DNA of 33,200 nt from Snowella sp. (GTDB lineage Bacteria > Cyanobacteriota > Cyanobacteriia > Cyanobacteriales > Microcystaceae), in the NCBI GenBank assembly GCA_003249095.1, contig QBMS01000036.1, positions 1 through 33,200 on the forward strand. The letters are read 5' to 3'. Below are positions 1-33,200 of this stretch, in pieces (position 1 is the stretch's first letter; each line of letters starts with the position of its first letter). The position numbers were made by a program, and so were the translations under genes. A model generated the notes under the pieces. That model was given only the letters and a program-made list of their open reading frames with translations. It was not told the origin of the DNA and did no database searches.

Positions 1-1973
1 GTTAAGTCCTTGTCTTGTAAGGATTTCATTCTAATAATTAGACTGAACCAGTGCCGTTGACGGTATTGAGATTTAAGATACTTTAACCTTAAGGGCGGGT
101 AAATTGACAATCCAGTTAATGAAACGGCAGATAAAATACTTGCTGTAAAAAGGTAGGTGTTAAAACCAATAAAAGCACCTATCCCTGTTGAAATTCCCAA
201 TATCGTGCACACCCAAATATAGAGACTAATAAACCATTCAGTTTTATGATTTTTTCTTGTCCAATTTTCCGCTATTACTCCACTTTTTCGTAAACCATAA
301 CTATTAAAGAAAATTTCGTATATAGACCACACAAGAGAAATTCCGATAACGACTCCAACAATCATGCAAAGACCTGATAAAGACCATAGTGTGAAGGTAG
401 ATATCCATGCCCAAAAGTCTGAAGAATTGATAACAGGAAAAGGTATTGAGCTAGAAACTATCGAATAATAAATAAAACTTATTATTAGAAAAGAAAGCAA
501 GCCAAAATCAATAGCTTCCATGACTGGGCGAGGACTTCTTCTGTGATAGTTAAAACTAATTTTATTGATTATGTTTTCAATTTTATTGATTATATTTTTT
601 CTGACAAAGAAATATGCAACTACTAATAATCCGCATGAAATTGTAGCCCAAAAACCAATAAAAGACCAATAAAAATACCCCCAAAGAAAACTTTTAAGTG
701 CTAAATTTGTTATAATCCATTTATAAAAAAATAGCATTAAACTTGTTAATCCTCCAGACAATAAAATTGTAAATATTAGATGTGAATAAACTGGAAAAGG
801 AACATCAAAATTTATCCTAGCTGTCTGAATCGAAACCTTAAAACGGATGCGTTCTTCCTTAGCATTACTTTCTAAAACAATTTCTCGCCGATAATTCTTA
901 TCTGCTTTGAGCTTACTTGTATCAATCGTAATCGTACAAGTTACCTCTTCCTCATAGTGCGCTTCAAACCGTTTAGGGGTAATGCGAATCCAGACATGAT
1001 CATCTGGTGTATGGGGCGGATCATTCGGATGGGGCGCAACATACCATTGCCCTTGTAAAATTGTCTCCGAAACCGTATTTTTAAACTTAATCGTTTGGCT
1101 TAACTTTTCCCCTATCTTATTGGCAACAAACCTTAATTCTGACTTATCAAAAGTAACATCAGGAATCCGAATAATATAAAGCGGTTGCAAAGCCTCTAAC
1201 GCTGTTTTTGCATCAGGAAAGCGATCTGCTGGCTCAGGTTCTACCATTTTTTCCAGCCATTGAATAAACTTAAAACTAAACTTTGGAACCCGATCTTTAA
1301 AAATAATACGATTTGTGGAAAAATTGACTAACTTTCCAATGTCATCTGTCTTAGTTTGAGTAATTAAACAGATTAAGGTTGCTCCTAAACCATACAAATC
1401 AGAGGCTTCTGTTAACTTTTGATTATGAACTTGTTCTGGTGGCATAAATCCCAAAGTACCGCCCGTCATGGTACTAAATGCCATCGTATTATTACCAATT
1501 CGTGCCAAACCAAAATCAATTAAATAAACATTAATATCATCATCTACCAAAATATTATCTGGTTTCAAATCCTTGTGTATAATAATAGGAATCTGATTCT
1601 GTAAATAGATCAAGATTTCTAAAATTTGATTGGCAATATCCTTAATTTCCTCTGGGCTAAACGTGCGAGACTTTGATAAAGGATCGGCATTCTTATATTC
1701 CTGTACGAAACATAACCCATCCCCTGGATCAAATTTAGTCAGGAATTTGGGAATACCAGGATGCTTTAACCCTCGCAGTACCTCGATCTCTCGCTCGATC
1801 GCCTTGTACTCATCCCAATTGCTAGTTTTCGCAAAACAAAACTGCTTAATCACCATTGCTTGCTGTGAGTTACGCTCAAGAGCCTTATAGGTAATCCTGC
1901 CGCCCGTGACATTGTTGTTCAGGCACTCTATAACTTCATAACCAAATTGACGAAAATCGGGGAAAGTAGTCAT
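1..1973 (-). CDS. Membrane-anchored Ser/Thr protein kinase (3' end beyond window)
   Basis: Open on the minus strand from ATG at 1973 to the left edge without a stop, so at least 657 residues and truncated by the window. Residues 1-260 form a eukaryotic-like protein kinase: a glycine-loop stretch around TGGRITYKA, the ATP-binding lysine K43 in VIKQF, the catalytic loop HKDLKPDN (H133-N140, HKD in place of HRD) and DFG at D153. Residues about 262-385 look like a beta-rich domain with an alternating pattern, and from about residue 390 on there are roughly six hydrophobic helices, so the kinase domain should be cytoplasmic and tethered. GAGAGG lies about 8 nt before the ATG. This matches a widespread cyanobacterial kinase family with varied C-terminal modules; the substrate is unknown. 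Confidence 0.88.
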   Translation of the reverse strand, partial: MTTFPDFRQFGYEVIECLNNNVTGGRITYKALERNSQQAMVIKQFCFAKTSNWDEYKAIEREIEVLRGLKHPGIPKFLTKFDPGDGLCFVQEYKNADPLSKSRTFSPEEIKDIANQILEILIYLQNQIPIIIHKDLKPDNILVDDDINVYLIDFGLARIGNNTMAFSTMTGGTLGFMPPEQVHNQKLTEASDLYGLGATLICLITQTKTDDIGKLVNFSTNRIIFKDRVPKFSFKFIQWLEKMVEPEPADRFPDAKTALEALQPLYIIRIPDVTFDKSELRFVANKIGEKLSQTIKFKNTVSETILQGQWYVAPHPNDPPHTPDDHVWIRITPKRFEAHYEEEVTCTITIDTSKLKADKNYRREIVLESNAKEERIRFKVSIQTARINFDVPFPVYSHLIFTILLSGGLTSLMLFFYKWIITNLALKSFLWGYFYWSFIGFWATISCGLLVVAYFFVRKNIINKIENIINKISFNYHRRSPRPVMEAIDFGLLSFLIISFIYYSIVSSSIPFPVINSSDFWAWISTFTLWSLSGLCMIVGVVIGISLVWSIYEIFFNSYGLRKSGVIAENWTRKNHKTEWFISLYIWVCTILGISTGIGAFIGFNTYLFTASILSAVSLTGLSIYPPLRLKYLKSQYRQRHWFSLIIRMKSLQDKDL

Positions 1974-2227
1974 GGATAGCCCTCTCAGGAAGATAATTCA
2001 ACACATTCGCCCCGTATCAGGTTTGGCTAGAGTGTCCTTAATTGAGAGATTGTATCAAAAATTAGTAGAATTTTCCACCTCTGGCCATTTTTATTTTCAA
2101 AATCTTAATATTGATGTTGCAACTGCGTTTTTAAGGGACAATTATCAACTATCAATTTATCGGTGATCGCAAGCTGAAAAAATGTGTTAAATTAGCGATA
2201 TACGAGTCGAATTTGGAACGAAAACCA

Positions 2228-2488
2228 ATGGAAATTACTCTCAATCTTAGTGAAGAACAATGGCAAAAAATGACCTTTATCCAACAGCATAGTTCAGAAA
2301 ATATTCTAGCTTTACTAGAAATGACTATCAATCAACAATACGAAAAACTTCAGATAGCTGATCCTGATCCCATCAAAGGATGGCAAGAAAGTGGTTTTAT
2401 TGGTTGTGGAAAAAGTGATGCTGACCTCTCAACTAATTATAAAAAAATATTGAAAGAAACTTGGTCTAGAAAACATGATGATAGTTGA
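2228..2488 (+). CDS. Antitoxin of a PIN-domain toxin-antitoxin pair (VapB-like)
   Basis: An 86-residue protein overlapping the downstream PIN toxin gene by 14 bp, the usual arrangement of a translationally coupled toxin-antitoxin pair. The N-terminal half (ITLNLSEEQWQKM) suggests a short beta strand plus helix for dimerisation or DNA binding, and the C-terminal tail with GFIGCGKSDADLSTNY resembles the toxin-binding tails of cyanobacterial PIN-associated antitoxins. A TTG 15 bp further upstream (2213) is also in frame, but ATG at 2228 is preferred because GGAA at 2215-2218 sits at a suitable distance. Expected role: neutralise the toxin and autoregulate the operon. Function is inferred mainly from the toxin partner. 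Confidence 0.8.
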   Translation: MEITLNLSEEQWQKMTFIQQHSSENILALLEMTINQQYEKLQIADPDPIKGWQESGFIGCGKSDADLSTNYKKILKETWSRKHDDS

Positions 2489-2891
2489 CACAGGCTTTTG
2501 GTTAGCTCTTGCGAACCAAGACGATAAATATCACACAAAAGCGAAACAGGTAATGCAAAATCTCAGAGAACCCCTAGTTACAACCTGGTTTGTTTTTACA
2601 GAAACCTGCTATCTCCTACTAACCCGTCTGGGCAATCATTCTCAAGTATTATTTATTCAAAATTTTTTAGCAGGTAGATTTGAAGTTTTTGAATTAAAAA
2701 ATCATCAAATGAGAAGAGTTCAAGAGCTTTTAGAACGTTATAATGACCTGCCGATGGACTTAGCCGATGCCTCCTTAGTTGTCTTGGCTGAACATCTAGG
2801 TCATGGGCGTATTTTAACCTGCGATCGCCGAGATTTTTTAACTTATCGCTGGAATAATACCCAAACTTTTGAAAATTTATTTTTAGATTAA
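2475..2891 (+). CDS. PIN-domain ribonuclease toxin (VapC-like)
   Basis: A 138-residue single PIN domain. The acidic residues that bind the catalytic metal in the family are in place: D5 in IVDTGFW, E43 in FTETCYLL, D95/D98 in MDLADASLVV and D117 in TCDRRDF. Length is typical of VapC-type toxins. PIN toxins are Mg-dependent RNases that cut tRNA, rRNA or mRNA; the target cannot be read from the sequence. It overlaps its antitoxin, and the two genes are followed by a hairpin made of two HIP1 sites. All key residues are intact, so the pair is probably functional, unlike the decayed locus near 5.5 kb. Confidence 0.88.
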   Translation: MMIVDTGFWLALANQDDKYHTKAKQVMQNLREPLVTTWFVFTETCYLLLTRLGNHSQVLFIQNFLAGRFEVFELKNHQMRRVQELLERYNDLPMDLADASLVVLAEHLGHGRILTCDRRDFLTYRWNNTQTFENLFLD

Positions 2892-2902
2892 ATCCTAATC
2901 AA

Positions 2903-2940
2903 TAGCGATCGCATTTTTAATGATTGACAAGCGATCGCTA
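2903..2940. terminator. Hairpin of two HIP1 sites between convergent genes
   Basis: TAGCGATCGC at 2903-2912 and GCGATCGCTA at 2931-2940 form a perfect 10-bp inverted repeat with an 18-nt loop. It lies between the converging PIN toxin gene and the M23 peptidase gene. It may act as a two-way terminator, although there is no clean T-run directly behind it and each arm is itself a palindromic HIP1 site. Confidence 0.4.
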
Positions 2941-3006
2941 AATAAAAATAGTTGCTTCGTCGTTATTTGGATAGGTTAGAATCTGTTTGAAAAAGATTCA
3001 TGATTT

Positions 3007-3930
3007 TCAGGATTTAACTTTCGGTAAATGTAATTTAGGATCTTGAGCAACCCACCCAACAGGGGATTGAAAGCGCACTTCAAAATGTAAATGAGATTGG
3101 GGAATATCAGGTCGTCCAGTAGTGCCGACAAAGCCCAACGTTTCTCCTGCTTTCACCGATTGACCGATCGCCACTTGAAAACGGTTTAATTGGGCATAAC
3201 GGGTTTGTCTTCCTTGTCCGTGATCAACGACCACCAAAAAACCGTAGGGGCCTTCCTTACTCACCAAAATGACCGTCCCATCCGCAGTCGCCAAAACGGG
3301 AGTATCGATCGCCGCCAGTAAATCAACGCCACTATGAAAAAACGTTTGTTTCGTTTGGGGATTGGTCTGCCATCCATAATCGAGTCCAATTTTCGCGATC
3401 GCAGGCAAGGGATAACTGGTTAATCCAAGATAGGTATCCTTGGGTTTTTGGGCAGTGGGTGTCCAACTTACGCCTGGAATAAAAACCACCGTTGGATTTT
3501 TTTGGCAACCATTAATTTCAAACAATAAATCTGACCGAATCCCGTAGGCTTTAGCAATATCTTGCCAAGTCGCCCCTTTCGGAACTGTTGATTTCATGCC
3601 ATTAAAAGGCGGAACAAGAATTATCTGACCCACTCTCGCCTTGCCCTTACTTAAATTTTCATTGAACTTAATCAAGGTTTCTGGAGCTAATTTATAGCGT
3701 TGGGCAATACTTGCGATCGTTTCCCCCGAAGCCACTTTATGACGTTGTAAACGAGACAGGACAGGGACGGGACAATTAGGGTCGAGGGAATTGGGGGAAG
3801 ATTGGGCAAAACTGGGAGAAAGTGGGACTAAAATTGAAATAAAAACAAGTACAGAAGAAAAAATTGAATGATTTTTCGTTAACTGCCAATTTTTGATCGA
3901 AGACAAAGATTGACTGATTATTTTCAACAT
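3007..3930 (-). CDS. Secreted LysM/M23-family peptidase-like protein
   Basis: A 307-residue envelope protein. From ATG at 3930 it starts with a charged segment, a hydrophobic stretch and an SFAQS cleavage-like site, so it should be exported; an in-frame TTG at 3966 would add 12 residues and is less likely. Two LysM-type peptidoglycan-binding modules follow (HKVASGETIASIAQRY and VPKGATWQDIAKAYG), then a C-terminal M23 (LytM) domain with the zinc-binding motifs HSGVD and HLHFEV. The usual third motif YxHL reads YAQL here, so the histidine considered catalytic in M23 enzymes is a glutamine. It may be a weak peptidase or a non-catalytic wall-binding or amidase-activating protein. The gene upstream on the same strand is hom. 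Confidence 0.85.
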   Translation of the reverse strand: MLKIISQSLSSIKNWQLTKNHSIFSSVLVFISILVPLSPSFAQSSPNSLDPNCPVPVLSRLQRHKVASGETIASIAQRYKLAPETLIKFNENLSKGKARVGQIILVPPFNGMKSTVPKGATWQDIAKAYGIRSDLLFEINGCQKNPTVVFIPGVSWTPTAQKPKDTYLGLTSYPLPAIAKIGLDYGWQTNPQTKQTFFHSGVDLLAAIDTPVLATADGTVILVSKEGPYGFLVVVDHGQGRQTRYAQLNRFQVAIGQSVKAGETLGFVGTTGRPDIPQSHLHFEVRFQSPVGWVAQDPKLHLPKVKS

Positions 3931-4007
3931 AAAATGATTAATTAATCCTATTCTCCAAGATCGCAAAAACTATTCCCCATCTTACCCCTAAGATCGAAGA
4001 ATCAACG

Positions 4008-5306
4008 TTACAGCACCCGCAGCACACTAGGAATGGATTTAATCGCCTCTAATTGCTCCATTTCTGCTAAAGCGGCCCGAAAATTGCCTTCCTTGACGTT
4101 ATGGGTGACAACAACAATTTCCGCACAGTCTTCCTGAAAACCAATTTGCACAACGGATTCCAAGCTGACTTGATGATTGCCAAAACTCATGCCCAGATGA
4201 CCAATTACGCCAGGCACATCATAGCAAAGAAAACGGGCATAAAAGCGGGTTTCTAGGTTCTCAATGGCGGTTACTTGACAATAGTGCTGATGGACACAAC
4301 TGAGCAGAGGATCGAGATCATCAGTGACTTCACTGCTAAACAAAATTCCCACAATATTCAAAATATCGGACACAACGGCACTAGCGGTAGGCCCTGCCCC
4401 TGCTCCCCGTCCATAGAACATAACCTGCCCCAGGGGATCGCCTTCTACCAAAATTCCGTTATACACACCGTTAATATTGGCTAAGGGATGATCTTTCGGC
4501 ACTAAAGTTGGATGAACCCGTAATTGGAGATTTTCTGAGGCTTCTCCCTGCAATCCTTCCGCGATCGCCAGTAACTTGATCACAAACCCTAATTTGTCGG
4601 CATAGGTAATATCCACTGCGCTGACCTGGCGAATACCTTCACAATAAACATCTTCTCGTTTGACCCGACCGCCAAATCCCAGGGAAGCGAGGATCGCAAT
4701 TTTATCCGCCGCATCGTAACCATCCACATCGGCACTGGGATCGGCTTCAGCATAGCCTAATTTTTGAGCTTCGGCTAAAACTTCTCCAAAATCTGCCCCC
4801 TCAGTGGTCATTTGGGTCAAAATATAGTTCGTTGTCCCATTGACGATGCCCATAATGCTCTGAATGCGATTTGCGCCCAAGGATTGTTTGAGGGGTTTAA
4901 TAATGGGAATACCACCGCCCACCGCCGCTTCCAAAAGGACATAAACCCTCGCTTCATTGGCCGCACTATAAATTTCATGGCCATAACGGGCAATAACCGC
5001 CTTATTTGCCGTAACAACGTGTTTTTTATTGGCAATAGCTTTTAAAATCAGCGATCGCGCAGGCTCCAGACCGCCCATCAGTTCGACAATAATATCAATG
5101 TCAGGATCACTCACAATAGAGTCTAAATCAGTGGTCAAAACCCCAGTCGGCAGATCAACCCCACGAGTTTTCTCCAGCGATCGCACCCCTACCCGATAAA
5201 TTTCGATTTCCTTTAATAAAGGACTACGGCCCAACGGGTCTTGTAAAATTGCCACCGTTCCCGTGCCGACTGTTCCCAAGCCCAGCAAACCAATCTTAAA
5301 CGCCAC
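4008..5306 (-). CDS. hom: Homoserine dehydrogenase
   Basis: A 432-residue enzyme that reduces aspartate semialdehyde to homoserine with NAD(P)H, the branch point to threonine, methionine and isoleucine. The N terminus has the Rossmann dinucleotide-binding motif GLGTVGTG. The central catalytic domain carries GIVNGTTNYILTQM and the family signature region AEADPSADVDGYDAADK. The last 80 or so residues form an ACT domain (VPGVIGHLGMSFGNHQVSLE), the usual site of threonine feedback inhibition. Length is normal for the monofunctional, ACT-containing bacterial form. The ATG start leaves no room for a longer N terminus before the Rossmann fold. The upstream 200 bp has no recognisable regulatory element. 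Confidence 0.97.
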   Translation of the reverse strand: MAFKIGLLGLGTVGTGTVAILQDPLGRSPLLKEIEIYRVGVRSLEKTRGVDLPTGVLTTDLDSIVSDPDIDIIVELMGGLEPARSLILKAIANKKHVVTANKAVIARYGHEIYSAANEARVYVLLEAAVGGGIPIIKPLKQSLGANRIQSIMGIVNGTTNYILTQMTTEGADFGEVLAEAQKLGYAEADPSADVDGYDAADKIAILASLGFGGRVKREDVYCEGIRQVSAVDITYADKLGFVIKLLAIAEGLQGEASENLQLRVHPTLVPKDHPLANINGVYNGILVEGDPLGQVMFYGRGAGAGPTASAVVSDILNIVGILFSSEVTDDLDPLLSCVHQHYCQVTAIENLETRFYARFLCYDVPGVIGHLGMSFGNHQVSLESVVQIGFQEDCAEIVVVTHNVKEGNFRAALAEMEQLEAIKSIPSVLRVL

Positions 5307-5506
5307 TTTGAATGTTCCTCTGCCTTTCTTTCCTTATCTAGATTAACGGTTCAGTGCCACAAATTGAGCCATTACTTTGACATAAGTTGTTATCTCAATC
5401 AACACGATTCCTTCAGTAAATCGCTCTAGTTTGACTTTTTGGCGGTTATTCCCATGTCTGATCCCGACGCTAAAATAGTAACTCCCCTCAAAATTAATCT
5501 AAATTT

Positions 5507-5758
5507 ATGAATGCTATCAGTAATATCGCCGCCCAGGAAAATTTAGATGAAATCATGGAAAAAGTCTGTAACAATCATTTACCGATGATCATCACCAGAA
5601 CCTTTCAGCCTCCTGTCGTCATGATCTCCCTTGAAGATTATCAATCCCTAGAAGAAACGGCCTAACTCCTCCGCAGTCCCAATAATGCCAAAAGACTTCT
5701 AGATTCGATGTCGGCTCTAGAAAATGGGCAGGGTGTAGAACGGGAGCTATTAGATTGA
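5507..5758 (+). pseudogene. Decayed YefM/Phd-type antitoxin with nonsense codon
   Basis: Reading from ATG at 5507 gives a Phd/YefM-family antitoxin: MIITRTFQPPVVMISLEDY followed by QSLEETA. The frame then hits TAA at 5663-5665 and continues without a gap for 30 more codons in the typical YefM tail (LLRSPNNAKRLLDSMSALEN ... ERELLD) to TGA at 5756. Family members usually have tyrosine (TAT/TAC) at the stop position (EETAYLL), so one base change explains the nonsense codon. The toxin that should overlap its end is also broken. The truncated 52-residue product would retain the DNA-binding part but lack the toxin-neutralising tail. Confidence 0.82.
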
Positions 5759-5787
5759 AATTAATTTTCTCCGAACGAGTTTTGTAA
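5755..5787 (+). pseudogene. Remnant of YoeB/RelE-family toxin start
   Basis: TTG at 5755 overlaps the antitoxin stop codon (TTGA) and reads KLIFSERVL, then a stop at 5785. This matches the first residues of YoeB-type toxins (KLxFSE...), whose genes normally overlap the antitoxin end in just this way. Only nine or ten codons survive before unrelated sequence takes over, which suggests a deletion or rearrangement junction near 5785. Confidence 0.5.
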
Positions 5788-6016
5788 GAAATATAAACCA
5801 AAACCGAAGTCAGAACGGCGATTTTGTTGGGGCTGTCGTTTGTTGCCAAAAATTCTGAAGGTGAAAGACCGCAAAAAACATTCGCCTGGACAAATGCTTT
5901 TACCCTGGGGTGAAACTGTGGCAAAGAATCCAAGGATTCAAGCGGTGGCAGAAAAGTTTGTGGCGGCGAATGCCTATGATCCCAAAATGGCGATGCGTTT
6001 TTTTAATGATTCTTAG
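5765..6016 (+). pseudogene. C-terminal fragment of an unidentified gene
   Basis: In the frame running on from the antitoxin there is an open stretch of 83 codons from 5765 (just after TAA at 5762) to TAG at 6014. It has no ATG near its beginning, but its composition looks protein-like: a basic stretch (KKYKPKPKSERR), a CxxC motif (FCWGC) with another Cys 18 residues before it, and a helical tail (RIQAVAEKFVAANAYDPKMA). I do not recognise the family. It could be the 3' end of a gene that lost its 5' part at the same junction that destroyed the toxin. The 6017-6177 stretch behind it holds nothing I can support. Confidence 0.35.
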
Positions 6017-6177
6017 TTTTTATGGTTGGATGAAGAAACTGACCTGACCAGATTTATTCTTGTTTTTTTATCTGAAATTGGATGTGGTGGTGTCAGGTAA
6101 TGAATTGAGGAAAACCCTATGACTCGTAAAAAAAAGCCCGAAAAATAAGGAAAAAAATTTTCTAAGTCTGTGATATA

Positions 6178-8523
6178 TTACAGGTTACAAGTCGTTGCGC
6201 GAGAAAAGATAGTTACTCTTTGGAGCATCAGATAAGGTAGGTGTGCGTGATTGCTGCCATCTAATAAAAAAGTTAGATCATCATAGTTCAACCAGTCTCC
6301 GCCCCTTTGCCAACCCACTTGGTCAGCAAATTTTTCATACATATCTGAATCATACTGCCCAGGGACACCGCCACAATCCATCCAGACTTTTTTCTGCACA
6401 GAAAAGCCAAATTTACCGTTGCTGTAATCTACCCAGAGCTTATCAAGAGTGCGTAAATCCTCACAAGGAAAATTTTGAATATCTTCCACGCTTAACCACT
6501 GATCAGCCTCCTTGCCCACTATTTGTAGCATTAGACGGCTCGTTTCCTGGTCTGCTTCTTTCCACTGACCATTTTTCAAAAAAGTTTCTAATTGTTGATA
6601 AAGAGAAGTTTCAACCGTTGACTCTAAAGCAATTATCGCCTGTTCTAAGTTAGGATCAATACGACGGTTAGCCGCCTTTAAACACTTAAAACATTCGTAG
6701 GCTAAATCCCTCGCAGCTTGTTGTTCAAACTCCAATAAATTTGTAATAAATTGAGTCGCATTGGCTAAACTGGCATACATCAAAATCGTATCCTTCCATT
6801 CCGTTTTTTGCCAATTTGCTAACAATAAACTTTCCTGATTTGTATCAATAATCTCACAAGCCGATAGATAACTCTGGAAATGACGATGGGCAAATTCATA
6901 CTCGTGATCAACTTTAACTAAAAGTTCACTGACTTCTTCCATTTGTTTTAAAAATTCTGCATTTTCCACTGTTGAATCGAGAAAATCTAACCCTTTTCGC
7001 AATTGAGCTAATAATAAATATTCCTCAATGCGACTGAGGGTTCCCTGCACCATAAACAAAGCGAGTTGCTGTAACACTCGTTGACTATCTTGGAGGGGTA
7101 ACAACAGATCAATTTTTTTCGCTAAGGGACGATCGCCGAGTTGGAGACGAATAATTGCCCGATAGAGATCAACCCTGCGATCGGGAAGACTCGCGCCATC
7201 ATAACTCGCGTGTAAATTGACAATAATCGCCAGCATCAGAGGGCTTTTTGCTAAATCTTCTAATTCGGGACGACTGGTTAACTGCTGTAATAAATCTTGC
7301 GTTCTTCGATAGGCTTCCGTCGAAACCGCAGGATGATTGGGGTCAGCACTAAAATGTTTTTCACGGCTGAGATACCAAGATTGGATAAATCGTTCCCGTT
7401 GATCGGCATTTAAACCCTTGATATAAAAAGACAAATTGAACTTTGATTCGGGATCAAAATCTAAACGGTAAGCCGCAGGACGAGAGGTTAAAATAAACAC
7501 TGCATTGGGATAGTCCCGCATCTGTTGACCCACCCACCGACTAACCAGAGAACGGGGTTTTTCTTCGCCTTCTTTTCCCTGCTCTTTGACCTCATCAAAA
7601 CCATCAAACATGACCAACATTCCCGCCTTTTGACTGAGCCAATGTTTAGCCCAATTCGGGGGAAGTTTCACATCCTTTCCCCCTGGCAGGTAGGGAAGAT
7701 GGTATTTTTCAATCAAAGTCGGTAAATCAGGCTTTTCTTCGAGAATGACCTTCTGCCATTGCCGAAAATCTAATAAAACGGGCAGTAATTGGGGGACTTT
7801 GTAAGGAGGCTGATTATACAGTTTTTGGCAGTAAATATAGGTGACATGACGCAATAGGGTTGTTTTGCCGTAACCGCCCCAGGCTTGGATCACCATACTG
7901 CGATAGATGGATTCCTGGGGACTCCGTTTCAAAATATCCCAAATCCTCAGTTGATCGGCTTTTTGGAGAAATTCCTGAATACTTTTTTGCGAATGAAACC
8001 CGCCAGGCATGGGTAAATCGTGACCATCGGGCGATCGCCAAGGATTACCACTTAATTCCAATGGTACAAAAACATCTTTTAATAACGGCTTAAAGGTATT
8101 TAAACCTTCTGTTCGGGAGAAATCAACCTCATTTCCCTGACAATGCAAATATTTATCTTCTGTACCTGCGAGTTGCCATTTTATTGCCTGATCCAGCTTT
8201 TCTTGCCAATTTACTAAACTTTCTGCGTCCTTATCTCCTCGACCTTCATAAATCGCCTGTAATTTTGCGAGAAAACCCTTGCTATAGGCAGTCCAAGCCA
8301 CTGCTAAACTTGTTAGGGGAAAGGTAATCAGAGCTTGCATGATGTGGGAATCTTTAATAAATGAAACCAATAACCAGCCGCTACTTCCCAACGGAAACCA
8401 CTGAATTAGGGTTATAGTCACGTTATTCAGCCATTTTTGTGTTTTAGCTGGGGAAGCAAGATCGCTCGTATCCTGTTGTTTTTCAGATTTAGATTCTTCC
8501 TTATCAGACTGCTCTTCTGCCAT
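6178..8523 (-). CDS. NACHT NTPase with C-terminal GUN4 domain
   Basis: A 781-residue multidomain protein. Residues 1-30 are charged and low in complexity; 34-85 hold two likely membrane segments. A NACHT-type P-loop module follows: Walker A AWGGYGKTT (214-222), Walker B GMLVMFDGFDEV (301-312), sensor-1-like FILTSRPA (343-350), and the typical end-of-module motif EYEFAHRHFQSYL (541-553). Residues about 638-781 match a GUN4 domain: LDKLWVDYSNGKFGFSVQ, DQVGWQRGGDWLNYDDLTF and AHLPYL. GUN4 proteins bind Mg-porphyrins or bilins and stimulate Mg-chelatase; stand-alone GUN4 lacks an NTPase. The likely reading is a STAND-type switch whose tetrapyrrole-binding domain is sensor or output. The gene stands alone (87-bp gap to the upstream gene's 5' side), so partners are not evident. 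Confidence 0.87.
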   Translation of the reverse strand: MAEEQSDKEESKSEKQQDTSDLASPAKTQKWLNNVTITLIQWFPLGSSGWLLVSFIKDSHIMQALITFPLTSLAVAWTAYSKGFLAKLQAIYEGRGDKDAESLVNWQEKLDQAIKWQLAGTEDKYLHCQGNEVDFSRTEGLNTFKPLLKDVFVPLELSGNPWRSPDGHDLPMPGGFHSQKSIQEFLQKADQLRIWDILKRSPQESIYRSMVIQAWGGYGKTTLLRHVTYIYCQKLYNQPPYKVPQLLPVLLDFRQWQKVILEEKPDLPTLIEKYHLPYLPGGKDVKLPPNWAKHWLSQKAGMLVMFDGFDEVKEQGKEGEEKPRSLVSRWVGQQMRDYPNAVFILTSRPAAYRLDFDPESKFNLSFYIKGLNADQRERFIQSWYLSREKHFSADPNHPAVSTEAYRRTQDLLQQLTSRPELEDLAKSPLMLAIIVNLHASYDGASLPDRRVDLYRAIIRLQLGDRPLAKKIDLLLPLQDSQRVLQQLALFMVQGTLSRIEEYLLLAQLRKGLDFLDSTVENAEFLKQMEEVSELLVKVDHEYEFAHRHFQSYLSACEIIDTNQESLLLANWQKTEWKDTILMYASLANATQFITNLLEFEQQAARDLAYECFKCLKAANRRIDPNLEQAIIALESTVETSLYQQLETFLKNGQWKEADQETSRLMLQIVGKEADQWLSVEDIQNFPCEDLRTLDKLWVDYSNGKFGFSVQKKVWMDCGGVPGQYDSDMYEKFADQVGWQRGGDWLNYDDLTFLLDGSNHAHLPYLMLQRVTIFSRATTCNL

Positions 8524-8610
8524 AAACTACCCAAACCCGATAAAAATCAACCTAATTTTAGCAAGTTTGACTCATAAAATCTATCCCCATAAAAATCTTG
8601 AGTTCCAAAA

Positions 8611-11217
8611 TTACGGTAACACTTGTTTTAATACCTTTTCCCGTAAAGGTTGAATCGCTAAATCAAAGGGCGGATCATAAAAAGGAGAAGGAAACACATC
8701 CTCAAACCAGGTATTAATCGGTAAATTTTCAACCACCAAAAAGAAATCCTCTGGCTGGGGGCCATCAATATGACGACTGACCACACCAAACCCCGCTCGT
8801 TTGCGACGATATTGCAGGAAAACATTATTTTGCTTCAGCCATTGATCAAAGTTCGTTAAGGAATTCTTTGGCGATCGCGACATAGAATCGACCAATTGTT
8901 GCTGAAGTTTTTCTGGAAGAGGGGTTGAATTTTTCTCGATCCAAGCTTGGTTTAATAAAGTTTCCCGTTGATCGGGTTCCTGCCAGGCCTGGAATAATAA
9001 CTGGATAGAATGGGGTAAGGTCTCAAGATTGGGAGATTTTCCAAGAGAAATTGCCAACAGAGCTTTGCTTGTGGGAGAACCGTATTGACTGAGATCGGCT
9101 TTGGCTTTATCTAATTTTCCGCCCCACCAATAGAGTGCGCCTCGAATTTGATGGAAAGTTGATAACAGGGGCGATTTTGCCGAATTTTCCGTAGATAGTT
9201 GCTTAATTAGCCCATTGAGTTCGCTTTCGACTTGCCCAAGAACGAGGGGATAAAGCGATCGCAGTTGGGGGCCGCGCCAAAAGGGAGAAGTGATAAACAG
9301 AGGATCGCGTAGGCATTCTATACTAAAAGCCGCGATCGCCAGTTCTGTTTTTTGCTGGGAGAGTAAACTCAGCCCTAAGCCATAAAAAACGCCTCGTTTC
9401 GCTGGCATTAATTGGAGAGATTGAGCGAAGGAAATCGTAGAAGCGGAAGGATTAGACGCTAGTTCTAACCAACCCAGATTCGTATGGGCAAATTCCTGAT
9501 AGGGTGACGCTTCTATGCCTTTTTTAAACCATTTAATACTTTCTGATTCAAACTGGGTTCTGATTTGTTGATTGGGAGCTAATAGGCCAATATTTCCTAA
9601 ATTCCAGCCTAATTGGTAGGAATAATAACTTTCCCAGGGGGCTAATTGGTGGGCTTGGGTTAATAATTGGACAAAGGCGGGTAATTTTTTCTGAGATAAA
9701 GCATTAAAGCCTAAACTCGATAATTGCCAAGCTCGTTGAATAGGCGTGAGCCAAATCATCATGGCTACAATCAAACCTAAACTGCCATAACAAAAAGCGA
9801 GTTTAGATTTGGGATTTTGAAAAATAGAAATAAAGCTGGTTAATGGGGATGAACTCAAAAGAGGTTCATTAACTAAATTTGGGTCAGATTTAAATAAGTT
9901 AATTAAACAAGCTCCATAAATGACCAAAGTTCCACTAATACACAAATTATCTAATTGGTAATCGGTCAAACTGATGACACCATAGGCAAGCAAGGCTCCG
10001 CAGAGACTCCAAATTAGAATAAACTCGGTGTTTCGTTGGTTTAATTCTGTCTTGTTTCGTTTTAACCATCGCCAAAGTTGATAAATGAGCCAAATTCCCC
10101 CGATAAGAGGGATAAGAATTCCCCAGAGTCCCATTTCTGCAAAAAGTTGTGCGGGGGTACTGTGGAGTTGATGAATAATTTCCGAATCCCTACCCGCCCA
10201 GAAAGGACGATATTTTTGATAAAGGAGCGGCACTCCTCCCAGCCCGATTCCTGTTAAAAGATGACTCGTTCCCATGCGCCAACCCACCACATTATTGAGT
10301 AGGCGATATCCTAATTCTGCATTGCCGTTTCCCTGTAATAGTCCAACGATCGCGATATTAATCCGATTATTTAGTAAAGCTACCGCCGCGATCGCGCCCA
10401 GGGTTCCTAAACTACCTAAAACCAACCAACGACGAGGTAATTGTCCCTGAAGGAAGATCCCAACCAGGGCAAAAATGGCAAAAGCCAACAATCCCAACCA
10501 ACCACCGCGAGAACTGGTGGTATAAAAATCGATTAAACCCAAGATCAGCCCCGTAATCCAGAGCCAACGCCGTTTTCCTTTCTCTAAAAGACTGAGGCTG
10601 AGTAAGAGGGGTAAAGCAAGCAGTAAATAACCCGCAACATAGTTTTGATGGCCGATGGGAGCCCAGTTTCGGGATTCTAGATTACCAAAATCAAAGGATA
10701 AATTAACACCGAATTTCTTGGCATTATTGATCACTTCCATTTGGGGTAACAAGGTTTGGCTCGTCCAAAGAAATAAGCTTATTAAAATAAAAGCTATGTT
10801 GAGATAGCCCTGATAAACCAATAATTTAAACCGATTTTCAGGGAATTTTATCCAATAAAATACGGCATATAAAGCGGCGATAAATCCTAACGCGGCCCAA
10901 CTGTACCAACGAGCCTGATTGGGAAATTCTGCCCCCAAATTAGAGACGACTAACCCTAAAACCGCGATCGCAACTATCCAATCCAGTCCTAACCCTAAGC
11001 TCTGCCATTGTTTTTGTTGCCAGACTTGCCAAAGGAACCAAAGCATCGGTGTAAGGAGAGCGACTTGCCAAATAAAAACCCAGGGCCAAGACACCATCCA
11101 GCTATTACTGTCGGGGAGTAGGGTAAAAAGTGCGTAGAAACTGGCGGTTAAAAGGGCAAATAAGCGTCCTTGACTTTGATCCGATGGTTCACTTTTTGGG
11201 GACTCAGTATGGCGCAT
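8611..11217 (-). CDS. O-antigen ligase-like membrane protein with C-terminal repeat region
   Basis: An 868-residue protein. Residues about 15-390 hold some ten or more hydrophobic helices with the O-antigen ligase/polymerase (Wzy_C) pattern, including HQNYVAGYLLLALPLLLSL, the conserved TTSSRGGWLGLL segment and a large loop around QLHSTPAQLFAEMGLWG. Two more helices lie near 400-495. The remaining 370 residues are soluble and helical with TPR-like units (for example LGWNLGNIGLL, HTNLGWLELASNPS). Related cyanobacterial proteins include IctB, but IctB is roughly half this length, so the name is not transferred. Expected role: polymerising or transferring polysaccharide, or glycosylation, at the inner membrane; the exact substrate is unknown. 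Confidence 0.8.
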   Translation of the reverse strand: MRHTESPKSEPSDQSQGRLFALLTASFYALFTLLPDSNSWMVSWPWVFIWQVALLTPMLWFLWQVWQQKQWQSLGLGLDWIVAIAVLGLVVSNLGAEFPNQARWYSWAALGFIAALYAVFYWIKFPENRFKLLVYQGYLNIAFILISLFLWTSQTLLPQMEVINNAKKFGVNLSFDFGNLESRNWAPIGHQNYVAGYLLLALPLLLSLSLLEKGKRRWLWITGLILGLIDFYTTSSRGGWLGLLAFAIFALVGIFLQGQLPRRWLVLGSLGTLGAIAAVALLNNRINIAIVGLLQGNGNAELGYRLLNNVVGWRMGTSHLLTGIGLGGVPLLYQKYRPFWAGRDSEIIHQLHSTPAQLFAEMGLWGILIPLIGGIWLIYQLWRWLKRNKTELNQRNTEFILIWSLCGALLAYGVISLTDYQLDNLCISGTLVIYGACLINLFKSDPNLVNEPLLSSSPLTSFISIFQNPKSKLAFCYGSLGLIVAMMIWLTPIQRAWQLSSLGFNALSQKKLPAFVQLLTQAHQLAPWESYYSYQLGWNLGNIGLLAPNQQIRTQFESESIKWFKKGIEASPYQEFAHTNLGWLELASNPSASTISFAQSLQLMPAKRGVFYGLGLSLLSQQKTELAIAAFSIECLRDPLFITSPFWRGPQLRSLYPLVLGQVESELNGLIKQLSTENSAKSPLLSTFHQIRGALYWWGGKLDKAKADLSQYGSPTSKALLAISLGKSPNLETLPHSIQLLFQAWQEPDQRETLLNQAWIEKNSTPLPEKLQQQLVDSMSRSPKNSLTNFDQWLKQNNVFLQYRRKRAGFGVVSRHIDGPQPEDFFLVVENLPINTWFEDVFPSPFYDPPFDLAIQPLREKVLKQVLP

Positions 11218-11280
11218 AGTTGTGATTAATAGTTGATAATTAATAGTTGAGCAATAGCTAGTTACAATTACACTGACAAT

Positions 11281-11346
11281 AGTTTTACACTCGATCCCCC
11301 CTGCCCCCCTTGATAAGGGGGGTGTCCGTAGGACGGGGGGATCCTA
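11281..11346. repeat. 66-bp palindromic repeat, intact copy
   Basis: GC-rich repeat with an inner hairpin (CCCCCCTT, loop GAT, AAGGGGGG) and an outer pair of arms (GATCCCCCC ... GGGGGGATC). A second copy in the opposite direction at 19438-19678 agrees at 65 of 66 positions once a 165-bp insertion and its target duplication are removed. It lies in the divergent intergenic region between the O-antigen-ligase-like gene and thiE. Confidence 0.85.
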
Positions 11347-11457
11347 TAACTTTTAAGACCCATCTACGTTATTTGATAATTAAAAGTTAATCGTTAAAAA
11401 TTGACGGTTACTTGTATTCCCTGTTCTCGATCCATTATTCCCCTATTCCCTTAATAA

Positions 11458-12489
11458 ATGAACGCTCAACCCCATCCTTTAGCGATCGCCCGAATCCTCG
11501 ATGCCAACTTAGATCGAGCGCGGGAAGGTCTGCGAATTATTGAAGAATGGTGTCGTTTTGGACTCAATCATAGTCAATTGGCCCAAAGTTGTAAGGAAAT
11601 GCGCCAGGAACTCGCCCAATGGCATACGGCAGATCTGCGTTTAGCCCGTGATACTCCTGCGGATGTCGGTACTAGCTTATCCCATCCAGGAGAAGAAACC
11701 CGTAGCAGTCTGGAAAATCTCTTGCAGGCAAATTTGTGTCGGGTGCAGGAAGCTTTACGGGTTTTAGAAGAATATGGCAAATTATATAATCCCTTAATGG
11801 GAGAGAGTTTTAAGCAATTACGTTATCAGGTTTATGCGATCGAGAGTCAGTTACTCGCAACCCATCGTTTGCAACAATTAAAAGCCGCCCGTTTATATTT
11901 AGTCACTTCTCCCTCAGAAAATTTATTCGCCACCGTTGAAGCTTCTCTCAAAGGTGGTTTGACCCTCGTTCAATATCGAGATAAAAATACCGATGATTTG
12001 ATCCGTTTTCAGAATGCCCAAAGACTGTGTCAACTTTGTCATGATTACGGAGCCTTATTTCTGGTGAATGACCGAGTGGATTTAGCCCTGGCGGTCAATG
12101 CCGATGGTATTCATCTGGGACAACAGGATCTTCCCATTGCGATCGCCCGTCAAATCCTTGGCCCTAACCGAATCATTGGACGCTCAACAACCAATCCCCA
12201 GGAAATGGCTAAGGCGATCGCCGAAGGTGCAGATTATATCGGAGTGGGGCCAGTTTATGAAACCCCGACTAAAGTGGGGAAAGCGGCGGCGGGTTTGGAT
12301 TATGTGAGTTATGCGGCGCAAAATTCTCCCGTTCCCTGGTTTGCGATCGGGGGGATTGATCAAACTAATTTAGGGGATGTCCTCAAAGCAGGGGCAAAAC
12401 AGGTTGCGGTTGTTCGTGAAATCATGCAATCTCCTAATCCGACAGACGCGACTCAAGATTTATTAGCGCAATTACCAGCCTTGAACTAA
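11458..12489 (+). CDS. thiE: Thiamine-phosphate synthase (ThiD2-ThiE form)
   Basis: A 343-residue enzyme that joins HMP-diphosphate and the thiazole phosphate to give thiamine monophosphate. The C-terminal 205 residues are a TIM-barrel ThiE domain with LVQYRDKN, the diphosphate/Mg region LVNDRVDLAL...DGIHLGQQDLP, IGRSTTNP, GVGPVYETPTKVGK and FAIGGI. The N-terminal 135 residues form the ThiD2 domain that cyanobacterial ThiE proteins carry (LDANLDRAREGLRIIEEWCR, and LCRVQEALRVLEEYGK, an internal near-repeat). Length is normal for this cyanobacterial form. No TPP riboswitch consensus was seen in the 240 bp upstream, which is occupied by a palindromic repeat and AT-rich sequence. Confidence 0.96.
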   Translation: MNAQPHPLAIARILDANLDRAREGLRIIEEWCRFGLNHSQLAQSCKEMRQELAQWHTADLRLARDTPADVGTSLSHPGEETRSSLENLLQANLCRVQEALRVLEEYGKLYNPLMGESFKQLRYQVYAIESQLLATHRLQQLKAARLYLVTSPSENLFATVEASLKGGLTLVQYRDKNTDDLIRFQNAQRLCQLCHDYGALFLVNDRVDLALAVNADGIHLGQQDLPIAIARQILGPNRIIGRSTTNPQEMAKAIAEGADYIGVGPVYETPTKVGKAAAGLDYVSYAAQNSPVPWFAIGGIDQTNLGDVLKAGAKQVAVVREIMQSPNPTDATQDLLAQLPALN

Positions 12490-12512
12490 ATCAGAATTCC
12501 CTCAAAAGCTTC

Positions 12513-12542
12513 TGTAGGGGCGAATTGCGTTCGCCCTTGAAC
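12513..12542. repeat. 30-bp palindromic repeat, copy 1
   Basis: Contains GGGCGAA-TTGCG-TTCGCCC (7-bp stem, 5-nt loop). The identical 30 bases occur in reverse orientation at 23698-23727. This type of GTAGGGGCGAATTGCGTTCGCCC repeat is common between genes in cyanobacteria. Here it directly follows thiE and could also stop its transcript, though no T-run follows. Confidence 0.85.
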
Positions 12543-12723
12543 AACAATGAATCCTGATCGCCGTTGTTGTCGATCCTGATAGCCCCGTCAACAATAAACC
12601 TATCTTTGCTTATACATCAGGCAAGGAAATATACTTTTGTCTTATAAAATTGTTATTTTTGAGAAAGATTAGCAACAAGCCAAGTAAGATAGGATCTTAT
12701 TGAGATAAGTTAGCAAGAAGTTC

Positions 12724-13698
12724 ATGATGCAAAAACGAAAAACCTTATTAGGAATAGGCTTTTTATCCTGCTGGCTAATGGCAGGAGCAAGTTTAAATGA
12801 TAGTAATCTTTCGCAAACTGTGATTGCTAAAGATCTGCCCCAGCCTCCGATTCAATTAGCTCAAGCGTCCCAAAAAGAAATTGTGATCGTTTTTGCGTCC
12901 CGTCGTGATGCAAGCGACCTCAAAACAAAAGCCGAAGCCGTGAGTAAAATCCTTTCCCAACAAATTGGTGTACCCGTAAAAGCTGTTATTGCCAGTGAAA
13001 GTGCCGCAGTAGAAGCTCTCAGAGCTAACCGTGCCGATGTCGCTTTTTTAGGGGGTCGAGCGGCCATTCAGGCGGAGAAAACAACGGGAGCGAAACTATA
13101 TTTGGCGGAAGTTCGCAATGATTATTCGGGCGGGCATACCTATAAATCCGTCTTGGTGGTTCGCCAAGATAGCCCATTAAAGACTTTAGGGACAGGAAAA
13201 CAAACTCTTGGTCAGTTAAAAGGAAAAAAAATGGCCTTTGCCTCTCGTACCTCTGGGTCAGGCTTTATTATTCCGACTAGCGAGTTTGTGGGGCAGGGGT
13301 TTGTTGCTGATCCCGATCGCTACAATCAGTTTTTTAGTCAAGTGATTTACGGGGATGGATATTCCAGTGCTTTGCAAGCCGTTCTTAAGGGACAGGCCGA
13401 TGTGGCGGCAGTTTCGGAATATGCTCTCAATTCTCCCTGGATTACGCCAGAAGAAGTTAAAAAATTGAGAGTTCTTTGGTCAATTCCAGGGGTTCCTGCT
13501 CATGGGATTGCGATCGATAATGATGTTCCCGCCCCCTTACGAGCCAAAATTATTGCCGCATTTTTAACGCTCAATGAACCGAAGAATAATACTCTCTTTC
13601 GCTCTTTATATAATTCCACGAAACTGGTAAAGGTCGATCATGATACCCATATCGCACCGATGAAAAGAGCCTTAACCAGAGCAAAATTAGATCCTTAA
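12724..13698 (+). CDS. phnD: Phosphonate/phosphite-type ABC transporter binding protein
   Basis: A 324-residue periplasmic solute-binding protein of the PhnD family. It starts with a signal peptide (MQKRKTLLGIGFLSCWLMAG) and then the type-2 periplasmic fold: EIVIVFASRRDASDLKTKA, the ligand-loop region AFASRTSGSGFIIPT and DGYSSALQAVLKGQADVAAV. It heads a phnD-phnC-phnE operon (80-bp gap to phnC). PhnD-family proteins bind phosphonates, phosphite or hypophosphite; the exact ligand cannot be decided here. No C-P lyase or phosphite dehydrogenase gene is in the window, so the fate of the substrate is unknown. I could not find a convincing Pho box in the upstream 230 bp. Confidence 0.9.
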   Translation: MMQKRKTLLGIGFLSCWLMAGASLNDSNLSQTVIAKDLPQPPIQLAQASQKEIVIVFASRRDASDLKTKAEAVSKILSQQIGVPVKAVIASESAAVEALRANRADVAFLGGRAAIQAEKTTGAKLYLAEVRNDYSGGHTYKSVLVVRQDSPLKTLGTGKQTLGQLKGKKMAFASRTSGSGFIIPTSEFVGQGFVADPDRYNQFFSQVIYGDGYSSALQAVLKGQADVAAVSEYALNSPWITPEEVKKLRVLWSIPGVPAHGIAIDNDVPAPLRAKIIAAFLTLNEPKNNTLFRSLYNSTKLVKVDHDTHIAPMKRALTRAKLDP

Positions 13699-13777
13699 GG
13701 TTAGGTTTTCTCTAATTTTACTAGGGCTGATTTATCGCCCTAGCTTTCTATTTTTTTATCTCTATCTTTAAAACATC

Positions 13778-14554
13778 ATGACTATTGAATGCAAGAATAT
13801 TTCCAGTTGTCAAAAATCTGCTCTTGGGTCTCCTATTTTAAATAATATTTCCTGTCAAATTAAAAAAGGAGAATTTGTCGCCCTTTTAGGGGTCAATGGT
13901 GCAGGAAAATCCAGTTTACTGAAGTCTTTAATGGGGTTAATATTCCTGGAAAAGGGAGAAGTTCGGATTAATGATTTTTTACTAACGCCTAATAATATAA
14001 AAAAAATTCGTCGCCAAATGGCTATGATCTTTCAAGGTGGCGGGTTAATTCGGCAATTATCGGCCCTCGACAATGTTTTGTGTGGAACCCTTGGCTTTCG
14101 ATCTTCTTGGCAGACCCTCTGGGGATTTAATCAGAGCGATCGCCTTCTGGCCTTAGAATTACTAACGGAACTCGGTTTAAAAGAACACGCCCAGCAAAAA
14201 GTTAGTAAACTGAGCGGGGGACAACGGCAACGGGTGGCGATCGCACGGGCTTTGATTCAATCGCCTCAAATTCTACTCGCAGATGAACCGACTTCGGGTT
14301 TAGACGTGATTGCCTCTCATCATGTCATGGAAAGTCTAGCTCGTTTAAATCGTGAAAAGCAAATAACTGTCATAGTTGTTTTACATGATTTGGAAATGGC
14401 CGCTACCTACGCTAAACGAGCGATTATTTTAGAAAAAGGACAAGTAATTTATGATGGTTCTTCCCAGAATTTATCAGCCCAATTTAATCAATCTGTACCC
14501 ATTATACTGCCCTCTTTAAATGGAATAAAGCCAATTATTCAACAAGCTGCGTAG
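13778..14554 (+). CDS. phnC: Phosphonate/phosphite-type ABC transporter ATPase
   Basis: A 258-residue ABC ATPase. Walker A GVNGAGKSS (38-46), Q-loop near MIFQGGG (93-99), signature LSGGQRQRVAIARAL (145-159), Walker B ILLADEPTSGLD (165-176) and the switch histidine in VVLHDLE (H203) are all intact. The asparagine-alanine P-loop (GVNGAGKS) and the position between phnD and phnE identify it as PhnC-type. It powers uptake through the PhnE permease, whose gene begins 17 bp downstream. Confidence 0.92.
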   Translation: MTIECKNISSCQKSALGSPILNNISCQIKKGEFVALLGVNGAGKSSLLKSLMGLIFLEKGEVRINDFLLTPNNIKKIRRQMAMIFQGGGLIRQLSALDNVLCGTLGFRSSWQTLWGFNQSDRLLALELLTELGLKEHAQQKVSKLSGGQRQRVAIARALIQSPQILLADEPTSGLDVIASHHVMESLARLNREKQITVIVVLHDLEMAATYAKRAIILEKGQVIYDGSSQNLSAQFNQSVPIILPSLNGIKPIIQQAA

Positions 14555-14571
14555 GAAAATTTATTATTAAT

Positions 14572-15345
14572 ATGAATCAATCACGGTGGATTTTTGCCCG
14601 AAATATAGCGATTACTCTTTTGATTTTGTTAGTTTACACTTGGGCATGGAAAGGATTAAAAATAGACTCATCTATCTTGGATAATTCATTAAATTATATT
14701 CAAGTTTTTTTAGCTGATTTTTATCCCCCCAATTGGTCAGTTTTAGATATTGCGATTAAAGCTTTAATTGAAACCATTCAAATGTCCATTATTGGGACAA
14801 CTCTTGGCGCAATTTTTTCCCTGCCGATCGCGATCGCCAGCACCCACAATCTGTCACCCCGTTGGTTACGATGGAGCGCGAATTTATTGCAAAATGCCCT
14901 ACGTTCTGTTCCTTCCGTTGTGTTAGCCTTGATTTTTGTGGCGGCGGTCGGTTTAGGCGCGATCGCAGGAACCCTGGCCGTGAGTGTTTATACCATCGGC
15001 TATCTTGCCAAATTTTATCAAGAAGCCATTGAATCTGTTGATCCGAGTTCTTTGGATGCCTTAAAAGTCACAGGAGCCTCCTGGTTTCAACTCGCTCAAT
15101 ATGGTATTTTTCCCCAGGTTTCCTTTCTTTGTCTGGGTTATACTCTCTATATGTTTGAATATAATATTCGGATTTCTTCAATTTTTGGAGTTGTGGGAGC
15201 GGGAGGAATTGGTTTTGAATTGGTGACCTATATCAATGGTTTTGAACGGCAAAAAGCGGCAACGTTAATGATTGTTTTACTGGTCGTTGTAACTATTATT
15301 GATGCGGTTAGTAGTAAACTGCGGCGTAAATTAGAATCTCTCTAG
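14572..15345 (+). CDS. phnE: Phosphonate/phosphite-type ABC transporter permease
   Basis: A 257-residue inner-membrane permease with about six hydrophobic helices. The binding-protein-dependent transport motif that contacts the ATPase lies in the segment EAIESVDPSSLDALKVTGAS (EAA-like loop), followed by FEYNIRISSIFGVVGAGGIG, typical of PhnE. It is the last gene of the phnD-phnC-phnE operon. Length is normal. A 20-bp perfect palindrome lies about 110 bp behind it. Confidence 0.93.
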   Translation: MNQSRWIFARNIAITLLILLVYTWAWKGLKIDSSILDNSLNYIQVFLADFYPPNWSVLDIAIKALIETIQMSIIGTTLGAIFSLPIAIASTHNLSPRWLRWSANLLQNALRSVPSVVLALIFVAAVGLGAIAGTLAVSVYTIGYLAKFYQEAIESVDPSSLDALKVTGASWFQLAQYGIFPQVSFLCLGYTLYMFEYNIRISSIFGVVGAGGIGFELVTYINGFERQKAATLMIVLLVVVTIIDAVSSKLRRKLESL

Positions 15346-15456
15346 ATAAATATCCCAAAATTTTAAGATTTTGATATGATTAAAAGATATTAACTAAAAA
15401 ACTAATAAGCTGTTACAAATTTAGATTGCATAACGATTTTGCTGAAAGTTTTGTAA

Positions 15457-15476
15457 CAAGGGGCTTAAGCCCCTTG
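15457..15476. repeat. 20-bp perfect palindrome
   Basis: CAAGGGGCTTAAGCCCCTTG reads the same on both strands. It lies 110 bp after phnE and resembles short intergenic palindromes spread through cyanobacterial genomes. It could fold as an 8-bp stem with a TTAA loop, but no T-run follows, so a terminator role is doubtful. Confidence 0.7.
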
Positions 15477-15523
15477 CCTGTATGTATTTTAGATAATTAA
15501 CAGTTTACTATTTAAAAATCGTA

Positions 15524-15688
15524 ATGGAAACCAAAAAAGTAATTGCCATCATCACAGGAACCATCTCCGTTCTACTGGCGATCGCCTATCTGATCCTAGT
15601 GCAAATTTTAGACTTTCGGGGAGAAATGTTACCCGCACCCATTCTGGATGAAATAAGCTATTATTTGAACACTATCTATTTTAGTTAA
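15524..15688 (+). CDS. Small single-helix membrane protein (54 residues)
   Basis: ATG at 15524 to TAA at 15686 gives 54 residues: short basic N terminus (METKKV), one hydrophobic helix (IAIITGTISVLLAIAYLILV) and a short polar tail containing FRGEMLPAPILDE. It begins about 180 bp after phnE and ends 35 bp before sbcC on the same strand. The clean membrane-helix pattern and tail composition argue for a real gene; I believe similar short proteins occur in other cyanobacteria but cannot verify it here. Function unknown. Confidence 0.65.
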   Translation: METKKVIAIITGTISVLLAIAYLILVQILDFRGEMLPAPILDEISYYLNTIYFS

Positions 15689-15723
15689 TTCAATTTATTA
15701 AATCGCAAAAGGGACACGATTCA

Positions 15724-18700
15724 ATGATTCCTTTGCAACTGACCCTCAAAAATTTTCTGAGCTATCGAGAAACGACCCTAGATTTTCGGGGATTGCACAC
15801 CGCCTGTATTTGTGGTGCCAACGGTTCTGGGAAATCTTCCTTGCTAGAGGGAATTACCTGGGTAATTTGGGGTCAAAGTCGAGCGGCGAGTGAAGATGAT
15901 GTTCTGCACACGGGGACAGATTATGTGCGGGTAGATTTTCAGTTTATTAGCAATCAACAGACCTATAAAATTATTCGTAGTCGCCATCGGGGAAAAAGTA
16001 GTGCCTTAGAATTTCAGATCGAGAGTGAGGGACAATTTCGTTCTCTCACAGGCAAGGGATTACGAGCAACCCAGGAAAAAATTATTGAAGCAATCAAGCT
16101 AGATTACGATACCTTCACCAACTCAGCCTATCTCCGTCAGGGTCGCGCCGATGAATTTATGCTCCGTCGTCCCAATGAGCGCAAGCAACTGTTAGCGGAT
16201 TTACTTAAATTAGACCAGTACGAAATTCTAGCAGAACAGGCCAAAGAAATTGCTAGAAATCATAAAAATCAAGCGGATTTTCTCGAATTAAGAACCCAAT
16301 CCCAAAAACAACAACTGAATCAACAACAAGAAATTGACGAAAATCGTAGCCAGCTCGATCAAGAAATTCAGCAAATTCGCCAATTGCAACAACAAGAAGA
16401 ATGGCAACTCCAGCAGTTAAAAGTGACGGAAAATCAACGTCGTACCTGGCAACAACAACACACTTGGCAGCAAACCCAGGCTCAGAATTTAGATCAAGAA
16501 ATTCAACGTTTAGAGCAGGAAAAAAAATCCTTAGAAAATCAGTTAATTAATCTCCAGCAATTACTCAATCAAACAACCCAAATAGAAGAAAATTATCAGA
16601 CTTTATTAAATTTGCAAAAGGAAGAAGAATTATTTTCTAATAAATTTCTACTTTTCCAAGAGACACAACAACAAAAACAAACGTTAGAGCAACAGTTAAT
16701 TGAAAAAAATAATGAATTAAGTTTAAAAATAAAACAAGCCCAGGTGCAATTAGAAAATCTGGATAATCAAGAACAGGAATTGCAACCGATTTTTGACCGT
16801 TCCGTTGAAATTTTAGCGGGAATAGAAAAACTCAAAAGCCATCGCCAATATTTAGCTAAATTAGATGACCTGCAAAATCAAGCGGCTCCTTTGCAACAAA
16901 GAACTCACATCATTCAAGTGGCGATCGAAAGGGCTGAAGCGCAACTTATCGCAAAATTGGAACAGCGTAAACTTTTGGCGAAGGAGTTAACGGAAAAAAT
17001 TCAAGAAATTCCTGAAATTCGTCGAGCTTTTCAAGAAACCGACAGTCGAATTAAGGAATTGGATAAAAAAAAGGTTTATCAAAAGCGGGTAGAAGAAAAA
17101 GGCCATGAACGGCTCCATTTTCAGGAAAGACTCCAGGAACATCAACGCATCTATGAAGAACAAATTTTAGAATTAGATGAAAAATTACAATTATTAGATA
17201 TTCCCGATGCGATTTGTCCGCTCTGTGAACAGGAATTAAATGAAGAACACCATCATCAGGTTATTAGTAAAACCCAAGGAAAACAAAAAGAAATTCGGGA
17301 TCAAATTTGGGTCTTAAAGGAACAGATGGCCGTTTCTGGAAGAGAGTTACAAATTTTACGGGGGGAATACGCAGAAGTTGCTAAGGAGTTAAAAATTTAT
17401 GATGCCCTCCAACAACAATTTGGACAGTATGAATCTCAGCTAGAAAAAAGTGGAGAAGTTCATGAAAATTTACGCGCTTTACAGTTAGAAATCCGACAAA
17501 TTGAAGAGGATTTAGCTCAAAAAAACTATGCGGAAGATTTGCAATTGGAATTAGCAATCCTGGTGCAGGATCTCGATAATTTAAAATACGATGATCAGTC
17601 CCATGCTTTAGCTAGAGCCGAGGTGGAAAGATGGCGTTGGGCAGAAATCAAACAAGTCAAGCTGGATGAAGCCTATCGTCGTCAAGGAAATATTAATCAA
17701 GAAAGACCGATTTTACTGGCGGATATTGCAAAATTTAAGCAAGAAAGTCAACAATTACGTCAAAATTCAGAATTACAACAACAAATCAATCAATGCGATC
17801 GCCAAATTAAAGAGTTGGGTTACGAGCGATCGCGGCATCAGGAAATCTTGCAGACCCTACGACAAAACCAAGTCTGGCAACTCCGTTATCAAGAATTGAA
17901 TCAGGCCAAGGAACAATTGCCCCAATTACAAAATCGGTTAGACAAATTAGAGAATAATTTACGGGAAAGATATGGTGAAAAAGCAAAAATACAAATAGAA
18001 TTAACCAATTTAAATCATCAAATTGAACAATTTATTAATCATGAAGTTGATATTCAAGTTTTAGAAAAAAGTCTTCAGGAGCGTCGGCAAAATTTAGATA
18101 CTTTACTGGCTAAAAAAGGAGGCTTGGAACAATTAGCCATGCAATTAGAGATGGTAAAAGAGGAATATCAAGAAACCTGTCGGGAATTACAGGAAACAAA
18201 AAAACAATATCGAATTCATAAGGAATTAACCCAGGCTTTCGGGAAAAACGGCATTCAAACCCTGATGATCGAAAATATTCTGCCCCAATTAGAAGCCCAA
18301 ACTAATCAAATTCTGGCACGTTTAACAGGGAATCAATTACATATTCAATTTGTCACCCAAAAAGCCAGTAAGGGAACCTCGAAACGCAATACTAAATTAA
18401 TTGATACGTTAGATATTTTAATTGCCGATGCCCAGGGAACTCGTCCCTACGAAACCTATTCAGGCGGAGAAGCTTTTCGCATTAATTTTTCCATTCGTTT
18501 GGCGTTGGCGAAATTACTGGCCCAACGGGCGGGAACGGCTTTACAACTTTTGATTGTGGATGAAGGTTTCGGGACTCAGGATGCAGACGGCTGTGAGCGT
18601 TTAGTCGCGGCTATTAATGCGATCGCGTCAGATTTTGCTTGCATTTTAACGGTTACCCATATTCCCCAATTTAAGGAATCTTTTCAACAACGGATTGAGG

Positions 18701-18744
18701 TTTATAAATCCAATCAAGGATCACAAGTCACCATTGCGGGCTAA
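15724..18744 (+). CDS. sbcC: Exonuclease subunit SbcC (Rad50-like)
   Basis: A 1006-residue SMC-like ATPase that with the SbcD nuclease processes DNA ends and hairpins. Walker A GANGSGKS (31-38) is near the N terminus; the signature YSGGEAFRINFSIRLALAK (around 915) and Walker B LLIVDEGFGTQD (around 945) are near the C terminus. Between them are two long Gln/Glu-rich coiled-coil arms, with the zinc-hook motif CPLC at residues 498-501, almost exactly in the middle. Length is typical. sbcD is not adjacent and must lie elsewhere. A long hairpin begins directly behind the stop codon. Confidence 0.95.
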   Translation: MIPLQLTLKNFLSYRETTLDFRGLHTACICGANGSGKSSLLEGITWVIWGQSRAASEDDVLHTGTDYVRVDFQFISNQQTYKIIRSRHRGKSSALEFQIESEGQFRSLTGKGLRATQEKIIEAIKLDYDTFTNSAYLRQGRADEFMLRRPNERKQLLADLLKLDQYEILAEQAKEIARNHKNQADFLELRTQSQKQQLNQQQEIDENRSQLDQEIQQIRQLQQQEEWQLQQLKVTENQRRTWQQQHTWQQTQAQNLDQEIQRLEQEKKSLENQLINLQQLLNQTTQIEENYQTLLNLQKEEELFSNKFLLFQETQQQKQTLEQQLIEKNNELSLKIKQAQVQLENLDNQEQELQPIFDRSVEILAGIEKLKSHRQYLAKLDDLQNQAAPLQQRTHIIQVAIERAEAQLIAKLEQRKLLAKELTEKIQEIPEIRRAFQETDSRIKELDKKKVYQKRVEEKGHERLHFQERLQEHQRIYEEQILELDEKLQLLDIPDAICPLCEQELNEEHHHQVISKTQGKQKEIRDQIWVLKEQMAVSGRELQILRGEYAEVAKELKIYDALQQQFGQYESQLEKSGEVHENLRALQLEIRQIEEDLAQKNYAEDLQLELAILVQDLDNLKYDDQSHALARAEVERWRWAEIKQVKLDEAYRRQGNINQERPILLADIAKFKQESQQLRQNSELQQQINQCDRQIKELGYERSRHQEILQTLRQNQVWQLRYQELNQAKEQLPQLQNRLDKLENNLRERYGEKAKIQIELTNLNHQIEQFINHEVDIQVLEKSLQERRQNLDTLLAKKGGLEQLAMQLEMVKEEYQETCRELQETKKQYRIHKELTQAFGKNGIQTLMIENILPQLEAQTNQILARLTGNQLHIQFVTQKASKGTSKRNTKLIDTLDILIADAQGTRPYETYSGGEAFRINFSIRLALAKLLAQRAGTALQLLIVDEGFGTQDADGCERLVAAINAIASDFACILTVTHIPQFKESFQQRIEVYKSNQGSQVTIAG

Positions 18745-18799
18745 AAAGTTTGGTTTCCCTGCATTTTTATTTTTATGCAGAAGACAAATACCAAACTTT
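18745..18799. terminator. Bipartite hairpin terminator after sbcC
   Basis: AAAGTTTGGT (18745-18754) pairs with ACCAAACTTT (18790-18799), and inside it CTGCAT pairs with ATGCAG around an AT-rich loop. The structure starts at the first base after the sbcC stop and lies between convergent genes. A and T runs on both sides fit a two-way intrinsic terminator. Confidence 0.75.
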
Positions 18800-18832
18800 C
18801 TTATTAACTGATTTCCTGCTAGATTAGGGTTT

Positions 18833-19246
18833 TTACTCTTCTTGTTGTAGCGTTTGTAAGATTGTTTTGACTTGAATTTGGTTTAAAGAAACTTGTTCCT
18901 GCAAGTTTGCCCAACAGTGACCTTTACCCTGATTTGTCAAGGGTTGACTACGTAATTGGCGCAATGCACTGATACAAGAAGGACAGTCACAACTAAATAA
19001 TGCTACTGCGGCATCACTTTCTGCCTCACTGAAATCGAGAGGTGGCACATCGGAAGAAGCGAGTAAGATGCCTTGATTCGAGCGATGGTTTATGGTTGCT
19101 TGTAAATTTGTTGGTGTAGCATCACAGGATACGGAAATGGGCGCGGCTTCGGCGGCTGATGCCTGATTAACCATTAGAGTCACGGTCAAAATTGAACTAG
19201 CAAAGGCGGGAAAAGCGATTAAATTAAGCAAAAATCTGTAGTTCAT
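18833..19246 (-). CDS. Secreted Cys-rich protein of unknown function
   Basis: A 137-residue protein with a signal-peptide-like N terminus (hydrophobic segment ending near ASAAEA, about residue 34). Five cysteines remain: C41, then a cluster C86-D-C88-P-S-C91, and C111. The cluster (FSCDCPSCISALRQL) and the following KGHCW are the only striking features; they could form disulfides or bind a metal or heme-like cofactor, but no CxxCH motif is present. I do not recognise the family. It is transcribed alone, convergent with sbcC and followed upstream by a repeat-rich region. Confidence 0.65.
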   Translation of the reverse strand: MNYRFLLNLIAFPAFASSILTVTLMVNQASAAEAAPISVSCDATPTNLQATINHRSNQGILLASSDVPPLDFSEAESDAAVALFSCDCPSCISALRQLRSQPLTNQGKGHCWANLQEQVSLNQIQVKTILQTLQQEE

Positions 19247-19437
19247 GGGTTTAAATGGCTCAAGATTAAGTTAACTGCACAATCAATTATAGAGGGATTT
19301 ATTTGATATTGTGTCACAAATTCTTCAAGGGAGAACATTTTAGAGGATAAATGATTCGCAAAAAAAATAAGATAACCCCAGAGTGATTACCTTATTCTTA
19401 AAAAAATATTTGATAAGTAGGTGGTCGTTAACAAACT

Positions 19438-19678
19438 TAGGATCCCCCCGTCCTACGGACACCCCCCTTATCAAGCTACCGTGTACACACAAGTTTTTGG
19501 TTTTCTGTTTAACCTGATCTAGCCCCCTAAATCCCCCAATTCTGGGGGACTTTCAACTCAGAAATGCTCCGAACTCCCCCCAAAGTTGGGGGGCTGGGGG
19601 GGCAGAATGAGGTTTAGGGAAAGATGTGTGTACACAGTAGCCTTATCAAGGGGGGCAGGGGGGATCGAGCGTAAAACT
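19438..19678. repeat. 66-bp palindromic repeat split by an insertion
   Basis: Left part 19438-19475 and right part 19651-19678 together make a reverse-oriented copy of the 66-bp repeat at 11281-11346, with one mismatch. A 165-bp element plus a 10-bp duplication interrupts it at the tip of its inner hairpin. Confidence 0.87.
19476..19640. mobile_element. MITE-like insertion, 165 bp
   Basis: Ends are CTACCGTGTACACAC (19476-19490) and GTGTGTACACAGTAG (19626-19640), terminal inverted repeats matching at 14 of 15 positions. It is flanked by direct repeats CCTTATCAAG at 19466-19475 and 19641-19650, a 10-bp target site duplication. There is no transposase coding capacity. The inside carries other cyanobacterial repeat material: a 32-bp stretch also found at 22381-22412 and a strong hairpin at 19576-19593 (CCCCCCAA, AG, TTGGGGGG). 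An IS element with the same ends must supply the transposase; I cannot assign the IS family with confidence. Confidence 0.85.
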
Positions 19679-19712
19679 TATTTTTAGTTGTAACCAGCTA
19701 CTTAGTAACAAT

Positions 19713-20198
19713 CTAGAAATAGATCGTACCGCCCCAACGAGCATCTAGTTTCGGCGCAATTAGGGTGTAACCTGCAACGTCATAGACATCATCTTCCGTG
19801 AGATTTTTCAACTCAGGATAGATATCTGGTCGGGTGACATTGGGGTGCAATTCGGTATAATCGTCCACTCCATCATAACTGGTGGGATGTTTCAAATAAT
19901 CGACGATCGCGAGCAAATTGTCCCTGGGAGGTTCGGCTTGGGCCAAATCTTTTAATCCTAAACTGACGTTATTATTGGTTTTTGTTTTTCCTTGTAGATG
20001 GCACTTAGTACAATTTTGCACAAAAATCTTTTGACCCTTGGCAAATTCTTGGTCACTTAGGGTTACCGTTTTACCCGCCCCGTCTAGGGGGATAGTCAGG
20101 GTCTCTGTGGTGAGTTCGACCGCGTTGGCACTGCCCACTGAAAGTTGGAACAGGAAAAATACAGTAGCGATCGCCACCCAAAAAAATCGTTTTACCAT
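19713..20198 (-). CDS. psbV: Photosystem II cytochrome c550
   Basis: A 161-residue precursor of the extrinsic lumenal c-type cytochrome that stabilises the oxygen-evolving complex. ATG at 20198 is chosen over an in-frame start 36 codons upstream because GAGGAGA lies directly before it and it gives a standard signal peptide ending SANA (cleavage after residue 26). Heme is bound at CTKCH (C63-H67; H41 of the mature protein), and the second axial histidine is H118 in YTELHPN (H92 mature), as known for this family. The C terminus WGGTIYF is typical. The gene stands alone; the repeat/MITE cluster lies just behind its stop. Confidence 0.97.
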   Translation of the reverse strand: MVKRFFWVAIATVFFLFQLSVGSANAVELTTETLTIPLDGAGKTVTLSDQEFAKGQKIFVQNCTKCHLQGKTKTNNNVSLGLKDLAQAEPPRDNLLAIVDYLKHPTSYDGVDDYTELHPNVTRPDIYPELKNLTEDDVYDVAGYTLIAPKLDARWGGTIYF

Positions 20199-20370
20199 TG
20201 TTCTCCTCAAATAGTTTGATTGATTTGGTTTTAACTTAATTGACTTAACATTGACATTTCCCAATCTTGCTAGTTTATCGATCATTCTTGAAAATGTTCT
20301 CATCATGCCCTAAGCCTAAATAATCGCTTTTTTCTAGATTCCCAAAGCCGAGAACCCTAATTGACGGATA

Positions 20371-20556
20371 TTAAGGACTAGATGATGACTTTTGAGACAA
20401 AATATGAGCAATAATGGCTTTGGCATCTTCCAACGCCAACTTAGTCTGTTGATTTTTATAGGTCACTCCCAATTGATCACAGATATGAAACACTGCTGAC
20501 CCTGGGAGATTATATTCAGCCGCAATATCCGCGATCGATAAATCTGCAAATCCCAT
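20371..20556 (-). CDS. Small IF-2-N-like conserved protein
   Basis: A 61-residue protein, SIADIAAEYNLPGSAVFHICDQLGVTYK followed by a helical LALEDAKAIIAHI tail. The pattern resembles the small helical N-terminal domain of translation initiation factor IF-2 (helix, turn, helix then 'LGV'). It lies upstream of psbV on the same strand, separated from its ATG by about 170 bp. Small stand-alone proteins of this type occur in cyanobacteria, but the function is not known. Confidence 0.65.
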   Translation of the reverse strand: MGFADLSIADIAAEYNLPGSAVFHICDQLGVTYKNQQTKLALEDAKAIIAHILSQKSSSSP

Positions 20557-20804
20557 AAGGACAATGACCGTTGACTAAACTAGTTAAGATTGAGTGGTAA
20601 TAACTATCATGCCATTCAAGTGACCCCTTGCTTCATTATGGGATAAGTTTTAGTCCTGATTTTCATCAATAGGAGTTAAGGGTTGACAGGGAAAGGAGAG
20701 GAAAAAGGATGACTTTGGATACAGATTTCTGGGTTTAATTTTTCTAGAGTGATGGATGATGTAAAATTAATTTACACAAATCTTAAAAATTACTTAAGAA
20801 TTCC

Positions 20805-21608
20805 TTGCCTTTGACTTCTGCCTATTTGTTAGTTTCTCACGGGAGTCGCGATCCCCGTCCTCAAGTCGCGCTGGATCGACTTGCCTATCTGGTGGATCAA
20901 ACATTGGCGACCAGAGAAATGAGTCGGGTCAATCATCGGGCAGTTTCATCGCCAAGAAATTTGACAGAAGGCGCAACTACTCTGCTCTGTAATCCTGAAA
21001 GCATCAGGGTTAGAACGGCAACCCTAGAATGTCATCCCCTGCCCTTACATCAGCAAATGATTGAGGCGGTCTATTTGAATAAAGCATCGGGATTTTCTAC
21101 CTTAAAGATTGTGCCGCTTTTTTTACTTCCAGGCGTTCATGTCCAGATAGATCTTCCCTCGGAAATTGCGATCGCGCAGTCTAAATTAGGAAATTCAATT
21201 CAATTAGAATTATGTCCCTATCTAGGCAGTTCTCCCCAAATTCTAGAAATTTTAGCTCAAAGGTTTAATCCAGATCCCACAGAAGTCCGCATTATCCTTG
21301 CTCATGGCAGTCGTCGGGCAGGAGGTAATACGGTGATTGAGACTCTAGCGAATCAATTAAACGCGATCGCCTGTTATTGGTCAGTGGCTCCGAATTTAGA
21401 CACAATTCTCTCTAATTTAGACCTCGACAAACCCCAAAAAATCACGATTTTACCCTATTTTCTCTTTTCAGGCGGTATTACCGATGCGATCGCGACCCAG
21501 GTGCAACAATACCAACAAAAATTTCCCAAAATTTCGTTTAAAATAGGCTCTCCGCTAGGAGCAACCCCCGAACTCGCCCAATTAATCCTTGATCTAGTCA
21601 ATCCATGA
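20805..21608 (+). CDS. sirB: CbiX/SirB-type sirohydrochlorin chelatase
   Basis: A 267-residue protein with two CbiX-like halves. The first has SHGSRDPRPQ and the second AHGSRRAGGNTV; these histidines are the presumed metal-binding residues of the family. Between them is IVPLFLLPGVHVQIDLPSEI, typical of the fold. The start must be TTG (20805 or 20811), because an in-frame stop lies at 20784 and no ATG is available before the conserved SAYLLVSHGS. Residues about 45-75 appear longer than I expect for the family. Its last codons overlap cobA by 4 bp (ATGA), so the two are translated together; the pair would give siroheme for nitrite and sulfite reductases. Fe versus Co specificity cannot be read from the sequence. 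Confidence 0.88.
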   Translation: MPLTSAYLLVSHGSRDPRPQVALDRLAYLVDQTLATREMSRVNHRAVSSPRNLTEGATTLLCNPESIRVRTATLECHPLPLHQQMIEAVYLNKASGFSTLKIVPLFLLPGVHVQIDLPSEIAIAQSKLGNSIQLELCPYLGSSPQILEILAQRFNPDPTEVRIILAHGSRRAGGNTVIETLANQLNAIACYWSVAPNLDTILSNLDLDKPQKITILPYFLFSGGITDAIATQVQQYQQKFPKISFKIGSPLGATPELAQLILDLVNP

Positions 21609-22390
21609 ATCAGCCGCTTGTTGAATCCAATCCTAATCCTATTTTCGGTAAGGTTTATCTCGTCGGTGCGGGGCCAGGCGATCCAGGCTTAATGACGATT
21701 AAAGGAAAAACCCTTTTGGAACACGCTGATGTGGTAATCTATGATGCCCTCGTCAGTCCTCCCATCTTGGAAATGATTAATCCCCAGGCAGAACGGATTG
21801 ATGCAGGGAAACGTAGGGGTCGTCATTCCAAGTTACAGGACGAAACTAATCAATTACTGATCAAAAAAGCCCAATCCCATGCCGTTGTGGTGCGCTTAAA
21901 AGGGGGCGATCCCTTTGTTTTTGGTCGAGGGGGAGAAGAAATGGAAGCTTTGATCCAAGCAGGAATTGCGGTAGAAGTGATTCCAGGCGTTACATCTGGC
22001 ATTGCGGCTCCTGCCTATGCGGGAATCCCTGTCACCCATCGAGATTATAGTTCTAGTGTCACCTTTGTCACGGGCCATGAAGTAGCGGGAAAATATCGAC
22101 CCCAAATCAATTGGACAGCGATCGCCCAGGGGTCAGAAACCATCGTGATCTATATGGGAGTCCATAATTTACCGAATATTTTGCCCGAACTATTGGCGGG
22201 TGGATTATTGCCCGAAACCCCGATCGCCCTCATTCGTTGGGGAACGCTTCCTGATCAGTCCCAATTAATCGGAACCCTAGAGACTATTGTTGAGCAAATT
22301 GAAGAAAAACAGTTTGAAGCTCCCGCGATCGCAGTAATTGGTCGGGTAGTAGATCTCCATTCTTCTCTATACTCAAGTAAAGCCCCCTAA
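21605..22390 (+). CDS. cobA: Uroporphyrinogen-III C-methyltransferase
   Basis: A 261-residue SAM-dependent enzyme that methylates uroporphyrinogen III at C2 and C7 to precorrin-2, the entry to siroheme and cobalamin. Motifs: VGAGPGDPGLMTIKG (20-34), DALVSP (47-52), VVRLKGGDPFVFGRGGEE (95-112) and GVTSGIAAPAYAGIP. It is the stand-alone form without the CysG dehydrogenase domain, coupled to the chelatase gene upstream. The oxidation step from precorrin-2 to sirohydrochlorin has no gene in this window. The last three codons and the stop (GCC CCC TAA) lie inside a dispersed repeat that begins at 22381. Confidence 0.96.
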   Translation: MNQPLVESNPNPIFGKVYLVGAGPGDPGLMTIKGKTLLEHADVVIYDALVSPPILEMINPQAERIDAGKRRGRHSKLQDETNQLLIKKAQSHAVVVRLKGGDPFVFGRGGEEMEALIQAGIAVEVIPGVTSGIAAPAYAGIPVTHRDYSSSVTFVTGHEVAGKYRPQINWTAIAQGSETIVIYMGVHNLPNILPELLAGGLLPETPIALIRWGTLPDQSQLIGTLETIVEQIEEKQFEAPAIAVIGRVVDLHSSLYSSKAP

Positions 22391-22412
22391 ATCCCCCAAT
22401 TCTGGGGGACTT
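22381..22412. repeat. 32-bp dispersed repeat overlapping cobA stop
   Basis: 32 bases identical to 19521-19552 inside the MITE-like element. It holds the cobA stop codon (TAA at 22388) and right behind it a hairpin (CCCCCA, ATTC, TGGGGG at 22393-22408). Confidence 0.85.
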
Positions 22413-22453
22413 CCAAACATAAATTCCCAAAAATAAGATATTAATAACACTGC

Positions 22454-22927
22454 ATGAGATTAGCGACCAAAATTGAAGCCATTCTTTATCTCAAAGGCCA
22501 ACCCCTTTCCCTCGCTGAATTAGCCGAATCTACAAAATGCGATCGCACAGAAGTAGAAGAAGCCCTGATCGAATTAATGGATGATTATGCCCACCGAGAT
22601 AGTGCCTTAGAAATTGCGGAAAATCCAACGGGCTATAGTCTCCAACTACGGGCAACCTTTCAGGAATTGATCCAGGATTTTATTCCCGCCGAACTCGGTA
22701 CAGGGAGTTTGCGTACCCTGGCGGCGATCGCCCTCAAATCCCCCATTTTACAAACCGATTTAATTAATCTACGGGGAAGTAGTGCCTATCAACAGGTGCA
22801 AGAATTAGTAGAATTAGGCTTCGTAAGAAAACGTCGTCAAACCGACGGTAGATCCTCTTGGCTAGAAATTACGGACAAATTTCACCAATATTTTGAGATT
22901 GACAAACTCTCGCTAAATTTGGAATAA
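22454..22927 (+). CDS. scpB: Segregation and condensation protein B
   Basis: A 157-residue protein of two winged-helix domains, the usual ScpB layout: KIEAILYLKGQPLSLAELAE at the N terminus, GYSLQLRATFQELIQDF in the middle and SLRTLAAIALKSPILQTDLINLRGSSA (the second winged helix) before VQELVELGFVRKRRQTDGR. ScpB binds the kleisin ScpA in the SMC condensin complex for chromosome compaction. scpA and smc are not in the window. Start ATG at 22454 follows the repeat after cobA by 40 bp. Confidence 0.93.
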   Translation: MRLATKIEAILYLKGQPLSLAELAESTKCDRTEVEEALIELMDDYAHRDSALEIAENPTGYSLQLRATFQELIQDFIPAELGTGSLRTLAAIALKSPILQTDLINLRGSSAYQQVQELVELGFVRKRRQTDGRSSWLEITDKFHQYFEIDKLSLNLE

Positions 22928-23010
22928 AATTTTTTCATTTTTTAACTCTAGCCGCTATAGTGGGTAAGATAAGATCGGAAGAGATGTCAAACTTAGCTTA
23001 GGGAGTCCTA

Positions 23011-23364
23011 ATGGTATTTAACTTTGATTTTTTTGCTTCTGAACCAGAAGAACAAGATACCAACACCTTAATTCAGTACCTCCAACAACAACACCCCGAA
23101 ACCCTTGCCTGGGTTGCCCAATCGGCCAGTCCAGAAATTAAAGAAATTATTACCCAAAATATCCAGGGTTTGGTCGGAATGCTCCCGTCAGAAGAATTTC
23201 ACATTCAAATCAGCACCGATCGCGACAACCTGGCAAATCTTTTGGCTTCGGCGATGATGACAGGCTATTTTTTAGGGCAAATGGAAAATCGTAAAACCCT
23301 AGAAAGCACCTTCAGTCAGTCCGACTCCCTCAAACCCAAGCCATTTAAACCCAAAGAAAGCTAG
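23011..23364 (+). CDS. DUF760-domain protein
   Basis: A 117-residue soluble protein. The pattern NTLIQYLQQQHPETLAWVAQ, then IKEIITQNIQGLVGMLPSEEF and LANLLASAMMTGYFLGQMENR is that of the DUF760 family, found in cyanobacteria and plastids. Function is unknown. A clear AGGGAG sequence lies 8 nt or so before the ATG. It is 83 bp after scpB, possibly with its own promoter in between (GACAT/TAAGATAAGAT-like AT-rich sequence, not convincing). Confidence 0.8.
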   Translation: MVFNFDFFASEPEEQDTNTLIQYLQQQHPETLAWVAQSASPEIKEIITQNIQGLVGMLPSEEFHIQISTDRDNLANLLASAMMTGYFLGQMENRKTLESTFSQSDSLKPKPFKPKES

Positions 23365-23473
23365 GTTTTTGATGATGAACGGGAAAATTAAAAACAGTGA
23401 GCAGTCGCGATCGTCAAGGATTTCTAGGGCTGGTCACTGTTTCAATTGTAAGGAGTTCGAGATTATGGGGAAC

Positions 23474-23569
23474 CTAACCGCCCTTAGCAAAACTGCCTAA
23501 GACGAGGGCCGAGAGCAATAAACCAGGAATCAATAAAACCACAAGCATTAAACGTTGATCAGTCGTCAT
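23474..23569 (-). CDS. 31-residue single-helix membrane protein
   Basis: ATG at 23569 to TAG at 23474. The protein is MTTDQR, then a hydrophobic helix from about L7 to F27 and a short AKGG end. The start is supported by GTGAGG six bases before the ATG. Size and layout are like the small subunits of photosystems, cytochrome b6f or NDH-1 (short polar lumenal or stromal ends around one helix), but it does not match PsbI, J, K, M, T, X, Psb30, PetG, L, M, N, PsaI, J or M as I know them. The gene is isolated between a DUF760 gene and repeats. Real gene likely, function unknown. Confidence 0.65.
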   Translation of the reverse strand: MTTDQRLMLVVLLIPGLLLSALVLGSFAKGG

Positions 23570-23697
23570 TATTCGCCTCACAGATTTGAGATTAGACGTT
23601 TTTTCCACTGTTTAACGCTAACAGATTTAGGAAGATTTGCGGCCAGTTTAAGAGCTTAATTATTCTGACTCTCTGGAATTGGGATTTATTTTATAGC

Positions 23698-23764
23698 GTT
23701 CAAGGGCGAACGCAATTCGCCCCTACATAAGGTTTGGGGCAGTAGGGGCGTAAGGCTTGCGCCC
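23698..23764. repeat. Two palindromic repeat units (copy 2 and a variant)
   Basis: 23698-23727 is the exact reverse complement of the 30-bp repeat at 12513-12542. A related unit GTAGGGGCGTAAGGCTTGCG follows at 23742-23764 (ending CCC). They lie directly behind the stop of the DUF3370 gene (minus strand) and fill much of the otherwise gene-poor 23365-23774 region. Confidence 0.85.
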
Positions 23765-23774
23765 AAAAGTAGTT

Positions 23775-25187
23775 TTATTGGGTTCTAACCGTGAGAATTT
23801 GCGGCGGCGTAGAATCAGGAGGATAGAGCAATTCCACCTGGACTAAACGGCGATCGCCTGGAGGCATGGTTAGATTAATTAAAGATTCTCCCTTTTGGCC
23901 CCTGCGTTGAACGAGATGGAAATAACGAGTTAAAGATTTGCCACTGTCATCGGGATAAGTAATTTTGACAGTTCCCCGAAAAAAAACGTTTTTGGGACTA
24001 GGAACGAGGAATTTTAACTGTCCATCGGTAATTTGATCCTTTTTGATCGGGGTTTCGATCGCGATACCAACCTGTTGAGTTTGTTGAGTGGAATTGTAGA
24101 GGGGCAGACTAAGACTGTATTGCATTCCGTAGTTCCCATGAGATTCATAGGCTGAATCGGGATAACGTACCGCCATTTTAGCCGCTTGACTTTGATTTGT
24201 GCCTAATCTTCCCCCTTCTAGGGTGCTAATGGGGTAGGAAAAAGCCTGACCCTGGGCAGGAATACTTAAACTTGTTCCATTGGGAGTATCGGTTAAGGTT
24301 GCTTGCCATTGAGAACCAATCGAAACTCCTGCCACTCGGCTATAAATACGACGTTGAGTATTACGAGGAATGCGATCGCGGGGAGTCATCAAGTTCCCCC
24401 TCTTGAGTAAACCCTTCCAATCCTCTAGGCTCGGTGAAATATCTTGACCCATTGCATCTTTTTTAGAATACATAGCCATACTAGCCGCCTGAACTTTCCC
24501 ATCACTGCTGAGGCGAAAATAGGCCGAAATCCCATTCCGATTCAAATTTGTGGAATTAACGGGAACGGGCATATTCAATAACATTTGGGATTCCCCAGGA
24601 GCCAACGTAATTTGGGGAGGAAGATTGGCGGGACGTTTCCCCCGTAAAATATCCACCATACTACGACTGCCTGGCCCTGCAAACACTGAGCCATTGGGGT
24701 TTTCTACCTGGGGAGGCAAATCCAAGAAAGGAGCCTCTGAAGTGATATAACTTGCGCCCTGTAAAACATCAATTGTTACGGGCTTCCTGCTGTCATTAAA
24801 GAGTAATATTCCCAAATAAAGGGTTCTGTCCTGACGTTGGGGACTATCCTTGACGACATGGTGAGCAAAGACATCAAAACGCCCTTTAAATTGATAATTC
24901 AGATGGGCATAGGGATTGGCCATCCCGACAGAGGACAGAGTCGAAAGAATGATCCCTTCATTGAAGATTAATTCGGGATTATTGCTATTAAAAACGGGAA
25001 TACTATCTAGTTTGCCAGGTAAGGGACGAACAGGTTGGGAAACACTGATTATCTGGGGTTCGGGCGGTTGCTCGATCGCGGGAGTCGGGGTAACAATACC
25101 AGGACTCCGACGAGAAGCAGGAGACGGGGGAATAACGGGAATGGGAATCGCTTGGGCAAAAATCAGTGGGAGGACAAACGGTAACAT
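23775..25187 (-). CDS. Secreted DUF3370-family protein
   Basis: A 470-residue protein. The first 15 residues are hydrophobic (MLPFVLPLIFAQAIP) and suggest export; a proline-rich linker runs to about residue 50. The rest is beta-rich and matches my memory of the cyanobacterial DUF3370 family: VFNSNNPELIFNEGIILST, RTLYLGILLFND, GPGSRSMVDILRGKRP, APGESQMLLNMPVPV and a VQRRGQKGESLINL end. Length is usual for the family. Function is unknown; it stands alone, with downstream palindromic repeats. Confidence 0.78.
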   Translation of the reverse strand: MLPFVLPLIFAQAIPIPVIPPSPASRRSPGIVTPTPAIEQPPEPQIISVSQPVRPLPGKLDSIPVFNSNNPELIFNEGIILSTLSSVGMANPYAHLNYQFKGRFDVFAHHVVKDSPQRQDRTLYLGILLFNDSRKPVTIDVLQGASYITSEAPFLDLPPQVENPNGSVFAGPGSRSMVDILRGKRPANLPPQITLAPGESQMLLNMPVPVNSTNLNRNGISAYFRLSSDGKVQAASMAMYSKKDAMGQDISPSLEDWKGLLKRGNLMTPRDRIPRNTQRRIYSRVAGVSIGSQWQATLTDTPNGTSLSIPAQGQAFSYPISTLEGGRLGTNQSQAAKMAVRYPDSAYESHGNYGMQYSLSLPLYNSTQQTQQVGIAIETPIKKDQITDGQLKFLVPSPKNVFFRGTVKITYPDDSGKSLTRYFHLVQRRGQKGESLINLTMPPGDRRLVQVELLYPPDSTPPQILTVRTQ

Positions 25188-25353
25188 TATGACTGGTGAT
25201 GGTTAATTTTTTGGGTCAAATCGTTCAAAGTTCAAGCTGCGATCGCCGACCCAGGGAAAAGACGAGAAGACCTTAGAAGAGACTTCTTTTTTGGCAAAAT
25301 TGTTTCTTTAGATGAAGCGTTCAGGAAAAATTGCCCAATATTTTGCGAATAAA

Positions 25354-25373
25354 TCTTCCCGTTGCGGGATTTT
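25354..25373 (+). terminator. Possible small intrinsic terminator
   Basis: TCCCG-TTG-CGGGA followed by TTTTTTATT is a short stem with a T-run on the plus strand. No plus-strand gene ends here apart from a 24-codon ORF that starts at 25311, so it could end a small RNA or just be chance. Confidence 0.3.
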
Positions 25374-25387
25374 TTATTCAATCTGAA

Positions 25388-25639
25388 TTATTCAAAGTTT
25401 TCGGCAATTAAAACACCTTTTCTCACTTTTTCTGTCACTAACTGACGGTAGAGTTCGAGTTCTTGGTAGAGTAATTCAGGGCTAGGATTTTTTTCTAGGG
25501 CGGTGTTTCTGATGTTGTCGTATTCTGAATTAGAAATTACCCCATCGGCGATCGCACTTTCGATAATGCCCTTGAGTCGCTCAAGTTCCTTCTGTTCTTC
25601 GGGAGTCAGTTCGGGGGCATTGGGACGTTCAACTTTCAT
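25388..25639 (-). CDS. Small helical protein of unknown function
   Basis: An 83-residue charged, soluble, mostly helical protein: ELTPEEQKELERLKGIIES, then IADGVISNSEYDNIRNTAL and ELLYQELELYRQLVTEKV. The middle segment has an EF-hand- or tellurite-resistance-like 'ADGVISxxEYxxI' pattern, as in small regulatory helical bundles. GGTGAAA lies before the ATG. It stands alone between the DUF3370 gene and a divergent membrane protein. I do not recognise the family. Confidence 0.6.
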   Translation of the reverse strand: MKVERPNAPELTPEEQKELERLKGIIESAIADGVISNSEYDNIRNTALEKNPSPELLYQELELYRQLVTEKVRKGVLIAENFE

Positions 25640-25754
25640 GAAATTTCACCTGATTAATGACTACGCTTTAATTTTTTATCAAACTATAATACATAAATCA
25701 TGAAATGTTTTCAAAAAACGACTAGACAAAATCATTGAATCTAGACAATCCATC

Positions 25755-26312
25755 ATGGCTGACCTTTTCGATAAATCATCCAGCTTTCGACTTTCTCCCC
25801 TCATTCAAATTACCCTCATCAGTTTATATCTAGCTCTGACGATTCCCTTGCCCTTTTTGGCGCAATTTACCCAGTCACCGATCTCCCCTCTCATTCTCTG
25901 GGTCGGAATCGCGATCGGTCTCGTCATTTTAATTGGCTTTTTAAGTGAAAAAGTTGTCCTAGATGAGGCCAAAATCGAAGTTTGTTATCCTCGTTGGATT
26001 CCGAGCCAATTTCGTCGCGGTTGGAGCCTAAACTGGACAGAAATTCAAGATTTAAAACTGCGAACCACAGGACAAGGGGGATTGGTCTATTATTTTGTGA
26101 CTCCTAAAGGTGATCGCGCTTATTTATTACCTATGCGTGTAGCAGGATTTGCCCGTTTAGTGGAAATGGTTCAAGCGAAAACAGGTATTGATACAAAGGA
26201 TATTCGTCCCCTCGCTCAACCTTGGATGTATTTAACGTTGTTTGTTTTTACGGTATTTTTATGGCTGATGGATGGATGGACTATTTGGACAGCAATGACT
26301 CAAGTGATTTAA
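25755..26312 (+). CDS. Conserved membrane protein with PH-like core
   Basis: A 185-residue protein. Two N-terminal hydrophobic helices (about 18-36 and 46-62), a beta-rich soluble middle with EKVVLDEAKIEVCYPRWIP, WSLNWTEIQDLKLRTTGQGG and YYFVTPKGDRAYLLPMRV, which looks like a small bacterial PH-type domain, and one C-terminal helix (about 158-178). Function unknown; the pattern is that of short conserved cyanobacterial membrane proteins. The 250 bp behind it hold no gene or structure I can support. Confidence 0.7.
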   Translation: MADLFDKSSSFRLSPLIQITLISLYLALTIPLPFLAQFTQSPISPLILWVGIAIGLVILIGFLSEKVVLDEAKIEVCYPRWIPSQFRRGWSLNWTEIQDLKLRTTGQGGLVYYFVTPKGDRAYLLPMRVAGFARLVEMVQAKTGIDTKDIRPLAQPWMYLTLFVFTVFLWLMDGWTIWTAMTQVI

Positions 26313-26564
26313 ATCGCGTGATTAAATCTGTTGAAAGAAGACAATTGTGATTATTAAGTTCAGATAAAATGCAATTTTAAAAAGATCTAGTTCTAGACAA
26401 GTTTGTGTCTATCATAAAATAGAAGGAGAAGGTCGGAGGTCAAAAATTTGCTTCTACCAATTGGGATAAATAGTGATGATATTGATAAAATCGGGTTACA
26501 AAATCTAGTTACAGTGATCGACTTCTTAATGATTTACTAAAATGCTAAACTAATAATCTTAATT

Positions 26565-27521
26565 ATGGCTGAAATTTCCCAAATCCTTCAATTACCGAGT
26601 CAAGAAAGCGCGATCGCCTTAGCAGGAATGCAGGAGGAAAATTTGACCTATCTAGCTCAACATACGGGGGCAAATTTGGTATTGCGGGGTAAGGAAATTC
26701 GCGTTTATGGGGAAGAAAAATTCGTCGAACGAGCCTTGAAAGTGCTGCGATCGCTCTCTCCCTACTGGCAAGAAGGAAAAGCGATTTCTCGGCCCGATTT
26801 ATTAACCGCTTGTCAGGCGTTGGATGGGGGGCAAACGGAAGAATACCAGTCACTCCAACGGACGATACTGGCGAAAACCCGTCAGGGAGAAACCATTCGT
26901 GCCAAGACTTTTCGACAACGCCAATACGTGAAAGCCATTGAAACCCACGATATTACTTTTTGCGTCGGGCCAGCAGGAACAGGCAAGACTTTTTTGGCGG
27001 CGGTACTGGCAGTTCAAGCTCTTTTAAATAATCAATGCGATCGCATTATTTTAACGCGACCTGCGGTAGAAGCGGGGGAAAAACTCGGCTTTTTACCAGG
27101 AGATTTGCAACAGAAAATAGATCCTTTCTTGCGTCCGCTTTATGATGCCTTATATGAATTTATTGATGCTGAAAGAATTCCTGATTTAATGGAACGGGGA
27201 AAGATTGAAGTCGCACCGTTGGCCTATATGCGGGGGCGGACTCTGCGGAATGCCTACGTTATTGTGGATGAAGCGCAAAATACCACACCTGCCCAATTAA
27301 AAATGGTTTTAACTCGTCTTGGTTCTGGCTCTAAAATGGTGGTTACGGGAGATATTACCCAAACGGATTTACCGAGTCATCAAGAGTCTGGCTTAATGGC
27401 GGCAACTAAAATTTTAAAAGACGTAGAGGGCATTGCTTTCTGTCAGTTTACCCAAGCCGATGTGGTACGTCATCCGTTGGTTCAAAGAATTGTTGAAGCC
27501 TATGAAAAAGCTGAAGCTTAA
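26565..27521 (+). CDS. phoH: PhoH-like ATPase
   Basis: A 318-residue cytoplasmic P-loop NTPase. The N-terminal 65 residues resemble a small KH-like RNA-binding region (LAQHTGANLVLRGKEIRVYG). The PhoH domain has Walker A GPAGTGKT (135-142), ILTRPAVEAGEKLGFLPGD, Walker B YVIVDEAQN (231-239) and VVTGDITQTDLP. PhoH/YbeZ proteins are linked to RNA metabolism together with the YbeY nuclease and are often phosphate-regulated. Length is usual. GCGATCGC followed by a T-run sits just after the stop and may be a weak terminator. Confidence 0.93.
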   Translation: MAEISQILQLPSQESAIALAGMQEENLTYLAQHTGANLVLRGKEIRVYGEEKFVERALKVLRSLSPYWQEGKAISRPDLLTACQALDGGQTEEYQSLQRTILAKTRQGETIRAKTFRQRQYVKAIETHDITFCVGPAGTGKTFLAAVLAVQALLNNQCDRIILTRPAVEAGEKLGFLPGDLQQKIDPFLRPLYDALYEFIDAERIPDLMERGKIEVAPLAYMRGRTLRNAYVIVDEAQNTTPAQLKMVLTRLGSGSKMVVTGDITQTDLPSHQESGLMAATKILKDVEGIAFCQFTQADVVRHPLVQRIVEAYEKAEA

Positions 27522-27591
27522 ATCAATTAGAAACGCGATCGCGCTAATTTTTTGAGACCAAAATCATCTTTAAAATAGGTTGTATGGGTTC

Positions 27592-28389
27592 ATGAAACTG
27601 ACTAAAAAAATAGTATGGTTTTTGTGCGTGGGAATGATACTTGGGACAATCCTTTGGGGAAGATTTCAATCCAATTATTCAACAAAGTCTGTTCCATTCC
27701 AACCCGTTCCATTAATGGTATCTGCCGCCATTAGTCTCAAGGATGCCCTAGAAGAAATCAAACCTATCTATCAAAAAACACACCAAAATGTAGAAATTAT
27801 CTATAACTTTAGTTCCTCTGGTTCTTTACAACAACAAATTGAACAAGGCGCACCTGTTGATGTTTTTATTTCGGCGGCAAATCAACAAATGGATGCCCTA
27901 GAATCTAAGAAATTATTATTAGGAGGAACTCGCCAACCATTACTGACGAATCAACTCGTTTTAGTTACGCCAAAAAATGAAAAAAAAGTTAAAAAAATCC
28001 AAGATTTAACCCAAACTAATATCTCTAGGATTGCAATGGGAGAACCCAATTCTGTCCCTGTAGGTCGCTATACAGAAGAGGTTATTGCATACTATAAAAT
28101 ATTAGATAAGATACGATCTAAAATAATTTATGCTAAAAATGTCCGACAGGTATTAAGTTATGTAGAAACAGACAATGTGAATGCGGGTTTTGTTTATCTG
28201 AGTGATGCTAAAACTTCTGGGGAGATTAGATTAGTAGCAGTTTTTCCCAAAAGTTCCCATACTCCAATTATCTATCCGATCGCGGTTTTGAGGGATAGTA
28301 AAAATCCCAAGATTGCTAAAGAATTTAGTCAGTTTCTTTTGACTCATTCTGCTAAAAAAGTTTTTAACAAATATGGATTTGGAACGTAA
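27592..28389 (+). CDS. modA: Molybdate-type ABC transporter substrate-binding protein
   Basis: A 265-residue exported protein from ATG 27592 (a TTG 12 bp upstream is possible). N-terminal hydrophobic segment IVWFLCVGMILGTILWG serves as signal or anchor. The ModA pattern follows: LMVSAAISLKDALEEIKP, IIYNFSSSGSLQQQIEQGAP, VDVFISAANQQMDAL, NQLVLVTPKN, GEPNSVPVGRYTEEV and VRQVLSYVETDNVNAGFVYL. ModA binds molybdate or tungstate in the periplasm. No modB or modC gene is in the window, so it is an orphan here. Confidence 0.9.
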   Translation: MKLTKKIVWFLCVGMILGTILWGRFQSNYSTKSVPFQPVPLMVSAAISLKDALEEIKPIYQKTHQNVEIIYNFSSSGSLQQQIEQGAPVDVFISAANQQMDALESKKLLLGGTRQPLLTNQLVLVTPKNEKKVKKIQDLTQTNISRIAMGEPNSVPVGRYTEEVIAYYKILDKIRSKIIYAKNVRQVLSYVETDNVNAGFVYLSDAKTSGEIRLVAVFPKSSHTPIIYPIAVLRDSKNPKIAKEFSQFLLTHSAKKVFNKYGFGT

Positions 28390-28420
28390 ATTATTGACAC
28401 AAATCATCAAAATCTACTCA

Positions 28421-29443
28421 TCATCTTAACGGAAGTAGCGATCGCGCCGCCGCTAATCCTGATAAAACAGCCCCTTCGATTTTGGGAGCCAGAAAACCAT
28501 CCCCTGCTAAAATCAACGGGCCAGGTTCAGTTAAAACTAAACAGGGTTCCCCATAACTAACTGCCACCTGACTATATCGCCAACGATGAATCTGATAATC
28601 TAATACCTTTGAACTGAGCCAAGAATCGGCAGCTTTTAATAATTGCTGGGCGATTTCTGCATTATCCTGATCCCAATAATTCTGGCTAAATTCAGGGCCT
28701 GCTTGGAGAGTAACGGCATAGCCCTTAGTAGAAATCCCTTTTTGATAATTGCAAGCGATCCATCCCAGGGGATGACCCGATCCCCATAATCCCCCTGGAG
28801 CAGGAATTTGACTGGGTTTTTCCATGAGTGCCAGCATCGTAATACAAGGATAGTAGGTGACTTGCTCTAATTTTTGTCGAATTTCTGGGTTTATGGCAAT
28901 ATCAGAATGGTCTAATAACGTTAACGATTGGGGGACGGGGGGGGTCAAAATTAGGCGATCACCCTGGAAAAATTCTCCTGTTTGGCTTTGAACTTGCCAA
29001 TGGTCATCTTGCCAACTTAATCGGGTGACTTGGGCATTGGTATGAACCGTTAGGGATTGGGCCAAGTATTGAGCTAGACTGCGATTGCTTTTGGTTCCCC
29101 GATAACAGGGTTTATTACTGGATTTGAAAGAACCTGATTCTTGGAAAAAACCCTGGCTCCATTCCGTGATTACGCCTTCCGCTAACCATTCATCTACCCA
29201 GCCCTGAAATTCGCGGTCACGCAGTGTGCCTACGGCATCGCTGACGGTAAAATATTGCGCTCCGTAGTCAAAAACGCCTTCAATTTCCTCCGAATAGGTT
29301 AATCGACGAGTGGCTAAACGTCCTCCAATCCCCCGTCCTTTATCTAAAACCGTAACATCAAGGCCATGACGTTTTAGTACGGTTGCCGCCATCAAACCTG
29401 CCATGCCGCCCCCAATAATGAGACAAGAACCAGAATTTTTCAT
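28421..29443 (-). CDS. Renalase-like FAD-dependent oxidoreductase
   Basis: A 340-residue flavoprotein. Rossmann FAD-binding motif IIGGGMAGLMAATVLKRHG at residues 8-26, followed by VTVLDKGRGIGGRLATRR, the family's second FAD contact, then DYGAQYFTV, typical of renalase-like proteins. The C-terminal FAD motif is PLILAGDGFLAPKIEGAVLSG. Substrate unknown; eukaryotic renalase oxidises isomeric NAD(P)H species, which is one possible repair role. It follows the LapA-domain gene by 22 bp and is probably cotranscribed. Confidence 0.88.
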   Translation of the reverse strand: MKNSGSCLIIGGGMAGLMAATVLKRHGLDVTVLDKGRGIGGRLATRRLTYSEEIEGVFDYGAQYFTVSDAVGTLRDREFQGWVDEWLAEGVITEWSQGFFQESGSFKSSNKPCYRGTKSNRSLAQYLAQSLTVHTNAQVTRLSWQDDHWQVQSQTGEFFQGDRLILTPPVPQSLTLLDHSDIAINPEIRQKLEQVTYYPCITMLALMEKPSQIPAPGGLWGSGHPLGWIACNYQKGISTKGYAVTLQAGPEFSQNYWDQDNAEIAQQLLKAADSWLSSKVLDYQIHRWRYSQVAVSYGEPCLVLTEPGPLILAGDGFLAPKIEGAVLSGLAAARSLLPLR

Positions 29444-29465
29444 TTTTTATCCTGCAATACTTTAT

Positions 29466-29729
29466 TCATTCAAAATCGAACTCATCTTCAAAATCATCTA
29501 ACCGTGATCGGCGTTTGGGAGAACGTTTCCAGAAAAGAGGAAGAAATGCGCCAAGTAATAGACCAAAGACAAAGCAAAACGTTAATAAAACACTAATGGG
29601 AAGTTGAATCGACTCAAACAATAAAAAGGTTAGAGAAGTGGGGATAACATTTTGAATGGCAAAAACCACGAATAGGACTAATCCCGTTGCCAGGATCAGC
29701 GTTGTCAAAAAATTAGTAAAAATCGACAT
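29466..29729 (-). CDS. LapA-domain (DUF1049) membrane protein
   Basis: An 87-residue protein with two hydrophobic helices (about 8-28 and 43-66) joined by a short NVIPTSLTFLLFESIQLP loop, then a basic and acidic tail (KRSPKRRSR, then DDFEDEFDFE). The pattern AIQNxxP...LP...L.F..GLLLGA is that of LapA/DUF1049 proteins, which in Escherichia coli affect lipopolysaccharide assembly. It is the first gene of a probable two-gene operon with the renalase-like gene. Confidence 0.8.
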   Translation of the reverse strand: MSIFTNFLTTLILATGLVLFVVFAIQNVIPTSLTFLLFESIQLPISVLLTFCFVFGLLLGAFLPLFWKRSPKRRSRLDDFEDEFDFE

Positions 29730-29862
29730 AATACAGCAAATTGTTTTGTAAAAACTAACAAAATATTCCTGAGAAATCTTTTTTTCCTGCTCCTATCAAG
29801 AATGTAATCACGAAGACTTGTTAGTTAATTTCAAGGATGTCCAGATCCCCTTTTTAATCTGA

Positions 29863-31839
29863 CTAAAGGGAAGGATTGGCACTATCCACAGCAGAAGGGG
29901 ATGACTCTAGGCTGGGTTCAGGCGGTGCAACGGGAGCGGGAGGAGCAAGTAAACGTCGCCAATCGGAGATTAATTCTCTAGAAGTACTGTAGGCCGCACT
30001 ATCTTGAGGAATGAGACGAGCTAGGCGAATTGCTTCCGAAAAAGAGGAGACACTGGCTTTTTCCTGGGCGATGGAGAGTAGCTGATAACTCCAGGTATTT
30101 AAGGCTTGGAGTCGTTGGGAACTTGCTTCGGTATAGGAAGGAATTTGGTTCACTAATCGAATGGCACTAGTGAGGGATTCGGGAGTCCGATTGGCGGCGA
30201 TCGCGTAGGCTCTTTGTAAATTTTTCTGAGCTTGAATTTCGGACTGCCAACGACCAATTTTTTTGCGGGCTTCTGGGTAGAGGGCGCGACCTGAACGAAT
30301 TTGGGATGCAGTATTGATGGCGGATTGATAATCTTGGTTATTGCCCAGGGCATTGGCTTGATCCAGAATGGGTTGATCTTCTTGGGTTTCTACCGTGCTT
30401 TGCCAACCCTGAATTTCCTTACGGGCTTCGGAATAGAGGGCGCGATCGCGATTAATCAAACTGGCTTGACTAATGGCTTGTTGGAGGTCGCTAATATTAC
30501 CAGAAGTCGCTAATTCCTTTGCTTTATTGAGAATAGGGCTATCTTCCGTTACTTGTACCTGTTTTGTCCAGGTGGCAATATCCTGTTTTGCGTCTCGATA
30601 ACGGGTATTACTACTCGGAATCATTTGAGCCTGGGCGATCGCGGCATTGAGAGCGTCAATGGTACCAGGTTCGGCGGTTTGTCGAGCTTGAGCCAATAGA
30701 GTTAAATCCTGTACCTCCGTTTTCCAGCCCGCAATTAATTCCTGGGCGACTTGATAAAGGGGGCGGTTTTGATCCGTAATGCGTTCGGCCGTTGCGATCG
30801 CCGAATTGAGCCCCTCCAGGGTACCCATCTGAGCATCGCTCCCTGAACTGCCTAAGATTTCCCATTCATTGAGTTCTTCCGTAGAAAAGGAACCATCAGG
30901 TAAACGACCGACCACACTTGATAGAGTCTGCCAATCCTTATCATCAATTAACTTTTGGATGGTTTCACCGATTTTTTCCTTGGCTTTAGTAATTAACCGT
31001 TGCCCCTCTTCATAGGCATAACTGGTAGAGGGAACTTTAGCCGCTTCGGCGATCGCCTGTATCCAATTATCAATCCCACCGCGACGAAAGATATTGAAAG
31101 CAGTATCGAGTTTTCGGCTTTCTTCCTGAGCGATCTGGATATTTTTAACGGTTTCATCGTATTTGATCGTCGCCCAATAGCGATTATCGATATTTAACAG
31201 TTTTACTCCCTCACGGAAGGCATCATTCCACCGTGCCTTGCGTAAATTACTTTCTACCGCCGCAAAAATTTCTTCCCCTTCCTGCCAGGTTTTTTGCCAA
31301 TGGGCGATGCGGTCTTCGACTAATTTATAAGCCTCTACATGATCGGGAATGCGTCTGACGGTTTTGATGGCTTCCTCTAACTTCCCAGACTGAAACTCAT
31401 CTTCAGCCAAATTGAGGATGGAAGTCGCCCATTCTTCAATATTTCGTTCAACTTCGGCATGGAGGGGATGATCCGCAGGTAGGGACGCAACCAATTCGAT
31501 CGCCCGTAATAGACTATCCACCGTACGTTCATCGGCTGAGAGTTGAGCGCAATACAGTCGCATGGAAGCAGAAGCAACTGGCCAAAAAACCCTAGAACAT
31601 TGAGGCGTTTTGGGTAATTTCAATAACAAAGTCGTCGCGCCAAAACCGACACCGCTTGACAGCAAAATGAGAATCAATGCCCAGGATTGTAGGGGAAATC
31701 GTTCAACGGTCTCCTGAATGGGTCGGAATAAGCGTTGAGCGAGGGACGAGTTCTCTATTGCCAGAGGTTCTTGTTCAGTCGGCGGTGTGGGATTAGAGGG
31801 GAGTAAGTTATTGGGGTTTATATTCATTGGCACACCCAT
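29863..31839 (-). CDS. Membrane-anchored helical repeat protein
   Basis: About 658 residues with ATG at 31839 (ATG at 31827 is also possible; both are in frame). A proline-rich cytoplasmic N terminus, one membrane helix near residues 50-72 (WALILILLSSGVGFGATTLLL), then some 570 residues of helical repeats. Units such as LDQANALGNNQDYQSAINTA, ALYPEARKKIGRWQSEIQ and YRDAKQDIATWTKQVQ recur, about 35-75 residues apart, each with the pattern 'Y..A...I..W'. The C-terminal 25 residues are proline/serine rich. It resembles cyanobacterial TPR-like proteins sometimes named chromosome segregation ATPase, but I see no nucleotide-binding motif. Function unknown. Confidence 0.8.
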   Translation of the reverse strand: MGVPMNINPNNLLPSNPTPPTEQEPLAIENSSLAQRLFRPIQETVERFPLQSWALILILLSSGVGFGATTLLLKLPKTPQCSRVFWPVASASMRLYCAQLSADERTVDSLLRAIELVASLPADHPLHAEVERNIEEWATSILNLAEDEFQSGKLEEAIKTVRRIPDHVEAYKLVEDRIAHWQKTWQEGEEIFAAVESNLRKARWNDAFREGVKLLNIDNRYWATIKYDETVKNIQIAQEESRKLDTAFNIFRRGGIDNWIQAIAEAAKVPSTSYAYEEGQRLITKAKEKIGETIQKLIDDKDWQTLSSVVGRLPDGSFSTEELNEWEILGSSGSDAQMGTLEGLNSAIATAERITDQNRPLYQVAQELIAGWKTEVQDLTLLAQARQTAEPGTIDALNAAIAQAQMIPSSNTRYRDAKQDIATWTKQVQVTEDSPILNKAKELATSGNISDLQQAISQASLINRDRALYSEARKEIQGWQSTVETQEDQPILDQANALGNNQDYQSAINTASQIRSGRALYPEARKKIGRWQSEIQAQKNLQRAYAIAANRTPESLTSAIRLVNQIPSYTEASSQRLQALNTWSYQLLSIAQEKASVSSFSEAIRLARLIPQDSAAYSTSRELISDWRRLLAPPAPVAPPEPSLESSPSAVDSANPSL

Positions 31840-31939
31840 CAACGTGGGCTAGGAGCATTATGGGTCGTTTTAAAAAAAACAGATCAAATTTTTGCCCATC
31901 TTAACACTACTTTGCTAAATTCCAACCTTCTTTCGTTCC

Positions 31940-31976
31940 GCGATCGCATCTTCTCCATTAAGAAAAATGCGATCGC
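31940..31976. terminator. HIP1-pair hairpin behind the sorting-tail protein gene
   Basis: GCGATCGCAT at 31940-31949 and ATGCGATCGC at 31967-31976 form a 10-bp inverted repeat with a 17-nt loop, 35 bp behind the stop of the minus-strand gene at 32011. It is built like the hairpin at 2903-2940. Confidence 0.4.
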
Positions 31977-32010
31977 CTTTCAATTATTTATTTGCAGTTC
32001 AAAGTAAGAA

Positions 32011-32619
32011 TTATTTGAGATCAAGATCACTGGAATTTGAAGATTTATATTTCTTCCAAATCCCAATGCCAAAAAGCAGGGTAGTACCCACAACAGGAAG
32101 TGCATCTGTTTCCCAAGGAACTGCCTGAATTTGAGCATTACTCAGGGTCAAGGTTGATGAGCCTGTTGAATCAAAGAGATCAATAACTCCCATTGCAACC
32201 TGATAATTGCCAGCAGTAGCAAAAGTATAGCTATAGCGACTACCAGTTGACAGCACTTGGATTGCGTTATTAATAGCAACAAAAGCTTGATCCTGACTGT
32301 CAATGTTAGATGTCCAATCAAAGCTAAACCGATCCCCTGCATTGAAGTTCAAGGTTTGTTTAATAGCTGAACCGAAGGTAGTGTCGGCATCAAGAGAACC
32401 TGAAGTAAAACCCAGAAAGGATTCCAAAGCATCCACGTCAACTGTATCATCTGTTCCTGATTGAATAACGGTGTTGTTATTCGTAACATCTCCAATAGCA
32501 TCAAAAGTGAATAAATTAACATTAATAGAGTAGGCAGGAGTAGAAAAGGCGATCGCACAGAGACTAGAGGCAAGAGCAAGACCGAGAGTTGTTAGAGGGG
32601 TTTTAGATTGAGTCTGCAT
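32011..32619 (-). CDS. Secreted protein with C-terminal exosortase-type sorting tail
   Basis: About 202 residues from ATG at 32619, chosen because it gives a standard signal peptide (MQTQSKTPLTTLGLALASSL ending near PAYS); an in-frame start 36 bp upstream adds an odd extension. The middle is beta-rich and Asp/Thr/Ser-rich (LFTFDAIGDVTNNNTV, YSYTFATAGNYQVAMGVIDL). The end has the three-part sorting layout: VPWETDALPVVG, a hydrophobic helix (TTLLFGIGIW) and a basic cluster (KKYK). This corresponds to the cyanobacterial variant of PEP-CTERM-like tails. The protein is expected to be exported and processed at the envelope; ligand or role unknown. Confidence 0.75.
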   Translation of the reverse strand: MQTQSKTPLTTLGLALASSLCAIAFSTPAYSINVNLFTFDAIGDVTNNNTVIQSGTDDTVDVDALESFLGFTSGSLDADTTFGSAIKQTLNFNAGDRFSFDWTSNIDSQDQAFVAINNAIQVLSTGSRYSYTFATAGNYQVAMGVIDLFDSTGSSTLTLSNAQIQAVPWETDALPVVGTTLLFGIGIWKKYKSSNSSDLDLK

Positions 32620-32667
32620 AAAATTTAGGGGAAGAAATAAGGGAGAATAAAACAAGGGAAAACTGGG

Positions 32668-33200
32668 TTAAAACTGGAAGTTGTTGGGATTGTTTAATTG
32701 TGTGGGAGTAATATTATCAACTTGTAGGAAATTACGAGCGATCGCGCTTCCTGTTAGTCCATCCCGATCAATCTGGAGGAAAGTATGAGCTGAATTTAAT
32801 CCTGTTCCCTGAATAAATTTGATATAACCATCGGCAATAGGATCGGAGCCTGTATAACCGAGGCTAGAGAAGAGTTGGGCAAAGACGAGTTTATCTTCTC
32901 CAACAGTAAAGTCTGCAATCCGTTGACCGACATCCCGCATATTGGTAAACACAAAGGAGTCATTACCACCGCCCCCTGTCAGGGTTTTTGCACCTATCCC
33001 GCCTGTCAGATAATCAGGGCCAGCCGTCCCGACAATTGGGTTCCGACCATTGTTAATTAAAGGATTACCTTGAATTTCATTAAGGTCAGTCACTCCAATC
33101 GTTAACTGTTTCTCAAAGGTTAAGCCGCCTTGATCGGTGGTACGAACTCGGATGCTGTAACTATTTTTAGTTTCAAAATCAAAGATTCCATTACTTCGGA
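32668..33200 (-). CDS. C-terminal part of a cadherin/RTX-like surface protein (5' end beyond window)
   Basis: The reading frame is open to the right edge; stop at 32668-32670. A start at 33093 would be internal, because the frame upstream encodes the end of a cadherin-like repeat (FDFETKNSYSIRVRTTDQGG then LTFEKQLTIGVTDLNE). After it comes an RTX-like segment, GPDYLTGGIGAKTLTGGGGN, with DSFVFTNMRDVGQRIADF and DKLVFAQLFSSLGY, a C-terminal layout common in large cyanobacterial calcium-binding, type I-secreted proteins. Only two degenerate glycine-rich turns are visible. It lies 48 bp upstream of the sorting-tail gene (ATG 32619). Confidence 0.82.
   Translation of the reverse strand, partial: RSNGIFDFETKNSYSIRVRTTDQGGLTFEKQLTIGVTDLNEIQGNPLINNGRNPIVGTAGPDYLTGGIGAKTLTGGGGNDSFVFTNMRDVGQRIADFTVGEDKLVFAQLFSSLGYTGSDPIADGYIKFIQGTGLNSAHTFLQIDRDGLTGSAIARNFLQVDNITPTQLNNPNNFQF

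Follow-up and report, generated by a model that had tools for sequence, protein, structure and literature searches.

Hypervariable, translated 3' ends of cyanobacterial GUN4 genes: what looks like an undescribed way of diversifying receptor proteins, with a transposase as putative rewriting agent

The 3' ends of many cyanobacterial GUN4 genes share a plan of three parts: a 5' border is followed by a variable stretch, V, and this in turn by a conserved element, E. V varies between fixed flanks, E is entered in any reading frame, and selection keeps V open for translation. A transposase is linked to these genes, and their GUN4 domains are joined to effector modules. Bacterial receptor proteins thus seem to be diversified here in a manner that has not been described before, by a rewriting agent that is putative. 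We propose that the encoded proteins are receptor-like switches with V as a recognition tail, and that this tail is rewritten from time to time via E, most likely with involvement of the transposase; we give this reading an even chance. The window, that is, the whole stretch of 33,200 nucleotides that was analysed, is one entire contig (C167) of a 4.6-Mb cyanobacterial genome. It includes the following features.

6178..8523, minus strand: coding sequence of a membrane-NACHT-GUN4 protein of 781 amino acids (ORF, translation, Pfam, full-length relatives in several genomes)
8287..8421, minus strand: two hydrophobic segments, residues 35-53 and 61-79, likely membrane helices (Kyte-Doolittle)
7375..7896, minus strand: NACHT NTPase domain, residues 210-383 (Pfam NACHT; family-invariant P-loop and DG.DEV)
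6223..6606, minus strand: GUN4 domain, residues 640-767, with its core kept and its pocket end missing (Pfam; sequence match to PDB Gun4 structures)
6236..6246, minus strand: 5' border of V, GCACACCTACC (codons for HLP), the local form of GGACACCTCCC (direct reading)
6212..6235, minus strand: V, 24 nucleotides, TTATCTGATGCTCCAAAGAGTAAC, not G/T-rich in this copy and unrelated to V in the compared relatives (sequence comparison)
6089..6211, minus strand: E, about 123 nucleotides, TATCTTTTCTCGC to TTACCTGACACC, which holds the end and the stop codon of the GUN4 gene (conservation)
5777..6016, plus strand: C-terminal remnant of a RAYT-type Y1 transposase, residues 177-255 (tblastn, 72 of 79 residues identical to the intact copy at locus L054)

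The 5' border in many GUN4 genes is GGACACCTCCC, which provides the codons of GHLP, or a variant of it. Element E has sharp ends and constant spacing, and runs from TCTCTTCTCTCGC to TTACCTGGCACC. The proteins have C-terminal endings of three kinds, for example LFSRIETCKL, LLSHRDL and SFLASRLVNC, which are a single DNA sequence, approximately CTCTTTTCTCGCATCGAGACTTGTAAACTGC, read in three frames. Stop codons are present within E in each frame. E occurs in 126 of 390 genomes (a reversed control pattern occurs in one), and it lies directly behind GUN4 at 94 of 102 sites. Genomes that were examined have one to nine copies, usually together with one RAYT, and the copy in the window is the only one in its genome. 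RNAalifold predicts three pairs only and no strong fold common to E sequences, and short hairpins are in modest excess, weaker than typical REP sites. No Rfam family corresponds to the 3' region, and E was not found in viral contigs. In one locus (L239, genome G022, contig C115), tandem E copies about 900 nucleotides apart (minus strand, 5281-5309 and 6183-6211) lie downstream of a TIR-like gene, with no recognizable GUN4 in front of them.

V is 14 to 142 nucleotides long, is mostly G/T-rich on the coding strand, and cannot be aligned between genes despite flanks that are 85-99% identical. Its relationship to the reading frame was analysed at 78 sites whose frame had been assigned from the GUN4 profile, independently of whether an ORF was open. 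V lengths modulo 3 are distributed 27/23/28, and the frames in which E is read are distributed 27/21/30 (chi-square p=0.45). The base composition of V (G about 0.39, T about 0.31, A about 18%) is similar at each of the three codon positions, which sets it apart from the coding DNA just upstream. Lengths and composition that are blind to the frame imply that both originate from a process at the level of DNA. Stops in V number 2 in 1414 in-frame codons versus 143 in 2832 codons of the other frames (p=5e-23). This near-absence of in-frame stops implies that selection keeps the frame open into E.

The closed plasmid NZ_CP060823.1 of Cylindrospermopsis curvispora has three GUN4 genes (23934-25064, 31956-33050 and 77492-79975) that are identical at 216-217 of 220 positions from E onward and, in the closest pair, at 374 of the 400 positions upstream. 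Their V stretches of 68, 36 and 42 nucleotides have no similarity, and E is read in different frames. Similarly, V is unrelated between G380 and G386, whose identity is 0.92 upstream and 0.95 downstream, and among three genes of G028 with similar flanks. For 26 pairs with an upstream identity of at least 0.80, mean V identity is 0.46, compared with 0.42 for random V pairs. Orthologs of two species (G209 and G236), which are 98% identical upstream, have an identical V of 61 nucleotides; V can therefore be stable, and in some lineages rewriting would be infrequent or inactive. Because V identity is either complete or near the random value of 0.42, whole replacement fits better than gradual mutation. 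This small set of close pairs suggests that V is swapped wholesale rather than mutated step by step. No V was common to two genes of one genome in the closest pairs among 107 V sites, and one V that was searched in its own genome, allowing up to three mismatches, had no second copy. When strains were compared by their plasmids in Stanieria, Fremyella/Tolypothrix and Leptolyngbya, the GUN4 genes were invariant; these genes lack E and hence are uninformative. At about codon 621, dS jumps from 0.2-0.5 to 0.6-1.8, so the GUN4 ends have a history unlike that of the NACHT module. Positive selection on point mutations in GUN4 was considered and rejected, because dS climbs together with dN at this codon; the joint rise instead implies exchange or replacement, not selection on single sites.

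The linked transposase is a Y1/IS200-like, RAYT-type protein of about 255 amino acids whose gene lies directly behind E in 11 of 47 longer loci, always convergent with GUN4. A profile of this protein matches 72 of the 390 genomes. Among the best 30 loci by this profile, 29 adjoin GUN4 within 81-351 nucleotides, and the thirtieth is at a contig end. Linkage to GUN4 is absent from the more distant copies, which occur mainly in small-genome families. E is present in 46 of the 51 genomes with the close form of the transposase versus 80 of the 339 others (p=2e-20, kinship among genomes being ignored). The NHxH (HUH) motif and the YIH.N / Y122 region are invariant in seven intact copies. These proteins match Y1_Tnp at 1e-17 to 1e-19, and score 62.5-69.6 bits with NCBIfam REP_Tyr_transpos, below its cut-off of 80. 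The G+T content of V is 0.731 with and 0.703 without a close transposase, which is not a significant difference (p=0.26). The remnant in the window is convergent with the GUN4 gene, lacks the N-terminal part with the HUH motif, and is the only match to the linked transposase in its genome.

Named records with the arrangement are the Cylindrospermopsis plasmid described above and plasmid pNe_2 of Nostoc edaphicum CCNP1411, in which E has diverged. The former (L372, positions 1-49000; also L253 and L373) carries five GUN4 genes, the linked transposase, MoxR, AbiEii-/HicA-type genes and a CRISPR-Cas locus, and to judge by this gene content it is a defence-rich replicon. A sister group of transposases (family f23) is found in small-genome cyanobacteria (G166, G297, G356, G218 and G102), with up to six matches per genome; at five of its loci (L328-L331 and L347) neither GUN4 nor E adjoins.

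A sequence-only reading of the window had described the gene as a NACHT NTPase with intact Walker A and Walker B motifs, two likely N-terminal membrane helices and a complete GUN4 domain. The ORF at 6178-8523 is real, and encodes 781 amino acids on the minus strand. Its NACHT domain scores 35.6 bits against a Pfam cut-off of 26.7 and includes the P-loop GGYGKTT from residue 216 (Walker A) and LVMFDGFDE at about residues 303-311 (Walker B), followed by TSRPAAY. Both hydrophobic segments have moderate 19-residue Kyte-Doolittle means (1.30 for residues 35-53 and 1.45 for 61-79), and of 63 relatives whose N terminus is complete, 58 have at least one such segment; membrane helices thus remain likely, not certain. 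The GUN4 domain is only partly as described. Its Pfam match is strong (135.1 bits, cut-off 29.2, E=2.5e-39) and spans model positions 6-127 of 141, but the end that is missing carries the LxNxLR motif and forms the pocket. A structural model of the GUN4 end, predicted from two sequences, reached a pLDDT of only 41.7.

The genome of the window encodes seven GUN4 domains and has 13 NACHT matches. The GUN4 set comprises a canonical Gun4, kinase-GUN4, caspase-GUN4 and CHAT-AAA-GUN4 proteins, two short proteins, and the window protein; the Pfam domain GUN4_N is present in the canonical Gun4 and absent from the window protein. PADLOC found no NACHT defence family for the window protein, and its only match is PD-T4-6 (model PDLC04062), through residues 589-766, which is the GUN4 part. 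The PD-T4-6 phage-defence protein is presumably a kinase, and some members may be kinase-GUN4 proteins. NCBIfam EruA and DS8 match weakly in one relative. Elsewhere in the window, genes for a CbiX-like chelatase and a tetrapyrrole methylase lie side by side at 20805-22390, about 12 kb from the GUN4 gene, and the ORFs at 18833-19246 (137 amino acids), 25755-26312 (185 amino acids) and 29863-31842 (659 amino acids) have no Pfam match at 1e-5.

NACHT-GUN4 proteins are widespread in cyanobacteria: a search for the domain pair, which the earlier reading had advised, used a profile of the part N-terminal to GUN4 and revealed relatives in many genomes. GUN4 is behind the NACHT module in all 27 of the best further loci class-wide (L080-L106), and in 44 of 60 further loci, a sample picked partly for unusual length. 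Some relatives that lack GUN4 have a lectin-type FGE-sulfatase domain in its place, and some relatives carry both. NACHT-GUN4 relatives at L060 (7235-10600) and L118 (5298-8873) end in an FGE-sulfatase (C-type lectin) domain, a kind that is diversified by diversity-generating retroelements (DGRs). By sequence, GUN4 and FGE-sulfatase appear to be two kinds of variable module that occupy one slot in NACHT relatives. Tandem GUN4 arrays also exist, and proteins with two GUN4 domains (L052, 7970-10927; L073, 4207-6204) have a read-through or degenerate E between them, like a recombination seam for GUN4 duplication. The plasmids searched contain no full-length NACHT-GUN4 relative, though GUN4 genes of the V/E type occur there, and the phages searched gave no match.

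The modules joined to GUN4 in genes that have the V/E 3' end or lie beside the linked transposase are of the NACHT, TIR, kinase and, in seven cases, caspase types. Cell-death and defence proteins use effectors of these kinds, and the architecture suggests a role in defence. Fusions of GUN4 to kinase, caspase, trypsin and TIR have already been described (PMC7159879, PMC1262709, PMC2853523). The NACHT-GUN4 domain pair is thus not new, as the earlier reading had supposed it might not be.

In the proposed mechanism, an N-terminal effector part, which is probably formed by membrane helices in the window protein and by caspase, TIR or protein kinase in sister genes, would be coupled to the C-terminal GUN4 domain, and in the window's subfamily this coupling would run through the NACHT NTPase. 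The GUN4 core would act as a scaffold on which the former tetrapyrrole pocket segment has been replaced by the translated V tail, and V would form the recognition surface. Whatever frame V ends in, E would close it. Occasionally, V would be rewritten wholesale with E as the site: the dedicated RAYT-type HUH/Y1 transposase, acting in cis or in trans, may open the DNA at E, and the gap may be refilled as V by G/T-biased synthesis. Site-specific cleavage of single strands is established for HUH/Y1 enzymes as a family, which makes the transposase the obvious candidate for the opening step. Recognition of a ligand by V would then be relayed by NACHT or another effector to a defence or cell-death response. 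Only a transposase remnant is left in the window's genome, so its copy of V is probably frozen. Counting against the proposal are the 80 genomes that have V and E and lack a close RAYT, the similar composition of V with and without RAYT, and the weak structure of E. A more specific version is possible and is offered tentatively: the system might be a bacterial counterpart of junctional diversity, in which the transposase at E gives rise to untemplated, G/T-rich 3' ends of random length. Receptors with NACHT, caspase, TIR and kinase modules would then face their ligands with the rewritten GUN4 tail.

The sequence-only reading had instead suggested that the tetrapyrrole state gates the NTPase switch, or that GUN4 is the output. 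In Synechocystis Gun4, F196 and R214 bind tetrapyrroles (PMC8967248), and binding also involves the LxNxLR motif around N211 (PMC10156173). Rockwell and Lagarias noted that Asn211 is kept by no member of the GUN4 paralog clade, and in Chlamydomonas GUN4 an N219G mutant still binds porphyrin, so loss of N211 alone is insufficient to stop binding (PMC10156173). F196, N211, L213 and R214 are kept in 29 of 29 canonical Gun4 proteins. Among 83 NACHT-GUN4 domains, F196 is kept in 4, N211 in 2, L213 in 5 and R214 in 2. In the window protein (Synechocystis numbering), F196 is replaced by L, L209 by Y, N211 by M and L213 by Q, and R214 corresponds to a gap; W189 is kept, and W192 is conservatively Y. 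Segment 209-222 has the lowest entropy of the comparison in canonical Gun4 (0.48 bits per column) and the highest in NACHT-GUN4 (3.2 bits). The earlier reading had looked to a profile match and to the pocket residues as checks on its GUN4 domain; the match was obtained, and the residues are lost. Because they are lost, bilin binding by the window protein is unlikely, and the N219G mutant makes weak porphyrin binding by NACHT-GUN4 proteins at most conceivable.

Gating by tetrapyrroles is nevertheless consistent with the kept GUN4 core, with W189 and the conservative Y, and with the tolerance of porphyrin binding to N211 loss. Against it, variability within NACHT-GUN4 peaks in the very segment that binds tetrapyrroles in Gun4, and the pocket residues are almost never retained; we consider this model quite improbable. 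An output role for GUN4 is unsupported, because the domain is C-terminal, the usual position of the sensor in STAND proteins, and in sister genes it follows effectors, caspase and TIR among them. The main rival to a rewritten recognition tail is that E and RAYT constitute a selfish REP-like element at GUN4 3' ends, with V as a scar of insertion, excision or repair that is useless to the host. RAYTs are kin to IS200 transposases, and their presumed activity is the mobilization of small DNA repeats. The low copy number of E, usually with a single RAYT, would suit such an element, as would the RAYT-less copies, the decayed RAYTs (including that of the window) and the tandem GUN4 genes with an internal E, as expected of a recombination seam. 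However, a stop within a scar would cost nothing, and V is open in the GUN4 frame. Moreover, E is nearly confined to GUN4 genes, and V changes while the DNA up to 220 nucleotides from the start of E stays 98% identical. With the open frame speaking against it, we regard a scar-leaving element as rather unlikely.

V might also be acquired by gene conversion from silent cassettes or GUN4 paralogs (compare pilin and vlsE), with no new synthesis. The jump in dS near codon 621, which gives GUN4 ends a separate history, and the existence of tandem GUN4 arrays are consistent with conversion, whereas the only V common to two genes belongs to orthologs from different species, and neither the closest pairs nor the one V searched revealed a donor copy within a genome, which makes this route improbable. 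A DGR, with reverse transcriptase and template repeat, appears the least probable source. DGRs are known in cyanobacteria, where they diversify C-type-lectin domains on similar effectors (PMC7517822), and a lectin-type FGE-sulfatase domain follows GUN4 in some relatives. However, neither the variable length and frame of V nor its low A content fits adenine-directed substitution; the draft assembly of G022, which has nine E copies, contains no PF00078 reverse transcriptase match; and orphan E copies in the genomes examined are not template-like.

Canonical Gun4 (Synechocystis sll0558; PDB 1Y6I, 4XKB and 4XKC) has the GUN4 core in common with the window protein through the GHLP turn. In contrast, the window protein lacks GUN4_N, F196, LxNxLR and R214, has V in place of the C-terminal segment, and is fused to an effector and an NTPase. 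GUN4 paralogs and fusions in kinase, caspase, TIR and VMAP ternary systems (PMC7159879, PMC8195603) are cyanobacterial, have the same domain combinations, and have been predicted to act in conflict or cell death. In the parts of these two sources available to us, GUN4 is taken as a tetrapyrrole sensor, and a variable tail, frame-blind element or linked transposase is not mentioned. Bacterial NACHT/STAND defence proteins have the same NACHT switch, an N-terminal effector and the same C-terminal sensor position; the sensor of the window protein differs in that it is a GUN4 domain with a hypervariable tail, and its defence role is predicted.

DGRs resemble the V system in that a receptor gene is locally hypervariable at its 3' end, the downstream site is fixed and the effectors are similar. 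In contrast to DGRs, the V system has variable length and frame, no adenine signature, and no template that was found. A DGR survey (PMC7517822) mentions GUN4 solely as one of the domains that occur together with lectin domains, and an HUH survey that proposes domestication and single-strand editing does not name GUN4. RAYT/TnpA-REP proteins and their REP sequences (PMC2817692, PMC6006769) share with this system the HUH/Y1 single-strand endonuclease family and an arrangement of one gene with several dispersed sites. However, E is about 123 nucleotides long, is located at GUN4 genes, and has few copies and a weak hairpin, and the transposase falls below the NCBIfam cut-off. REP sequences are defined as high-copy short palindromes with a GTAG-type tag, and E, with one to nine copies, modest hairpins and no shared fold, is not of this kind. 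No variable tail or linkage was described in the literature that we searched on GUN4 with hypervariability, DGRs or IS200, in which subscription journals were thinly covered.

If the proposal is right, cyanobacteria diversify receptors without recourse to reverse transcriptase or to any visible template, and a function would be found for a family of transposases that has long had none assigned. Many proteins with a GUN4 domain that have been called pigment sensors would then need re-reading. Even if another agent does the rewriting, public sequences such as NZ_CP060823.1 directly display a variable tail flanked by fixed borders.
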